From positions 1,860,001 through 1,924,000 of the forward strand of contig NZ_LR134363.1 in NCBI RefSeq assembly GCF_900637295.1: a stretch of 64,000 bases of DNA. Direction: 5' to 3'. Position 1 is the stretch's first letter. The number at the start of each line of letters is the position of its first letter. The notes under the pieces are model-generated. The model made no database searches. It had not been told where the DNA came from and worked only from the letters and a program-made list of their open reading frames with translations. Of the stretch, positions 1-64,000 are shown piece after piece. The position numbers were made by a program, and so were the translations under genes. This stretch comes from Actinomyces slackii. Its GTDB lineage: Bacteria; Actinomycetota; Actinomycetes; Actinomycetales; Actinomycetaceae.

Positions 1-141
1 GCCTCCCCGGCCCACGGCCACATATCCTCCTCCCTGGTCAAGGATGTCGCCCGGCATGGGGGCGATGTCCACGGCCTGGTGCCCGACGCCGTCGCCCGGG
101 CCCTGGCCGCAGCCCTGCCTGCCGGCCGGGATTCCCAGTAG
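1..141 (+). CDS. coaD: Phosphopantetheine adenylyltransferase, C-terminal end (partial)
   Basis: The first 46 codons are the tail of a gene that starts upstream of the window. The frame reads [20 protein letters not shown] and ends in TAG. The ISSSLVK segment followed by a V-x-x-L-V-P-x-x-V stretch is the conserved C-terminal part of CoaD, which transfers AMP from ATP to 4'-phosphopantetheine in coenzyme A synthesis. The neighbours support this: coaD followed by a DivIVA-like gene, yceD and rnc is a common actinobacterial order. The catalytic N-terminal half (with the HxGH motif) is not visible, so the call rests on the tail and the context. Confidence 0.85.
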
Positions 142-175
142 GCCCCGGCTCCCCGAACAACCGAGAGGACCAACC

Positions 176-745
176 GTGACGACCAGCCGCGATGCCGGAG
201 ACGACCTGCTGCGCATCCTCGACCAGCTCGGCGAGCTCGTCGCCCAGGCGCGCTCGATGCCCATGAGCTCCTCGGTCATCGTCAACCGGGAGTCGGTCCT
301 CGACCTCATCGATCGAGCCCGGCGCTCGGTGCCCATGGCCGTGCGCCGGGCCGAGGAGATCGTCGCCGACGCCGACGCGGTCCTGGCCCAGGGCCGTGAG
401 GAGTCCGAGCGGCTCATCGAGCACGCCCACCAGGAGGCCGAGAGGCTCGTGGCCGGGGAGAACGTGGTGCGCATGGCCAATGACCGGGCCGATGCCATCA
501 TCAAATCAGCCGAGGACAAGGCCGCCTCCCTGCGCCACGGCGCCGATGAGTACTCCGACCGCGCCCTGGCCGGCCTGGAGTCGGAGGTCGCCAAGATCGC
601 CGAGCAGGTGCGCGCGGGCCGCGAGGTCTTGGCCACCCGCCTGGACACCTGGCAGGCGGACTCCGGCCAGGCCGCCGTCGGCGAGGTCCAGGAGCCGGTG
701 CGGCGCCGCTCCAACTGGTCCGTGGACCCCGGCGCGCTGCGCTGA
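176..745 (+). CDS. DivIVA/SepIVA-like coiled-coil cell-division protein
   Basis: A 189-residue cytoplasmic protein with no signal peptide. Most of it is predicted to be helical, with Ala/Glu/Arg-rich heptads from about residue 45 to 160 (for example RRAEEIVADADAVLAQ). In actinobacteria the gene between coaD and yceD encodes a DivIVA-related coiled-coil protein; the mycobacterial one is SepIVA, which is involved in septation and cell-envelope growth. I chose the GTG at 176 because GAGAGGA lies 7 bases upstream and the reading frame upstream of it is the end of coaD in another frame. An ATG at 44 in the same frame would overlap coaD and give a non-family N-terminus. The exact role here is inferred from position. 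Confidence 0.75.
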   Translation: MTTSRDAGDDLLRILDQLGELVAQARSMPMSSSVIVNRESVLDLIDRARRSVPMAVRRAEEIVADADAVLAQGREESERLIEHAHQEAERLVAGENVVRMANDRADAIIKSAEDKAASLRHGADEYSDRALAGLESEVAKIAEQVRAGREVLATRLDTWQADSGQAAVGEVQEPVRRRSNWSVDPGALR

Positions 746-754
746 GACCATTCT

Positions 755-804
755 CAGCCCACGTCAGCCCACGGCAGTCCATGTCAGGCCACTGCAGTCC
801 ACCA
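755..804 (+). repeat. Five degenerate 10-bp tandem units
   Basis: The spacer between the DivIVA-like gene and yceD holds five consecutive 10-base units of the form CAGYCCAYGK (cagcccacgt, cagcccacgg, cagtccatgt, caggccactg, cagtccacca). They sit just upstream of a TACAGT hexamer at 812-817 that could be a -10 element for yceD. Function is unknown. Confidence 0.6.
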
Positions 805-853
805 CGGCGGGTACAGTCGCGCCGCACGCATATCCACACCCCTGGAGGAGACC

Positions 854-1411
854 ATGCCCGGACTCGTCATTGACATCGCCGACCTGCCCCGGGCCACCGG
901 CTCGGTCAAGACCCTGGAGATCACCGCCCCGGCCCCGGCTGACCTGGGCGCCGGGGTGATCGGCGTCCCCGAGGGCAGCGATCTGGGCATCGCGGTGACC
1001 CTGACCTCCATGGACGACGGCGTTCTGGCCCAGGCCAGCGCTGACCTGCACATCCATGGTGAGTGCGTGCGATGCCTGCGCGATCTGGATGAGGATCGCA
1101 CGGTGCGCATCGATGAGCTCTACTTCCTGCCCGAGGCCGTCAAGGCCCAGCAGGACGAGGGCGATGAGGAGGCGGAGGAGCTGTATGTCCTGGGTGAGAC
1201 CACCCTGGACCTGGAGCCCGCCCTGCGCGACGCCCTGGTCCCCACACTGCCATTCCGCCCCCTGTGCCGTCCCGACTGCCCGGGCCTGTGCTCCCAGTGC
1301 GGTGAGCGCATGGAGGACCTGGAGGAGGGCCACCACCATGAGGACCTCGACCCCCGGTGGTCGGCGCTGGCGGCCCTGGCCTCCCCGGACCCGGATGATG
1401 AGGAGGCCTGA
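854..1411 (+). CDS. yceD: YceD family protein (DUF177), 23S rRNA accumulation
   Basis: A 185-residue protein of the DUF177/YceD family, which in other bacteria is needed for normal accumulation of 23S rRNA. Diagnostic features are the CVRCL pair (about residues 71-74), an acidic segment, and the C-terminal [13 protein letters not shown] cluster (about 139-151), a metal-binding-like arrangement. GGAGGAG lies 5 bases before the ATG. Its stop TGA overlaps the start of rnc by one base (TGATG), so the two are probably translationally coupled. In many genomes rpmF (L32) sits between yceD and rnc; it is absent here. Confidence 0.9.
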
Positions 1412-2229
1412 TGGCCAAGCGCCGTAGCGCACCGCCGGCACGCGCCGACGTCGAGGCCCTGGTCTACCGGTGGGGGCCCGGCATCGAGCCTGAGCTGCTG
1501 GACCTGGCCCTGACCCACCGGTCCTGGGCCCACGAGAATGGGGGGCTGCCCACCAATGAGCGCCTGGAGTTCCTGGGGGACTCGGTGCTGGGCATCATCG
1601 TCACCGAGCACCTCTACCGCACCCATCCCGAGGTGCCCGAGGGCCAGCTCGCCAAGATGCGCGCCGCCACGGTCTCCGAGCAGGCCCTGGCCGCGGCGGG
1701 CCGGGACCTGGGCCTGGGGGAGTTCATCAAGCTCGGCAAGGGCGAGGCCCTGTCAGGGGGGCGGGACAAGGACTCGATCCTCTCCGACACCGTCGAGGCC
1801 CTCATCGGGGCCACGTATCTCACGCACGGCCTGGAGACCACGCGCACCGTGGTCATCCGCCTGGTCTCCCGGTTCCTGGAGTCGGCCCGCACCCGGGGGG
1901 CGGGCCTGGACTGGAAGACGAGCCTGCAGGAGCTGACCGCCGCCCACCGCCTGGGCAGCCCGTCCTACGAGGTGAGCGGCGAGGGCCCCGACCATGACCG
2001 GGTCTTCACCGCCCGCGCCCTCATCGGCGGGCAGGAGAAGGGCCGGGGGAGCGGCACCTCCAAGAAGGTCGCCGAGCATGCGGCCGCCGAGGCCGCCTAT
2101 GCAGCCATCCTGGCCGCTCACGGTGATGGCGGGCTCGACCTGCCCGGGGTCAATGAGGCTCTGCGAGCCGACCTTGAGGCGCATCGTCTGGCCGGGCAGG
2201 GCGAGGCGGGCGCGGCCGCCGATGCCTGA
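1411..2229 (+). CDS. rnc: Ribonuclease III
   Basis: A 272-residue double-strand-specific RNase that processes rRNA precursors and other duplex RNA. The signature [12 protein letters not shown] lies at about residues 49-60, giving the metal-binding Glu53 and Asp57. The second catalytic pair is in [10 protein letters not shown] (Asp126, Glu129). The C-terminal dsRNA-binding domain starts near DWKTSLQE (about 170) and ends with the [14 protein letters not shown] helix. It starts inside the yceD stop codon and overlaps mutM by 8 bases, so yceD-rnc-mutM form one transcription unit. The Ala-rich tail after about residue 255 is not part of the core family. Confidence 0.97.
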
Positions 2230-3304
2230 GCTGCCGGAGGTCGAGTCCGTTCGCGCCGGGCTGGCCAGGCATGTGGTGGGGCGGACTGTTGCGGGGGTGG
2301 AGGTTCTTGACGCCCGGCCGCTGCGCCGGCAGGTCGGCGGGGCGCAGGCCTTCACCCGGGAGCTGGAGGGCCGCGCCATCACCGCGGCCGTGCGCCGGGG
2401 CAAGTTCCTGTGGCTGGCCTTGGACGACGGCAGGGCGCTGAGCGCCCACCTGGGCATGAGCGGCCAGCTCCTCGTGCGCGGCACCTCGGCCGGGCCCGGG
2501 TCCGATGCGCCTGATGACCGGAGCGCTTCGGGCCCGGTGGCTGACGGGGAGTCCTTCCTGGGCGATCCGGCAGCGGCCCGTGTGGATCTGACGGCGACGC
2601 GCGCGCCGAGCCTGGTGCGCGACCTGTCGGCGCATCCCCGGCACCTGAGGGTGCGCCTGCATCTGTCCGCCCGTCCCGGGGACCCGGGGACGGGGGCGGC
2701 CCTGGACCTGGTGGATCAGCGGATGCTGGGGGGCCTGCATGTGGTGGACCTGGCTCCCACGGCCGACGGCGCCCCTGGCGGCCAGGGGAGCCAGGCGCCG
2801 CTCCTGCCGGCGGATGCCACCCATATCGCCCGTGACCTGCTGGATCCGTTCCTGGACAGGGGCGCTGCGGTGGCGCGGATGCGCGCCTCGCGCCGTGGCG
2901 TCAAGACCCTTCTCATGGATCAGGGCATCGTCTCGGGGGTGGGGAACATCTACGCCGATGAGGGCCTGTGGCGCGCTCGTCTGCATGGCCTGCGCCCGGG
3001 AAGAGCCCTGGGGCCGCGGGTGGCCTTGGGGCTGCTGGAGGCGACGGCGCAGGTCATGGAGCAGGCCCTGGCGGTGGGCGGGACGAGCTTCGACGCGCTG
3101 TATGTGGATGCCGAGGGCGCAGCCGGATTCTTCGCCCGCCAGTTGCAGGCCTATGGGCGCGCCGGCCAGGAGTGCAGGCGCTGTGGGGCGGTGATGCGCG
3201 GTGAGATCATCGCGGGGCGCTCCCATGCCTTCTGCCCGCGCTGCCAGACCCGTCCGCGAGGCGGCACCTCCGTACAGGTGGCAAGCCGGCGATCAGGTCG
3301 GTGA
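2222..3304 (+). CDS. mutM: Formamidopyrimidine-DNA glycosylase, with an internal insertion
   Basis: DNA glycosylase/AP lyase that removes 8-oxoguanine and formamidopyrimidines. The mature N-terminus PELPEVE supplies the catalytic Pro and Glu; a Lys follows in [10 protein letters not shown] (about 61). The helix-two-turn-helix region is [17 protein letters not shown], and a C4 zinc finger (CRRCG...CPRC) closes the protein. At 360 residues it is about 70-90 longer than usual. Most of the excess is a Gly/Ser/Asp-rich insert around residues 88-140, with a second short one near 170-185. The ATG at 2222 overlaps rnc by 8 bases. The 3' end overlaps the convergent gene at 3293 by 12 bases. Confidence 0.95.
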
Positions 3305-3946
3305 GGAGGCGGGCTCGGGTGTGGTCGTGGGGGTATGAGTGGGAGTGAATCCTGTTTCGCTCAGGAGGGCTGGGGCCCGGCGCAGGATAACCTTTGTCAA
3401 GATTTCGGCTGTGTATTCGCACTGAGAAGACTCGACGGACTCCAAGGTGTAGATGGCGATAGCGGAATTTCCTTCGAACCATCCGGCGGCAGCATATCCG
3501 TCTCCTGTCCAGGAGGCAACCAGCGCGTCACTGCCGGGAACATCGCTGACCACGGATCCCGGCATCATAGAGCGATCCTCCGCCCGGGTGAGATTCGGGT
3601 CCTTAGGGAAATAGAAATCTGCGTTGGACGTCGATTCGATACGGAGTCGCTGACCGTTGTCTCCATCGATCCTGCAACTCCAATTATCCGGGGATTGCCG
3701 ACGTTCGCCTTCGTCGTCATCGGATGTGCTGGTGATTCCGTCTAGGACTGAGCCGAAGTCTCCCTCGCTGAAGACGAGGCAGTAGTCGTCGCGTCTGGAG
3801 TCGATGTAGTCATCGATGACAACATAGGACACTGATCCCGCGCCGATGAGAACGATGGCAGCAATGGTTGAGACGAAAAGGCGACAACGTCGCGAGGAAG
3901 TCAGGCTTTTCTTGAGTGATGAGAAAAAAGATACATCGATGCTCAT
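3293..3946 (-). CDS. Uncharacterised membrane-anchored protein
   Basis: A 217-residue protein I do not recognise. Residues 20-45 (LFVSTIAAIVLIGAGSVSYVV) form one membrane segment after a short Lys/Arg-rich cytoplasmic N-terminus, so the remainder is probably extracellular. The outer part is acidic, contains three cysteines (DDYCLVF, NWSCRID, SSQCEYT) and ends in a Thr/Pro-rich tail. Base composition is clearly richer in A+T than the neighbours. It begins 4 bases inside the end of the gene at 3943 (ATGA overlap), so both belong to one operon, and its 3' end overlaps mutM by 12 bases. This suggests a lineage-specific insertion downstream of mutM. Function unknown. Confidence 0.65.
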   Translation of the reverse strand: MSIDVSFFSSLKKSLTSSRRCRLFVSTIAAIVLIGAGSVSYVVIDDYIDSRRDDYCLVFSEGDFGSVLDGITSTSDDDEGERRQSPDNWSCRIDGDNGQRLRIESTSNADFYFPKDPNLTRAEDRSMMPGSVVSDVPGSDALVASWTGDGYAAAGWFEGNSAIAIYTLESVESSQCEYTAEILTKVILRRAPALLSETGFTPTHTPTTTPEPASSPT

Positions 3947-4353
3947 AATGCGGTTCCCTGGCCGTCTCTGATTCCCGCATCGAAAGATTGTGTTAGGTCG
4001 GAGCTAGCGATATTTGGGTCGTCAAGCCACTCGTTAAACTGTCCGCTTTGCTTGTCGTCCTGCAACACAGACCTGATGTCGATCGTCGGATGATCCGATG
4101 AATTGTCGTCCTTCATCCATTCGTAATTGTAGGGTTTTCCTTGTTCGTCATACGCGTTGGGGGGCAGATGGCCGTTATTGGCGACCTGAGCCATCATGGT
4201 CCGGAGAAGCGTCCGCACTGATTCAGTGGCCAACTCCTCGGCGGCCTCGATGGCGAACACTTTGGGTCGACTGATCGATGTGGTGATGCCGGGGGCGGCT
4301 GTGCGTTCAGATAGGGCCCCTATTCGGAACGCGGTCAGATGCGCATCTGCCAT
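3943..4353 (-). CDS. Uncharacterised small protein, first gene of an AT-richer pair
   Basis: A 136-residue protein without membrane segment or signal peptide. It begins MADAHLTAFRIGALSERTA; the middle is helical (IEAAEELATESVRTLLRTMM) and the C-terminal half is rich in Asp, Asn and Pro. I chose the ATG at 4353 because AGGAGG lies 7 bases upstream; an upstream ATG at 4374 lacks a ribosome site. It overlaps the membrane protein that follows by 4 bases. Cytoplasmic protein plus anchored partner is compatible with a secretion-substrate or toxin-immunity pair, but I see no family motif and make no functional call. Confidence 0.6.
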   Translation of the reverse strand: MADAHLTAFRIGALSERTAAPGITTSISRPKVFAIEAAEELATESVRTLLRTMMAQVANNGHLPPNAYDEQGKPYNYEWMKDDNSSDHPTIDIRSVLQDDKQSGQFNEWLDDPNIASSDLTQSFDAGIRDGQGTAL

Positions 4354-4556
4354 GGAAAAGCCTCCTGTGATCAACGGTACGGAACAACCTGGCTCAGGTT
4401 ACCCGATTGTGATCCCCGGTGTCCTCTGGATTGTCATTGAGTCACCAGTGCCCCAACCTTCCCGATACTCGTTCCATGCCTTGTCCGTGGCGAGCCCACG
4501 CGGTACGGGTCTGGGACCTGCGTCCGCGACTTTTTCCCGGAATGCTGCGGGCGTGT

Positions 4557-4585
4557 GTGACGTTGGTCCCCAGCGCTGGTAGGGT
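4557..4585 (+). promoter_or_regulatory. Candidate leaderless promoter for the NarL-type regulator
   Basis: GTGACG (4557-4562) and TAGGGT (4580-4585) are separated by 17 bases. The hexamer ends exactly 7 bases before the ATG at 4593, and there is no Shine-Dalgarno sequence. This TAnnnT-N7-ATG layout is typical of leaderless actinobacterial transcripts. Confidence 0.5.
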
Positions 4586-4592
4586 TCGTGCC

Positions 4593-5246
4593 ATGCCCAA
4601 CCCCCCTTCGCCGGAGACAGTCCGCGTCATGATCGTGGACGATCATGAGATCGTCCGCCGAGGCATCGCCGAGATCATCGACCGCGCTGACGGCCTGGAC
4701 GTCGTGGCCGAGGCGGGATCGCGCGCCGAGGCCACCCGCCGCGCCGAGCTCGTGCGCCCCGACGTCATCCTCGTCGACCTCCAGCTGCCCGACGGCACCG
4801 GCATCGAGCTCATGCGCGAGTTGCGCGACTCCGTCCCCGACGCCCTGCCCGTGGTCCTGACCTCCTTCGATGACGACGAGGCCCTGGCCGAGGCCCTCGA
4901 CGCCGGAGCCCGCGCCTACCTGCTCAAGACCGTGCACGGCGCCGAGATCAGCGACGTCGTACGGGCCGTGGCCGCAGGACGCGTCCTGCTCGATGAGCGC
5001 ACCGTCACCCGCCGTCGGGCCGACCACGACGACCCCACCGCGGACCTGACCAACGCCGAGCGCAAGGTCCTCGATCTTATCGGTGACGGCCTGTCCAACC
5101 GGGAGATCGGCGAGCGCCTGGGCGTGGCCGAGAAGACCGTGAAAAACCACATCACCTCCCTGCTGGCCAAGATGGGCCTGCAGCGGCGCACCCAGGTGGC
5201 CGCCTGGGTCGCCGGCCAGCGCGCATCCGGCTGGCGCAACGCCTGA
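4593..5246 (+). CDS. NarL/LuxR-family response regulator
   Basis: A 217-residue two-component regulator. The receiver domain (1-125) has the acidic pair in IVDDHE, the phosphoacceptor Asp62 in ILVDLQLPDG, Thr90 and Lys112. The LuxR-type helix-turn-helix is at about 155-215 (LTNAERKVLDLIGDGLSNRE, then VAEKTVKNHI). The architecture matches DevR/DosR-type regulators, and the gene faces a DevS-like kinase at 5302-7287 across a shared terminator. I infer that they are a cognate pair. The start at 4593 fits a leaderless promoter; the frame is open further upstream but without ribosome-binding signal. Confidence 0.92.
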   Translation: MPNPPSPETVRVMIVDDHEIVRRGIAEIIDRADGLDVVAEAGSRAEATRRAELVRPDVILVDLQLPDGTGIELMRELRDSVPDALPVVLTSFDDDEALAEALDAGARAYLLKTVHGAEISDVVRAVAAGRVLLDERTVTRRRADHDDPTADLTNAERKVLDLIGDGLSNREIGERLGVAEKTVKNHITSLLAKMGLQRRTQVAAWVAGQRASGWRNA

Positions 5247-5265
5247 AGGTCCCCCACCCCGGGAT

Positions 5266-5296
5266 CCTGCGGGCGCCGCACGGCGCCGACCGCAGG
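5266..5296. terminator. Bidirectional terminator hairpin
   Basis: CCTGCGG (5266-5272) pairs with CCGCAGG (5290-5296), and an inner GC-rich stem extends it with a small bulge. It lies in the 55-base gap between the convergent regulator and kinase genes. No U-tract is evident. Confidence 0.55.
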
Positions 5297-5301
5297 CCCG
5301 C

Positions 5302-7287
5302 CTACCGGCCATCCAGTGGGACCCGCCAGGTGAAGCAGGTGCCGCGCCTCTCGCCGTCGGAGCGAGCCCTGGGGCCAATGACAAAGCTGCCCCCATGGCG
5401 GCGAGCCCGCTCAGCCATATTGGCCGTCCCCGAACGGCGGGCCACTCGCGGATCCACCCCCACGCCGTCGTCGCGGCAGACGATCTCCACCACAGGGGTG
5501 CCCGTGAAGGGCTCGGAGTCGCCCGAGGCCGGGCCCTGACCGCCCACCAGTCCGACGCTATCCGCGCAGCCCGCCGGGAGCACCCCCTCGATCTTGACAT
5601 CCACCGTCACCGAGGAGGCCCGGGCGTGCCGGGCCACATTGCTCAACCCCTCGCGCACCACGGCCACCATGTCATCGGCGATATCGTCCTCCACCGCGGC
5701 CTCAACCGCCGCGATGAGCTCATCCTCCAGTTCGCGCTCGCCCTGGGCCAGGCCCCGCCCATCAACACTGAGCAGCAAGGACGGCGCATAGCCCAGCGCG
5801 GTGCGCGCCAAGGAGGCCTCCCGCCTCAGTCGCTCAACGAGGCTGACATCCTCATCGCGGTCCCGAAGGGAGCGAACGATGGAGCGGATCTGGCCCACCG
5901 AGTCATCCACCGCCTCCAGGGCTGAGGCCAGCACCGCGCAGACCGCCTCATGATCGATGTCCTCGCCCTGGCGCAGCCTGGCCTGGGCCGCCGAGATCTG
6001 CATCCCCGTGGCGAAGAGCTGCTGGATGGCCAGGTCGTGCAGATCGCGGCCGATGCGGGCGCGCTCATCGAGGAGCGTGGCCATCTCCTCGGCATGCTGG
6101 GCATCGGCCAGCTCGAAGGCCATCGTCGCCTGCCCGGCCACCAGCTCGGCGATCTCCAGGTCCTGATCGGTGAAGGGCGCCTCGCCCTCGGCCCGCAGCA
6201 GCAGCATGACCCCCACTCCGCGGCCCCTGTGAATCATCGGGGCGTAGAGGGCCGAGCCGAATCGAGCCAGCTGGGGCACCTGCAGATCATCCTGGTCCCA
6301 GGCCCGGGCCAGGGATTCCACCAGCAGGCCCGTCTGCAGGTCCAGGGTCGAGCGGGCGCGCCCCTCCGGCGGGAACAGGGCGCCGATGAGCTCCTGAGCA
6401 TGCTCGCCGTCGGCGATCTCGCAGATCCACGTGTCCCCAACACTGGGAAGGATGAGAGCCGCCGTGTCAGCCCGTGCCACACGGCGAACCCGACGGGCAA
6501 TGAGGGTCAGGGCATCATCCTCCGCCGCCCCCGACAGCAGCAGGGTGGTCAGCTCCTGGGACACCGAGATCCACTTCTCGCGATCGCGGGCCTCCCGGTA
6601 CAGGCGGGCATTCTCCACCGCCACCGCAGCCGCCTGCGCCAGGGTCAGGACGGCCTCGACATCCTCATGGGTGAAGCCGCCCGGCTTGTCGCACAGGTAG
6701 AGGCGCCCGTAGACCTGGCCGTGGACCCGCAGCGGAGCGCTGAGCAGACTGCCGGGCTCCTCATCCTCAATGGCGCCGGTGAAGGCCGAGATCCCCGACA
6801 GGTCATTGCTGATGCTCACGCCCTCCTCTCCGGTGCCCGCGCCAGCGCCACCCGCGCGCGCCGCCAGCTCATCAACACTGGCGGTGGGCGCCCCGGCACT
6901 CACCGTGGCCCCGATCCCCGCCTGCGCCTCATGGGCGTCAGCGCGGTTGAGCACGGCGATCGTCCCCCAGGCGGCGCCGGTGATCTGGCAGGCCGACTCC
7001 ACCAGGCGGCGCAGGGCCTCGGGCACGCGCAGCGACCCCGTCATGCGCAACGCCGCCTGGATGAGCTCAACAGCCGCCTCATCCATCCCGGGGCGGGCCC
7101 GTCCCGGAGAGGCGCTGCGGGTCGAGGCCAGTTGATCGGCGTGCACCGCATAGGCCAGGTGCCCCACCCCCGCCGGATCCTCAGGGCTGGGACTGGAGGG
7201 CACCGCCAAGAGCAGATCGTCGTCGGGCAAGCCCGGGAAGGCCACCGGGGCGGCCTCCTCCGCTCGGTTGCTGCGGTCTGGCGTCAT
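5302..7287 (-). CDS. GAF-domain sensor histidine kinase (DevS/DosS-like), last gene of the cyd operon
   Basis: A 661-residue soluble kinase with no membrane segment. Two GAF-like regions lie at about 85-225 and 250-395. The HisKA_3 dimerisation domain has the phosphoacceptor His417 in RIGRDLHDLAIQQLFATG, and the ATPase domain has VREGLSNVARHA and DDGVGVD. This is the layout of the mycobacterial redox/oxygen sensors DevS/DosS; I cannot verify a haem ligand. The ATG at 7287 overlaps the cydC stop (TGATG) and GGAGGAGCAGGAG precedes it, so the kinase is co-translated with cytochrome bd maturation genes. That suggests it senses oxygen or respiratory redox state. An upstream in-frame ATG (7317) lies inside cydC and is less likely. 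Confidence 0.9.
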   Translation of the reverse strand: MTPDRSNRAEEAAPVAFPGLPDDDLLLAVPSSPSPEDPAGVGHLAYAVHADQLASTRSASPGRARPGMDEAAVELIQAALRMTGSLRVPEALRRLVESACQITGAAWGTIAVLNRADAHEAQAGIGATVSAGAPTASVDELAARAGGAGAGTGEEGVSISNDLSGISAFTGAIEDEEPGSLLSAPLRVHGQVYGRLYLCDKPGGFTHEDVEAVLTLAQAAAVAVENARLYREARDREKWISVSQELTTLLLSGAAEDDALTLIARRVRRVARADTAALILPSVGDTWICEIADGEHAQELIGALFPPEGRARSTLDLQTGLLVESLARAWDQDDLQVPQLARFGSALYAPMIHRGRGVGVMLLLRAEGEAPFTDQDLEIAELVAGQATMAFELADAQHAEEMATLLDERARIGRDLHDLAIQQLFATGMQISAAQARLRQGEDIDHEAVCAVLASALEAVDDSVGQIRSIVRSLRDRDEDVSLVERLRREASLARTALGYAPSLLLSVDGRGLAQGERELEDELIAAVEAAVEDDIADDMVAVVREGLSNVARHARASSVTVDVKIEGVLPAGCADSVGLVGGQGPASGDSEPFTGTPVVEIVCRDDGVGVDPRVARRSGTANMAERARRHGGSFVIGPRARSDGERRGTCFTWRVPLDGR

Positions 7288-9152
7288 CACTCCTGCTCCT
7301 CCTGTCCCAGCGCCCAACGGTAGGCGGCATTGGACCTGGCCAGCTCGGCATGGGGTCCGCGGGCCAGGATCCTCGCCGGCCCAGAGCCCTCAGCATCCTC
7401 GATGCCTTCAGTGCCCTCAGCGCCCTGGGCGCCCTGGGGGCGGCCCATGACCACGACCTCGTCGGCGGCGGCCAGGGCGCTGAGCCGATGGGTGACCAGC
7501 AGCACGCCCCGTCCCTCATCGCGGCCCGCATTCAGCAGATCGCCCACCAGGCGGTCCGCCGTCGCGGGCTCCAGGTGCTCGCCCGGCTCATCCATGACCA
7601 TGAGCGGTGCCGGGGCCGCCAGGGCCCTAGCCGCCAGGAGCCGACGGCGCTCCCCACCCGAGAGCATCGAGGCCCCCGTGCCCAAGACGGTGCTCAAGCC
7701 CCGGGGCAGGCCCTCCAACCAGTCTCCCAGGCCAGTGCGCCTCAGCAGCTCCGCCGCCTCCTCCTCGCCGACGTCGCCGCGTGCCACGCGCAGATTCTCC
7801 AGCACCGTGGTGTCGAAGATGTGCGCGTCCTCAGCGGTGAGGCTGATCCGCCCGGCCGCCTCCCGGCGCGCCATCGCCCAGGGTCGGAGGCCGTCCAGCG
7901 TCAGGCGGCCGCCCTTGGGCTCAAGCAGACCCGCCAGGGTGAGCAGCAGCGTCGTCTTGCCGATTCCCGAAGGCCCCACGATCGCCACGCGGCGTCCGGG
8001 GGACAGGTCGAGGTCGATGCCCTCGGCCACCACCGGCCCCTGGGGCCAGCCCACTGCCAGCCCTCGGGCCTCCAGGCGCGCCTGCCCGTCACCGGACAGC
8101 CCCCCATCGTCCTCATCGCCGCCCTGCTCGACCCGCTCCTGCCGCGCCGTCATGACCTCCGCCGCACCGGCCTCGGCCTGCTCGACCAGGGTGATGATCC
8201 GCTCAGCCGCTCCAGCCGAGCGCACCAGCTGGACGCTGGCAGGCCCCATGACCGAGGTGGCCTCGAAGGCCGCCAGGGGAATCAGCACGATGACCGCCAG
8301 CCACACCGGACCCAGCGCACCCGAGGAGACCGCCGGGATCCCCACCAGGAGGGCGCCGATCACGGCCAGGCCCATGGCCAGGGCATCGATCATGGCGGCC
8401 GCGGCAGCAGGACGAGCCGCGCGGTCGCGCGCCGCCGCCAGGTCCTCCTCAATGCGCCCCAGGCCGGCCAGGGCCGGTGCCAGGCGCGAGGAGACCGCCA
8501 GCTCCGCCCCCGACTCCAGGATGGTCATGGAGGCCGTCGCCAGATCCGTGGCGCTGCGCTGGCGGGCCAGCTCCGCCAGGCGGGCCGAGCGGATGGTCAG
8601 CAGGGGCCCCACCACACCCGCCAGCAATAGGCAGACCGCCAGGATGAGGGCTGCCGGCCAATAGATCAGCCCCACGGCCAGGCATGTGGCCACCGCCACG
8701 GTGCCTGCCACGGCCATCGGCAGCAGGGCTCGCACCACCAGGTCGCCCACGGCATCGACATCCGCGCCCACGCGGGCCAGCACGTCCCCGCGGTGCAGGG
8801 CTGCCACCGTGTCGGTGCGGGCGCCGGCCAGGATCTCGTAGAGGCGCGCGCGCAGCGTTCCCATTCCCCGCAGGGCCGTGTCATGGGAGACCAGGCGCTC
8901 GCAGTAGCGCAGAACGGAGCGGGAGATCCCGAAGAAGCGAACCAGGACCGGGGCGACGCCCAGGGCCACCACATCGGGCATCTGGGAGGCCCGGGCGATG
9001 AGCCATGCGGCCACTCCGGCGAGCGCCACCGCGGAGGCCAGTCCCGCGGCTCCCGTGATCACTGAGGCCGCGAAGCGCCCACGCTCCAGATCGAGCAGGG
9101 ACAGCGCCCGGGACAGGGACCGGCGCTCGCCGGGGGAGAGCACGGCGCTCAT
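7287..9152 (-). CDS. cydC: ABC exporter subunit CydC
   Basis: A 621-residue half-transporter. With CydD it exports cysteine/glutathione-type thiols and is required to assemble cytochrome bd. The N-terminal half has the six-helix membrane domain with the CydC hallmark RYCERLVSHDTALR (about 82-95). The nucleotide-binding domain carries Walker A GPSGIGKT (393-400), signature LSGGE (497-501) and Walker B LMVMDEP (517-523). The C-terminus contains a Gly/Ala/Glu micro-repeat (GAQGAEGTEG) near residue 575 that is not typical. It overlaps cydD by 4 bases upstream and the kinase by 1 base downstream. Confidence 0.95.
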   Translation of the reverse strand: MSAVLSPGERRSLSRALSLLDLERGRFAASVITGAAGLASAVALAGVAAWLIARASQMPDVVALGVAPVLVRFFGISRSVLRYCERLVSHDTALRGMGTLRARLYEILAGARTDTVAALHRGDVLARVGADVDAVGDLVVRALLPMAVAGTVAVATCLAVGLIYWPAALILAVCLLLAGVVGPLLTIRSARLAELARQRSATDLATASMTILESGAELAVSSRLAPALAGLGRIEEDLAAARDRAARPAAAAAMIDALAMGLAVIGALLVGIPAVSSGALGPVWLAVIVLIPLAAFEATSVMGPASVQLVRSAGAAERIITLVEQAEAGAAEVMTARQERVEQGGDEDDGGLSGDGQARLEARGLAVGWPQGPVVAEGIDLDLSPGRRVAIVGPSGIGKTTLLLTLAGLLEPKGGRLTLDGLRPWAMARREAAGRISLTAEDAHIFDTTVLENLRVARGDVGEEEAAELLRRTGLGDWLEGLPRGLSTVLGTGASMLSGGERRRLLAARALAAPAPLMVMDEPGEHLEPATADRLVGDLLNAGRDEGRGVLLVTHRLSALAAADEVVVMGRPQGAQGAEGTEGIEDAEGSGPARILARGPHAELARSNAAYRWALGQEEQE

Positions 9153-10963
9153 CGGTCCTCCTCACGGGCCGCGTCCGGGCCGGGGCGGGAGGCAGCCTCA
9201 GCAGGCGGGGCAGCGCGTCGCAGCCCACCGGAGGCAGCGCCCAGATCCACTCGATCCCGGCCATCGCCCTCAGCGCTGCAATCCGGGGCAGCGCCTCCCG
9301 CCGTGACCTCGATGACCTCATCGGCCAGTGCGATCAGTGCGGGGCGGTGCGCGATGACCACAACCGTGCGCCCCGCCTGGGACAGGGCTCGCACGCCGTC
9401 GAGGACATGCGCCTCACTGGCCGCGTCCAGATGCGCGGTGGGCTCATCCATGACCACCAGTGGGGCGGGTGAGACCAGGGCCCGGGTCAGGGCCAGGCGC
9501 TGGCGCTGACCCAGGCTGAGCCCGATCCCGCCCTGTCCGATCACGGTGTGCCAGCCCTGGGGGAGGCTCGCCACCACCTCCGTCAGGCCGGTGGCCCGCG
9601 CGGCGGCCTCAAGCGCCTCGGGGACAGGGCGCCGCCCGTCGGGCTCCCCGGCCCGGCTCTCGCCCAGGATGTTGTCCAGCAGGGTGCCCGGGACGATGGC
9701 CGGGCGCTGAGGCACCCACGAGATCTGGGCCCACCAGCTGACAGGATCGATCTGCTCCAGCTCCACGCGCTCGCCGTCAGGGAGCCGCACACTCACCCCA
9801 CCCTCATCGGCGGGCAGAAGCCCCAGCAGGACCTGGGTCGTCGTCGTCTTGCCCGCGCCCGAGGGGCCCACGAGGGCGGTGATGCGCCCCGGGGGGATCA
9901 GGGCGCTCAGTCCGTGGGGGGCCAGGGATCCCCGGGAGACCACGGACAGGTCCGTGATGACGATGGTGGCCCGGGACAGGTCGGGGGCGCTGTGGCTGCC
10001 CCGCCGGGGCGCCGGGGTCTGAAGGACCTCGAACACCGTCTCCGCGGCCGCCACGCCGTTGGCCGAGGCATGGAAGTGGAAGCCGACCTGACGGATCGGC
10101 TGGTAGGCCTCGGGGGCGATCATGAGCACCAGCAGCGCCGTGGTCAGGTCCAGCTGGCCGAACAGGAGCCTGAAGCCGACCTCCACGGCGATGATCGCCA
10201 CCGACAGCGTGGTGATGAACTCCAGGACCGCCCCGGACAGGAAGGCCATGCGCAGCGTGGACATGGTGGCCAGGCGGTAGGAGCGCCCCAGGGCGCGCAC
10301 TCGTCGGGCCGGGCCCTCCTCGCGGCCCAGGGCCTTGAGCGTGGGCAGTCCGGCGATGAGGTCGAGCACCTGGCTGCCCAGGCGCTCCATGGCCTCCAGC
10401 CGCTCCGTGGAGAGCCTGACGGTCATACGGCCGATGAGGATCATGAAGATCGGGATCAGGGGGATGGTCAGGATGACCGCCACGGTCGAGGGCCAGTCCT
10501 GGGTGAAGAGGACCAGTACCGTGGCCGGGGTGACCGTGGCCGCCAGCAGCAGCTGGGGCAGGTAGCGGGTGAAGTAGGGCTCCAGGTCCTCCAGGCCCCG
10601 GGTGACCAGGGTGGCCGTATCGGGCCCGTGCTCGGCCTGCCAGCGCGGCCCCAGGGCGGCGGCATGCTCCAGGACCTGGCGGCGCAGCTCGATGATGGTT
10701 CTCGTGGCCGCCCGGTGCGCCAGGGCCTCCTGGATCAGCAGCACCAGGCCCCTGGCGGCCACCACCAGGGCGAGGAGCGCCACCAGCGGCCATACCTGCC
10801 CGATGCCCGCCTCGCCCGCGATGACAGGGGCCAGCGCCAGGGAGATGAGCACCGCCTGGCCGACCACCAGGCCGGCGGTGGCGGCGCCGGTGACCGTCGT
10901 GGTGACGATGTACCGGCGCGCCGCGCGGGCATGACGCAGCAGCCGTGGGTCGAGGGGCTTCAC
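9149..10963 (-). CDS. cydD: ABC exporter subunit CydD
   Basis: A 604-residue partner of CydC. It has an N-terminal membrane domain and an ATPase domain with Walker A GPSGAGKT (366-373), a slightly divergent signature LSLGQRQ (483-489, where LSGGQ is usual) and Walker B LVVMDEP (502-508). The start is GTG. AGGGAGG is about 15 bases upstream, too far for good initiation, so translation efficiency may be low or depend on the adjacent palindrome. The 3' end overlaps cydC by 4 bases (ATGA). It is separated from cydB by 112 bases that hold the 76-bp palindrome. Confidence 0.95.
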   Translation of the reverse strand: MKPLDPRLLRHARAARRYIVTTTVTGAATAGLVVGQAVLISLALAPVIAGEAGIGQVWPLVALLALVVAARGLVLLIQEALAHRAATRTIIELRRQVLEHAAALGPRWQAEHGPDTATLVTRGLEDLEPYFTRYLPQLLLAATVTPATVLVLFTQDWPSTVAVILTIPLIPIFMILIGRMTVRLSTERLEAMERLGSQVLDLIAGLPTLKALGREEGPARRVRALGRSYRLATMSTLRMAFLSGAVLEFITTLSVAIIAVEVGFRLLFGQLDLTTALLVLMIAPEAYQPIRQVGFHFHASANGVAAAETVFEVLQTPAPRRGSHSAPDLSRATIVITDLSVVSRGSLAPHGLSALIPPGRITALVGPSGAGKTTTTQVLLGLLPADEGGVSVRLPDGERVELEQIDPVSWWAQISWVPQRPAIVPGTLLDNILGESRAGEPDGRRPVPEALEAAARATGLTEVVASLPQGWHTVIGQGGIGLSLGQRQRLALTRALVSPAPLVVMDEPTAHLDAASEAHVLDGVRALSQAGRTVVVIAHRPALIALADEVIEVTAGGAAPDCSAEGDGRDRVDLGAASGGLRRAAPPAEAASRPGPDAAREEDR

Positions 10964-10984
10964 GCGATCAGTCTAGGGCCTCCC

Positions 10985-11060
10985 TGACTCCGCCAATTTG
11001 CGTGAGTTCGTACTTTTCCGGGCCCGGAAAAGTACGAACTCACGCAAATTGGCGGAGTCA
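10985..11060. repeat. Perfect 76-bp palindrome between cydB and cydD
   Basis: Two 38-base arms are exact reverse complements with no spacer; I checked every pair. The left arm begins tgactccgccaatttgcg and the centre is ccgggcccgg. As RNA this is a very stable hairpin inside the cydABDC transcript, starting 15 bases after cydB and ending 21 bases before cydD. There is no U-tract, so a simple intrinsic terminator is not the obvious reading. Alternatives are an mRNA-stability or processing element, or a copy of a palindromic intergenic repeat. Confidence 0.97.
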
Positions 11061-11075
11061 CGATGGGGCGTGCGG

Positions 11076-12209
11076 TCAGTAGCCGATATGCGCCTCGGGC
11101 TGAGCCGAGTCGCGCACCTTCGTGGGGTGCAGGCCTCCCTGGTCAGGGTCGATCTCTTCGGCGTTGATGCGCTTGGCGAAGACCTTGTAGCTCCAGATCG
11201 TGTAGGCCAGCACCCCGGGCAGGAAGATCACCGAGGCAAGGGTCATGATCAGCAGCGTGGTCGGCGCACTGGCCGCCTGGGTGATCGTCAGGGAGTAGGC
11301 CGGGGAGACCGAGGAGCGCATGACATCGGGAGCCATAGCCGCGAAGATGAACGCTCCGGCGGCCGCGATCCCCAGGAAGTGCAGGGAGAAGGCCCAGCCC
11401 TGGCGGCCCTTGGCCCCGGCCATCAGCGAGGCGATGAGCCCGACGGCGCAGACCACCAGCGGGATCCAGGACAGCTGGGAGGCCGAGTAGGCGACCTGCG
11501 CCCACAGGCCCCATGCGGCGGTGGCGACGGTGGCGGCCACCGCGAGCCTGCGCGAGAGGGACAGGGCGCGGTCGGAGAGCTCGCCGGTGGTCTTCAGGGC
11601 CACGAACAGGGCGCCATGGTTGAGGAAGAGCAGGCAGGTCACCGCCCCGCCCAGCAGGGTGAAGGGCGTGATCATGGACCAGAACCCGCCCGTGATCTGG
11701 TGCGCGGCGCCGTTGATGAGGGTGTTGGCCGGGACCATGGAGGAGGGCACCACCTCGCCGGTCGCGGTCTTGACCACCTCGACGTGCATGCCCTGGACGA
11801 GGTTGGCGAAGGCCACGCCCCACAGGACGGAGGGGACCCAGGCGCTGATCGTGTGGGCCCAGTCCCAGCGGTCGCGCCAGGACTGGGAGTTGATCTTGAC
11901 GCGCCACTCAATGGCGCATACGCGCACGATCAGTGCCAGCAGGATGAGGAACAGGGGGATGTACGCCCCGGAGAAGAGGGTGCCGTACCACTCGGGGAAG
12001 GCGGCGAAGGTGGCTCCGCCTGCGGTCAGCAGCCAGACCTCGTTGCCGTCCCAGTGGGGGCCGATGGTGCCCAGGGTGGCGCGCCGCTCCTTCTCGTTGC
12101 GGCCGAGGATCTTCAGCAGCATCCCCACCCCGAAGTCGAAGCCCTCCAGGGTCAGGTAGCCGATCCACAGAACGGCGATGAGGATGAACCAGAGGATGTC
12201 CAGTGTCAT
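11076..12209 (-). CDS. cydB: Cytochrome bd ubiquinol/menaquinol oxidase subunit II
   Basis: A 377-residue membrane protein with about nine helices. It begins TLDILWFILIAVLWIGYLTL and includes the CydB hallmarks GFDFGVGML and GPHWDGNEVWL. With CydA it forms the high-affinity terminal oxidase that reduces oxygen to water at low oxygen tension. I chose the ATG at 12209, which has TAGGAG 6 bases upstream; an in-frame ATG at 12230 would add seven residues not seen in the family. The gap to cydA is 27 bases. Confidence 0.95.
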   Translation of the reverse strand: MTLDILWFILIAVLWIGYLTLEGFDFGVGMLLKILGRNEKERRATLGTIGPHWDGNEVWLLTAGGATFAAFPEWYGTLFSGAYIPLFLILLALIVRVCAIEWRVKINSQSWRDRWDWAHTISAWVPSVLWGVAFANLVQGMHVEVVKTATGEVVPSSMVPANTLINGAAHQITGGFWSMITPFTLLGGAVTCLLFLNHGALFVALKTTGELSDRALSLSRRLAVAATVATAAWGLWAQVAYSASQLSWIPLVVCAVGLIASLMAGAKGRQGWAFSLHFLGIAAAGAFIFAAMAPDVMRSSVSPAYSLTITQAASAPTTLLIMTLASVIFLPGVLAYTIWSYKVFAKRINAEEIDPDQGGLHPTKVRDSAQPEAHIGY

Positions 12210-12236
12210 GGGTGCTCCTACACTCTCCAACCGGTC

Positions 12237-13751
12237 TCAGTAGGCGAAGGACAGGGCCGGCGTCGAGGCGTCGGGCTCCTGACCGTCCTCGACGGGGGGC
12301 TCCTTGGTGGCGGCCCGGGTGCGTACGCCCTCGCGGATGTAGCGGCGCAGCAGCATGAACCAGACCACGCCCAGGGCCGCGTACAGGAGGGTGAAGATGA
12401 CCATGGAGGCCAGAACCGTGCTGGAAGGGACCACGGTGGACACCCCGTCAGCGGTGAGCATGTAGACCTGGGAGACCGGATCGGCCAGGTTGGGCACGAT
12501 CACCCAGGGCTGGCGCCCCATCTCGGTGAAGATCCACCCGAAGGAGATGCCGATGAAGGGCAGCCACATGGACCACAGGGCCGCCTTGCCCAGTCGTGGA
12601 TCGCTGATCAGCCTCCCGCCGCGGGTCAGCCACAGGGCGAGGACGCCGACCCCCAGGGAGGCCATGCCCAGGCCGATCATGAGTCGGAAGGACCAGAAGG
12701 TGACCATGACGTTGGGGGCGTAATCGACCTCGTTGCCCCGGGCGTCCGTGGTGCCGTAGCGCTGGGCGTACATCTCGCGGGCCTCGGCCAGCCCCATGAC
12801 CTCGGCGCTGGGATCGTTGGTGGCCATGAAGGAGTAGACGCCGGGCACGGAGATGAAGCGCGTCATCCCCTTGTCGCAGTCCCCGAAGGCGGCCACGGTG
12901 AACGGGGCCCCGGACTCGGTGTGGCACAGGCCCTCGGCCGCGGCCATCTTGGCAGGCTGCTCCTCGACCACCAGGTGCCCCTGGAAGTGCCCGGTGCCGG
13001 CCGTGGCCAGGCCTGCCAGCACCATGGTCACCGCGCCGAAGCGGGTCAGGCGCCCCCACAGCTCGCGGGCCTCGGTCTCCTGCTCGGCTCGCACGGCCTT
13101 GGTCATCCACCACACGCTGACCCCCACGATGACAGCGCCGGCCACCAGCAGCGAGGAGGCGACGACGTGGGCGATGGTGGTCCACAGGATGGGGTTGGAC
13201 AGGACCTCGAGGAAGCCGCTGACACCGTCGAGCTCGGCGCGGCCGGTCACGGGGTTGATGACGGTGCCCACGGGGTGCTGCATCCAGGAGTTGGCTGCCA
13301 GGATGAAGAAGGCCGAGAAGTTGGTGCCGGCGGCCACCGCCCACATGCACAGGTTGTGCAGCCTGGGGGAGAGGCGGTCCCAGCCGAAGATCCACAGGCC
13401 CAGGAAGGTGGACTCCATGAAGAAGGCCAGCAGTGCCTCGAAGGCCAGCGGGGCGCCGAAGATGTTGCCGACGAAGCGCGAGTACTCCGACCAGTTCATG
13501 CCGAACTGGAACTCCTGGACGATGCCGGTGGCCACGCCCAGGGCGAAGTTGATGAGCAGGATCTTGCCGAAGAACTTGGTGGCGACCAGCCACTGCTCGT
13601 TCCCGGTGCGGCGCCACATGGTCTCCATCAGCGCCACCAGGGGTGACAGGCCGATGGTCAGGGGCACCAGGATGAAGTGGTAGACGGTTGTGATGCCGAA
13701 CTGCCATCGAGCCAGGTCGAGGGAGTCCAGTGCCAGCGGTGCGATACTCAA
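12237..13751 (-). CDS. cydA: Cytochrome bd oxidase subunit I
   Basis: A 504-residue haem-bearing subunit. Visible hallmarks are ARWQFGITTVYHF near residue 14 (axial His), the helix containing GMNWSEYSRFVG, the GHFQGHLVVEEQPAKM quinol-binding stretch and the GRQPW motif. The Q-loop is of the short type usual outside proteobacteria. The start codon is TTG, six bases after AAAGGTGG; no ATG or GTG fits the conserved N-terminus. It is the first gene of cydA-cydB-cydD-cydC-kinase. The C-terminal 30 residues are acidic and poorly conserved. Confidence 0.96.
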   Translation of the reverse strand: MSIAPLALDSLDLARWQFGITTVYHFILVPLTIGLSPLVALMETMWRRTGNEQWLVATKFFGKILLINFALGVATGIVQEFQFGMNWSEYSRFVGNIFGAPLAFEALLAFFMESTFLGLWIFGWDRLSPRLHNLCMWAVAAGTNFSAFFILAANSWMQHPVGTVINPVTGRAELDGVSGFLEVLSNPILWTTIAHVVASSLLVAGAVIVGVSVWWMTKAVRAEQETEARELWGRLTRFGAVTMVLAGLATAGTGHFQGHLVVEEQPAKMAAAEGLCHTESGAPFTVAAFGDCDKGMTRFISVPGVYSFMATNDPSAEVMGLAEAREMYAQRYGTTDARGNEVDYAPNVMVTFWSFRLMIGLGMASLGVGVLALWLTRGGRLISDPRLGKAALWSMWLPFIGISFGWIFTEMGRQPWVIVPNLADPVSQVYMLTADGVSTVVPSSTVLASMVIFTLLYAALGVVWFMLLRRYIREGVRTRAATKEPPVEDGQEPDASTPALSFAY

Positions 13752-14277
13752 GCGGCACCACCTTTCAGGAACGGCGATGAGTTTAATAGGGTATGTGGCG
13801 GTTCGTCCCGCTCGGGAATAGGCTCGAGTCTAGCAATGCTGTGACGGCATGTCAGTAAAGGCTGTCATCAGTTGCGACTATGTGATCTGATGAGGGTTGT
13901 TGGAAATTTTACTGAGATCTTTGGGTGTGTTTGGCGGTTGCGGATCGTCTGGGACCCGGCGCGGGGTCGGTCTGGTGCGGGACGCGCCGTGAGGCAGATC
14001 CCTGCGCGCATCCGGGGGAGGGTGTGGAATACTCGTCTCGGCTCCGCGTGCCCCGTACCGGCACCCGGTGCCCAGACCTTCGGGGAAGACCCCGCCCGGG
14101 ATTCTCGCGCCGCCTCGAGCGTCGCCGCGAGTCCGGACTGAGCGGGCGTCCCCCGAGGGCGAGGCGCCCCATGGCGCAGACGCAGACTTTATGAGCGCCC
14201 CCGAGACTCGGGGGCACAACCTCGCTGTCGCGCCGGAGGTACGACGGCGCGACAGCGGCCGGAGAGTGCAGTCCGAG
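13752..14277. promoter_or_regulatory. Divergent promoter region of cydA and RNase E
   Basis: This 526-base gap holds the promoters of both divergent units. Bases 13780-13940 are much richer in A+T than their surroundings and should contain the cydA promoter. I found no convincing DosR or Rex site. The right part (14190-14277) forms two hairpins that are listed separately and would lie in the rne leader. Confidence 0.5.
14197..14257 (+). promoter_or_regulatory. Two hairpins in the RNase E 5' leader
   Basis: Hairpin 1: GCCCCCGAG (14197-14205) against CTCGGGGGC (14207-14215). Hairpin 2: CGCTGTCGCGCCG (14223-14235) against CGGCGCGACAGCG (14245-14257), 13 perfect pairs with a 9-base loop. Both lie just before the start chosen for rne. 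By analogy with E. coli rne they could serve autoregulation by RNase E, but that is an inference. Confidence 0.6.
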
Positions 14278-17200
14278 ATGGCAGATCGCACCACATCAGA
14301 ATCATCAGAATCATTCGAGCCGGCAGTCTCGCCGGAGTCGGCGGACGACGCCGTCGCGGCCGCCGCAGTGGAGCAGGCCCCGAAGAGGCCCGCCCGACGG
14401 CGCCGGGCCACGTCCTCAGTGACCGCGCCGGCCGCGGCCCCGGCCGTCGAGGAGCTCCGGGCCCAGGAGGCGACCGCTGAGCCCGCTGAGGCGACCCAGT
14501 CCCCGGTGGAGACCGACGGGCCCACGGATGAGGCGTCTGGCCCGACGGCGAGGATGACGGCGAAGGCGCCCTCATCCAAGCGCGCCGCCGGGCGATCCTC
14601 CCGCACCACTGGTGCCGCCCGGTCCAAGGCCACAGCCGCTCAGGAGGCCGCGGCCTTGGACGAGGCCGGCGGTGCCCCGACTGATCCGGATGACGAGGCG
14701 GCCCAACCCGCTCAGGACTCCGCCGCGACCGGGGACGCCGAGCCCCAGGAGCCTGCCGAGCAGGAGCCGGCCCGACGCCCGCGCCGCCGCCGCAAGGCGA
14801 CCGCCGCCTCGGCCGCCCCCCAGCAGGCCCCGGCCGCCGAGCAGCCGGCTGTGGCGCCGGAGCCTGAGACGGATGCTCAGAGCCCGGCTGATGAGTCGGG
14901 CGAGACCGCCGTGTCCCAGGACGGCGCCCAGGCCGCCGAAGAGCCGCAGGGGGATGAGGAGGCCTCGCAGGAGGCCCCGACCGTCGAGGAGGATGACGAC
15001 CAGGGCGCCGTCGAGGACCAGGGCGCGGAGGACCAGGACGCAGAGGACGCTGAGAGCGCCGAGCACTCCGAGGACTCCCCGAATGACTCCGATGAGGAGG
15101 CCTTCCGGCTGCCCGCGGCATCGCTGCTCTTCCAGGCCCCCGACCCCGCGCGCGCCCGCCGTCGTCGCCGTGCCACGGCCGCCACCACAGCGCCCAGCGC
15201 CGCGCCCGCCGCCCGGCAGCGCCCGGGACGATCCACTGCGGAGGCGAGCGCCGATCAGGACCAGGACCGTGAGGAGTCCTCCCGGGATGCCGACGCCGCC
15301 GCGGACCAGGAGGCCCCGGCCGGGCGTCGCCCCCGTCGTCGCAGGAAGGCCGCCGCGGCCGCAGGCGCCCCCGAGGTGAGCGGGGAGGCCACTCAGGACG
15401 AGGACCTCGAGCAGGCGGACGATGCTGGGCAGGCCCAGCAGGGCGGTGACGAGGAGTCCGCCGGCGGGCGCCGCAAGCGCCGTCGGGGAGGGCGGGGTCG
15501 CCGCTCCCGCGGCCGTGAGGAGACGCCCGAGCAGTCCCCCTCCAAGGAGGCTGCTGAGCAGGACCGCTCCCAGGACGCGCAGTCCGATGACGATCAGGCG
15601 TCGTCCTCCCGCATCCAGGTTGAGGACGAGGGCGGCTCCAGCTCGCGGCGGAGGCGCCGTCGTTCGCGCACCCGATCCGATGCCGGGCGGGACGTGCGTG
15701 ACGAGGTCACCGCGCTCAAGGGCTCGACGCGCCTGGAGGCCAAGCGTCAGCGCCGCCGGGAGGGCCGGGCCGCCGGCCGTCGTCGGCCCATCGTCACTGA
15801 GGCCGAGTTCCTGGCGCGCCGGGAGTCCGTGGACCGCCAGATGATCGTGCGCGAGTCCGATGGCCTCAACCAGATCGCCGTCCTGGAGGACGGCCTCCTG
15901 GTGGAGCACTACGTGGCCCGCCACACCCAGACCTCCATGGTGGGCAATGTGTACGTCGGCCGCGTCCAGAACGTCCTGCCCTCGATGGAGGCGGCATTCG
16001 TGGACCTGGGCAAGGGTCGCAACGCCGTGCTCTACGCCGGGGAGGTCAACTGGGACGCCGCGGGAATGGAGGGCCGGCCGCGCCGCATCGAGGATGCCCT
16101 CTCCAGTGGGGACCCCGTCCTGGTCCAGGTCACCAAGGACCCCATCGGCCACAAGGGAGCCCGCCTGACCAGCCAGATCACCCTGGCCGGCCGCTTCCTG
16201 GTCCTGGTGCCCGGGGGCACGATGACCGGGATCTCCCGCAAGCTGCCCGACACCGAGCGCTCGCGCCTGAAGAAGATCCTCAAGCGGATCGTGCCCGATT
16301 CCGCGGGCGTCATCGTGCGCACCGCCGCCGAGGGCGCCAGTGAGGAGCAGCTCGCCGCTGACGTCGCTCGCCTCGTCGCCCAGTGGGAGGCCATCGACAA
16401 GAAGGCGGCCAGCGTCTTCAAGGGCTCGGCCAAGGCCCCCATGCTCCTCAAGGGGGAGCCGGAGCTGGCCGTGCGCGTGGTCCGCGACGTCTTCAACGAG
16501 GACTTCCGCAAGCTGGTCGTGGCCGGGCCCGAGGCCTGGCGGACCATCTCGGAGTACGTCGGTGAGCTGAGCCCCGACCTGGCCGACCGCCTGGAGCACT
16601 GGACCGGGCCCGACGACGTCTTCGCCGCTCACCGCATCGATGAGCAGTTGGCCAAGGGCTTCGACCGCAAGGTCTGGCTCCCCAGCGGCGGCACCCTTGT
16701 CATCGACCGCACCGAGGCCATGACGGTCATCGACGTCAACACCGGCCGCTTCACCGGGGCGGGGGGCACCCTGGAGGAGACCGTCACCCGCAACAACATC
16801 GAGGCCGCCGAGGAGATCGTCCGGCAGCTGCGCCTGCGCGATATCGGCGGCATGGTGGTCATCGACTTCGTGGACATGGTCCTGGAGTCCAACCGTGACC
16901 TGGTGCTGCGCCGGCTCGTGGAGTGCCTGGGGCGGGACCGCACCCGCCACCAGGTCACCGAGGTCACCTCCCTGGGTCTGGTCCAGATGACCCGCAAGCG
17001 CGTGGGCCAGGGCCTGGTCGAGGCCTTCTCCACGACCTGCGAGTGCTGCAAGGGCCGGGGCTTCATCGTCCACGACGAGCCGGTGGAGAACCAGCAGGCG
17101 GATATGTCCGCCTCTGCCTCCCGCGGGTCAGGGCGCTCCCGGGGGCGCAAGCGCCAGGAGGAGGCCTCCTCCGAGGCCGCGCCCAAGGAGAAGAAGGGGA

Positions 17201-17433
17201 AGAAGGACAAGAAGTCCGCTCGCAAGAAGGACAAGGAGACCAAGGAGGCGACCTCCCCGGAGGCGGAGGAGGAGGCCCGCGCCGCTGTGCGCGGGGCCCT
17301 GGCTCAGATCGCCGCCGCGGCCGAGCACGCTCATCGGGAGCAGGAGGCTCAGGACTCCCAGGTCGAGGTCCAGGCCGAGGCCCGGTCTGAGGGTCAGTCT
17401 GAGGCTCAGGCCGAGGAGGCTCCGGCCGACTGA
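14278..17433 (+). CDS. rne: Ribonuclease E/G with long low-complexity N-terminal extension
   Basis: A 1051-residue endoribonuclease for mRNA decay and rRNA processing. The catalytic half starts near residue 520: S1 domain (GNVYVGRVQNVLPSMEAAF, about 555), the DNase-I-like catalytic aspartates in MTVIDVNTGRF (about 816) and MVVIDFVDM (about 860), and the zinc-link CECCKGRGF (about 920). The first 500 residues are Ala/Pro/Glu-rich and disordered with clusters of Arg (RRRRK), like actinobacterial RNase E scaffolds; the last 110 are Lys/Glu/Gln-rich. I prefer the ATG at 14278 (GGAGAG 11 bases upstream). An in-frame ATG at 14191 would read through the leader hairpins. It is the first gene before rplU-rpmA. 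Confidence 0.95.
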   Translation: MADRTTSESSESFEPAVSPESADDAVAAAAVEQAPKRPARRRRATSSVTAPAAAPAVEELRAQEATAEPAEATQSPVETDGPTDEASGPTARMTAKAPSSKRAAGRSSRTTGAARSKATAAQEAAALDEAGGAPTDPDDEAAQPAQDSAATGDAEPQEPAEQEPARRPRRRRKATAASAAPQQAPAAEQPAVAPEPETDAQSPADESGETAVSQDGAQAAEEPQGDEEASQEAPTVEEDDDQGAVEDQGAEDQDAEDAESAEHSEDSPNDSDEEAFRLPAASLLFQAPDPARARRRRRATAATTAPSAAPAARQRPGRSTAEASADQDQDREESSRDADAAADQEAPAGRRPRRRRKAAAAAGAPEVSGEATQDEDLEQADDAGQAQQGGDEESAGGRRKRRRGGRGRRSRGREETPEQSPSKEAAEQDRSQDAQSDDDQASSSRIQVEDEGGSSSRRRRRRSRTRSDAGRDVRDEVTALKGSTRLEAKRQRRREGRAAGRRRPIVTEAEFLARRESVDRQMIVRESDGLNQIAVLEDGLLVEHYVARHTQTSMVGNVYVGRVQNVLPSMEAAFVDLGKGRNAVLYAGEVNWDAAGMEGRPRRIEDALSSGDPVLVQVTKDPIGHKGARLTSQITLAGRFLVLVPGGTMTGISRKLPDTERSRLKKILKRIVPDSAGVIVRTAAEGASEEQLAADVARLVAQWEAIDKKAASVFKGSAKAPMLLKGEPELAVRVVRDVFNEDFRKLVVAGPEAWRTISEYVGELSPDLADRLEHWTGPDDVFAAHRIDEQLAKGFDRKVWLPSGGTLVIDRTEAMTVIDVNTGRFTGAGGTLEETVTRNNIEAAEEIVRQLRLRDIGGMVVIDFVDMVLESNRDLVLRRLVECLGRDRTRHQVTEVTSLGLVQMTRKRVGQGLVEAFSTTCECCKGRGFIVHDEPVENQQADMSASASRGSGRSRGRKRQEEASSEAAPKEKKGKKDKKSARKKDKETKEATSPEAEEEARAAVRGALAQIAAAAEHAHREQEAQDSQVEVQAEARSEGQSEAQAEEAPAD

Positions 17434-17608
17434 CCGGCGCTGAATGACTCGCGCCGACTGATTGGCCGGGCCCGCCGCCGCGGCATTCTCCCGAGGCGGG
17501 GTGCCCAAGAACACAGGCGGGTCAAGGGCCAGGAGGTTGGAGCGGCGCGTCGTATCGCCTAAAGTTGTCAGCCGGTGCGTGCTGCACCATTGCCCAGGAG
17601 AGGGCCCG

Positions 17609-17626
17609 GCGCAACGCTCGTTGCGC
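17609..17626 (+). promoter_or_regulatory. Leader hairpin upstream of rplU
   Basis: GCGCAACG (17609-17616) pairs with CGTTGCGC (17619-17626) across two bases, in the 220-base gap between rne and rplU. It could be a ribosomal-protein leader or simply a leader stem; I do not recognise a named motif. Confidence 0.4.
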
Positions 17627-17653
17627 GCAGAGCCCGATGAAGTAACGACAGAG

Positions 17654-17974
17654 ATGAGCATTCAAGTGGTCTACGCGATCGTCAAGGCCGGCGGCCGTCA
17701 GGAGAAGGTCTCCGTCGGCGACGTCGTGGTTGTCGACAAGCTCGCCGGCGAGATCGGTGACGAGGTCTCCCTCGCCCCCCTCATGCTGGTGGATGGCGAC
17801 ACGGTGACCACCGCCGCTGCCGACCTGGCCAAGGCCTCCGTCACCGCCGAGATCATCGGCGATGAGAAGGGCCCCAAGATCAACATCCTGAAGTTCAAGA
17901 ACAAGACCGGCTACCGCAAGCGCCAGGGCCACCGCGCCCAGCTCACGGCCATCAAGGTCACCGGCATCAAGTGA
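17654..17974 (+). CDS. rplU: 50S ribosomal protein L21
   Basis: A 106-residue protein with the L21 core [19 protein letters not shown] and the C-terminal [19 protein letters not shown]. It binds 23S rRNA in the large subunit. Two starts are possible: ATG at 17654 (used here) and GTG at 17666, which would begin directly at VYAIVKAGG as in many homologues. Neither has a strong ribosome site, so the first four residues are uncertain. rpmA follows after 72 bases. Confidence 0.97.
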
Positions 17975-18046
17975 CCCCGCGGCGCCGTCGAGCCTGACGG
18001 CACCGGTCCCCCTGAACTCACCAGATCGAGAAGAAAGAAGCCTGAC

Positions 18047-18304
18047 ATGGCACACAAGAAGGGTCTTGGCTCCTCCCGCAATGGCCGCGACTCCAATGCC
18101 CAGCGCCTGGGCGTCAAGCGCTATGGGGGCCAGTTCGTCAAGGCCGGCGAGATCATCGTCCGCCAGCGCGGCACCCACTTCCACCCCGGCAAGAACGTGG
18201 GCCGCGGCAATGACGACACCCTCTTCGCCAAGGCGGCCGGCAATGTCGAGTTCGGCACCTTCCGCGGCCGCAGGGTCGTCAACATCGTGCTCCCCGAGGC
18301 CTGA
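18047..18304 (+). CDS. rpmA: 50S ribosomal protein L27
   Basis: An 85-residue protein beginning [20 protein letters not shown], the conserved N-terminus that reaches toward the peptidyl transferase centre. There is no N-terminal cleavage extension of the firmicute type. GAAAGAAG lies shortly upstream. It follows rplU in the usual order and is ended by a strong hairpin. Confidence 0.98.
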
Positions 18305-18330
18305 GCCCAGGAGAGCACCCGCTTCCTTCA

Positions 18331-18372
18331 CGCCGCGAGGGCGGACGGCACGGGCCGTCCGCCCTCGCGGCG
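18331..18372 (+). terminator. Strong hairpin after rpmA
   Basis: An 18-base perfect stem: CGCCGCGAGGGCGGACGG (18331-18348) pairs with 18355-18372 around a six-base loop. It lies 27 bases after the rpmA stop and 50 before obg, so it probably ends or attenuates the rplU-rpmA transcript. No U-tract follows. Confidence 0.8.
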
Positions 18373-18421
18373 TACCGGATGGGATCCCCCATCGCTGAGC
18401 TGATAGACCCAGGAGCGCCGC

Positions 18422-20011
18422 ATGCCCAGCTTCATCGACCGAGTGGTCCTTCACGTCGCCGGCGGCGACGGCGGGAACGGATGCACCTCCGTCCATCGTG
18501 AGAAGTTCAAGCCCCTGGCAGGCCCCGACGGCGGGGATGGTGGGCACGGCGGCAGCGTCATCCTGGTGGCCGACCCCTCTGTGACCACCCTGCTGACCTA
18601 CCACCGTTCCCCGCACCGCAGGGCCGGCAACGGCACCCCCGGCATGGGGGACTGGCGGCGCGGGACCGATGGCAAGGACCTCATCCTTCCCGTCCCCGAG
18701 GGTACCGTGGTCAAGGACGCCTCCGGGGAGGTCCTCGCCGACCTCGTCGGCGCCGAGGCCTCCGTCGTGGTGGCCGCCGGGGGCACCGGGGGCCGGGGGA
18801 ACTTCTCCCTGGCCTCCGCGCGGCGCCGCGCCCCGGGCTTCCACCTGCTGGGCGAGCCCGGCCAGGCCCTGGATGTGACCCTGGAGCTCAAGACCATCGC
18901 GGATGTCGCCCTCGTGGGCTACCCCAGTGCCGGCAAGTCCTCCCTCATCGCCGCCATGAGCGCCGCGCGGCCCAAGATCGCCGAGTACCCGTTCACCACC
19001 CTCGTGCCCAATCTCGGGGTGGTGGAGGCCGGCTCCACCCGCTACACGATCGCCGATGTGCCCGGTCTCATCCCGGGAGCATCTCAGGGCAAGGGCCTGG
19101 GCCTGGAGTTCCTGCGGCATATCGAGCGCTGCGCCGTCATCGTCCACATCCTGGATTGCGCCACCCTGGAGTCGGGCCGCGACCCGCTCAGCGACATGGA
19201 CGCCATCGAGGCCGAGCTGGCCGCCTACGCCGAGCGCCTGGGCGATCAGGAGAGTGACCCGGCCGTCACCGGGCGGGTCCCGCTCATGGAGCGGCCGCGC
19301 GTGGCCGTCCTGGCCAAGACCGACGTCCCCGATGCGGCCGAGCTCGCCGACTTCGTCCGTGAGGACCTCGAGTCCCGCGGGATGCCGGTTTTCGCGGTCT
19401 CCGCCGTCGCGCGCACGGGACTGCGCCCCCTGTCCTTCGCCCTGGCCTCCCTGGTGGATGAGGCCCGCTCCTCCGCCCCGGTCACCGCTGCCGCCGCTCA
19501 GGCAGCCGCCGAGGCTGAGCGTCCCGTCATCCGGCCTGCCGCCGTGGGGCGCCGTCGGCCCGAGCCGGTGGCCGAGGTGCGCTACGTCACCCATCCCACT
19601 GAGGGGCGGGTCTACCAGGTGCGCGGGGACAAGCCCGAGCGCTGGGTGCGCCAGACCGACTTCTCCAATGATGAGGCGGTCGGCTACCTCGCCGACCGCC
19701 TGGCCGCCGCGGGAGTGGAGGACGAGCTCGTCAAGGCCGGGGCGCAGGCCGGTGACCCGGTGCTCATCGGCGCCCTGGAAGGGGGGGTGCTCTTCACCTG
19801 GGAGCCATCCCTGTCCACCGGGCCCGAGCTGCTGGGGGCGCGGGGAACCGACCTGCGCGTGGACCCCAGCACCAGGCGCACCAATGTGGAGCGCCGTGCC
19901 GAGTACCACGAGCGGATGGACGCCAAGGAGGCCGCTCGCGCCCAGTTGCGGGCTGAGGCCGCTGAGGGCCTGTGGACCGATGCCGCCTGGGATGAGGGGG
20001 ATCAGCGATGA
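18422..20011 (+). CDS. obg: GTPase Obg/CgtA
   Basis: A 529-residue ribosome-associated GTPase. The N-terminal Gly-rich Obg domain covers about 1-160 ([20 protein letters not shown]). The G domain has G1 GYPSAGKSS (about 164), G3 [10 protein letters not shown] and G4 AKTD (about 297). The C-terminal OCT domain includes [18 protein letters not shown] near 400. It contributes to large-subunit assembly and stress control. Length is normal for actinobacteria. Its stop overlaps the proB start by 4 bases, so both are co-expressed. Confidence 0.97.
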
Positions 20012-21165
20012 GCACCGTATCCGCCCAGGTGCAGGCGGGGCGGCCTGAGGCGCTGCCGAGCGGCGCGCGCGTCGTGGTCAAGATCGGCTCATCCTCCCTG
20101 ACCCGTGACGACGGCGGACTGGACCTCAACCGCATCGACATCATGGCCGGTCTTGTCGCCGGACTGCGGGGCCGGGGCCATGACGTGGTGCTGGTCTCCT
20201 CGGGGGCGGTAGCCGCGGGCCTGACCCCGCTGGGCATGGAGCGCCGGCCCGGCGAGCTGCGCCTGCTTCAGGCGGCCGCCTCCGTGGGACAGGGCAATCT
20301 GCTCGCCCGCTGGCAGACGGCGATGAGCGCCTATGGGGTGGTCACCGCCCAGGTGCTGCTGACAGCCCAGGACGTGGCGGTGCGCAGTCACTACCGCACG
20401 GTTCGCTCAACCTTCGACGCCCTGCTGTCATTGGGTGCGGTGCCCATCATCAATGAGAACGACGCCGTGGCCACCACGGAGTTCAACCTGGGGGACAACG
20501 ATCACCTGGCGGCCCTGGTCTCCCACCTGGTGACAGCCGATGTCCTGGTGCTGCTCACCGACGTCGACGGGCTGTGGACCGCCCGCCCGGGCACCCCGGG
20601 GGCCGAGCCGATCCGGCTGGTGCGATCGGGGGCCGATCTGGAGGGCGTATCCGTCAGCGGCCGTGGCTCGGCGGTGGGCACCGGCGGCATGACCACCAAG
20701 GTCCAGGCCGCCACCATTGCCTGCGCCTCAGGGACCGCCACCCTCATCGCCAGTGCTGACGACGCCGCCCGCCTCCTGTCCGGACCGCGGCTGCCCGCCG
20801 ACGTGGGCACCTGGTTCGCCCCCACTGGGCCCCACCGCCCCAGCCGGCGGTTGTGGATGGCCTACGCCTCGGTGCCCGAAGGGCGGGTCCTGGTGGATGA
20901 GGGAGCGGCCCGCGCCCTGACCGTGGGCAAGAAGTCGCTTCTGCTTCCCGGGGTGATCGGCGTGACCGGGGACTTCGAGTCCGGGGCCGTGGTCGACGTC
21001 GTGGGGCCCGAGCGCATCGTGGCCCGGGGGATCTGCCGCTATGCGGCAGCCGAGCTGGAGGAGGTCCTGGCCGCTCGGGCCACCGGAGGGCCGGTGCCCG
21101 ACCATGTGGCCCCCGTCGTCCACCGCGACGACCTGGCCGAGCTCCCCCGCACCGCAGGGGTCTGA
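20008..21165 (+). CDS. proB: Glutamate 5-kinase
   Basis: A 385-residue enzyme that phosphorylates glutamate in the first step of proline synthesis. The amino-acid-kinase domain has [10 protein letters not shown] near residue 28, [11 protein letters not shown] and the substrate loop [18 protein letters not shown]. The C-terminal PUA domain spans about 285-385 ([20 protein letters not shown]). It overlaps obg by 4 bases. Its pathway partner proA is not adjacent: two opposite-strand genes lie between, which splits an order (obg-proB-proA) that is usually continuous in actinobacteria. Confidence 0.97.
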
Positions 21166-21198
21166 GACTCCCACCCGTCAGCGGCGAGTGCGTCGGAC

Positions 21199-21813
21199 TC
21201 ACTGGTCCTGCGCGCTCACCAGCAGATCGCGGAGTCGCGCGAGATCGGCGACGGCGCGACTCAGGCTCGGACTGCTCTCGCACGCCCGTGCCACATCCCA
21301 ATGCTCCTGGGCAAAGGTGTTGATGACGGTGACGTACAGCGGGCCGGGGCTGCCGTCCTGGCGAACTGCATCCTTCTTGATCTGTGAGGACCTTGAGCGC
21401 TGGCACAGCCGTAGCAGTTCCTGCTTGGCGTGAGGCAGATCATCGGGACGGGCGGGAACGCGGGTATGCGGGACCTTGAAGTGCTCAGCGAAGCCCGTGG
21501 TATCCGCCATGAGCCAGGACTCGGTCATCGAGCAGGCCAGGCGCAGGATGAAACCCTCACCGACAGAGGCCTGACCGAGCAGTTGCGTTCGAAGCTCAAC
21601 GGGACAGTGGGAGTCGGAGTCCCGGAAGACGATCCACGGGTTGGCCAGGGGCGCGTTGGCGAGCCTTTTGATCAGCTTGTCCAGGTTCGCCGAGCCGCTC
21701 TTCTCCAAGCATGGTCGCGTGAGGGCCAGGCCCACGTGGCGCAGCAGGGCTTGCACCATGCCTGTGTCGGAGCGTCCTTCTACCGCGACGCTCACACATG
21801 GCGGGACGGTCAT
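21199..21813 (-). CDS. TOPRIM/DUF4276-like protein, partner of an AAA ATPase
   Basis: A 204-residue protein. The N-terminus has the TOPRIM-like acidic patch: Glu12 in VAVEGRSDTGMV and the DxD pair Asp65/Asp67 in IVFRDSDSH. ESWLMAD (about 98-104) resembles the conserved E-A-W-L-L-A-D stretch of DUF4276 proteins. This fold occurs in the nuclease or effector subunits paired with OLD-like ATPases (for example RloB-type and PARIS-type systems). It overlaps the ATPase gene by 4 bases and is translated after it. It has no membrane segment. I infer a nuclease or effector role in an anti-phage or DNA-repair module; family assignment is by motif only. Confidence 0.65.
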   Translation of the reverse strand: MTVPPCVSVAVEGRSDTGMVQALLRHVGLALTRPCLEKSGSANLDKLIKRLANAPLANPWIVFRDSDSHCPVELRTQLLGQASVGEGFILRLACSMTESWLMADTTGFAEHFKVPHTRVPARPDDLPHAKQELLRLCQRSRSSQIKKDAVRQDGSPGPLYVTVINTFAQEHWDVARACESSPSLSRAVADLARLRDLLVSAQDQ

Positions 21814-22973
21814 CGACTGCTCCGTGCGGCCACGGTCAGCCCGGTGAGATCACCCGGAGTGATGAGTCCGTCGACGATCTCGGCGAGGCTCAACCCCAGG
21901 GTCAGGTTCTCGTCGGTGCCGAAGGCCGGCTCCGAGAGCAGACCCGCCTGGGACCCGTCTTTCGTCACCGTGAGCACAAGTACCTCTGAGGGGACGACAC
22001 CCTCGTCATTGAGAATCTCAGGCGCGTGGGTGGACAGCAGGATCTGCAGGTCGGAGGAGCGGCGTGCCTGGGCCAGGACCGTTGGCAGCATGCGCACCAC
22101 AGCGCTGTTCAGGGACAACTCGGGTTCCTCCAGCAGGAGGATGCCGGGGGTCTTTGGGGCCTTGATGATCGACCACAGCAGGCCGATGAGGCGCAGGGTG
22201 CCGTCGGAGAAGTCCGCCTCGCTCTGAAGCGCCGGCTTGGACCGCCAGTTCCTGTACCCCGCGATGAGGTGCGGCTTACCCGCGCTGTCAGTCTCGATGT
22301 TAAGTGTCTCGAAGCCGGGAACGGCGGCCTGGAGGGCCTTCTCCATTCGACGGAGCCAGGCGTCGCGGGTTCTGGTCTGCGTGGCGTTCATCTCGGCGAT
22401 GAAGTGGGCTCCGTAGGGGTCGTTGTCGGGGATGCCTACTCGATTTGGGTCCCGAATGATCTGCGGGACCAGGTGGAAGTACTGGACCCGCGTGAAGTAG
22501 TCGGCGAGAGCGCGGAATGGCTGGTTCGCCGAGATCTGCTCCAGGTGGGTTTGTGTGAGTCGCTCCGGGTCGGCGTCGTCCTGAGCGTCTGGTCGTCGCA
22601 GGAGTCGCTCTCCGTTACGGATCACGAGCTCCTCGGCCACGACCGGACGATTGTGGCCCTGGCCCTCGCCCTTGATCGACAGTCGGTACTCCCACGTGTC
22701 CTCGCCATCCTGAAGGGTGACAGCCACAACCAGGTGCCCTTTGGCGTTGTTGCGGGCGAAGAGGCTGCGCAGCTTGCTCAGGCCCCCACGCTTCTTGATC
22801 GCGTGACCCAGACCCCCTCCGGCCGGGGTCAGGTCCCCCAGGAACCGGAAGATATCCAGAAGATTGGACTTGCCGGAGGCATTCGGCCCTACGACGAAGA
22901 GCCGGTCGCCGATGTCGAAGGAGACGTTCTTGAAGTTGCGCCAGTTGCTGGCCTCCAGATGGGTGATCCTCAC
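21810..22973 (-). CDS. AAA/OLD-like ATPase (SMC-type fold)
   Basis: A 387-residue ATPase of the AAA_15/AAA_21 class. It starts MRITHLEASNWRNFKNVSF, the usual OLD/RecF-like opening. Walker A is GPNASGKSN (29-37), the signature is FSDGTLRLIGLLW (255-267), Walker B ILLLEEPE (278-285) and the switch His is in LLSTHAPEIL (312-321). The middle (about 90-240) is the short coiled-coil/arm region. Together with the overlapping TOPRIM-like gene it forms a two-gene cassette on the strand opposite to obg-proB and proA. GC content is visibly lower than in the flanking genes, which fits acquisition. Confidence 0.8.
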   Translation of the reverse strand: MRITHLEASNWRNFKNVSFDIGDRLFVVGPNASGKSNLLDIFRFLGDLTPAGGGLGHAIKKRGGLSKLRSLFARNNAKGHLVVAVTLQDGEDTWEYRLSIKGEGQGHNRPVVAEELVIRNGERLLRRPDAQDDADPERLTQTHLEQISANQPFRALADYFTRVQYFHLVPQIIRDPNRVGIPDNDPYGAHFIAEMNATQTRTRDAWLRRMEKALQAAVPGFETLNIETDSAGKPHLIAGYRNWRSKPALQSEADFSDGTLRLIGLLWSIIKAPKTPGILLLEEPELSLNSAVVRMLPTVLAQARRSSDLQILLSTHAPEILNDEGVVPSEVLVLTVTKDGSQAGLLSEPAFGTDENLTLGLSLAEIVDGLITPGDLTGLTVAARSSR

Positions 22974-23259
22974 GGCAGCGGCCCTCCGATCATGCGGTTC
23001 TCCAGAGCATCTTCCCCGAGTCTATCCTGTGGCTGGTGACAGCGATCCTGGCCAGAAGGTGTCTGAGCCCGGGAGCGGTGATGGGGCATCACGCCGGTGA
23101 GACAGGGGACGGCGAGTCGGGAGGCGGCGTCATGGGCTCTGAGCGGCACGCGAGCCTGGGCGTGAGCCCGGCACTGGTGCGGGGGCTCTCAGCGGGTTGC
23201 CTCCGGTAAGTCAGGTCGTGCCCACCCCGTTCTTATCTTTTCACCGTAGGGTAGGGCGC
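22974..23259 (+). promoter_or_regulatory. proA: proA upstream region with leaderless -10 candidate
   Basis: This gap separates the ATPase start from proA. TAGGGT (23247-23252) ends exactly seven bases before the proA ATG, the same TAnnnT-N7-ATG layout as at 4580. AGGGTAGGG could alternatively act as a ribosome site. An 8-base word CGGCGAGT occurs here (23110-23117) and just after proB (21182-21189). No other gene is visible. Confidence 0.45.
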
Positions 23260-24567
23260 ATGGCTGAATCGACCGCCCCCCGGGATGCTCAGGACCTTGT
23301 CGCCGCCACTGCCAGTGCCGCCCGCACGGCGCAGCGCTCCATAGCCGGGGCCCCGCGCGCGGTCAAGGATGCGGCTCTTGTGGCCATGGCCGATGCCCTG
23401 GTGGCCCACACCGATGAGATCCTGACCGCCAATGCCTCGGACCTCCAGCGGGGCCGGGACTCCGGCATGAAGCCCGGGCTCCTGGACCGCCTGGCCCTGG
23501 ACGCCTCCCGTCTGGAGGGCATCGCCGAGGCCCTGCGGGAGATCGCCGCCCTGCCCGACCCGGTGGGTCAGATCCTTGACGGCTCGGTCATGCCCAACGG
23601 CCTGCGTGTGCGGCGCGTGCGCGTGCCCATCGGGGTGGTCGGCATGATCTACGAGGCCCGTCCCAATGTGACCGTCGATGTGGCGGCCCTGGCCATCAAG
23701 GCGGGCAACGCCGTCATCCTCCGGGGCGGCAGCGCGGCCCAGGACTCCAACGCCGCCATCATCGCTGCCCTGCGCTCGGCCCTCAAGGCTCAAGGGCTGC
23801 CCCCTGAGCTCGTGGCCAGTATCGACGCGGCCGGGCGCGAGGGCGCCACGGCGCTCATGCGAGCCCGCGGGGCCATCGACCTGCTGGTGCCGCGCGGCGG
23901 CGCCGGCCTCATCCGCTCGGTGGTCGAGAACTCCATCGTCCCAGTCATCGAGACCGGCTCCGGCAACTGCCATGTCTACGTCGATGCCAGCGCCCAGCAG
24001 GATGAGGCCGTCGAGATCATCATCAATGCCAAGACTCAGCGCGTCGGCGTCTGCAACGCCGCCGAGACGCTCATCGTCCACCGGGAGATCGCGAAGGCCT
24101 GGCTGCCGCGGGCAGCCGAGGCGCTGTGGCAGAAGGGCACCACTCTGCACGCCGATGAGCAGGCTCTCCAGATCCTGGCCCCCGCCGCAGGCGCTGGCGG
24201 GCATGAGGCGCTCCTGGAGGCCGCCACCCCCGAGGACTGGGAGACCGAGTACGGCTCCCTGGACCTGGCCGTGCGCGTGGTCGACGACGTCCAGGCCGCC
24301 ATCGAGCACATCCGCGCCCACACCACGGGCCACACCGAGGCCGTCCTGGCACAGGACGCCTCTGTCATCAACGACTTCATCGCCGGCATGGACTCGGCGG
24401 CCGTTATCGTCAACGCCTCGACCCGCTTCACCGACGGCGGCCAGTTGGGGCTGGGAGCCGAGCTGGGGATCTCCACCCAGAAGCTCCATGCCCGCGGTCC
24501 CATGGGCCTTGCGGAGCTGACCACCACGATGTGGATCGTTGAGGGCGACGGACATATCCGCACCTGA
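23260..24567 (+). CDS. proA: Glutamate-5-semialdehyde dehydrogenase
   Basis: A 435-residue NADPH-dependent reductase that converts glutamyl-5-phosphate to glutamate semialdehyde, the second step of proline synthesis. Family hallmarks are VGMIYEARPNVTVD, ILRGGSAA, VPRGGAGLI and the catalytic Cys in RVGVCNAAETLIVH (about residue 266). The C-terminus has DGGQLGLGAELGISTQKLHA. I chose the ATG at 23260 because it gives the normal length and matches a leaderless promoter; an earlier in-frame start at 23197 adds a non-family leader. Because of the inserted cassette it must use its own promoter. Confidence 0.97.
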   Translation: MAESTAPRDAQDLVAATASAARTAQRSIAGAPRAVKDAALVAMADALVAHTDEILTANASDLQRGRDSGMKPGLLDRLALDASRLEGIAEALREIAALPDPVGQILDGSVMPNGLRVRRVRVPIGVVGMIYEARPNVTVDVAALAIKAGNAVILRGGSAAQDSNAAIIAALRSALKAQGLPPELVASIDAAGREGATALMRARGAIDLLVPRGGAGLIRSVVENSIVPVIETGSGNCHVYVDASAQQDEAVEIIINAKTQRVGVCNAAETLIVHREIAKAWLPRAAEALWQKGTTLHADEQALQILAPAAGAGGHEALLEAATPEDWETEYGSLDLAVRVVDDVQAAIEHIRAHTTGHTEAVLAQDASVINDFIAGMDSAAVIVNASTRFTDGGQLGLGAELGISTQKLHARGPMGLAELTTTMWIVEGDGHIRT

Positions 24568-24579
24568 GAGGAGCGCCTG

Positions 24580-24978
24580 ATGAGGAGCCTGTTCACCAGC
24601 CGCGGCCGTGCGATCGCCGCCATCACCGTTCCCGTCACCTCCGTCCTCCTGGCCTGGGTGACCTGGGCAGCGCTCAGCGAGCCCGGCGCGAAGGTCAATG
24701 AGCCGGGCATCGTCATGACCTCCACATCCACGGCGGCGCAGCGGGAGGCCTGGCCCCCCTCATCATCGGTGCCCACGCCCTCGACCCCCACCAGCTCCGA
24801 AGCCGTCGAGCCCGCAGCGCCCGCCACGGTCGAATCCGGGCCGGCCGCGCCACCCGTGTCAGAGCCTCCCGCGTCAGAGCCCTCGGCCCAGCAGGCGCCC
24901 GCCCCGGCGCCGACTCCAACGGATGATGATCTCGACGATGATGACGACGACCTCGGTGAGGTCGACATCGACGACTGA
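24580..24978 (+). CDS. Small membrane-anchored Pro/Ser/Asp-rich protein
   Basis: A 132-residue protein of unknown function. Residues 10-35 form a single hydrophobic segment (AIAAITVPVTSVLLAWVTWA) that could be a signal anchor. The remainder is low complexity: Ser/Pro/Thr/Ala-rich up to about residue 112, then a run of Asp and Glu to the end. It starts 12 bases after proA with GAGAGGAG before the ATG, so it is co-transcribed with proA. It ends opposite the response regulator at 25030. The acidic tail could bind cations, but I know no family. Confidence 0.6.
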   Translation: MRSLFTSRGRAIAAITVPVTSVLLAWVTWAALSEPGAKVNEPGIVMTSTSTAAQREAWPPSSSVPTPSTPTSSEAVEPAAPATVESGPAAPPVSEPPASEPSAQQAPAPAPTPTDDDLDDDDDDLGEVDIDD

Positions 24979-25029
24979 GGCCGACGGTCCGCCGCCAGGG
25001 CCCGGCAGCGCCGGCGCGACCACCCCGGT

Positions 25030-25692
25030 TCACACGAGGCGGTAACCCATCCCTCGCACGGTCTGGACCCGGTCCTTGCCGAGTTTGGCGCGCAGATACG
25101 AGATGTAGACCTCCACCACATTGGAGCCGGGGTCGAAGTCATAGCCCCACACCGAGCTCAGCAGTTGCTCGCGACTGAGGACCTGACCGGGGTGGCGCAT
25201 GAGGGTCTCCGCCAGGGCGAACTCTCGGGCGGAGAGCTCGATGATCCGGCCATCGGCCTCCATGGTGCGCGTGCGCAGGTCCAGGACCAGGTCCCGGTGG
25301 GTGAGCTGGGTGGGGTCGGCCGCTGCTGAGGCATCTGAGCGCAGGCGCACCCGGATGCGGGCGAGGAGTTCCTCGAAGGAGAAGGGCTTGGGCATGTAGT
25401 CGTCGGCCCCTCCTTCCAGGCCGGCGACCCTGTCGGCCACCGAGGAGCGGGCGGTGAGCATGATCACAGGGGTGGAGACGCCCTGCCCCCTGATCTGCTC
25501 CAGGACGGCGAATCCATCGGTGTCGGGCAGTCCGACGTCCAGGATGATCAGGTCGATATCGTCCTGGACCGCCAGGTGGATCGCCTCATTGCCCGAGGCG
25601 GTGGTCTGCGCTGTGAACCCCGCGGCCCTGAGCCCCTTGACCAGGAAGGAGGCGATGCGGGTCTCGTCCTCGACGACGAGGATGCTACTCAT
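25030..25692 (-). CDS. OmpR-family response regulator
   Basis: A 220-residue regulator. The receiver has the acidic residues in VVEDE, phosphoacceptor Asp52 (LIILDVGLPD), Thr80 and Lys102 (MPKPF). The winged-helix DNA-binding domain covers about 125-220 (LSAREFALAETLMRHPGQVL, ending VQTVRGMGYRLV). It lies 38 bases after the histidine kinase gene and is the last gene of the 36.2-25.0 kb minus-strand block, so it probably regulates, or is expressed with, the glycan genes. Confidence 0.95.
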   Translation of the reverse strand: MSSILVVEDETRIASFLVKGLRAAGFTAQTTASGNEAIHLAVQDDIDLIILDVGLPDTDGFAVLEQIRGQGVSTPVIMLTARSSVADRVAGLEGGADDYMPKPFSFEELLARIRVRLRSDASAAADPTQLTHRDLVLDLRTRTMEADGRIIELSAREFALAETLMRHPGQVLSREQLLSSVWGYDFDPGSNVVEVYISYLRAKLGKDRVQTVRGMGYRLV

Positions 25693-25730
25693 CGAAGCCT
25701 ACCCTTCGTTGCGGTGCTGGACGGTCGATA

Positions 25731-27197
25731 CTAACGGCCAATGCCCCCGCAGGGCATCCGCAGGGTGAAGGTCGAGCCGGCTGATGGCTGGGAGGCGATG
25801 TCGAGCGTGCCCTGGTGCGCCCCGATGATGGACTCCACGATGCTCAGCCCCAGGCCGGTGCCGTGGGCCTTGCGCTCGGCGTCGGCGCTCCTGCCGAAGC
25901 GCGTGCGCACCAGGTCCAGGTCCTTCTCAGCGATGCCGATTCCCTCATCGGTGACCCACAGGAGAAGCTCGTCGTTGTCGATGCGCGACCCCATGGCGAT
26001 GCGCGTGCCGGGATCGGAGTACTTCACCGCATTGGCGGCCAGCTGCAGCCAGGCCTGGGTCAGGCGCAGGCGGTCCACCCTGCAGGTGGCTGTCGCCGTC
26101 TCCTGCAGCTCCCATCGCCTGTCTCCCAGGGCCTGGGCCTTGTCGAAGACCCCCAGCGTCAGGTCCTCGACGTCCACCTCCTCGGGGATGATGAGATCGG
26201 CGCCCGTGGACTTCGCCAGCAGCAGCAGGTCGTTGACCAGGATGCCCATGCGATCCAGCTCCTCGATGGCCAGGGTCTGGGTCTGGGTGACATCCTCGGC
26301 GTCCTGGGGGTCCAGGAGCTCAAGATGCCCCCGGATGATCGTGATGGGCGTGCGCAGCTCGTGGCCGATGTCATCGAGCAGGCTGCGCTCGGCCTCCACC
26401 GAGCGCTGGACCCGGTCCAGCATCCAGTTGATGGTCTGGGCCAGGACGCTGAGGTCGTCCCGCCCCCGCACCGGGACCCGGGAGGTCAGGTCGTTGTCCC
26501 CTATCGACTCGGTGGCGCGCCGCAGCTCGCCGATGGGGCGCAGCAGCCGCTCGACGCCGAACCAGCTCAGGGCGGAGACCAGGGCTATGGTGAACACCGC
26601 CGAGGCCGCGTAGAGGAGCATGGTGCGCCTGAGCTCCTGGCCCGCGGCGTCCAGGTCGATGATGTGGACCAGGGCGGCCTGGGCTCTGCCGTCCCGCAGG
26701 GGAACCACCATCACCCGATAGGAGCCCTTGTCCGTCTCCATGGTGGTGATCACCGACTCGTCGGCCACCACGTGGGGCTCGAGCGCCTCGACCAGCTGGG
26801 CATCCTGGTCCGGCCTGAGCGTCGTGTTCTCAGCGGGACGCCATTTGACCTCCCGGCCCACGAATCCCAGCTCGCTCTCCCCGGGATGGATGACCGCGCG
26901 CTGGATGTGGGTGTAGACCACCTGTGAGGCATTGGTGAACCGGGCGCCGGTCGAGGGATCCACCCCCTGGGTGGCCAGCACCCTGAAGCGATTCCGGTTG
27001 CGCTCCAACTGCTCATCGATCTCGGCGCGCAAGCTGCTCTGGCCCAGGAGCCACACGATCGTGCCCGACATGGCCAGGGCGATGGTGGCCACCAGGATGA
27101 TGGCCGCCATGACCCGGGTCCCGACGGTGAAGGTCGGTGCGATCTGCTCGGCGCGCACGGGACCATTGTGCCCGGTGCCCGGCCCCTGCCCCAGCAT
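25731..27197 (-). CDS. HAMP-containing sensor histidine kinase
   Basis: A 488-residue membrane kinase with TM1 at about 28-52, an extracellular sensor domain of about 140 residues, TM2 at about 193-215, then HAMP (216-268). The phosphoacceptor His279 is in LLDDIGHELRTPITIIRGHL. The ATPase domain includes NAVKYSD, DEGIGI and GTGLGLSIV. It is cognate with the adjacent OmpR-type regulator. I use the ATG at 27197, 7 bases after the ugd stop, but no clear ribosome site exists and a GTG at 27158 is also possible, so the first residues are uncertain. Confidence 0.92.
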   Translation of the reverse strand: MLGQGPGTGHNGPVRAEQIAPTFTVGTRVMAAIILVATIALAMSGTIVWLLGQSSLRAEIDEQLERNRNRFRVLATQGVDPSTGARFTNASQVVYTHIQRAVIHPGESELGFVGREVKWRPAENTTLRPDQDAQLVEALEPHVVADESVITTMETDKGSYRVMVVPLRDGRAQAALVHIIDLDAAGQELRRTMLLYAASAVFTIALVSALSWFGVERLLRPIGELRRATESIGDNDLTSRVPVRGRDDLSVLAQTINWMLDRVQRSVEAERSLLDDIGHELRTPITIIRGHLELLDPQDAEDVTQTQTLAIEELDRMGILVNDLLLLAKSTGADLIIPEEVDVEDLTLGVFDKAQALGDRRWELQETATATCRVDRLRLTQAWLQLAANAVKYSDPGTRIAMGSRIDNDELLLWVTDEGIGIAEKDLDLVRTRFGRSADAERKAHGTGLGLSIVESIIGAHQGTLDIASQPSAGSTFTLRMPCGGIGR

Positions 27198-27204
27198 GAT
27201 GCGG

Positions 27205-28548
27205 CTACCGGCCCATGCCGGTGTAGGACCACCCGGCGGCCCGCCACGCCTGGGGATCCAGGGCATTGCGGCCGTCGATGATGATCGGGCGGGCCACCAG
27301 CTCAGCGGCTCGGGCCGGGTCGAGCTCGACGAACTGCTGCCACTCGGTCAGCAGCAGGACCAGCTCGGCGCCCTTGAGGGCCTCCTCGACGTCGACCTGC
27401 GGCAGCAGGCCGGGATGGGACTGCGCCACGCCGTCCAGTGCCTTGGGATCGCAGATGGTGACCGTGGCCCCCAGCTGGGCCAGCCGGTCGGCCACATCCA
27501 GGGCGGGGGAATCGCGCCGATCATCGCTGTTGGGCTTGAAGGCGGCCCCCAGGATCGTCACCGCCATGCCCTCCATGCCCTCCATGCCCTTGACGCCCTC
27601 CGGGCCGCCCTGGGCGTGCTGGACGGCCAGCTCGACGATGTGCTCGCGCTGCGCCTGGTTGATGGCATCGACCTGGGCGAGCAGATCGGCCAGGGCATCG
27701 ACTCCCATGGAGACGGCCGAGGCCCGCAGGGCGCGGATGTCCTTGGGCAGGCAGCCGCCCCCGAATCCCACGCCCGCCTGCAGGAAGCGGTGGCCGATGC
27801 GCTGGTCGTGCCCCAGCGCCTGGGCGAGCACCGTGACGTCGGCCCCTGCGGCCTCGCACATGGCCGACATGGCGTTGATGAAGCTGATCTTGGTGGCCAG
27901 GAAGGAGTTGGCGGCGGTCTTGACCAGCTCGGCGGTGGCGTAGTCCATGGTGATTCGCGGGATGCCCTCGGCCAGGAGCTCGGCGTAGACCGTGTCGAGG
28001 CTCTGGCATGCCGCCCGGGCCTGGTCGGGGTCATCGGGGAGGCCATAGACGATCCGGTCGGGGTGGAGGGTGTCCTTGACGGCCAGTCCCTCGCGCAGGA
28101 ACTCGGGGTTCCACACCACGTGGGCGCGGCCGGCCAGGCGGCGGGCCACCTCGCGGGCGGTTCCCACCGGCACCGTTGACTTGCCCACCACCAGGGGGCT
28201 GCCCCCCTCGGGCAGGTGCTCGAGCAGCAGGTCGACGGCGGAGAAGACCTGGGAGAGGTCCGCGCCCCCGCCGTGGGCGGACTGGGGGGTGCCCACGGCG
28301 ATGAAGTGGACATCGGCCAGGGCCAGGTCCTCGGTGGTGGGCTCCGCGGTGAAGCGCAGGCGATGGTCGGCGGCGCCGGGGGCCAACAGCTCGGGCAGGC
28401 CGGGCTCGTAGAAGGGGGCCTCGCCCCGGGCCAGGGTGCTTGCGCGGTGGGGGTCGGTGTCGATGCCCAGAACGTCATGGCCCAGGTGAGCCATGGCCGC
28501 CGCGTGGACGGCTCCGAGGTATCCGCATCCGATTACTGTCAGGCGCAT
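27205..28548 (-). CDS. ugd: UDP-glucose 6-dehydrogenase
   Basis: A 447-residue enzyme that oxidises UDP-glucose to UDP-glucuronate with two NAD+. The N-terminal Rossmann motif is GCGYLGAVHA, the catalytic Cys is in GVGFGGGCLPKD (about 255), and the central helix and C-terminal domain contain ILGAAFKPNSDD and DGRNALDP. Near residue 310 there is a micro-repeat (GVKGMEGMEGMA) in a surface region. The ATG at 28548 matches the conserved N-terminus; it overlaps the preceding kinase-like gene by 10 bases. It would provide UDP-GlcA for the glycosyltransferases of the same operon. Confidence 0.95.
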   Translation of the reverse strand: MRLTVIGCGYLGAVHAAAMAHLGHDVLGIDTDPHRASTLARGEAPFYEPGLPELLAPGAADHRLRFTAEPTTEDLALADVHFIAVGTPQSAHGGGADLSQVFSAVDLLLEHLPEGGSPLVVGKSTVPVGTAREVARRLAGRAHVVWNPEFLREGLAVKDTLHPDRIVYGLPDDPDQARAACQSLDTVYAELLAEGIPRITMDYATAELVKTAANSFLATKISFINAMSAMCEAAGADVTVLAQALGHDQRIGHRFLQAGVGFGGGCLPKDIRALRASAVSMGVDALADLLAQVDAINQAQREHIVELAVQHAQGGPEGVKGMEGMEGMAVTILGAAFKPNSDDRRDSPALDVADRLAQLGATVTICDPKALDGVAQSHPGLLPQVDVEEALKGAELVLLLTEWQQFVELDPARAAELVARPIIIDGRNALDPQAWRAAGWSYTGMGR

Positions 28549-29579
28549 GGTGCGCTCCAATCCTTGGTGGTGTTCATCATGGTGTGCTCCAGGCGTCGCT
28601 GCACCCATTGTGGGAGCCAGGCCCGGGCTGTCGGCCGGAAGGCGTGGACGAAGATGAGGCGCAGGGCCGAGGCATGGCGGTAGGCGGCAAGGCGCGCCCT
28701 GGTGGTCGGTGCCCTGGCGGCCATGTCCTCCACGAGCCCTTCGATGCGCTGATGCGCCGAGGGGGACAGGCGCCCCCGGAGGGCCATGAGCTCGACATGG
28801 CAGAGCAGGTTGCCCAGATCCAGTGCCGCCTCGGCACGGGCGGCGGTGTCCAGGTCCAGGACGGACAGGTCGGTGCCGTCCCAGAGCAGCTGCCCCTCAT
28901 GAAGGTCGCGGTGAGCCAGGACCAGCTCCCCAGGGTCCTCCATGAGACTGGCGCAGGCCGTATCGACTGCTGTCTCCAGGTCCCGGGGATCCTCCACGAG
29001 CCCTGCCAGCACCCCGTGCTCCTGGGCCCGCCCCAGCCAGTGGCGCAGGACCTCGGCCTCCTGGGCCGGGCCGTGGACGGGAAGATCACCATGCGCGTCG
29101 CCAGGTGCCCTGCCGAGCGCGCCCCAGGCCTGTGCCAGGCGTCTCCAGCCGGGCAGGCCCGCGTCTCCCAGATCGCCCAGGCTGCTCCCGGGCAGGAGCT
29201 CGAAGTCGATGTGGGCATGCCCGATCTCACGGATCTCGGCGGTGCGCAGCCCCGTGGAGCACAGCGCCTGGGCCAGCTCCTGGGAGGCCGGCATGCTCGC
29301 CCGGCCGGGCCGGAGCAGCTTTCTGACCCCGCCTGGCCCCACCACAACCGCCCTGCGCCCGGCACGGTGCACCACGAGCTCACCGTCAAGGCCGGGGGTC
29401 AGTCCGGGCAGTGCCGGGTCGCGGGCGTAGTCCAGCAGGTGGGTCGCGCCGTCGGGGCCGATGGATCCCGCGCGCAGGCGACCCTCATCGTCACGGGACT
29501 CGAAGACCAGGCCGCCCTTCTTGCCGGGCCATGCCCGCTCCAGTCCGGGAACTGTGCACAGGATGCTCAGAGCGTCCAC
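28539..29579 (-). CDS. Aminoglycoside-phosphotransferase-fold protein (copy 1)
   Basis: A 346-residue protein of the APH/choline-kinase fold. The catalytic loop is LAHRDLHEGQLLWDG (His223, Asp225), and the metal-binding loop is LDLDTAARAEAALDLGN (Asp242/Asp244). The N-terminal lobe is divergent and keeps GVRKLLRP as a possible nucleotide Lys. I chose the GTG at 29579, preceded by GGGGGCGG; it overlaps the next upstream gene by 13 bases. The substrate is unknown. Context between a glycan exporter and UDP-glucose dehydrogenase suggests a sugar, polyol or lipid-linked saccharide rather than a drug. Confidence 0.75.
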   Translation of the reverse strand: MDALSILCTVPGLERAWPGKKGGLVFESRDDEGRLRAGSIGPDGATHLLDYARDPALPGLTPGLDGELVVHRAGRRAVVVGPGGVRKLLRPGRASMPASQELAQALCSTGLRTAEIREIGHAHIDFELLPGSSLGDLGDAGLPGWRRLAQAWGALGRAPGDAHGDLPVHGPAQEAEVLRHWLGRAQEHGVLAGLVEDPRDLETAVDTACASLMEDPGELVLAHRDLHEGQLLWDGTDLSVLDLDTAARAEAALDLGNLLCHVELMALRGRLSPSAHQRIEGLVEDMAARAPTTRARLAAYRHASALRLIFVHAFRPTARAWLPQWVQRRLEHTMMNTTKDWSAPCA

Positions 29580-30750
29580 GATCCGCCCCCCTTCACGCGC
29601 CCATCGCCCCGCTCCAGGTCGGCGACCTGGGACTCCAGGCGGTCGAGCCGCGCCGAGATGGCCTCGGCCCACCGCGGATCCCCATGGCGCAGGGGCTCGG
29701 CCAGTCGGGAGAGCTCGGCCAGGCAGGTGGCCGCGCGCAGGTCCGTGATGCTGGGAGGCGCGCCGCCTGCCGCCTTATAGCCCTCCAGAAGGGCCTCGAA
29801 CTCCTCATGGGCGGCCATCGCTCGGTATGAGCCCAGGTCCAGGCAGACCGGAGCCAGCCGGGCGCGGTCGAAGTCGGTGAGCCACACGCGCCCATCGGCC
29901 GGATCGCGCAGCACCTGGTCAGGCGAGGCATCGCCGTGGATCAGGGCCGGGGCGCCGGTCAGGGCGTCGGTCAGGGGACCGGCCACAGCCCGGACGCGCC
30001 TAGCCAGCTCGGGCATCAGGGGCTCCAGGATGCGCGCATGCGTGGCGGCAAGGTCCTCGGCCCTGGGTGCTCCGCGATCCAGGCGCCTGTGCACCTGGTC
30101 GGGCAACTGTCCTGCTGCGTCATGCAGGCGGGCGAAGATGGCGCCCGCCGCACGGGAGGCCTCCTGGTCGGGGCCCCGCTCCAGGTCGGTGGTGCCGCAC
30201 CAGTCCTGACGGCTGTAGTGGCCGGCATCCCACCGCTCGCCCAGCTCATGGAGCCGCGGCGCGGGCAGGATCCCCTCCACGGCGCGGTGGACATCATCAC
30301 CGAGGCCCCCGGATGTCGCGCGGATGCGCACAACGGTCTCGCCGTCGCGCAGCACCAGCCGCCGCGCAGGGTTGTAGCGCAGAACATCACCGGTGGCCCA
30401 TCCCTCCAGCAGGCTGTGCTCAACCGCCTGCCGCAGATAGGGGGACAGCTTGGGATCGGTGTCGATGCCGCCGGACTGGAGGATGAGGCCTCCCGCCAGG
30501 TCGCGGGTGATCACCGCGGAGCCGATGCGCGCGGCCTGCTGCCGCGTCTTGGCCGCCTTGGAGGCCGAGACCGGCCACAGGACGCGGGCCCAGCCCGCAG
30601 GCCGTCCCCCGGGCCGCTCCGCCAGACCCAGCATGAGGGAGACCCCCGGCTTGACGCGCATCTGCACGGCTCGCACCGGGCGGCCGATCAGCTCGCTGAG
30701 CCGCTCGGCGTCCAGCACCTCGGTGACGGCGGCGAGAGTCGAGACGCTGC

Positions 30751-30754
<4 letters not shown>
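29567..30754 (-). CDS. Aminoglycoside-phosphotransferase-fold protein (copy 2)
   Basis: A 395-residue protein. The C-terminal half is a clear APH kinase domain: catalytic LIHGDASPDQVL (His273, Asp275) and metal loop WLTDFDRARLAP (Asp294/Asp296). The N-terminal half contains RVLWPVSASKAAKTR, with a candidate ATP-binding Lys, and a segment about substrate entry. The start ATG 30754 overlaps the ABC transporter stop (ATGA). It is distinct in sequence from the neighbouring copy, so the operon has two separate kinases or one kinase with a paralogous partner. Confidence 0.75.
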
Positions 30755-32635
<1,881 letters not shown>

Positions 32636-32643
<8 letters not shown>

Positions 32644-33781
32644 CAGCGACCCCCGCATGATCCAGGATCGTGCGCACCACCATCATCCACGAGTGCTGCT
32701 CGATGGCGCGCTCGCGGCTGCGCAGGCCCAGGTCGGCCCGGGCTTCCGGATCGGCTGCCAGGGCATCGATCTGCCGGGCCAGTGCCGTGGGATTGGAGGG
32801 CTCGACCAGGATGCCCACCCCGGACAGGAGCTGGGGGATCTGCCCGACGTCGGAGGCCACCACGGGCAGCCCGGCCGCCATGTACTCCAGGACCTTCAGG
32901 GGGGAGAAGTACTGCTGGTCCTGGCCGCCGAGGTCGGGGTAGGGAGCCACGCCGATCGCTGATCCGGCCAGGTGAGAGCTCATGTCCTGGGGGGCGACGG
33001 CGCCGCGGAAGTCGACCGTGAGTCCCAGGGCGGTGGCCTGGGACTCGAGCGCCTCGCGCTCAGGCCCATCGCCGATGATCCGCAGGTTCCAGTCGACTGT
33101 GGCCCGGGACGCGGCCTCGAGCAGATCGGCAACCCCGTGCCAGGGCTTGAGGGTGCCCACGAAGGTGACCACCACGGAGTCGGCCTCGTCCTGAGGGGTG
33201 ATGCGACGCACTGAGACCCCGTTGGGAACGGTGTGAATGCGAGCATGAATCTCCGGGGCGCTCTCCATGCCGGCGGTGGCCTGGCGCACCCAGGACGCCA
33301 CCGGGTCCGAGACGCAGATCGTGGCTGCGGCGGCGGCCGCCTGGGCGAGCAGGACCTCGTGGGCGCGCTCCTCATCGACCAGGTGGCGATGGGTGCGCTG
33401 CTCATCGATCAAAGGGGCGTTGACCTCCAGGATGCCGGGGATGCCCAGTGCCGAGGTGATCTCCGCCAGGGCCTGGCTGAACAGGGAGTAGCGCTCATAG
33501 ACCAGGTCGGCCCCGGCGTCGATGACCATCTGGGCGGCCTGAGCGGCGGCAATGCCCTGGGCCCGTTCGCGCAGTGCGGGGTCCTGAGCGCCGGCGGGCA
33601 GGTGGTGGACCTCCAGGTCCGCAAGGTCATCGGGGAGGTGCTCACCGGTGCGGGCCGCGTACAGGGCCACCTCGTGGCCCAGTGCCCGCAGCTCGCGGAT
33701 GACCTCCTGGATGTGGACTGAGGCCCCCTTGGTCCCGAATGCCGGGATGCCAGGGTCCATGCAGATATAGGCGACGCGCAT
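32636..33781 (-). CDS. Family 4 glycosyltransferase
   Basis: A 381-residue GT-B enzyme. It begins MRVAYICMDPGIPAFGTKGA with the Gly-loop for the acceptor side. The donor domain has VVTFVGTLKPWHGVADLLEA and the retaining GT4 signature SPLKVLEYMAAGLPVVASD. The start shares one base with the previous stop (TGATG), with GGGGAGGA upstream. It is followed with overlap by the ABC exporter. Donor and acceptor cannot be read from sequence; UDP-GlcA is one option because of ugd nearby. Confidence 0.9.
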
Positions 33782-34992
33782 CAGAATCCTCCCCATCGTC
33801 CGGACTGCCAGGCGGACAGGGCCGCCGCCTGGTGCCGGGAATCGAACTGCTCCTCGATCAGTGCCCGCGCCCCCTGGGACAGGGCCAGGATGTCCACGGT
33901 CCCCTCGGCGATGCTTCGCAGCGCCCGGGCGATCTCCGCGGGATCCCCCGGGGGCAGCAGCAGGCCGGTCTCACCGTCGCGCACCACCTCGGGCAGGCCC
34001 GAGACCGCGGTGGCCACCACAGGTGTGCCGCAGGCCATGGCCTCCAGGATCACCGTGGGAAGGCCATCGACATTGCCGTCGGCCGCTTCCACGCAGGGAG
34101 CCACGAAGGCGTCGGAGCGCTCCAGCAGACCACGGACCTCCTCCTGAGTCAGGGGCCCCAGAAGCCGGATCTGACCGGCCAGGCCCAAGGCCTCGATCTG
34201 AGCGGTCAGGCGCTGGCGCTCCTCGCCATCCCCGGCAATCTCCACTTGGACGGGGACGGAGGCGTCAGCCAGCAGGCGCACGGCCTCGACGAGGTCCGCG
34301 AAGCCCTTCTTGGGCACCAGGCGCCCCACGGCGCACACCTGCAGGGGCAGGGTCGGGCGGACGGGGGGCCGGTACTCGAAGCGGCTGAGCTCCAGAGCGT
34401 TGTAGCGCAGGGAGATCCTGGCGCCGCTGCCCTCGAGCTCATGGCGAAGGTGCGCCTCGTTGAACTGGCTGATGGCGATGACCCGGTCGGCGTCGGCGCA
34501 GATGCGCTTCAGCCACTGCGGGTCCACGGACTCATGGAAGATGTCCTTGGCGTGCGTGGTCACCGTGTAGGGGATCCCGGTCAGGGCCGAGGCGATCCAG
34601 GTCACCCGGCCGGCCAGGGAGGCGAAGTGCGCGTGCAGATGCGTGATGCCGTCAGCCAGCGCCTGGTGGGCCAGGGACACCGCCTGCGCGACCTCATCGC
34701 CGTTGAGATCGGCCACGACGGGCATGATCCGGGAGAAGCGCTCGCGCAGCTCCTCGGTGTCCAGGTTGGCGGACAGCTGGGCCCACATGCCCTTGGCCGT
34801 CATGGAGCGCTCCACCCAGTGGACCTGGGCGCGCACCCTGGCGATCTCGGGGTGGAAGCGGGCATCGGTGGTGGGGCGCAGCGCGTAGATGGACAGGTCA
34901 TCGCCCAGCGCCTCGCGGGCCAGGATCTCGGTGACGATGAAGGTCTCGGAGAACCTGGGGTAGACCTTGAGGACGTATCCGATCCGCTTCAT
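33781..34992 (-). CDS. Family 4 glycosyltransferase, WcaL/colanic-acid type
   Basis: A 403-residue GT-B enzyme beginning RIGYVLKVYPRFSETFI, which is the typical opening of WcaL-like polysaccharide transferases. HLHAHFAS, TTHAKDIFH and ISQFNEAHL are conserved in this subgroup. The donor domain has VGRLVPKKGFADLVEA and DGLPTVILEAMACGTPVVAT. It starts inside the stop of the upstream transferase (ATGA) and ends one base into the next. This supports assembly of a surface oligosaccharide or polysaccharide. Confidence 0.9.
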   Translation of the reverse strand: MKRIGYVLKVYPRFSETFIVTEILAREALGDDLSIYALRPTTDARFHPEIARVRAQVHWVERSMTAKGMWAQLSANLDTEELRERFSRIMPVVADLNGDEVAQAVSLAHQALADGITHLHAHFASLAGRVTWIASALTGIPYTVTTHAKDIFHESVDPQWLKRICADADRVIAISQFNEAHLRHELEGSGARISLRYNALELSRFEYRPPVRPTLPLQVCAVGRLVPKKGFADLVEAVRLLADASVPVQVEIAGDGEERQRLTAQIEALGLAGQIRLLGPLTQEEVRGLLERSDAFVAPCVEAADGNVDGLPTVILEAMACGTPVVATAVSGLPEVVRDGETGLLLPPGDPAEIARALRSIAEGTVDILALSQGARALIEEQFDSRHQAAALSAWQSGRWGGF

Positions 34993-36176
34993 GCCACTCG
35001 CCCCTCGATGAGGCGCGGGCCGCGCAGCAGCTCGCGGGCCAGGCGCGGCACGGCGGCCAGTCCGTCGAGGTCGAGGTGGGCACGACTGACCTGGCGGCCC
35101 ACCATCGAGGCGGCCCAGGCCCCCAGTGCCGAGGAGTCCACGTCCTGGGAGCGCATGAGATCGACGGCGCCGGCCTGCTCCAGGCCTCGGGCGCGGATGA
35201 GCTGCTCCAGGCGCGGGACCTCCCGGGGCACGATCAGCGCGGGGGTGGAGGTGGACAGGATCTCGCAGATGGTGTTGTAGCCGCCCATCGAGATGACCGC
35301 CGATGCGTCGGCCACATGCCGACTCATGCCCGGCCAGGTCCGCCGAACCAGGGTCCGGCTGCCTCCGGCGGCTGCGATGCTCAAGAACTCCTCGTCGCTG
35401 AGCTGGGGTCCGGTGACCACCACATGCTCGTGGCCGATGGGCGGCTTCATAGCCGCGGCTGCCAGGAGGAGGTCGTATCCATCCGAGCCGCCACCGGCCG
35501 TGGTTAGGACGAAGGGCGTGGTGTAGGGCTCGACCTGAGCCTCCGCCTCGCTGCGACCGTGGGCCAGGTAGCCGGTGAAGCGGATGCGGTCGATGAGACC
35601 GGTGGGCGCCTCACCGGTGTCCACCAGGTCATGGACTGCCGGGTCGCCGTAGACCCACACGTGATCGACGAGCTCTCGCAGCAGCTCGGTCGAGCCCAGG
35701 GCGCTCCACTCGCGGGCCAGGGCGTCAGGGGTGTCGAGGACCTCGCGCAGGCCGAGGACCACCTTGGCGCGCGGGTGCCTGCGCTTGAGGCTGCGAAGCG
35801 GATCGCGCAGTTCCTGGCGCACACCGTAGGGGTGGCGGTCGACGATGAGCAGGTCCGGGGCGAAGGAGGACAGGGCGGCGTCCAGGAGGCTGGAGCGCAT
35901 GAGGCCGAGCTCGGTGCGCGAGACCCCCAGCCTGCGAGGCTCGTAGCCATCGGCCCCCTTGGCCACTCCGGGCAGGACCAGCCAGTCGAAGCCCTCGGGC
36001 AGGTCGAATCCCTCCCCGGGGGCCAGCCCGGTGATGACCATGCCGGTGACCGGGGCACCGGTCAGCGAGGGCAGGCCCTGGGCCAGGTGGTGGGCCAGCG
36101 CCAGGTTGCGGCGCAGATGCCCCAGGCCCTGGGCATCGTGACTGTAGAGCATCACTCTGATGGGAGCGGCGGTCAT
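34989..36176 (-). CDS. MurG-like (GT28-type) glycosyltransferase, first gene of the glycan operon
   Basis: A 395-residue protein. The N-terminal VMLYSHDAQGLGHLRRNLAL has the Gly-rich loop seen in MurG and related enzymes. The donor part contains VLTTAGGGSDGYDLL and SMGGYNTICEILSTSTPALI, a pattern shared with GT28 UDP-GlcNAc-type transferases. GGGGAGG lies five bases before the ATG. The 180-base gap upstream holds an AT-rich patch near 36280-36300 that may be the promoter of the whole operon. Substrate unknown. Confidence 0.85.
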   Translation of the reverse strand: MTAAPIRVMLYSHDAQGLGHLRRNLALAHHLAQGLPSLTGAPVTGMVITGLAPGEGFDLPEGFDWLVLPGVAKGADGYEPRRLGVSRTELGLMRSSLLDAALSSFAPDLLIVDRHPYGVRQELRDPLRSLKRRHPRAKVVLGLREVLDTPDALAREWSALGSTELLRELVDHVWVYGDPAVHDLVDTGEAPTGLIDRIRFTGYLAHGRSEAEAQVEPYTTPFVLTTAGGGSDGYDLLLAAAAMKPPIGHEHVVVTGPQLSDEEFLSIAAAGGSRTLVRRTWPGMSRHVADASAVISMGGYNTICEILSTSTPALIVPREVPRLEQLIRARGLEQAGAVDLMRSQDVDSSALGAWAASMVGRQVSRAHLDLDGLAAVPRLARELLRGPRLIEGRVA

Positions 36177-36356
36177 GGGACCTCCCCTTCCTGGTCGCTG
36201 TCATGAGACTGGCCCGGACTGGGCCAGACTCAAGCCTGGAGGGCCAGAAATAGGCGGCCATGAGGAGGAGATGAGAGAACTCTAAACTAGATGAGGGCGG
36301 CCAGGATCGGGGCGCCGGGCCTGCGCTGGGCCCGCGCTGCGGCCCTCACGCGGTCC

Positions 36357-37133
36357 TCACACGAGGCGGACCTCCAGGCCCGCTCGCTGCAGTCTCTCGA
36401 TCACGGCGGGGTCAGCGCCGTCGTCGGTGATGAGCAGATCGATCTGATCGAGGCGGCTGATCAGCGCGAAGGCGGAGGCGCCCAGCTTGGTGTGGTCGCA
36501 GACCGCCACCACGCGTCGCGCGGCCCGCACCAGGGCGGCATTGACCGCGGCCAGTGACTCGTGCGGGGTGTAGGTGCCGTGCTCGTCGATGCCCTCGACG
36601 CCGAGGAAGAGGGTGCCGATGGTGATGGAGGGCAGGATGAGCTCGGACAGGGGGCCGGTCAGCTCAAAGGAGTGGGCCCGGGCCGCCCCGCCGGTGACCA
36701 CCACGCGCACGCACTGGCGCACGGCGAGCTCGCTGGCGATGTTGATCGCATTAGTGGTGACTGTCACAGGGGTCTCGGGGTCGGTGAGCTCGGGGAGGAG
36801 CGCGATCTCTCGGGCGATCTCGGTGGTGGTGGTGCCCCCGTTGAGGCCCACGCTGTCGCCGGGGGACACCATGGCGGCCGCGGCCCGGGCGATGCGGGTC
36901 TTCTCCCTGGCCATGCGGGAGGGGCGGTAGCGCAGGGGCAGCTCGCCGGAGGTGGGGTTGGCGCTGGCGCCCCCGCGGGTGCGGGTCACCAGTTGCTGGT
37001 CTGCCAGAAGGTCCAGGTCGCGCCGGGCGGTGGCCGCTGAGACGCCCAGGCGGGTGATGATGTCATCGATGTGGACACTGCCCTCCTCGACGACAATGCC
37101 CAGGATGGCGGACAGACGCTCGTGGCGGGACAT
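36357..37133 (-). CDS. DeoR-family transcriptional regulator
   Basis: A 258-residue regulator. The N-terminal winged helix (VHIDDIITRLGVSAATARRD, about 18-40) is followed by the DeoR effector domain, with GLNGGTTTTEIAREI, VVTGGAARAHSFELTGPLSE and CDHTKLG. Such proteins answer to sugar phosphates and control sugar or nucleoside catabolism. AGGAGGA precedes the ATG at 37133. It stands alone, oriented away from nadD, and its target is not obvious from the neighbours. Confidence 0.92.
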   Translation of the reverse strand: MSRHERLSAILGIVVEEGSVHIDDIITRLGVSAATARRDLDLLADQQLVTRTRGGASANPTSGELPLRYRPSRMAREKTRIARAAAAMVSPGDSVGLNGGTTTTEIAREIALLPELTDPETPVTVTTNAINIASELAVRQCVRVVVTGGAARAHSFELTGPLSELILPSITIGTLFLGVEGIDEHGTYTPHESLAAVNAALVRAARRVVAVCDHTKLGASAFALISRLDQIDLLITDDGADPAVIERLQRAGLEVRLV

Positions 37134-37439
37134 CGGGGTCCTCCTGCATGGTGGTTGCGCTGGGGAAGCCTGCCGGGCGGCGCTGCACGGCGGGCAGAGG
37201 GAAGCATAGAGCATAGAGCGGAGCCGGCTGCGGCGCGCACGGGCCGGCAGCGGCAATGGCCCGCCGAAGCAGGATCGTGTGCGCACGCGCACAGTGCCAT
37301 CAAGGCGCTCAGGATTCGCTGCGGGCGTTGCGCAGGCCCACGCATGTGGCCATACATGGCAGTATGTTCAATGTCTGCATGCATCGGCACCATCGGAGGG
37401 ACCTGACGTGACCGCCAGTCATGGAACGAGGCGCACGGC
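37134..37439. promoter_or_regulatory. Divergent promoter region of the DeoR gene and nadD
   Basis: A 306-base gap with no supported gene. Its right part (37345-37400) is AT-richer and contains TATGTT at 37363-37368, a possible -10 for nadD. I see no operator I can name. Confidence 0.35.
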
Positions 37440-38123
37440 GTGAGCGCACCTGCACGCCCGCTGCGCATCGGCATCATGGGCGGAACCTTTGATCCCATCC
37501 ACCACGGGCACCTCGTGGCGGCCAGTGAGGTTCAAAGCGTTTTCGAGCTTGACGAGGTCATCTTCGTGCCCACCTGGGCTCAGCCCTTCAAGAAGGACCA
37601 TCGCGTCTCCCCGGCCGAGCACCGCTACCTCATGACTGTCGTGGCCACGGCCTCCAATCCGCGCTTCACGGTCTCCCGGGTTGATATTGATCGCGGGGGA
37701 ACCACCTACACCATCGACACCCTCCACGATATCGGCGCGGAGTATCCGGGTGCTGAGCTGTACTTCATCACCGGCGCGGATGCCTTGGCGCAGATCTTGA
37801 CCTGGAAGGACAGTGACGAGATCTTCGATCTTGCTCATCTGGTGGGGGTCACGCGGCCAGGGCATGCGCTGACCGAGTCCGGCGTCCCGCGGGATCGCGT
37901 CTCGCTGCTGGAGGTCACGGCAATGGCGATCTCGTCAACGGAGTGCCGTCGGCGGGTCAGCCAGGGGGTTCCCGTGTGGTACCTGGTTCCTGACGGCGTT
38001 GTGCAGTACATCCGCAAGTATGGGCTTTATCGTATGCCTCTGCGGCCCTCATCGGCGACGTCGATGACGGCGCGGGTGGCCCACGAGCAGTCCCTGAGGA
38101 AGGAGAACGACGGTGAGCACTGA
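37440..38123 (+). CDS. nadD: Nicotinate-nucleotide adenylyltransferase
   Basis: A 227-residue enzyme that joins nicotinate mononucleotide and ATP in NAD synthesis. It has [12 protein letters not shown] (about 14-25, the nucleotidyltransferase HxGH site), [15 protein letters not shown] and the C-terminal [11 protein letters not shown]. The start is GTG, which overlaps no other gene. The C-terminal 25 residues are an extension beyond the family core. Its end overlaps the next gene by 11 bases. Confidence 0.96.
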
Positions 38124-39966
38124 TCAGACCGGCGTTAACGACCCAGCGTCCAACGAGTTGACGGAGGGCGCGCAGGGTCGGCCACGCAGCAGCCGCCGCG
38201 CGATCCGACAGGCTGAGCGGGCAGCCGAGCGCGAGGCGATCCTGACCGGGCAGCAGCCCCTGCTCACCCGGCGGGAGATGCGGCGCCTGCGCGAGGAGGC
38301 CGCGGCGCTGCGCGCAGCGGTGGAGGCCGGGGAGATCACGCCCGAGCAGGCCCGTGCCCTCCAGGACCCCACGGGCCAGCAGTCCCAGGACGGGGGTGCG
38401 GACGACGGCGCCGCACCGATCGGGCAGGGAGCCTCGCGCAGCGAGCCGGTGATCCAGGAGCCGGAGGGATGGCAGTCCGACGACGCCGATCAGACCCTGA
38501 CCGCCCATCCCGCCGTGGAGCACACGCCCTCCTGGAGCGCCGCTCCGGCCGCCGCGCTCGATGCTGAGCCGGCAGCCGCCCAGCTCGGCGAGCCGACGCC
38601 TGAGGCCGGGGCGCAGACCGGAGGCTGGCAGAGTGCCAGCGCGGCCAGTGCTGGGAGTGCGGCCAGTGTCGGCAGTGCGCCCAGCGCCAGCAGCGCGGCC
38701 AGCGCCGGTAGCGCGGGGCGCGCATGGCGCTCCCTGACAGCCGATGAGGCTGTGGCCATCTCCGAGTTGCCCACCGGGCTCATGGACGCCGTCGATGTTC
38801 CCATCGCCTCAGCGGAGGCCGAGCGCGCCGCGGCGGCCGAGGTCCTCACAGAGCCCGCCCCGGTGCCCACTCGGTCCTCACTGCGCGAGAGGCTGGAGAC
38901 CGGCCAGGTGCCCTCGGTGACGGGGGCCTCGCAGCCCTACGGCACGGTGCCGGGCGAGGACGCCGGGCAGGATCTGCCCGGCCCCGCCGAGATGGAGGCG
39001 CCTGTCCAGGGCGGTGCCGAGCCCTCGCCCTACGCCATGGCCTCCGATGAGGGCTATGCGGCGGGGCAGGAGGCTGAGCCCGCGGTGCCTGCAGGGGCTG
39101 AGCCCCACGGTGCTGCGGCGCTGCCCCAGTGGCAGTCCGGCCAGGAGGATTCCAGCGCGGTTCAGGCGGCCAACGCCGTGCCGGTGCAGCCATGGGACGA
39201 CCAGCCGACAGGCGGCTTCGGCGAGCAGGCTGCTCAGCCCGCTCAGCCCACCGATGCTCCCGGCGCCCAGGGCGCGCCGGCGGCGGCCTCTCCCGGCTCG
39301 GTGCGGCGCCCGATCGTCAAGATTCCCGCAGCCGCCCAGGGTGTGCGCACGGTCAACATCTCCACTGGAGAGCTCAGTGCCGTCCAGCCCGTGAGCCCGT
39401 CGGAGGCCGGTGAGGCCGACGGGGCCGGCCCGGTTGGCGATCAGGAATTCGAGATGCCCGTGGATGAGGCGGTCCAGGCCCTGCCCGATGCCACGGAGAC
39501 AGGTGTGCTGGACACCAGCGAGGGCGGGTCCGGCTTCGACACCGGGGAGATCCCGCAGTGGAAGTCCCTGCGCGAGCGGATGACCACCGATGACTCCCTG
39601 GTGGGAGGCCAGCAGCCGATGAGCCCCTATTCGCTCTCCGGCCAGGCGCCGAGCGCCGAGGTACCGGGCGGCATGCCGGAGCCTGCGGCGGACTCCTTCC
39701 AGCAAGAGGCGCGGTGGGATCAGGTCGCGTCGGCTGCCGCGCCATCGGATGAGCAGGCTGATGCCGGGGGCGGTTTCAGCCCCAGGGTTCCGGCCCAGCC
39801 CGAGCCCGCCAAGTCCTCGGGACTGGGCAAGGTGCTTCTCATCCTCCTGGTGGTGCTGGTGGTGGCACTGGTGCTGCTCGCGGTGGTGTGGTACTTCCTG
39901 AGCAATGGCTCGAACAGCGCTGCGGCCCTGGCCCCCATCGGGCCCTGGGACCGTCAGCTCGTCTAG
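38113..39966 (+). CDS. Large tail-anchored low-complexity protein between nadD and rsfS
   Basis: A 617-residue protein not recognised by family. A short basic helical region (about 25-85, [40 protein letters not shown]) is followed by about 480 residues rich in Ala, Gly, Pro, Gln, Glu and Ser. One membrane helix (about 575-598, [20 protein letters not shown]) near the end leaves 20 outer residues, so the bulk is cytoplasmic and tail-anchored. GTG start with AAGGAG 9 bases upstream. It lies in the nadD-rsfS operon, overlapping nadD by 11 bases. A role in envelope or division is only a guess. Confidence 0.7.
38632..38718 (+). repeat. Ala/Ser/Gly-coding tandem micro-repeat
   Basis: A run of near-repeats of GCCAGYGCSGCCAGYG units codes for [20 protein letters not shown] and following residues inside the tail-anchored protein. 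Such a run can change length by slippage without breaking the frame when it changes by multiples of three. Confidence 0.6.
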
Positions 39967-40029
39967 GCTTGCGTTGCCCGCGATGGCATCGTGGGCAACG
40001 AGCATCCGCCCAGACATGTAAGGAGTCCT

Positions 40030-40434
40030 GTGCCTGCCACTGACCGCGCCATCGAGTTGTGCCGACGCGCCGCGCTGGCGGCCTCGCAGAGGAAGGCCGA
40101 GGAGATCATCGCGATCGATGTCTCCGATCGGCTTGCCCTGACCGACGTCTTCCTCATCGCCTCTGGGGCCAATGACCGTCAGGTGCGCGCGATCGTCGAT
40201 GTCGTCGATGAGGCCATGCTCAAAGCCGGCGCCAAGCGCCGCATGCGTGAGGGGCTGACGGAGGCGCGCTGGGTGCTGCTGGACTACGGGGACGTCGTCG
40301 TCCACATCCAGCGCAGCGAGGACCGTGACTTCTACGCCCTGGAGCGGTTGTGGAAGGACTGCCCTGCCATCGAGATCCCCGGACTCGATGACATGACGGC
40401 TCTGGATGTGCCTGACTCGGTGGAGGGGGCCTGA
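40030..40434 (+). CDS. rsfS: Ribosomal silencing factor RsfS
   Basis: A 134-residue protein that binds L14 and blocks subunit joining under low nutrients. Conserved blocks are IIAIDVSDRLALTDVFLIAS, the helix with RMREG, ARWVLLDYGDVVVHIQ and DRDFYALERLWKDCP. I use the GTG at 40030, which has AAGGAG 4 bases upstream; an earlier in-frame ATG at 39991 is not supported by the family. The histidine phosphatase follows after 3 bases. nadD-rsfS linkage is common in bacteria. Confidence 0.95.
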   Translation: MPATDRAIELCRRAALAASQRKAEEIIAIDVSDRLALTDVFLIASGANDRQVRAIVDVVDEAMLKAGAKRRMREGLTEARWVLLDYGDVVVHIQRSEDRDFYALERLWKDCPAIEIPGLDDMTALDVPDSVEGA

Positions 40435-40437
40435 GCC

Positions 40438-41037
40438 GTGGAGCTCGTCCTGTGGCGGCACGGTCAGACCGACGCCAATCTCCACCAGCGCATCCAGGGC
40501 CGCTCCAACATTCCACTCAATGCGACGGGTGTGGCTCAGGCGCAGGCGGTGGCACCGGCTTTGGCAGCCCTGGAGCCTCATCGAATCGTGTGCTCGCCCC
40601 TGAAGCGCGCTCTGCAGACCGCCGAGGTCCTGGGGGAGCGCTGCGGTCTTGCGGTGACTGTGGAGGAGGGACTGGTCGAGCGCTCCTTCGGGGCCTGGGA
40701 GGGCAAGGACCGTCAGGAGATCGCGGCCGGGTGGCCCGAGGAGTACCGCCGTTGGCGTGAGGGCGGGGAGCCTCGGGGCCTGGGGGTGGAGACCCGCGAC
40801 CAGGTGGCGACCCGTGTGCGCGCTGCGCTGGAGCGCATCTGCGCCACGGCGGAGGAGGATGAGCGCGTCGTGGTGGTCTCCCACGGCTCAGCGTTGAGCA
40901 TCGCGGCCAGCAGCCTGCTGGGGCAGCGGGTCTCGGCATGGTTCGGGCTCCGTGGCCTGGACAACTGCCGTTACGGGGTGCTGCGCTCGGCCCGGCGCGA
41001 GCCGGGCTGGGTGCTGACGGGGTGGAACCTCGGCTGA
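40438..41037 (+). CDS. Histidine phosphatase family protein (GpmB-like)
   Basis: A 199-residue phosphatase. The catalytic LWRHGQTDANLHQRIQG starts the protein, with phospho-acceptor His in RHG. The second His is in VVVSHGSALSIAAS, and Glu in VERSFGAWEGKD supplies the acid. The family includes phosphoglycerate mutase-like and broad sugar/nucleotide phosphatases; nothing here defines the substrate. GTG start three bases after the rsfS stop. Confidence 0.9.
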   Translation: MELVLWRHGQTDANLHQRIQGRSNIPLNATGVAQAQAVAPALAALEPHRIVCSPLKRALQTAEVLGERCGLAVTVEEGLVERSFGAWEGKDRQEIAAGWPEEYRRWREGGEPRGLGVETRDQVATRVRAALERICATAEEDERVVVVSHGSALSIAASSLLGQRVSAWFGLRGLDNCRYGVLRSARREPGWVLTGWNLG

Positions 41038-41158
41038 GGCGGGGGCCCTGGGCCGCTTGGGGGAGTGGTGAGGTAGTGCACGCCCCGGGGATTTGCCCCG
41101 CTGGCCTTGAACTCCATACAGTTATCCGCGTCGCCCGCCGGGGCGGTGCCCGAGTGAC

Positions 41159-41234
41159 GGGGCTATGGCGCAGTTGGTAGCGCGCTTCCATGGCATGGAA
41201 GAGGTCGGGGGTTCGAATCCCCCTAGCTCCACCA
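41159..41234 (+). tRNA. tRNA-Ala(GGC), CCA encoded
   Basis: A 76-base tRNA. The acceptor stem GGGGCTA/TAGCTCC contains the G3:U70 pair that defines alanine. The anticodon arm CTTCC-ATGGCAT-GGAAG gives anticodon GGC. The T arm is GGGGGTTCGAATCCCCC. The CCA end is encoded (41232-41234). Confidence 0.97.
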
Positions 41235-41323
41235 GCGAGTGAGTCCAACCATCCCTACCCGGGACGAGGCTCCTTCGCTGAGGCCGGGGTGACCGGCCAC
41301 GACCCGCGAGGGTCGCCCACCAC

Positions 41324-41396
41324 GGGGCTATGGCGCAGTTGGTAGCGCGCTTCCATGGCATGGAAGAGGTCGGGGGTTCGAATCCCCCTAGCTCCA
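41324..41396 (+). tRNA. tRNA-Ala(GGC), second copy, CCA not encoded
   Basis: Identical to the first copy over all 73 bases, including G3:U70 and anticodon GGC. The following bases are CCC, so the CCA end must be added by the nucleotidyltransferase. The 89-base spacer between the copies has no other feature. Confidence 0.96.
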
Positions 41397-41451
41397 CCCA
41401 GTTCGCGGACAGGGATGTCCACCGTCTGCTCCGCTCACGTGATGATGACGA

Positions 41452-42006
41452 TCATGTCAGCACGTGAGGGCGGAACCGAGTGGCGATGAGGTGCTGGCGC
41501 GGTAGTTCGTCGTTGTCGGGCTCCATCTCCACCGGATCAGGGCCGATCGCGAATCCCACTCTTTCGAGCAGCCTCCACGAGCTCCGATTGGCGACGTTGA
41601 CGGCGACCACCAGGCGCGTCGACGCAGTTTGAGCACGCCAGAGATCGCCGATGGCGAGTCGGAGCATCGCGTCGGCCACTCCGCGACCCAGGGCGTGCGG
41701 TTCTCCGATCAGATAGTCGAGGCTCCAATCGCCGTCGTGCACACCCACCCCTGCCTCGGTGAGTTCCTTGGCGTACTCGGGGTAGTCGCGAAGACGGTAG
41801 TAGAACACGAAGCCCACAGGAGTGCCGTCGAGCAAGGCGATGAAGTAGCTGGTAGGACCACCGGATGCGAGCTCACTGCCCACGTCCGCAAGGTCCGCGT
41901 CAAGGTCCTGCGACCAGAAGGGGCGCACGTGCTCGGCCCGGAACCAACGCTCCACCAGCGGCATATCAGCGAGAGTCGCGGATCGCAGGTTCACCTCGGC
42001 ATGCAT
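41452..42006 (-). CDS. GNAT-family acetyltransferase (AAC(6')-like)
   Basis: A 184-residue acyltransferase. Motifs include DMPLVERWFRAEHVRPFWS, the strand SYFIALLDGTPVGFVFYYRL, the acetyl-CoA loop region SLDYLIGEPHALGRGVADAM and the C-terminal NRSSWRLLERVGF. This layout is shared by aminoglycoside 6'-acetyltransferase-like and siderophore/lysine acetyltransferase-like proteins. The substrate cannot be read. GC and codon use are lower than in the housekeeping genes. It lies just after the tRNA pair on the opposite strand, as is typical for tRNA-linked accessory genes. Confidence 0.8.
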   Translation of the reverse strand: MHAEVNLRSATLADMPLVERWFRAEHVRPFWSQDLDADLADVGSELASGGPTSYFIALLDGTPVGFVFYYRLRDYPEYAKELTEAGVGVHDGDWSLDYLIGEPHALGRGVADAMLRLAIGDLWRAQTASTRLVVAVNVANRSSWRLLERVGFAIGPDPVEMEPDNDELPRQHLIATRFRPHVLT

Positions 42007-42045
42007 CTGGGTACGCTACCACTCTGGCTCGCTGTCGCCTCCTCC

Positions 42046-42076
42046 AGGTCAAGTCCCTGGAAGTGGTGTAGTGGTC
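42046..42076 (-). mobile_element. Possible terminal remnant of an IS256-type element
   Basis: On the minus strand the segment reads GACCACTACACCACTTCCAG followed by GGACTTGACC. It resembles, from memory, the ends of mutator-type insertion sequences (TACACCACTT...GGGAC pattern). No transposase lies next to it. It sits 20 bases beyond the end of the short phosphatase-family gene. Treat as speculative. Confidence 0.25.
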
Positions 42077-42095
42077 CTTCGGGCGAGGGGTGGGG

Positions 42096-42371
42096 TTAGT
42101 CGTCGGGGAGGAAGATCGTCTTGAGCAGTTCGGCCGCGTCCGCTGGCTCACTCGTTTCTAGGGTCAGCTCGCCGGTGGAGTCCGGTAGCCGGAAGTCACG
42201 CCAGCGCACCCAGCGCGAGGGCCAGCCCTCGATGTTCGGGTCACGACCGAGCAAGTAGACGCCGAACTCCGGTTCGACGCTCCCGAGCAAGTTCTTGCGC
42301 AGCCCTCGACCTCGGATGCGCCGACCGTCGGGGAGCTCCACGACGCCCTGGCCCGCCTCCCAGATGCTCAT
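42096..42371 (-). pseudogene. N-terminal fragment of a protein-tyrosine-phosphatase-like family, catalytic part missing
   Basis: Ninety-one residues. The pattern G-V-V-x-L-P-D-G-R-R-x-R-G-R-G-L-R, then EFGVYLLGRDP and RWVRWRDFRLP, matches my recollection of the N-terminal segment of actinobacterial tyrosine-phosphatase-like proteins. In those, the CxGGxGRTG catalytic loop follows some 30-40 residues later. Here the frame stops at LLKTIFLPDD before any such loop, so the protein lacks a catalytic cysteine. It may be truncated or a short stand-alone variant. Start ATG 42371, four bases after the membrane-protein gene. Confidence 0.5.
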
Positions 42372-42375
42372 CTGC

Positions 42376-42780
42376 TTAGCCCCTGACAGGGAGCGCCCGC
42401 AACGCAACGGCCTGGCTCGTAGCGAACAGGGCGATGTCGATCGCCACTGTCACGACGGCAAGCACGATCAGCAGCGTCGCGGCGGTCGCCGAGGCGAACC
42501 CGACCGCGATGGCGGCGACCAGATTGGCGACCATCACAAGGCGAAGCGCGGAGCGCAGTGGTAGACGTGCGAGCATCCACACAATGCCGCCCGCCCACAC
42601 CACGACAGCGACACCGGCAGCAGCGATGAGCAGCGCGGGCAGCGCGACACCCTCGGCGATCCGCCCGGCGAACAGCGCCACCGCAGCACCCAGCACCGTG
42701 CAATAGGCGGCGTCGAGTCGGAGGCTCCACCGTCCGAACTTCTCACCGTTGATGCGTCGCATGATCGAGCCGCTCGTCAT
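42376..42780 (-). CDS. Small four-helix membrane protein
   Basis: A 134-residue protein of unknown function. Four hydrophobic segments lie at about 26-46, 51-72, 80-103 and 105-125, joined by short loops with Arg on the cytoplasmic side. It overlaps the preceding antitoxin-like gene by 4 bases and is followed after four bases by the phosphatase-family fragment. The operon is therefore toxin-like, antitoxin-like, membrane protein, fragment. No family recognised. Confidence 0.65.
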   Translation of the reverse strand: MTSGSIMRRINGEKFGRWSLRLDAAYCTVLGAAVALFAGRIAEGVALPALLIAAAGVAVVVWAGGIVWMLARLPLRSALRLVMVANLVAAIAVGFASATAATLLIVLAVVTVAIDIALFATSQAVALRALPVRG

Positions 42781-43049
42781 GTCGTCGCGCTGTAACGCTG
42801 TCGGGCGGCTTCGCCGCTGGTGCCAATCGCTTCTCCCACCTCGCGCCAAGACAGCCGCTGTTCGCGTGCAGCGCGCACCGCTTCGGCAAGCTCTTTCTCG
42901 GCGGCGTCGCGTCGCCACGCGGCGAGCTTGACCGCCATCGTGGGCGGGAGGGGTGCGTCCTGATCGCCGGGCTTCGGGTCATAGTTCTCGAAAGCGTCGG
43001 CAAACTCGTCGGCACGGGCCTTGATGTCTGCAATGGAGCGTCGAGTCAT
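42777..43049 (-). CDS. Antitoxin-like helix-turn-helix protein
   Basis: A 90-residue acidic-then-basic protein. The N-terminus (SIADIKARADEFADAFENYD) is helical and acidic, and the C-terminus has a predicted helix-turn-helix (LSWREVGEAIGTSGEAARQR). Between them lies PLPPTMAVKLAAWRRDAAEK. Small HTH proteins next to a BrnT/RelE-like gene usually act as the antitoxin and repressor. It follows the toxin-like gene after 6 bases and overlaps the membrane-protein gene by 4. Confidence 0.65.
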   Translation of the reverse strand: MTRRSIADIKARADEFADAFENYDPKPGDQDAPLPPTMAVKLAAWRRDAAEKELAEAVRAAREQRLSWREVGEAIGTSGEAARQRYSATT

Positions 43050-43055
43050 GGTGGT

Positions 43056-43289
43056 TCACCTCAGATACTTGGGTCGGGCCGGGCGCATGGCGTGAGCGAT
43101 AGCGATGACACCGTGCCACTCGATCACACCGACTTCCACGAGGGTGCCGGTTTCATCGGGACCGATGAACATGGTCATCGAGTGGTTTTGCACAAAATGG
43201 CGGACAGGGAAACGGAGCGCATGGAGCATCGCCTCATCGGTGACGCCGTGCCGGTGGGCGCTGTCGAGGATGATCGGTTCCGCCTCCAT
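43056..43289 (-). CDS. Toxin-like small protein (BrnT/RelE-like architecture)
   Basis: A 77-residue protein with the order DSAHRHGVTDEAMLHALRFP, a beta segment MTMFIGPDETGTLVEVGVIE and a final HAMRPARPKYLR. The pattern of His near the start, a central DxxGxLLEVG-like strand pair and an A-R-x-K-(Y/F)-L end is shared with actinobacterial RelE/BrnT-type toxin families. It precedes an HTH antitoxin-like gene, has its own leaderless promoter with an operator-like inverted repeat, and belongs to the tRNA-linked islet. Confidence 0.65.
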   Translation of the reverse strand: MEAEPIILDSAHRHGVTDEAMLHALRFPVRHFVQNHSMTMFIGPDETGTLVEVGVIEWHGVIAIAHAMRPARPKYLR

Positions 43290-43292
43290 GTC

Positions 43293-43324
43293 ACAAGTTT
43301 ACTTGTCGCAAGGGAACTTGCCAA
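43293..43324 (-). promoter_or_regulatory. Leaderless promoter and operator-like inverted repeat of the toxin-antitoxin-like operon
   Basis: On the minus strand TTGGCA (43324-43319) and TAAACT (43301-43296) are separated by exactly 17 bases, and the -10 ends six bases before the ATG at 43289. The inverted repeat ACAAGT-AA-ACTTGT (43306-43293) overlaps the -10, which is where an autoregulatory antitoxin would bind. Confidence 0.65.
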
Positions 43325-43339
43325 GCGGTTCCGCCACCG

Positions 43340-43435
43340 CGTCTTCGCCCACACCGTGCCCCGGTGAACCCCGAAGTGACGCGCCAGCGCGTTCAGGCTC
43401 ACGCCCTGCGCGCGGGCTGTTCGCATAGCGTCCAC
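43340..43435 (-). pseudogene. Recombinase/resolvase HTH remnant
   Basis: The minus-strand frame reads AMRTARAQGVSLNALARHFG followed by VHRGTVWAKTR. This is the C-terminal helix-turn-helix typical of serine recombinases (Hin/resolvase type). A stop lies just upstream and no catalytic domain is present, so only the C-terminal fragment remains, directly upstream of the toxin-antitoxin-like promoter. Confidence 0.5.
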
Positions 43436-43491
43436 CCACCATCATCACTCTTACAGCGACGTTCGGATTCGAGTGGATAGACTGCGCCGCC

Positions 43492-44136
43492 ATGAAACAT
43501 GTGGTGCTGACAGGGACCCTGCGATGCGGGGACGACCATGCGGCGGAGGTCGTCAGCGAGCTCCTCGCCGAGCATGTCGACATCTCCCGCAGGGAGACCG
43601 GGTGCCTGCTGTTCGAGGTGACCCCCACCGCTGATCGGCTGGTGTGGGCGGTGCACGAGCGCTGGCGGTCTCGGGCCGATCTTGACAGGCACCGTCGTGG
43701 GCTGCGCGCGCGTGCCTGGGGCGAGCGCACACGCGGAATCGCGCGGGACTACCTCGTGTCCGACGTCGACGAGCCCGTTCCCTATTCGCTGGACTACGAC
43801 TGGTTGTGGCAGCCTGCAGCGGTGCGCCGGCTGGTCGCCGAGATCAGTGCGCCGACGTCATCGCGAGACGAGACCGCCCGGGCACGGGCGCAGTACATCG
43901 CTCAGTGCGACACCGACGCCAACGGCGTGCTCGGCGCCGGGGGATGGGCGGTCGAGATCGGGCAGATGCGCGAGGATGGCGCAACCTGCGCGGTGACCGC
44001 CGTGATCACCTCCGGGGGAGAGGATGTCGCCGATGCGATCGGCGATGCCGCCGCTCGGCTGTGGGCCTCATTCACCGGCGTTCCCGGCTGCCAGATCGAG
44101 TGGATCCAGCGACCGGATGAGCCCGCTGCGCCGTAG
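43492..44136 (+). CDS. ABM-domain protein with extra C-terminal domain
   Basis: A 214-residue protein. The first 90 residues match the antibiotic-biosynthesis-monooxygenase fold (VLTGTLRCGDDHAAEVVSEL, ISRRETGCLLFEVTPT, AVHERWRSRADLDRH), a dimeric ferredoxin-like family that includes quinol monooxygenases and haem-degrading enzymes. The C-terminal 110 residues (after DYDWLWQP) have no family I recognise. No ribosome site is clear before the ATG. It borders the accessory islet, so it may or may not be part of the core genome. Confidence 0.65.
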   Translation: MKHVVLTGTLRCGDDHAAEVVSELLAEHVDISRRETGCLLFEVTPTADRLVWAVHERWRSRADLDRHRRGLRARAWGERTRGIARDYLVSDVDEPVPYSLDYDWLWQPAAVRRLVAEISAPTSSRDETARARAQYIAQCDTDANGVLGAGGWAVEIGQMREDGATCAVTAVITSGGEDVADAIGDAAARLWASFTGVPGCQIEWIQRPDEPAAP

Positions 44137-44376
44137 GGCACGCCGGTTCCGGCCTCCGTCTTGCCCAAACCCCGCTCTCGCAGGATACTCGGACGATCGC
44201 GGCGGCCCCTTGATGCGGCAACGACATGCGTGAGGGTGACGACCGAGGCCGTCCAGGGACTGACGGCGTGAGCCGACCCCAATGCGGGTAGTGCAGACCG
44301 CAGACTATGCCGAGAAGATCCGGAAGTACTCAGAGGACCTAGCGTAACAGTTGGGTATAGTGCAAGAATTGTCTGC

Positions 44377-44847
44377 ATGGACAGGATCGACCGCAATATT
44401 CTTCTCCTCCTCCAGGATGATGGGCGCCTGAGCGTCACACAGCTCGCCTCGCAGGTGGGCCTCAGCCTGTCCGCCTGCCACCGCCGCCTCAAGGATCTGG
44501 AGCGCATCGGGGCCATCCAGCGCTATGCGGCAGTGGTCGATCCCAGGGCGGTGGGCCTGGACTTCGAGGCGGTCATCCTGGTCACCATGGGGCGCACGGA
44601 TGCGGCGACCATCAGGGACTTCGAGAATGCGGTCCAAACCGAGCCCTCCATCGTCTCGGCGCAGCGGCTCTTCGGCGAGCCCGACTACCTCCTGCGGGTC
44701 CTGGCCACAGATCTGGAGGACTATCAGCGCCTCCACGACTCGATCTACTCCACCCTGCCCGGGGTGCAGTCCCTGAGGTCGACCATCGTCGTCAAGCGCA
44801 TCGGGGGAGACGGGACCGTGCCACTCCTGACTGGTGAGACCCCCTGA
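44377..44847 (+). CDS. Lrp/AsnC-family transcriptional regulator
   Basis: A 156-residue regulator. The helix-turn-helix lies at about 3-50 (MDRIDRNILLLLQDDGRLSV, LSLSACHRRLKDLERIGAI) and the RAM ligand-binding domain at 65-140 (EAVILVTMG, GEPDYLLRVLA). It responds to amino acids in related proteins. TATAGT at 44356-44361 lies 15 bases before the ATG with no ribosome site, so the leader is very short. No amino-acid exporter or catabolic gene is adjacent. Confidence 0.93.
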   Translation: MDRIDRNILLLLQDDGRLSVTQLASQVGLSLSACHRRLKDLERIGAIQRYAAVVDPRAVGLDFEAVILVTMGRTDAATIRDFENAVQTEPSIVSAQRLFGEPDYLLRVLATDLEDYQRLHDSIYSTLPGVQSLRSTIVVKRIGGDGTVPLLTGETP

Positions 44848-44908
44848 GAGGAGGCGACCGCCCCTCTGCGACTCTGTGACGTGGACACGCCTTGGCCAGG
44901 CGGTCTAC

Positions 44909-44927
44909 TGAGGGTAGCCTCACCTTG
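44909..44927 (+). promoter_or_regulatory. DtxR/IdeR-like iron box upstream of the DUF2470-like gene
   Basis: TGAGGGTAGCCTCACCTTG matches the IdeR/DtxR consensus TTAGGTTAGGCTAACCTAA at 13 of 19 positions and keeps its AGG...ACCT symmetry. It lies 57 bases before the start codon at 44984. Iron-dependent repression is inferred. Confidence 0.6.
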
Positions 44928-44983
44928 AACGGCCGCCCTGGCGGTCCGGGACCGATCGAAGGACCGCAGAAAGGCATCGAGGA

Positions 44984-45877
44984 GTGAGCTCATCACGCAT
45001 CGGAGGCGAACAGCGCTCCGGCATCGCTCTGCAGGCCCGCCGCACGGCGCGCAGGCTCCTGTCCGGCGCCGGCAGCGCGGCAGTGACCGCCTATCGCGTC
45101 GACCCCGCCGCACCCGCGGCCTTCGTCGCCCATGCGCTGTGCCAGGACGGTCGCATCCTCATCGCCGCGTGCCCCGCGCCGGGGGAGCCCCTTGCCATCG
45201 CCCCCGCAGGCCTGCCGGTGGAGGTCCGCATGGACATCACGCTGGATGCCGCTGAGCCCGGCGTGCGCATCACCGCGGCCACCGCTCACCTGTTGGGCAC
45301 CCTCACCTGGATCGATGAGGCCGACACCGCCCTCGCCCTGGCCTCCGCCCGCACGCCCGCCTGCCACTGCGCCATCACCGGGGAGGATCCCATCGAGCGC
45401 ATCGCCGATGTCTCAGGCTGGCCCGGTGGGCGGCTGGGTGTTCTCGTCGCTGATCGCGTCATGCTCCACTGCGTGACCGGGGTCTCCGGTCACGCCATTG
45501 GCGAGATCCTCGATCTCGACTCCGAGAGCCCCTCCGCGGATGCCTGGGGCTCACAGGAGGCTCTGGCCGCCCACGAGGCCGTCACCGCCGTCGGCCCACT
45601 GGGCCTGCAGGCCATCTGCGACGCCGTGCGTGACAGCGCCGTCCCGGGATGGGTCTGCTCGCGCCGACCGGCCGTCGGCGTCTGCGCCAGCCTGTGGGGC
45701 AGGACCCTGTGCGTGGACGTCGATGCCCATGGCACGACCCTCATGCACATCACCAGCGAGGAGGTCGTCACCCTGGTGGTCGCCTTCCCGCACGGACCCG
45801 TTGCGGCGGGTGAGGTCGGTCAGGTCCTGGAGGATCTGGCGGCCGAGCTCCTGCCTCAGCGCCTGACGCGCCCCTGA
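44984..45877 (+). CDS. DUF2470-like haem/iron-related protein
   Basis: A 297-residue cytoplasmic protein. The section from about 18 to 130 (ARRLLSGAGSAAVTAYRVDP, VRMDITLDAAEPGVRI) resembles DUF2470/pyridoxamine-oxidase-like domains, often found in haem-utilisation proteins of the HugZ type. The second half repeats a similar layout and includes VVAFPHGPVAAGEVGQVLED. GTG start preceded by GAGGAG. An IdeR-like iron box upstream suggests induction when iron is scarce. Catalytic residues are not identifiable, so a haem-degrading role is only a hypothesis. Confidence 0.6.
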   Translation: MSSSRIGGEQRSGIALQARRTARRLLSGAGSAAVTAYRVDPAAPAAFVAHALCQDGRILIAACPAPGEPLAIAPAGLPVEVRMDITLDAAEPGVRITAATAHLLGTLTWIDEADTALALASARTPACHCAITGEDPIERIADVSGWPGGRLGVLVADRVMLHCVTGVSGHAIGEILDLDSESPSADAWGSQEALAAHEAVTAVGPLGLQAICDAVRDSAVPGWVCSRRPAVGVCASLWGRTLCVDVDAHGTTLMHITSEEVVTLVVAFPHGPVAAGEVGQVLEDLAAELLPQRLTRP

Positions 45878-46031
45878 GGCACTGTCTTGCCAGGCCTGCC
45901 TTACCTGGCTGGAATAACGAAAGCCGATGGCATCGAAGGCGGGCGCTCGAAGCCGCCATTGAATTCGGGTGAAGCGCTCCCCGGTGCTCCGTAAAACCGC
46001 GTGATTGCAAGGATTCGAGAGACTGAATCGA

Positions 46032-46050
46032 GTAGGGCAGCCTGACCTTG
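46032..46050 (+). promoter_or_regulatory. DtxR/IdeR-like iron box upstream of the DUF1540 gene
   Basis: GTAGGGCAGCCTGACCTTG shares AGGGyAGCCTsACCTTG with the box at 44909 and matches the IdeR consensus at 12 of 19 positions. It lies 71 bases before the ATG at 46122. A weaker, similar word (CAGGCCTGCCTTACCTG) occurs at 45891-45907. Confidence 0.5.
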
Positions 46051-46121
46051 GTTGTCGGTGGACGACGACGGATTTACGTTAATGGTGTCCGAATCGCCGA
46101 CCGCTCGACAAGGAAGCAATC

Positions 46122-46403
46122 ATGGCCACCGTCACTCAGATCAAGTCCTGCGCCACCACCGCCTGCGCCTTCAACCACGGCGGCTGCACGGCCTTCGCCA
46201 TCACCGTGGGCGGGGATGCCGGCAGCCCCTCCTGCGACACCTTCATCAGCCTGGACGCCCGCGGCGGCCTGCCCGTGGCCGAGGGGCACGTCGGCGCCTG
46301 CCAGCGCCTGGAGTGCGTGCACAACACCGACCTCATGTGCTCGGCCGAGGCCGTGAGCGTCGGAGGTGACACCGCCTCCTGCCTGTCCTACGAGGCCCGC
46401 TGA
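46122..46403 (+). CDS. DUF1540-type cysteine-rich protein
   Basis: A 93-residue protein with two copies of a Cys-rich unit. Unit 1 has CATTACAFNHGGCTAFAITV followed by SCDTF. Unit 2 has CQRLECVHNTDLMCSAEAVS followed by SCLSY. The C-x4-C-x7-C spacing is the DUF1540 pattern and suggests metal binding. GGAAGC and AAGGAA lie before the ATG. It has an iron box upstream and a terminator downstream, so it is a single-gene unit probably connected with metal homeostasis. Biochemical role unknown. Confidence 0.8.
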   Translation: MATVTQIKSCATTACAFNHGGCTAFAITVGGDAGSPSCDTFISLDARGGLPVAEGHVGACQRLECVHNTDLMCSAEAVSVGGDTASCLSYEAR

Positions 46404-46453
46404 GACCCACGTGCCGGGTCGAGCGCCCAGCCCGAGGACGGCGACCGACAACT

Positions 46454-46482
46454 GAGGGGCCCCGCGCCATGCGGAGCCCCTC
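46454..46482 (+). terminator. Terminator hairpin after the DUF1540 gene
   Basis: GAGGGGCCCCGC (46454-46465) pairs with GCGGAGCCCCTC (46471-46482) around a five-base loop, with one mismatch. It is 50 bases past the stop codon. Confidence 0.7.
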
Positions 46483-46533
46483 GGCGCGTGTCCGCGCCGT
46501 CGGACGCCTCGACGGTCGCGCTCTGCCAGGGGG

Positions 46534-46665
46534 TCAGCCCGGTGGCGCGCTCTCCCAGCAGCGGGGCGGCCGCAGTGCCGCAGATGAGCCGGCCAGATCG
46601 ATGACGGCCGTGGGTCCGCCCACCACGGTGATGGAGTGCTGCGTCGCACGTGCTGAGGTCGACAT
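46534..46665 (-). pseudogene. Possible N-terminal remnant of an MBL-fold hydrolase
   Basis: A 43-codon minus-strand frame starts MSTSARATQHSITVVGGPTA and continues VIDLAGSSAALRPP. The I-T-x-V-G-G-P-T-A-V-I-D-L-A-G pattern resembles the first strands of UlaG-like metallo-beta-lactamase proteins. The expected LxTDPTFD segment does not follow, and the frame soon stops. It lies in the 343-base gap between the DUF1540 gene and deoD, which otherwise holds only a terminator. Confidence 0.35.
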
Positions 46666-46746
46666 AGACGCATTCTGGCATTGCCGTCCAGCCCTGGGGC
46701 GGTGGTTGGGCGGCGAGAGGCGAGGCGATGGGAGAGAAGGCGGCAG

Positions 46747-47469
46747 TCAGCTGTGGGCGGCGGCCAGTGCCAGGCGCAGCGCCCCGGCGAAGCGGGTCTC
46801 CCGATCGGCCGCACTCATATCGCCGGAGTGATCCAGCAGATGATCGGAGACCGTCAGGACAGCCAGTGCCTGCTTGCCGAACTCCGCGGCCACGCCGTAG
46901 AGGGCGGCCGCCTCCATCTCCACGGCCAGCACGCCATGGGCGGCCAGGCGCTCCGTCTGCTGGTCAGGGGTGAAGTAGAAGTGGTCCCGGGAGATGATCG
47001 TGCCCACATGCACCGCCCCCTCCTGGTCGGCCCGGCCGGAGCAGGAGGCCTCCCAGGCCGCCCGGGCCAGATGGAAATCGGCCACCGCGGAGAAGTTGAC
47101 CCCCGGGATGCGGGCCTGGTTCATGGAGGAGTCGGTGTGGGCGCCCGTGGCCAGGACGACGTCGCCCACGGCCACCTGCGGGGCGATGCCGCCCGCCGTG
47201 CCCACCCGGATGATCCGCTCAACCCCGAAGGTGGAGAACAGCTCGGTGGCGTAGATGGTGCAGGAGGGCTGACCCATGCCCGAGCCCATGACGCTCAGCG
47301 GCCTGCCGTCAACAGTGCCGGTGAAGCCGAGCATGCCGCGCACATCGGTGACCAGACGGGCGTCGTCTATGAGGGACTCGGCGATGCGCTGGGCACGCCT
47401 GGGGTCGCCGGGCATGAGGACAGCAGGGGCGAAGTCGCCGGGCTCGGCGGCAATATGCGCGGTGGCCAT
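46747..47469 (-). CDS. deoD: Purine nucleoside phosphorylase, DeoD type
   Basis: A 240-residue hexameric-type phosphorylase, the normal length. It splits purine nucleosides with phosphate in salvage. Motifs: VLMPGDPRRAQRIAE (phosphate site Arg), GMGQPSCTIYATEL, VGTAGGIAP and VLAVEMEAAALYG. Asp204-region residues are in LTVSDHLLDHSG. The start ATG 47469 has AAGGAT upstream. It is divergent from the MetPS operon across a 298-base region. Confidence 0.95.
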   Translation of the reverse strand: MATAHIAAEPGDFAPAVLMPGDPRRAQRIAESLIDDARLVTDVRGMLGFTGTVDGRPLSVMGSGMGQPSCTIYATELFSTFGVERIIRVGTAGGIAPQVAVGDVVLATGAHTDSSMNQARIPGVNFSAVADFHLARAAWEASCSGRADQEGAVHVGTIISRDHFYFTPDQQTERLAAHGVLAVEMEAAALYGVAAEFGKQALAVLTVSDHLLDHSGDMSAADRETRFAGALRLALAAAHS

Positions 47470-47767
47470 GGGGATCCTTTCGCAAAAAGGCGGTATCAGT
47501 GCCCCGGGGCAGGGCCTGCCGTCGCCAGTGTGACACAGGCGAGCACGCACGGCACCATCTCCCCACTGCTGATAGCGGCAATAGGCGCCGCGCGCATTAC
47601 CGTCCGTATTCTGGACTCCAGGCGACAGACCGGGGCAACACCTCTAACGTTCTGTGGTCCGCGGCCATCAATGACGTGCGGACGGCGGATGGGGCCCTCC
47701 TGTCCGCCGCATCCCACCCACCCGGCGGTCCGATGATGGCCGATCGCCGAGACGAAGAAGGTCATCC

Positions 47768-49351
47768 ATGACATCCAGCCCTGGAGCCGGTCAGGCCCAG
47801 CCAACACCCCAGGCGCCCAAGCGAGAGCAGTGGAGCGGTCAGGTCGGTTTCCTCATGGCCGCCATCGGCTCGGCGATCGGCCTGGGCAATATCTGGCGCT
47901 TCCCGGGGGTCGCCTACACCAATGGGGGCGGCGCCTTCATGATCCCCTACATCACCGCCCTGGTCTGCGTGGGCATCCCGGTGCTCTTCCTGGACTACGC
48001 CCTGGGCCACCGCTTCCGCGGCAGCGCACCGGCGGTCTTCCGCCGCGTGTCGACCAAGCTGGAGTGGCTGGGATGGTTCCAGGTCTTCATCTGCTTCTTC
48101 ATCATGACCTACTACGCGGTGATCGTGGCCTGGGCGCTGCGCTACACGCTGTTCTCGGTCAACACCGCCTGGGGCGATAACGCCGCGGCCTTCTTCGGCT
48201 CCTACATCGAGCTGGCGGACCTGTCGACCTCCGGCACTCCCGCCTACTCGATCGTCCCCGTGGCCGGGGTGATCATCCCCCTGGTCATCGTGTGGGTCTT
48301 CGGGATCGTCACCATCGCCCGCGGCGTGTCCAATGGCGTGGAGAAGGCCAACCGCCTCTTCCTTCCCCTGCTGGTCATCATGTTCGTGGTCCTGGTGGGG
48401 CGAGCACTGCTCCTGCCCGGCGCGACCGACGGCCTCAACGCCCTGTTCACCCCGGACTGGTCGGCCCTGTCCGACCACCGCGTGTGGATGGCGGCCTTCG
48501 GGCAGATCTTCTTCTCCCTATCCGTGGGATTCGGCATCATGCTGACCTACGCCTCCTACCTCAAGCGCCGCTCCAACCTCGTGGGCACCGGCACGGTGGC
48601 CGCCTTCGCCAACTCCTCCTTCGAGATCCTCGCCGGGATCGGCGTCTTCTCCACACTGGGCTTCATGGCCCATGTTCAGGGCGTGGGCGTGGGCGATCTG
48701 GAGGACATCTCCGGGGTGGGCCTGTCCTTCACGACCTTCCCCACCGTCATCTCCCAGATGCCCGGTGGCCCCCTGTTCGGGGTGCTGTTCTTCGCCTCCT
48801 TCTCCATGGCGGGGCTGACCTCTTTCATCTCCATCATCCAGGTGGTGGCCGCCGCGGTCGCCGAGAAGCTCGATGTGGACATTCCCAGGGCGACGGTGAT
48901 CGTCGGCGCGCCCGCGGCCCTGCTGTCCTTCATCCTGTTCGGGACCTCCTCGGGCCTCTACACCCTCGACGTCGTGGACGCCTTCATCAACAACATCGGC
49001 GTGGTGGGCTCGACCATCATCATGTGCCTGGCCGTGGGCGTCGCCGCCCGCCAGCTCAGGCCCCTCCAGCGCCACCTCAATCTGGTCTCCGAGTCCCGTG
49101 TGATCGGGGCCTGGTGGCGAGCGATCATCGCCATCGTCGTTCCCGCCCTCCTGGGGACGATGTTCGTTCAGACCTTCTGGTCCTACGCCACCGATGGCTA
49201 CGCCTACTCCGGCGCCTTCGAGACGATCTTCGGCTGGGGGATGCTGCTCCTGGTGGCCGTGGTCACCGCGGTCGCCACCCTCATGCCCTGGAGGGTGCCT
49301 GTCGATGAGTTCACGCCCCTGGACCTCGATGCCCTCGAGGAGGTGAAGTGA
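47768..49351 (+). CDS. metP: NSS-family sodium symporter, MetP-like methionine/alanine importer
   Basis: A 527-residue membrane protein with about 12 helices. The first helix holds the NSS signature IGLGNIWRFPGVAYTNGGGA with unwound sodium/substrate site. It continues with the typical FFSLSVGFGIMLTYASYL. In Corynebacterium glutamicum the homologous MetP with the tiny subunit MetS imports methionine and alanine; here a MetS-like gene follows after 1 base. AAGAAGG precedes the ATG. The substrate is inferred from the pair. Confidence 0.88.
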   Translation: MTSSPGAGQAQPTPQAPKREQWSGQVGFLMAAIGSAIGLGNIWRFPGVAYTNGGGAFMIPYITALVCVGIPVLFLDYALGHRFRGSAPAVFRRVSTKLEWLGWFQVFICFFIMTYYAVIVAWALRYTLFSVNTAWGDNAAAFFGSYIELADLSTSGTPAYSIVPVAGVIIPLVIVWVFGIVTIARGVSNGVEKANRLFLPLLVIMFVVLVGRALLLPGATDGLNALFTPDWSALSDHRVWMAAFGQIFFSLSVGFGIMLTYASYLKRRSNLVGTGTVAAFANSSFEILAGIGVFSTLGFMAHVQGVGVGDLEDISGVGLSFTTFPTVISQMPGGPLFGVLFFASFSMAGLTSFISIIQVVAAAVAEKLDVDIPRATVIVGAPAALLSFILFGTSSGLYTLDVVDAFINNIGVVGSTIIMCLAVGVAARQLRPLQRHLNLVSESRVIGAWWRAIIAIVVPALLGTMFVQTFWSYATDGYAYSGAFETIFGWGMLLLVAVVTAVATLMPWRVPVDEFTPLDLDALEEVK

Positions 49352-49352
49352 C

Positions 49353-49535
49353 ATGACCGGATCCGCGATCGCCTTCCTGCTGGTGTCCATCGTCATCATC
49401 TGGGGCGGCCTGGCAGTGTCCGTGACCGCGCTGATCTCCCGGGGACGGCGCGAGGAGCGCGACGCCAAGAAGGCCGCCTCCCAGGCGGCCCACGCCCACC
49501 TGCGAGGCCAGACCACTGAGGACCAGGTGGACTGA
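49353..49535 (+). CDS. metS: MetS-like small subunit of the NSS importer
   Basis: A 60-residue protein with one membrane helix (about 5-29, IAFLLVSIVIIWGGLAVSVT) and a basic cytoplasmic tail. This is the pattern of the NSS-transporter small subunit, needed for MetP activity in C. glutamicum. It starts 1 base after the metP stop. Confidence 0.85.
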   Translation: MTGSAIAFLLVSIVIIWGGLAVSVTALISRGRREERDAKKAASQAAHAHLRGQTTEDQVD

Positions 49536-49560
49536 GGCACGACGGGTCAGCAGGACGATA

Positions 49561-49620
49561 CGAAGACCTCCGGGCAGGTGCGGGGCCATCAGGCATCCGC
49601 ATCCATCCCGGAGGTCTTCG
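49561..49620 (+). terminator. Inverted repeat after metPS
   Basis: CGAAGACCTCCGGG (49561-49574) is the exact reverse complement of 49607-49620, with a 32-base loop. It lies 25 bases after metS and likely ends that transcript. Confidence 0.65.
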
Positions 49621-49994
49621 CGTCCCCGGGCCCACGTGACTCCCGCCCCGGCCGGCTGAGCGGTGCCCACGCGGTCCTTGGTGGGCGACGGCCCGGCGCG
49701 GGCAGGCGCATCGCCCTGGACGGCCCTGAGTGGGAGAGGCGATCGCCCGGAGGATTTCCCGCTGTGGAAAAAGGAAAAGAGCGTTGCGGTATGTGGAGGA
49801 AATATTAAGAAGGATCTCTGAGCGGTATCGGCGCCAGTCTCATTATCTCACTGAGATCATGTTTCCATCGCGATCATATAACGGTGACAAGAGTTATCGC
49901 CTGGTTGCTCACATTCACGACGAGATAATTTTCCCCTCTGTATGCTGGATGCATTGTTTGTGAATCAATCATCCCTACTGAAGAGGAAGTTCCC
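49621..49994 (+). promoter_or_regulatory. AT-rich upstream region of the surface adhesin
   Basis: The 374 bases before the adhesin gene contain no gene. From about 49760 the sequence is markedly A+T-rich. GATAAT at 49924-49929 and TATGCT at 49941-49946 are candidate -10 elements; AGAGGAA lies before the ATG at 49995. The long leader and composition suggest a regulated promoter. Confidence 0.45.
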
Positions 49995-52900
49995 ATGCTC
50001 ACTCCCACCAGCCGCAGATGGGCGGAGTCCAGACGGGTTCCGCTGGCAGCCGCCCTCTTGGCGCTGCTGGCCCTGGCCCTGGGCGTCGTCACGCCCATCC
50101 AGGCCCATGCCGCCGTCAACCCCGGCATCGAGGTCACCGGTCTGACGCTCATCAAGTCCGACCGCGACGGCAATAACGCCTCCGGGGGGCTGACCAACCA
50201 GGATGTCGCCAAGCTCAGCTACAACTGGGATGCGACCAAGACCACCGTCAAGTCGGGGGACTCCTTCTCCATCAACCTGGGGACCTACTTCAAGAATCTC
50301 GAGTACCCCATCAGCGCCCCCATGCAGGTGACCTACAACGGTCAGCTGACCGAGATCGGCACCTGCGAGCTGAGCGAGAAGGAGGTCGTGTGCACCTTCT
50401 CCTCGAAGGTGGATGAGCTCAGGAATGCCGGGTTCACGGACTTCAAGGGCGCCGGCATGGGTCTGCTCCTCATCACCCAGACCACCACTGCCAGCTCGGT
50501 GGACATGACGGTCAACGGCTCCCAGACGGTGAGTGTCAAGCTCCCTGGCAGTGGAGGCATCTCCGGCGTCGCGCCGACTGTCTACACCCCCTTCAAGTTC
50601 ACCAAGATGTCGTCAGTCATCAACTCCTCCTCCACCTCGATGATCTGGGAGGTCAATTTCGGCTCGGACTACATCAAGCAGGGGCTGGCCAACGGCTCCA
50701 GCCCCATCACGGTCGACGGCGCCACCCGCGACACCATCGTCATCACCGACACCCTGGGCGCCGGCATGACCTATGGCACCGACATGAGCAAGTGGTTCCT
50801 CATGGTGCGCAACAGCGCCGCCGAGCCCAACCTCGCCGGAGTCGCCGTCACCAACGCCGCCGGCACGGACCTCAACAACACCTACGGCGATTTCGACATG
50901 TCGGTCGATGTTGACGGACAGGTCGCCACCATCACGATCACCGGCCCCCTCGCCGCGAAGACGAACTACAAGATCTCCTACCCGGTGACCTTCACCTCCA
51001 AGAGCGGCAAGGCCACGGTTGGAGTGCAGTACGGCAACCAGGCCTCTCTCAACAACTCCGGCATCGAGGGCGAGTTCACGCGCAGCTACGCGGAGTCATT
51101 CAAGGTCACCGTGGAGATGGCCGCGGGCTTCGGGGGCTTCGAGGTCCTCAAGAGCCTCAAGGGCTCCGCCCTGGACTCCGTCGATGTGGCAAGCACCACT
51201 CTCGACGTCGCAGTCGACTACACCCTCCCCGGACCGGCCTCCGCCTACACGGGCTGGAGCGCCCCCGGAACGCTCAACGCCGATGGCATGAGCGGATCGA
51301 CCACCATGAAGGTCCACATCGGCAAGACCAGCACCTTCCCGGCGACATTCCCCAAGGGCACCGTCGTCACCCTGTCCGAGGACACCGCCAGCGCCTCTCC
51401 CAAGCCCGAGGGCTATGCCTGGATGACCCCCGAGTTCACCGTGGGCAACCAGGCCACCAGCACCTTCACCATCGCCGACCAGACCTCCACCAAGGTCTCC
51501 CTGGTCAACATCGCCGAGCCGGCCGAGGAGCCGGGCACCTTCCAGGTCAAGAAGTCCGCCTCCGGTGCCGAGGGCGCCGGGACCAAGGACTACACCTTCT
51601 CCTACACCTGCTCCGATGGGCAGTCGGGGACCGTGATGGCCAAGGGTGACGGCGCAGCCGTCGCGGCGGACAAGACCTTCGCCCCGGGCACCACCTGCAC
51701 CGTGACCGAGGATGCCTCCGCCGCCGCGATCGACGGATACACCCTGACCGCCCCCGAGGCGCAGACCGTGACGATCGGCGCCGCCACCGCCGAGGTGGCC
51801 ACCGCCGAGTTCACCAACACCTACACGCGCGACATGGGCGCCTTCTCCATCGCCAAGTCGGTCCAGGGCGGTGAGGACGGCTTCGCCAAGAGCGCCTTCT
51901 CCTTCACCTACACCTGCACCGATGGCACTGAGGGCACCCTGTCGGTTCCCGGCGACGGCACGGCGGTGACCTCCCCGAGGCTCCCAGCGGGCGCCACCTG
52001 CACCGTGGCCGAGGACGCCGCCTCGGCCGCCAGAGCGGGCTACTCGGTGGCCTCCAGCCTGTCCCAGGACACGGTGACCATCGGCAAGGACGAGACCGTC
52101 GCCGTCACCGCCACGAACACCTACACCCGCGACACCAGCACCTTCACGGTCAAGAAGGCCGTCGAGGGCGACTACGCCCCCGCCGCCGGCGACTCGGTCA
52201 AGGTGACCTACACCTGCGACGACGCCGAGACCACCAGCGGCACCCTCGAGGTGCCCATGGACGGCACGGCCGTGGACGGCCCGGCCCTGCCCACCGGCAC
52301 CTCCTGCACCCTGAGCGAGGACGCGGCCTCGGCCCATCGCGACGGCTTCTCCGTGACCACGGCCTACTCCTCGCCCACGGTGACCATCGTCAAGGACCAG
52401 GTCGCCGAGGCCACGGTGACCAACACCTACACCCGCCTGACCGGGGGCTTCTCGGTGTCCAAGACCGTCCAGGGCGACGGCGCCGCGCTGGCCGGGGACA
52501 AGGACTTCACCTTCACCTACACCTGCACCGACGCCGTGACCGGCAAGGCCACCGTCTCCGAGGAGCTCACGCTCAAGGCGGGCGAGACCAAGCACGTCGC
52601 CGACGTGCCCACCGGCTCATGCACGGTCACCGAGAAGGACGCCGCCATCGAGCGCGCCTCCTGGAACGGTGCTCTGAGCGTCAACGGGAAGGCCGTCGAC
52701 GGCGCCAAGGCGACCTTCGACATCACCGGTCAGGACGCCGCCGCCGTGGCAGTGTCCGCGACGAACACCTACACCCTTGATCGCGGCACCTTCTCCGTGG
52801 CCAAGACCGTGGCCGGTGACGGGGCCGAGGAGCACCAGGGCAGGTCCTTCATCGTCGAGTACTCCTGCACCTCCGTGGAGGGGGACAGGGCCGGCGAGAT

Positions 52901-53591
52901 CCAGGTCCCGGGCGACGGAAGCGCTGTGGGCTCGGGGATCCAGCTTCCCATCGGCGCCGAGTGCAGCGTGGCGGAGAGGGGCTCCTCGGCCCAGGTCGCG
53001 GGCTACGACGTCGCCATCCCTCAGGCCCAGACGGTGACGATCTCCAAGAAGGACGAGACCGCGGCCCTGTCCCTGACCAACACCTACACCCGCCACACGG
53101 GCACCTTCTCGGTGCTCAAGACGGTGACGGGCGCCCAGGTCGGTGACAAGGAGTTCTCCTTCGCCTACACCTGCACCGACGGCTCCGAAGGCGCGCTGTC
53201 CGTCAAGGCGGACGGTGAGGCAGTATCCGGCCCGGCGCTGCCCACCGGCACGCAGTGCACGATCACCGAGGACGCGGCCGCCGCCGAGCTGGAGGGCCAC
53301 ACCCTGGCCGCACCGCAGGCCCAGACGGTGACGATCTCGGACAAGGACGAGGTGGTGGCCACCACCTTCATCAACGCCTACGCCGAGAGCCCCGAGCCGC
53401 CGGCGCCCACGCCCGGTGAGTCCCCCACCCCTGGCGAGCCGACGCCGTCTGGTGAGCAGACGCCGCCTGCCACTGCCTCCGCCCCCGGGCCCTCCCTGGC
53501 CCGGACCGGCATCAGCGTGGGGCTGCCCATGGTGATGATCCTGGCCGCCATGATCGGTGGTGTGGCCCTGGTTCGACGCCGCAGGGGCTGA
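49995..53591 (+). CDS. Cell-wall-anchored adhesin with six DUF5979-type repeats and LARTG sorting signal
   Basis: A 1198-residue secreted protein. The signal peptide ends near AHA-AVNP (residue 38). Residues about 40-370 form an adhesin-like Ig/Cna-type head (SGDSFSINLGTYFKN, ITDTLGAGMTYG). Then come six repeats of 90-105 residues (about 512-1130). Each keeps F-x-V-x-K-x-V near its start, two cysteines (YTC and CTVTED) and a final TNTYTR; the Lys/Glu/Asn pattern fits intramolecular isopeptide bonds. After a Pro/Glu/Ser wall-spanning stretch comes LARTG, a hydrophobic helix and RRRR. This LAxTG sorting signal suggests sortase attachment to peptidoglycan. No sortase gene is in the window. Confidence 0.9.
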   Translation: MLTPTSRRWAESRRVPLAAALLALLALALGVVTPIQAHAAVNPGIEVTGLTLIKSDRDGNNASGGLTNQDVAKLSYNWDATKTTVKSGDSFSINLGTYFKNLEYPISAPMQVTYNGQLTEIGTCELSEKEVVCTFSSKVDELRNAGFTDFKGAGMGLLLITQTTTASSVDMTVNGSQTVSVKLPGSGGISGVAPTVYTPFKFTKMSSVINSSSTSMIWEVNFGSDYIKQGLANGSSPITVDGATRDTIVITDTLGAGMTYGTDMSKWFLMVRNSAAEPNLAGVAVTNAAGTDLNNTYGDFDMSVDVDGQVATITITGPLAAKTNYKISYPVTFTSKSGKATVGVQYGNQASLNNSGIEGEFTRSYAESFKVTVEMAAGFGGFEVLKSLKGSALDSVDVASTTLDVAVDYTLPGPASAYTGWSAPGTLNADGMSGSTTMKVHIGKTSTFPATFPKGTVVTLSEDTASASPKPEGYAWMTPEFTVGNQATSTFTIADQTSTKVSLVNIAEPAEEPGTFQVKKSASGAEGAGTKDYTFSYTCSDGQSGTVMAKGDGAAVAADKTFAPGTTCTVTEDASAAAIDGYTLTAPEAQTVTIGAATAEVATAEFTNTYTRDMGAFSIAKSVQGGEDGFAKSAFSFTYTCTDGTEGTLSVPGDGTAVTSPRLPAGATCTVAEDAASAARAGYSVASSLSQDTVTIGKDETVAVTATNTYTRDTSTFTVKKAVEGDYAPAAGDSVKVTYTCDDAETTSGTLEVPMDGTAVDGPALPTGTSCTLSEDAASAHRDGFSVTTAYSSPTVTIVKDQVAEATVTNTYTRLTGGFSVSKTVQGDGAALAGDKDFTFTYTCTDAVTGKATVSEELTLKAGETKHVADVPTGSCTVTEKDAAIERASWNGALSVNGKAVDGAKATFDITGQDAAAVAVSATNTYTLDRGTFSVAKTVAGDGAEEHQGRSFIVEYSCTSVEGDRAGEIQVPGDGSAVGSGIQLPIGAECSVAERGSSAQVAGYDVAIPQAQTVTISKKDETAALSLTNTYTRHTGTFSVLKTVTGAQVGDKEFSFAYTCTDGSEGALSVKADGEAVSGPALPTGTQCTITEDAAAAELEGHTLAAPQAQTVTISDKDEVVATTFINAYAESPEPPAPTPGESPTPGEPTPSGEQTPPATASAPGPSLARTGISVGLPMVMILAAMIGGVALVRRRRG
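51526..53391 (+). repeat. Six protein-coding repeats of the adhesin stalk
   Basis: The repeats begin at about 51526, 51830, 52135, 52438, 52780 and 53095 and end near 53391. Each codes for a beta-rich module closing on T-N-T-Y-T-R (last: I-N-A-Y). DNA identity between units is only partial, but short blocks (acctacacc, gcccagacggtgacgatc) recur. Confidence 0.8.
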
Positions 53592-53599
53592 GCATCGAC

Positions 53600-53627
53600 T
53601 CGGCGCTCGCTGAGCCCTGAGCGCCGA
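53600..53627 (+). terminator. Hairpin directly after the adhesin gene
   Basis: TCGGCGCTC (53600-53608) pairs with GAGCGCCGA (53619-53627) around a 10-base loop, nine bases after the stop codon. Confidence 0.6.
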
Positions 53628-53650
53628 TGTCCCCGCCGATGGCGACCAGG

Positions 53651-53691
53651 CGACTATCCGCGCAACCTCGACGAGGTTGCGCGGATAGTCG
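53651..53691. repeat. Perfect 41-bp palindrome
   Basis: Two 20-base arms, cgactatccgcgcaacctcg (53651-53670) and its exact reverse complement (53672-53691), flank a single A. It lies between the convergent adhesin and LRV/PQQ-like genes. It resembles the cydB-cydD palindrome in its lack of a loop and in starting with GACT, but the sequence differs. Confidence 0.95.
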
Positions 53692-53808
53692 ACCGGTGCG
53701 GCCTTGCGCGGCCTGATGGGGACGCGGAGGTGAGCCGTGCGCGCGTCACCGGCGCCACTGGCCGCCGGCGAGTCGGCCCCGCACGGGCAGGCTCTCTGCC
53801 TCAGCGTC

Positions 53809-55518
53809 CTATCCGAGCGGCGCATAGGCTTTGAGGCCGCCTGTTTCCGGGTCATAGGTGACCAGGAGCTCGGGAGAGACCTGGATGAGGACATCCTCGC
53901 CGGGCTTGACGTCGTAGAAGGCGATGAACCGGCCCTTCCGGCTGTCGTACAGACCCGTGAGGCAGGTGCTGCTCTCCTGGTCGGTACGGCCGTGGAAGGC
54001 GATGAGGCGCCCCTTGGGCGTCGTGGTGGCCGCGAAGGTGGTGAATGAGTCCTCACGATGAGTGGGGGCGGAGATCGTGTCGCCGTTGGTCAGAGTGACA
54101 GTGACCACCCGCTGTTGCTCCACCGTGGCGAAGGCCCTGCCGGAGAAGGCCTCCTGGGCGCCGACGCCCTGCGCCCACCGCTCCTGGAGCGTGGGGAAGG
54201 TGCCCTCGGGGATCACGGCGCGGGGCAGCTCGCGGGCATCGTCCAGGCTCAGCGGCCCTTCCCAGAGATGCCGCCCGGAGAAGTCATAGGCCGCGGCCCG
54301 GTCAGGGATGTCAGGGCTCGCGAAGCGCACGACGACGAACCATCCGTCCCGGCACGGCAGGGTCTCGATGGCCTCGACGTCATCGCTCCGCCCACCCCGG
54401 GGAGGGGCCAGGGCCATGGTGGCTCCATCGTCGAGGTTGACCACCGTGCTCCTCAGCGCGATGAGCCGCTGCCCGCCGTGCTGGACAACGGAGAGGCCAT
54501 CCCCGGTTGAGGGAAGCAGCGTTGGGGAGGAACTCGACCCGGGAATCCAGATGCTCCAGCGGATCGTCCCCTCAAGGCTCCAGGCGGTGCAGGTCCCGGC
54601 GGCATCGCAACTGATGGCCACATCGTCGGCCACAACTACCGTGGTCCCGCTGCTCCAAGGCGCTGGACGCGTGCTGCCCGTGGCCAGGTCGATGAGCGTG
54701 GAGCCGTAGATGGCGGTGTTGTCGCCCCATGGCAGGAGGGGCAGATCCGTTGCCTCTGGGAGTTGGATGCGCCACGCCTCCTTGAGGCCATCCTTCGCGA
54801 TCGGGGTATAGGCGCTCAGGGCCGCCCCCTTGAGCGCCAGGAGGTAGTCGCCGGCGACGACGATGGCATCGTGGTCGGTGCCGATGTTCTCCCCCCATAC
54901 CCGCGCGGCGCCCCGCGCCCAGGCATCCGACAACGCTGACTCGTCAGCGCCCTGGGGCACGGCGCCGCCCGTGGACGGCGTGGACAGCAGGCCCTGCGGG
55001 ACCGAGGGACCCGTCGTCGCGGTGGGTGACGCCGAGGCGGCGTTGAGCGCTCCCACCGTCAAGGAGACATCATCCCGGCCGGCCAGATGGACTCCCGCTG
55101 CCACGACGGCCAGGACGATCACGGCGCCGACCACCATTCGGCGGGGCGAACGGCGGTTGAGCGGTGGGGAGGGCGATTGACGGAGGGTGGGGGAGCGGAG
55201 GGTCGCGCTGATCCGCGTGGCCGTTGTCGCGGCATCGTTGGATGCGGGGCCCATGGGCTCGGCGGGCGACGAGGGCCGGCGCGCGGGCCGAGCCGAGGAC
55301 GCGGGAGGCCGTGCGGCCAGTGCCGCGGCCACGCGTCGATCCGAGGAGGATCGGAGGCGCTCGACAACGTCCTCGGGCGTGGTGGGATTGGCCGCCAGCA
55401 GGTGGTGGAGGTCGTGGCGCAGCAAGGACAGCTGGCGCAGCTCAGCCTCGGGGGTGGCAGGATCGGCGGCGCGCTCGGCGGCGGAGAGACTCGGCGAGAT
55501 GCCGTCATCCTGGGACAT
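53809..55518 (-). CDS. Membrane protein with N-terminal LRV domain and PQQ-like outer domain
   Basis: A 569-residue protein. The N-terminus has leucine-rich-variant repeats (AADPATPEAELRQL, LLAANPTTPEDVVERL, RRVAAALAARP). A basic linker leads to one membrane helix (about 148-170, MVVGAVIVLAVVAAGVHLAG). The outer 400 residues contain beta-propeller-like units (GDYLLALKGAALSAYTP, AYDFSGRHLWEG) of the PQQ-binding-like type. Such proteins are frequent and uncharacterised in Actinomyces-type genomes. I use the ATG at 55518; the frame is open upstream without support. It is divergent from the HAD gene. Confidence 0.7.
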   Translation of the reverse strand: MSQDDGISPSLSAAERAADPATPEAELRQLSLLRHDLHHLLAANPTTPEDVVERLRSSSDRRVAAALAARPPASSARPARRPSSPAEPMGPASNDAATTATRISATLRSPTLRQSPSPPLNRRSPRRMVVGAVIVLAVVAAGVHLAGRDDVSLTVGALNAASASPTATTGPSVPQGLLSTPSTGGAVPQGADESALSDAWARGAARVWGENIGTDHDAIVVAGDYLLALKGAALSAYTPIAKDGLKEAWRIQLPEATDLPLLPWGDNTAIYGSTLIDLATGSTRPAPWSSGTTVVVADDVAISCDAAGTCTAWSLEGTIRWSIWIPGSSSSPTLLPSTGDGLSVVQHGGQRLIALRSTVVNLDDGATMALAPPRGGRSDDVEAIETLPCRDGWFVVVRFASPDIPDRAAAYDFSGRHLWEGPLSLDDARELPRAVIPEGTFPTLQERWAQGVGAQEAFSGRAFATVEQQRVVTVTLTNGDTISAPTHREDSFTTFAATTTPKGRLIAFHGRTDQESSTCLTGLYDSRKGRFIAFYDVKPGEDVLIQVSPELLVTYDPETGGLKAYAPLG

Positions 55519-55636
55519 GTCTGGAGCATACGGCCCTGGAGCGCGTGTGCGGGGAGCAATGGCGCGAGCAGTGAGGGCACAGGGTCCGGCAGCGCCCAGC
55601 ACGCCGTTGCGCGCTTTTCCAGGGCGGTGGGCGACA

Positions 55637-56479
55637 ATGTCGGTCATGACTGAACCAGAACAGGCGAGTCCTGCCCCGGCCCTGGTCGCCTTCGATCTCG
55701 ATGACACCCTGGCCCCCTCGAAGTCGGCGATGCCGCCCACCATGGCGACCGCCCTGGGCTCCCTGCTCGACGTCGTCCCGGTCTGCATCATCTCCGGGGG
55801 CCAGATCGCCCAGTTCCGCGACCAGGTTCTCGCGCACCTGGAGGCCGGGCCGCAGCAGTTGGCCCGCCTGCACCTCATGCCCACCTGCGGCACTCGCTAC
55901 TACGTGCATGATGCTGCTGCCCCACAGCAGGATGGAGCTCCTGCCGGGTGGCGACTCGTCTACGCCAACGACCTGAGCCCCGAGCAGATCCAGGAGGGCT
56001 TCGCCGTCGTCGAGGCAGAGGCCAGGGCCCTGGGACTGTGGCAGGAGCGGACCTGGGGCCCGGCTCTGGAGAACCGCGGAAGCCAGATCACCTTCTCCGC
56101 CCTGGGCCAGGAGGCCCCTCTGGAGGCCAAGAAGGCCTGGGACCCCACCGGTGAGCGGAAGAGCGCCCTGCGGGATGCCGTCGCCGCCCGCCTGCCCGAG
56201 CTGGAGGTGCGATCGGGCGGCTCGACCAGCGTGGACATCACGCTCAAGGGCGTGGACAAGGCCTACGGCATGCGCAGGCTCTCCCAGGTCACCGGCATCG
56301 GCCTTGAGAGCATGCTCTTCATCGGGGACCGCTTGGACCCCGACGGCAACGACTACCCGGTCAAGGCGCTGGGCGTGCCCTGCCGGGCGGTCGCCGACTG
56401 GCAGGAGACCGTCGTCGTCGTTGACGAGCTGGCCAGGCGGATCCCCCAGCAGTCCACGGCCCGGGAGGCGGTTGGGTGA
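55637..56479 (+). CDS. HAD-superfamily phosphatase (phosphomannomutase/sucrose-phosphatase-like)
   Basis: A 280-residue HAD hydrolase. The nucleophile motif is AFDLDDTLAPSKS, motif II is CIISGGQIAQ, and motif IV is FIGDRLDPDGNDYP. The cap (about 90-190) is of the IIB type. Sequences of this form are annotated as phosphomannomutase-like or sugar phosphatase. The start is either ATG 55637 (used) or 55646. Its stop overlaps the next gene by 4 bases. Confidence 0.88.
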   Translation: MSVMTEPEQASPAPALVAFDLDDTLAPSKSAMPPTMATALGSLLDVVPVCIISGGQIAQFRDQVLAHLEAGPQQLARLHLMPTCGTRYYVHDAAAPQQDGAPAGWRLVYANDLSPEQIQEGFAVVEAEARALGLWQERTWGPALENRGSQITFSALGQEAPLEAKKAWDPTGERKSALRDAVAARLPELEVRSGGSTSVDITLKGVDKAYGMRRLSQVTGIGLESMLFIGDRLDPDGNDYPVKALGVPCRAVADWQETVVVVDELARRIPQQSTAREAVG

Positions 56480-58368
56480 GGCCCTGGCAGGTCAGGACCG
56501 CCGCGGGCCGTGCACTCAGCGGCCTGTGGCTGTGGTGGCGCGGGCGCAGCCTGGGCTTCCGGCAGGCCGTGCGCACCCTGGCGCTGGTGGTCACCACCTC
56601 GCTCCTGTCAGCCCTCATCGGGCTGGCCACCGCCAGCGTCTCATCGCCCCTGGGCCCCCACGAGGCCACCTGGTCCACCACCCTGGACTCCAGGGTCACC
56701 CTCGACCTGGGGCCCTTGGGAATGGCCTCGATGGACTCGCCGGCCGGCCCTCTCGGCGTGGAGGTCGTCCTGGGGGAGATCCCCTCTGCCCCTGACCCCG
56801 CGGCCGCCGACTCGGCGAGTGTGGGGGAATCCCTGTCCTCCGACGTCGCCTCCTACATCTCCGTCATCAGCCATCCCGAGCTGACCATCGAGCGGGTTCA
56901 GCACGCCCTCATCCATGACGCGCTGCGCCGGGCCGGAGTCGTCGAGGCCCTCATCCTGTGCGCGATCACGGCGATCCGCATGGCCGGCTCCGGGCGCCTG
57001 CGCGATGTCCTGTGGCTGGGCGCGAGGCGAAGGCCGGCAGCCGTGATCGCCTCATCGGTGGTCGTGGCCACCGTCGCGGCCCTGCTCGTGCCCGCGCTGC
57101 GCCCCGATCCCGTGCGCGGGACGACGCTCCCGGCGCTGGAGGGCACGCCTTTGGCCCACGCGCGCCTGTCGGGCCGCATCGCCGATATCGCCACCGCCTA
57201 CGGCCCGCGCGTCACCGAGTTCCTGGAGACCAATAAGACCTTCTACACCACGGCCGAGACCAATCTCCGCGTCGCCTGGGAGCGCTCGCAGGAACTGGGT
57301 GGGGCCGTGCATGTCAAGGCCGCGGACGGGCAGGTGGACGATGAGGCCCTGGCCCAGCAGGCCGCCATCGTCTCCGCCACGGCGCTGTCGGCCCTCGTGG
57401 CCGGCAGCGCCTCCCAGCCGGCGCCGGGCGACGGCGCCACCACAGCGCCCGCTGCGCCCACGGCGTCCACAGCGTCCACGGCGTCCACAGCCTCAGGAGG
57501 CCCGACCGCCGCGGCGAGTGCCTCCCCGCCTCTGACGGGCGCGGCCGCCGTTGCCTCACGCGCAGTCACCACAGCCGTCCTGTCCACCGATCTGCACTGC
57601 AACCTCGACGTCATCTCGCTCGCCGGGACCCTCAACGAGCTCTCCGGCTCAGACATTCACATGGACGACGGGGATCTGACCATGACCGGCTCGAACCCCG
57701 AGCAGGTCTGCGTCGACGCGCTGAGCAACGCGCTGCCCAAGGGGGTGGACAAGGTTGCCACGATCGGCAATCACGACTCGGACTCCACCGCGGCCCGCCT
57801 GCGCTCCCAGGGGTGGACCGTCACCGACGGCACCGTCCAGGCCGTCGGACCTCTGCGCATCCTGGGCGACGACGACCCGGACCGCACCACCGCCACCGGC
57901 AGTCGCTCTCGCAACGGGGAGAGCGCCGCGCAGGTCGGCCAGCGCCTGGCCTCGACCAGCTGCGGCAGCACGCGACCCGACCTGGTCCTCATCCACCAGC
58001 CCGCCACCTTCGAGCCCCTGCAGTCCTCGGGCTGCGCCCCCCTGCTCCTGGCCGGTCACGTCCACGCCGAGCGGGGGATGACGACGGTGCAGGGACCCAA
58101 CGGCCCAGTCTCCGCCCTGATCTCGGGGGCCGGGAAGGGCGGCACCTCGCTGGGGGCGGTGACCGAGGACGCCTACCTGCACGTGATGTCATTCGACGCC
58201 GGCGGCGCGCTGGTGGCATGGCGAGTCATCATCCTCCACCCTGATTCCTCCGTGACCGTGGGGGCCTGGAGACCGGTTCCCCCGGCACAGCCCTCAGCGG
58301 CCGATGCCAGCCCCACCACCGGACCCAGCCAGTCGCCGACGCCGAGCAGCACCGGTGCCCAGAGGTGA
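56476..58368 (+). CDS. Membrane-anchored metallophosphoesterase
   Basis: A 630-residue protein. Two membrane helices lie at about 33-55 and 185-206. The C-terminal calcineurin-like domain (about 360-600) has the metal ligands in LSTDLHCN, DDGDLTMTG, GNHDSDS and LLAGHVHAE. The linker (about 325-350) is Thr/Ser/Ala-rich with nine-base repeats. GTG start overlapping the HAD gene stop (GTGA). Substrate unknown; the enzyme domain follows the second helix and is likely extracytoplasmic. Confidence 0.85.
   Translation: MRPWQVRTAAGRALSGLWLWWRGRSLGFRQAVRTLALVVTTSLLSALIGLATASVSSPLGPHEATWSTTLDSRVTLDLGPLGMASMDSPAGPLGVEVVLGEIPSAPDPAAADSASVGESLSSDVASYISVISHPELTIERVQHALIHDALRRAGVVEALILCAITAIRMAGSGRLRDVLWLGARRRPAAVIASSVVVATVAALLVPALRPDPVRGTTLPALEGTPLAHARLSGRIADIATAYGPRVTEFLETNKTFYTTAETNLRVAWERSQELGGAVHVKAADGQVDDEALAQQAAIVSATALSALVAGSASQPAPGDGATTAPAAPTASTASTASTASGGPTAAASASPPLTGAAAVASRAVTTAVLSTDLHCNLDVISLAGTLNELSGSDIHMDDGDLTMTGSNPEQVCVDALSNALPKGVDKVATIGNHDSDSTAARLRSQGWTVTDGTVQAVGPLRILGDDDPDRTTATGSRSRNGESAAQVGQRLASTSCGSTRPDLVLIHQPATFEPLQSSGCAPLLLAGHVHAERGMTTVQGPNGPVSALISGAGKGGTSLGAVTEDAYLHVMSFDAGGALVAWRVIILHPDSSVTVGAWRPVPPAQPSAADASPTTGPSQSPTPSSTGAQR
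57463..57489 (+). repeat. Three 9-bp AST-coding units
   Basis: GCGTCCACA, GCGTCCACG and GCGTCCACA in tandem encode Ala-Ser-Thr in the linker of the metallophosphoesterase; the number may vary by slippage. Confidence 0.6.
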
Positions 58369-58511
58369 TACGACACCGGCCGACGTCGGCACCGTTCGCC
58401 TGCCGGCCCACATGGGGCACAATGAGCGCCGTGTCCAGCCAGGCACACGGACAGGGCCGGCTCGCAGCCGGCCCGGCCTGCCGATCCTCATCAGCAAGGA
58501 GACATCAGCAG

Positions 58512-59240
58512 ATGACGCGAGTGCCCACCGAGGCCGAGATCGACGCCATGAGCGAGGAGGAGCTGGAGGAGTACCTGAGCCGCGCCTCCCAGCATGACAG
58601 CGCCATGTCCGAGCTCATCGGCCCCTCGGGACAGGAGCCGGAGGCCGGATGGCTGCAGCGCAGCGGAGCCCCCCGCTCCTACGGCCTGCTGCTCCTCATC
58701 TGCTCGGCGATCGGAGGGCTGGCCTGCTGGCAGCTCATCCGATCCCAGATCCAGCTCCTCAAAGAGCCCCTGGCCGATCTGACCTGCGATCTCAACCCCC
58801 TCGTCGCCTGTGGGGACACGCTCAACGTCTGGCAGGGAAACCTGCTGGGGGTGCCCAACTCCTTCGTCGGCGCGATGGCCTTCGCTGCGCTGGCGGCCAT
58901 CGGGGCGCTGCTGCTGTCCGGTGTCCGCCTGCCCCGATGGATCTGGTGGGCGCTGAGCGCCGGCTGCGCGGGCGGCATCGCCTTCGTGGCCTGGTTCCTG
59001 ACGATCTCCGTGGTGACCTTCGCCAAGCTGTGCCCCTACTGCATGGTGATCTGGGCGGTGACGATCCCCGTGGCCGTCAATACCTGGGCGTGGGCGGCCC
59101 TGGGCGGGCATCTCGGGCTGAGCCGGGAGGTGGCCGGGACTCTGGCGGGGCAGCGCTGGTGGATCACCGGACTGCTGTACCTCATGGTGGTTCTGGTGAT
59201 CGTCGTCGCCTTCTGGAACCAGTGGATGGCGCTGCTGTGA
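58512..59240 (+). CDS. Vitamin K epoxide reductase (VKOR)-family thiol oxidase
   Basis: A 242-residue membrane protein with five predicted helices after a 50-residue cytoplasmic N-terminus. The loop cysteines are in LTCDLNPLVACGD, the Ser/Asn pair in GVPNSFVGAMAF, and the redox CXXC is KLCPYCMVIW. In actinobacteria VKOR reoxidises an extracytoplasmic DsbA/MdbA-like protein and so drives disulfide formation in pilins and adhesins. AAGGAGA precedes the ATG. The next gene overlaps by 4 bases. Confidence 0.93.
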   Translation: MTRVPTEAEIDAMSEEELEEYLSRASQHDSAMSELIGPSGQEPEAGWLQRSGAPRSYGLLLLICSAIGGLACWQLIRSQIQLLKEPLADLTCDLNPLVACGDTLNVWQGNLLGVPNSFVGAMAFAALAAIGALLLSGVRLPRWIWWALSAGCAGGIAFVAWFLTISVVTFAKLCPYCMVIWAVTIPVAVNTWAWAALGGHLGLSREVAGTLAGQRWWITGLLYLMVVLVIVVAFWNQWMALL

Positions 59241-59959
59241 CACCCCCGGGCGCATCGGGTGCCGCTGGAGATCCTTCGGTGGCCGAGTCCACGGTGACCC
59301 AGGACTATCTCAAGGCCGTGTGGGCGGCCTGCGAGTGGGGCGGGGCCGGGGCCTCGATCACCGGGCTGGCCCGGCGCATGGAGGTGGCGGCCTCGACCGC
59401 CTCGGAGAACGTGGCCCGCCTGGTCGACGAGGGCCTGCTCATCCACGAGCCCTACAAGGCGGTCACCCTCTCCGAGGAGGGCAGGCGCAGGGCCATGGCC
59501 ATCGTTCGCCGCCACCGCCTCCTGGAGACCTACCTGGTCACCCGCCTGGGCTTCGAATGGGACGAGGTCCATGTCGAGGCCGAGGAGCTGGAGCACGCCG
59601 TGTCCGACCGCCTCCTGGAGCGCCTGGACACGGTGCTGGGCCGGCCACTGCGCGACCCCCACGGGGACCCCATCCCCACCGCTGAGGGCGACCTGGTGGT
59701 CCCCGAGCTGGTGCCGGTGGAGTCCCTGCGGGTGGGGGCGCAGGGACTGGTGGGGCGGATCAAGGACGACTCCCAGACGCTGCGCCACCTGGCCCGTGCG
59801 GGGATCGCCCTGGACACCCGAGTGGAGCTCATTGAGAGGGGGACCATGGCCCCGGCCGAGCCCGAGGGCAAGCGCAGGCGAGCCAGTGCGGTGCGCCGCC
59901 TGGATGAGGGAGCGGTGCCCGCCGTCGTGCCCGACGGGACGGTGTGGATCCTGGCCTGA
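59237..59959 (+). CDS. DtxR/MntR-family metal-dependent repressor
   Basis: A 240-residue regulator. The winged helix (about 15-60, LARRMEVAASTASENVARL) is followed by the metal and dimer domain with RRHRLLETYL and DEVHVEAEELEHAVSDRLLE. At the position where IdeR/DtxR has the primary-site Cys this protein has Glu, which is more like the manganese (MntR) type. The C-terminal FeoA/SH3-like domain is at 150-240. GTG start inside the VKOR stop. It may not be the regulator of the iron boxes at 44.9 and 46.0 kb. Confidence 0.9.
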   Translation: MTPPGASGAAGDPSVAESTVTQDYLKAVWAACEWGGAGASITGLARRMEVAASTASENVARLVDEGLLIHEPYKAVTLSEEGRRRAMAIVRRHRLLETYLVTRLGFEWDEVHVEAEELEHAVSDRLLERLDTVLGRPLRDPHGDPIPTAEGDLVVPELVPVESLRVGAQGLVGRIKDDSQTLRHLARAGIALDTRVELIERGTMAPAEPEGKRRRASAVRRLDEGAVPAVVPDGTVWILA

Positions 59960-60010
59960 TGCACTCGTGCACCGTGCCCGCAACCCGGGGCGGCAGGGGA
60001 TAATGGGGCC

Positions 60011-60457
60011 ATGAGCACTGTTTTCACCAAGATCATCGCCGGCGAGATCCCCGGCCGATTCGTGTGGGCTGACGAGCAGGTGGTCGCCTTCGCCACCATC
60101 GAGCCGCATGCTCCCGGACACGTCATGGTGGTGCCCCGGGAGGCGATCGACTCCTACATCGACGCCCCCGATGAGCTGGTGGCGCATATGGCGGTGGTGG
60201 CCAAGCGCATCGGCGCCGCGCAGGTGCAGGTCTTCGGGGCGCCCAGGGCCGGGCTCATCGTGGCCGGCTTCGGCGTGGACCACCTCCACCTCCATGTCCT
60301 GCCCATCCGCAACGAGGCGGAGCTGGCCTTCGCCTCGGCGCGCCGTGACGTCCCCGGTGTGGAGCTCGATGAGGCCATGGAGCGTCTGCGCGCCGGCCTG
60401 CGCGAGCAGGGGTGGGCCTCCTTCGTCCCCGCGGACCTGAGCTCCGCGGCGCTTTAG
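60011..60457 (+). CDS. HIT-family nucleotide hydrolase
   Basis: A 148-residue protein. It begins VFTKIIAGEIPGRFVWADEQ, the usual Hint-like start, and carries the histidine triad VDHLHLHVLP. Such enzymes cleave nucleoside phosphoramidates or dinucleoside polyphosphates. GATAAT at 59999-60004 lies six bases before the ATG and may be a leaderless -10. It is convergent with nhaA. Confidence 0.92.
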   Translation: MSTVFTKIIAGEIPGRFVWADEQVVAFATIEPHAPGHVMVVPREAIDSYIDAPDELVAHMAVVAKRIGAAQVQVFGAPRAGLIVAGFGVDHLHLHVLPIRNEAELAFASARRDVPGVELDEAMERLRAGLREQGWASFVPADLSSAAL

Positions 60458-60514
60458 GGGCCCCAGCCCTGGGGCCGGGCGGTGGAGGGCAGTGGCCGGC
60501 CCCAGGGCACGAGC

Positions 60515-61789
60515 TCAGTGGCGGGGGCGCATGACGTGGCCGCGGGTGGAGGGCTGACCCCTGCGCGGCTGGCGCACCCGGTGCTGGACCAGCCCCGCCC
60601 CCAGGATCGTCGAGATCGCCGTTCCCAGAATGACCGCCGCCCGGGCGTGGTCGGTCAGAGGGCCATCGCCGAAGGCCAGTCCGGCGATGAGCAGCGAGAC
60701 CGTGAAGCCGATGCCGGCGATGGCCGACAGCGCCAGGATGTCGGCATTGTCGATGCCGTGGCCCAGGTGCAGGCGGGTGAACCGGGTCAGGAGCACCACA
60801 GAGCCCCAGATGCCCAGGATCTTGCCCAGGGGCAGGCCCAGGTAGATGCCCATGGACACCGGGTCGGTGATGACCTGCCCGAAGCCCCCGCCGTCGACGA
60901 TGCTGACCCCGGCGGCGAACAGGGCGAAGATCGGCAGGGCCAGCCCCGCGCTCCACGGGTGGGCGGCATGGGCGAAGCGCGCCGTCATGCCGGTCGGCTC
61001 GGTGCGGGTGGGCTTGGCGGGCACGACCATGCCCAGCAGCACGCCGGCGATGGTGGCGTGCACGCCCGAGGAGTGCATGAGCCACCAGGCCATGACGCCC
61101 AGCGGGATGAGCACGTACCACCGGGTGAAGCCCTTGCGCACCAGGAGGGCGAAGACCACCACCACGGCCAGGGCGCCCACAAGCGCCAGCGGGTGGAAGC
61201 CATGGGAGTAGAACAGGGCGATGACGATGATCGCCAGGAGGTCGTCGACCACGGCCAGGGTCAGCAGGAAGGTGCGGGCCGCGGGGGGCAGGCCACGGCC
61301 GAAGATCGACAGCACCGCCACGGCGAAGGCGATATCAGTGGCCGTGGGCACCGCCCAGCCATGGAGGTGCCCGGAGCCCGAGGCCAGTTGGATGCCCACG
61401 TAGACCAGGGCGGGGCCCACCATGCCGAAGACGGCGGCCAGCATCGGCAGGGCCGCCTCCTTGACATCCCGCAGGGAGCCGACGACGAACTCCTGCTTGA
61501 GCTCCAGGCCCACGACGAAGAAGAAGATCGCCAGGAGGCCGTCCGCCGCCCACGTCGCCACCGACAGGTCCAGATGAAGGGAGTGGGGGCCGATGACAGT
61601 GCTCGAGATCGCCTCATAGCTCCCGCGCAGGGGCGAGTTGGCCCAGATGAGCGCCACAACGGCGGCCGTCACCATGAGCAGGCCCGAGAACACCTCGGAC
61701 TCGAGCCTGTGGGTCACTCGCTCCAGGAGCGCGCCGATGGCTCCCGTCCGTGAGCTCGAACTGCGTGAGTGGGGGGAGTTCGGGTTCAT
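60515..61789 (-). CDS. nhaA: Na+/H+ antiporter NhaA
   Basis: A 424-residue membrane antiporter with about 12 helices that exchanges protons for sodium. It has the hallmark AVVDDLLAIIVIALFYS with the Asp pair of the ion site, FFFVVGLELKQEF, and the ATDIAFAVAVLS segment. The C-terminal 25 residues are a basic extension. The ATG at 61789 has AGAGGAT upstream. It is divergent from leuS. Confidence 0.95.
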   Translation of the reverse strand: MNPNSPHSRSSSSRTGAIGALLERVTHRLESEVFSGLLMVTAAVVALIWANSPLRGSYEAISSTVIGPHSLHLDLSVATWAADGLLAIFFFVVGLELKQEFVVGSLRDVKEAALPMLAAVFGMVGPALVYVGIQLASGSGHLHGWAVPTATDIAFAVAVLSIFGRGLPPAARTFLLTLAVVDDLLAIIVIALFYSHGFHPLALVGALAVVVVFALLVRKGFTRWYVLIPLGVMAWWLMHSSGVHATIAGVLLGMVVPAKPTRTEPTGMTARFAHAAHPWSAGLALPIFALFAAGVSIVDGGGFGQVITDPVSMGIYLGLPLGKILGIWGSVVLLTRFTRLHLGHGIDNADILALSAIAGIGFTVSLLIAGLAFGDGPLTDHARAAVILGTAISTILGAGLVQHRVRQPRRGQPSTRGHVMRPRH

Positions 61790-62099
61790 GCATCCTCTTC
61801 TCAGGGGTGTGCCCGGGTGCGGGATTCCGGCCCACATGCGGTTGCCACGGGTTATCCGGAGGATCAGGCTACCCGATGAGTGTTTCGTGCTCTGGTGCTG
61901 CTGGCCGACGGCGGACGGGACGTGATGGGCCTCAAATCCCGTCCGGGCAGGTGGCGGACCGGTGCGCGGCCGCCAGGATATAGGCTGTGCCCTGGTACAG
62001 GGCGGATCGGGCGAGTTCTCGCGCATAACGGCCTCGGCCATAGCGCCGGTGGTCCCGGTCCGCCGCAGTCTCATGGACACGGAAGAGAGCGCCGCGAGG
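61790..62099. promoter_or_regulatory. Divergent promoter region of nhaA and leuS
   Basis: A 310-base gap without gene. A small stem GGACGGGA (61913-61920) / TCCCGTCC (61938-61945) lies in the possible leuS leader. I found no T-box sequence. An in-frame ATG at 62073 precedes the leuS start used. Confidence 0.35.
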
Positions 62100-64000
62100 A
62101 TGACGGACCACAGTCAGGCCGCCCAGGCCGCCGAGGCGGAAGCCACCCCCTACCGCTACACGGCGGCCCTGGCAGACTCCATCGAGACCGCCTGGCAGGA
62201 TCGGTGGGAGGCGGACGGCGTCTTCCACAGCGACAACCCCGTGGGGGACCTGGCCGGCCCCGGGGCTCAGCGGGAGAGGTTCTTCCTGCTGGACATGTTC
62301 CCCTACCCCTCGGGCAAGGGGCTGCACGTGGGCCATCCGCTGGGCTATATCGCCACCGATGTGGTGGCCCGCTTCACCCGCATGACCGGCAAGAACGTCC
62401 TGTACACGATGGGCTATGACGCCTTCGGCCTGCCGGCCGAGCAGTACGCCGTCCAGACCGGCCAGCACCCGCGCATCTCCACCGAGGCCAACATCGCCAA
62501 TATGCGCCGCCAGCTGCGCCGCCTGGGGCTCAGCCACGACCCGCGTCGCTCCCTGGCCACGATCGACCTGGACTATGTGCGCTGGACGCAGTGGATCTTC
62601 CTGCAGATCTTCAACTCATGGTTCGACCCCACGGCTCCGCGCCGCGATGGGCGGGGACGGGGCGCGGCCCGTCCCGTGTCCGAGCTGCGCGACAAGCTCG
62701 CCAGCGGGGAGGTGGCCGTGCCCGATGGCCGCCCGTGGTCGGGCCTGAGCGCGGCTGAGCAGGCCGAGGTCATCGACTCCTTCCGCCTGGCCTATGTCTC
62801 CAGCGCCCCGGTCAACTGGTGCCCGGGCCTGGGAACGGTCCTGGCCAATGAGGAGGTCACCGCCGAGGGCCGCTCCGAGCGCGGCAACTACCCGGTCTTC
62901 AAGCGCAATCTGCGCCAGTGGATGATGCGCATCACCGCCTACGGGGATCGACTGGCCGAGGACCTGGACACGGTGGACTGGCCCGAGAAGGTCAAGCTCA
63001 TGCAGCGCAACTGGATCGGCCGCTCCGAGGGCGCGGAGGTCTCCTTCGCCGTGCCCGGCGCCGCGGAGGCGGGCTCCGAGGTCGGCGAGCTCAGTGTCTA
63101 CACCACGCGCCCCGACACGCTGTTCGGCGCCACCTTCATGGTGGTGGCCCCCGAGCACCCGATGCTGGGTGGCCTGGCCTCCTCCGCCTCGGTGCGCACG
63201 GAGGCTCAGATCGCTGCTGACGCGGAGGCGCTGAGCGTCCCGGCGTCCTGGCCCGAGGGCACGCGGGATGCCTGGACCGGCGGTCATGCCACCCCCGCTG
63301 AGGCGGTGGCCGCCTACCGGGCGCGTGCGGCGGCGGCCACCGAGGCCGAGCGCACCGATGAGGGCCGGGTCAAGACCGGGGTGTTCACCGGGTTCTTCGG
63401 CATCAACCCCGTCAACGGCAGCCGGGTGCCGATCTTCGTGGCCGACTACGTGCTCATGGGCTATGGGACCGGGGCCATCATGGCCGTGCCCTCCGGCGAC
63501 CAGCGCGACTGGGACTTCGCCCGCGCCTACGAGCTCGACGTCGTCGCCACCATCCAGCCCCCTGAGGGCTTCAGCCTGGAGGAGGCCGCCTGGACGGGTG
63601 ACGGCCTGGTCATCAACTCCGCCAATGAGGACCTGGACCTCAACGGGATGGGCAAGGACGAGGCCAAGGCCGCCATGATCGCCTGGCTGGAGGCCAAGGG
63701 GGTCGGGCGCGGCGCGGTGACCTACCGCCTGCGCGACTGGCTCTTCTCCCGCCAGCGCTACTGGGGCGAGCCCTTCCCGATCGTGTGGGACGAGGACGGC
63801 GGCGTCCACGCCCTGCCCGAGTCCATGCTGCCCGTCGAGCTGCCGGAGGTCACCGACTACTCGCCGCGCTCCTTCGATCCCGAGGATGCCGAGTCCTCCC
63901 CGGAGCCGCCCCTGGGCAAGGCCACCGAGTGGGTGGAGGTCGAGCTGGACCTGGGGGAGGGGCCCCGGACCTACTACCGGGAGACCAACACGATGCCCCA
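62100..64000 (+). CDS. leuS: Leucyl-tRNA synthetase, N-terminal part (runs off the window)
   Basis: At least 633 residues are visible. The class I HIGH site is [10 protein letters not shown] in [16 protein letters not shown]. The editing domain (about 270-500) has [20 protein letters not shown] and the [20 protein letters not shown] stretch with the editing Asp. [12 protein letters not shown] returns to the catalytic core. KMSKS is beyond the end. Between NWCPG and the upstream part lies an insertion (about 180-225) normal for actinobacteria. I prefer ATG 62100 over 62073; neither has a strong ribosome site. Confidence 0.96.

Follow-up and report, generated by a model that had tools for sequence, protein, structure and literature searches.

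The question raised by this locus is what a two-gene cassette, read against its surroundings, is doing between the biosynthetic genes proB and proA of Actinomyces slackii. The genome (G000) is a single 3.22-Mb contig, and the window analysed here is a stretch of 64,000 nucleotides from it. A preliminary description had proposed that the cassette, interrupting the order obg-proB-proA, was a candidate two-gene defence system for which no name was offered. The order obg-proB-pair-proA was found to be correct, with gene names taken from the translations by eye, and the locus is composed as follows.

20008..21165, plus strand: proB; the cassette starts behind its stop codon.
21199..21813, minus strand: TOPRIM nuclease-like gene (HEC-01B), 204 aa, assigned by a PADLOC HEC-01B match, an AlphaFold2 model and a PDB fold search.
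21810..21813, minus strand: ATGA, the four bases common to the ATPase gene and the small gene.
21810..22973, minus strand: ATPase gene (HEC-01A), GTG start, 387 aa, with PADLOC HEC-01A and Pfam AAA_21 matches.
23197..24567, plus strand: proA, the other flank of the cassette; its true start is likely the ATG at 23260 (by eye).

Both open reading frames and their four-base overlap are thus as first described, and the motifs GPNASGKSN, ILLLEEPE, VEGRSD, RDSD and ESWLMAD were all found in the translations. The pair had also been called "opposite-strand", which holds with respect to proB and proA; the two genes lie on the same (minus) strand as each other, so that the pair is convergent with proB and divergent from proA. 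As to the lower GC content claimed for it, the pair does fall below its neighbours (0.64-0.66 in 500-base windows, against 0.70-0.75 for obg/proB and 0.69-0.72 for proA), but the drop is a modest one: around 17500-18500 and 25250-26250 the 15-29 kb profile dips to 0.65-0.68 as well. The pair represents real genes and not chance reading frames, because its family matches reach 5e-159 and 5e-75 and because dN/dS was 0.05-0.30 for the ATPase gene (53 of 66 genome pairs, the other 13 being saturated) and 0.15-0.30 for the small one (15 of 28, again with 13 saturated). At 21100-23400 neither a promoter nor a terminator pattern was found, and no other defence gene was recognised by eye, from the starts of the called frames, in the 64-kb window. 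Elsewhere in the window, tRNA-Ala(GGC) is encoded twice in tandem, at 41159-41234 and 41324-41398, with about 90 bp between the genes.

The ATPase matched the PADLOC profile HEC-01A PDLC04180 over residues 1-380 of 387 with 527.5 bits (E 5.3e-159). Pfam AAA_21 gave 113.6 bits, and the best PADLOC profile outside HEC-01 was AriA with 108 bits, a profile whose length of 304 equals that of Pfam AAA_21. Four motifs stand out in an alignment of six sequences.

22863..22889, minus strand: Walker A GPNASGKSN, residues 29-37; eight of nine positions invariant, S33 varying with A.
22194..22211, minus strand: FSDGTL, residues 255-260, invariant; we take it to be an ABC-signature-like motif.
22119..22142, minus strand: Walker B ILLLEEPE, residues 278-285; L279-E285 invariant.
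22017..22034, minus strand: STHAPE, residues 314-319; S314-P318 invariant; presumably a switch-histidine-like motif.

In a PDB sequence search, GajA, PtuA and OLD chains matched the ATPase through roughly its first 50 residues, and one ABC transporter chain matched residues 256-320. The structure model of the ATPase (pLDDT 48.2) was too poor for a fold search.

The small protein matched HEC-01B PDLC04197 over residues 7-194 of 204 with 249.5 bits (E 4.9e-75), and all eight PADLOC profiles matching it at E up to 1 belong to HEC-01. Its likeness to DUF4276, noted from the start, is below threshold for the protein of the window, where this sole Pfam match scored 19 bits against a gathering cutoff of 30.2; that cutoff is exceeded in L123 and L121, whose small proteins are more distant (50.4 and 59.3 bits). 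The TOPRIM-like character suspected from acidic residues fared better. Structure prediction, which could have returned no TOPRIM fold, gave an AlphaFold2 model of pLDDT 91.5 with a predicted TOPRIM fold, and a PDB fold search with it placed the C-terminal regions of Class 2 OLD proteins at the top, tied with a chain of the PARIS complex. A PDB sequence profile search returned a single match, RPB_PLP3_R6, which was judged spurious and taken for a designed repeat protein.

The Class 2 OLD match suggests where a metal site could lie. According to the available text of PMC6755086, metal A of Burkholderia OLD is bound by E400 and D455 and, via waters, by D457, metal B by E508 and, via waters, by E404 and T506, and K562 aids catalysis. 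In the structural alignment, model residue 5 starts against residue 393 of the Burkholderia OLD chain, so that E12 would fall on 400 and D16 on 404. On this basis the following correspondences are proposed.

21766..21780, minus strand: E12-G-R-S-D16; E12 is tentatively matched to E400 and D16 to E404.
21613..21621, minus strand: D65-S-D67, a DxD motif; D65 is tentatively matched to D455 and D67 to D457.
21520..21522, minus strand: E98, candidate equivalent of E508.

All five residues, E12, D16, D65, D67 and E98, are invariant in an alignment of six small proteins. D16 is an aspartate where Burkholderia OLD has a glutamate. E98 falls close to the beginning of a predicted helix (96-103), as E508 does in the first helix of the OLD helical domain. 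The proposed correspondence to the OLD metal ligands was drawn from residue spacing and the range of the alignment, not from a printed residue-by-residue alignment. E12 and D16 cease to be invariant once the distant L109 copy is included, because its N-terminal part aligned poorly.

These matches also give the pair a name. Judged by its profiles, it is a member of HEC-01, a candidate family already named in PADLOC, and the two-gene defence system first proposed thus coincides with an existing candidate with a putative defence role. HEC stands for Hma-embedded candidate, that is, genes found between those of the Hma (helicase, methylase, ATPase) defence system, as set out in the accessible parts of PMC12111858 and PMC12988326. 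The primary source of HEC-01 is a 2024 preprint, and HEC-01 is named as a system in Desulfovibrio piger (PMC12724379, consulted as an excerpt). The literature searched, where most matches were judged unrelated by title, yielded no description of a HEC-01 mechanism and no report of HEC-01 anti-phage activity; a search on HEC-01 and DUF4276, with most matches screened by title, gave no mention of DUF4276, and the available portion of a paper on phosphorothioate systems (PMC10853773) held nothing on a HEC-01-type pair.

Relatives beyond the genus were sought with a small-protein profile in 396 genomes sampled from the phylum. Since up to eight candidates were scored per genome, the counts are lower bounds: matches occurred in at least 6 of the 396 genomes, A. 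slackii included, at no fewer than 7 places. At all six places outside A. slackii an ATPase frame stands directly upstream on the same strand, with identities to the ATPase of the window of 46, 49, 43, 25, 24 and 24%. A. slackii itself carries a second, distant pair (G000:C1:2769250-2771012; L002 830-2592) with the same four-base overlap, again an ATPase with a DUF4276-type protein (HEC-01A PDLC04178, 4e-120; HEC-01B PDLC04196, 6e-57). This second pair adjoins a PaaX-like regulator, recognised by eye.

In genome G269 the pair is enclosed by HmaA (1581.9 bits) on one side and HmaB/HmaC (905.6 and 941.6 bits) on the other, and in G139 it is also found between HmaA, there split over two frames, and HmaB/HmaC. 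G139 holds another pair among type I restriction genes, flanked by an HsdM-like gene and by HsdR-like frames; an IS66 transposase also falls within this interval. On the Synechocystis plasmid pSYSM, the annotated neighbours of the pair include a DNA phosphorothioation-associated putative methyltransferase, HNH endonuclease genes and a RelE/HigA-type pair. The Hma operons of two genomes, the restriction genes and pSYSM, together with the viral contig L109 described below, support a defence role; against it stand five other loci, where no defence gene was recognised by eye (those in G346, G281 and G255, L053 of A. mediterranea, and L105 of a family-level MAG).

Two details of the Hma loci were recorded separately. 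In G139 the HEC-01B-like frame (L119 6629-8302) continues into HmaB methylase sequence, which may be a natural fusion, a deletion or an assembly fault. In G269 a protein resembling Schlafen AlbA_2 and the C-terminal part of RecG (L120 5193-7007) is encoded between HmaA and the pair on the same strand, and is possibly a further embedded component.

Mobile elements were searched as well. A tblastn search with the small protein returned 4 plasmid records, all of a 118.7-119.9 kb Synechocystis plasmid, and none in the phage collection, while the ATPase found no plasmid record at 1e-15. In a scan of viral contigs the ATPase alignment found one relative and the small-protein alignment none; on viral contig L109 the pair adjoins a phage CI repressor. 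The ATPase also matched one record of the phage collection at 1e-10, MT835995, which holds an ATPase and DUF4276-like pair (MT835995.1 19650-23257, L124). The frame adjoining that pair looks by eye like what we take to be a bacterial dapD, and the record, which may be bacterial DNA, was discarded as phage evidence.

Within the genus, the state of the proB-proA site was surveyed. The small protein, searched genome-wide, matched in 14 of 99 genomes (98 relatives besides A. slackii), and 13 of these 14 belong to the genus, which is represented by 49 genomes; the loci with names belong to five Actinomyces and one Actinomycetaceae MAG. All 13 genus matches adjoin proB. The gene proB was found in 48 of the 49 genomes; a match in G002 (E 1.9e-4) was not taken as an orthologue, and the site survey covers the remaining 48, with the ATPase searched in the proB-proA gap. 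An intact pair is present there in 8 genomes (G000, G001, G006, G020, G027, G028, G029, G031). Four more (G016, G040, G022, G018) keep an intact ATPase gene, and their small gene is cut short, carries an internal deletion or was not found. Neither gene is intact in six (G034, G041, G045, G037, G015, G005), and in 30 no trace of the pair was found in the gap at E 1e-3. The possibility that the pair is a core gene of the genus at this locus, raised beforehand as a check on the defence reading, was therefore rejected, the intact pair being confined to 8 of 48 genomes. Where a single intact gene is left, it is the ATPase in 4 of 4 sites. In G034 a deletion has left a single open frame that starts as the ATPase and continues as the small protein; as we read its sequence, this fusion lacks the TOPRIM glutamate. 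Should it be treated as an intact small gene, the four-of-four pattern would weaken. Other genes also occupy the gap, all recognised by eye: in G037 (L066/L106) and G018 (L104/L107) proB and the ATPase are separated by an ABC-type operon for sugar transport that includes a LacI-type regulator, and the gap holds a glycosidase-like gene in G033 and transposase-like genes in G015.

The history of the cassette differs from that of its hosts. On the proB+proA tree of the 48 genomes, presence or absence (any trace or no trace) requires 11 changes, against a mean of 14.7 in shuffled controls, of which 6 of 500 were as low. The host tree pairs G028 with G029 as sisters (99/96), and their union in the ATPase tree was rejected (p_AU 2.3e-8). 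Five groupings, picked after the trees had been seen, were tested in this way; three were rejected (p 2.3e-8, 4.7e-5 and 0.025) and two were not (p 0.068 and 0.132). Synonymous distances diverge likewise, dS for G022-G028 being 0.32 in the ATPase and 0.63 in proB, and for G028-G029 0.95 and 0.53. Purely vertical inheritance was rejected on the three failed groupings, and the conflict between ATPase and host trees implies that alleles move. At proB-proA the cassette both contradicts the host tree and decays; in our view it passes from one species to another with its site unchanged, probably through recombination in the flanking genes.

When close relatives with the pair (G001, G006, G027) and without it (G042, G007) are compared by eye, their sequences diverge immediately after the stop codon of proB. 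On the far side of the cassette, before proA, the 3' end of proB is found again in 3 of the 48 genomes, all with occupied sites: 51 bp at 96% in G031 (L074), and 37 bp in G016 (L077) and 25 bp in G020 (L081) at 100%. None of 480 internal proB windows gave such a repeat. Because G016 and G020 are sister genomes, no more than two of these cases are independent; at the other 15 of the 18 occupied sites, that of the A. slackii window among them, no proB-end repeat was seen. The copies resemble repeats left by insertion into the 3' end of a gene; no recombinase gene was seen in the cassette.

Taken together, the pair belongs to HEC-01, a class of candidate phage defence systems, and is most likely a split OLD-type machine in which an ATPase gates a TOPRIM nuclease. 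The gene pair, its family, the predicted TOPRIM fold, the conserved residues of the presumed metal site, the relatives in defence operons and the patchy presence were seen here; from them we infer complex formation, a trigger, nuclease activity, its substrate (DNA or tRNA) and defence itself. The ABC ATPase would sense infection or an invading nucleic acid and would restrain or position the small TOPRIM protein, which, once triggered, may cut nucleic acid through a two-metal site and so stop phage multiplication. In Actinomyces the cassette sits in the gap behind the proB 3' end, where it is passed between species and often decays.

A particular form of this machine, in which the ATPase holds the TOPRIM protein and frees it on sensing a phage protein, so that host tRNA is cut and infection becomes abortive as in PARIS, is conceivable, though we would sooner bet against it. 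It is rather unlikely that the pair serves no defence at all, being instead an OLD-like ATPase-nuclease with a role in repair or the chromosome, or a selfish toxin-antitoxin-like pair: its orphan position between biosynthetic genes, the purifying selection on both genes and an archaeal OLD-family ATPase that acts in the cell cycle (PMC12796447, available in part) would suit such a role, whereas relatives lie inside Hma operons and between restriction genes, and 40 of the 48 genus genomes have no intact pair, for which reason the pair is not essential. That the cassette no longer has a function at this locus and survives as a decaying remnant is very improbable, for although one or both intact genes have been lost at 10 of the 18 occupied genus sites, both frames are open and the motifs intact in A. 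slackii, and dN/dS is well below 1 in the unsaturated comparisons, those with the A. slackii copy included.

With defence by a split OLD-type machine as the preferred reading, a wider proposal can be put forward tentatively: HEC-01 may be an immune nuclease of the Class 2 OLD type divided over two proteins, with the proB 3' end in Actinomyces as a dedicated site of exchange (entry, swapping and loss), which sometimes leaves a lone ATPase with a separate function. What is new here is the OLD-type fold predicted for HEC-01 together with a candidate active site, and a conserved but turned-over locus behind proB. A candidate known by name thereby gains a concrete predicted fold, the coupling of separate ABC ATPases and TOPRIM nucleases in immunity becomes testable with a very small two-gene cassette, and the intact, half and broken copies that exist naturally at the Actinomyces locus can be compared.

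Among known systems, the ATPase-plus-TOPRIM layout and the likeness to OLD and PARIS noted at the outset are supported by Pfam and PADLOC profiles, by the predicted fold and by the PDB fold matches. MADS MAD3 is also an AAA ATPase, but the similarity is weak (NCBIfam, 74.7 bits) and far below the family cutoff of 420. HEC-04 (IbfA) is likewise an Hma-embedded candidate with ATPase and TOPRIM parts, reported active against T4 and T5 in the consulted sections of PMC12111858, although it is a single fused protein. PARIS (AriA/AriB), proposed in the accessible part of a review as Class 4 OLD (PMC10568477), shares the layout of separate ATPase and TOPRIM genes with the pair, and a chain of its complex matches the modelled TOPRIM fold of the small protein; no AriB-type profile, however, is among the PADLOC matches of the small protein, and the ATPase scores 108 bits on AriA against 527.5 on HEC-01A. 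With Class 2 OLD and Gabija GajA the small protein shares a predicted TOPRIM domain, in which its invariant acidic residues may correspond to the OLD metal ligands, and the first ~50 residues of the ATPase match GajA chains; unlike them, the ATPase and TOPRIM parts of the pair are two proteins and not one polypeptide, and the next gene downstream of the pair is the convergent proB and not a helicase. From the Hma-embedded HEC-01 members the window copy differs as an orphan between proB and proA, outside any Hma operon, HmaC having no match in the A. slackii genome. It is to HEC-01 that the pair is nevertheless closest, since it matches the A and B profiles best by far, has the same gene order, and has relatives at 43 and 49% ATPase identity that sit inside Hma operons.
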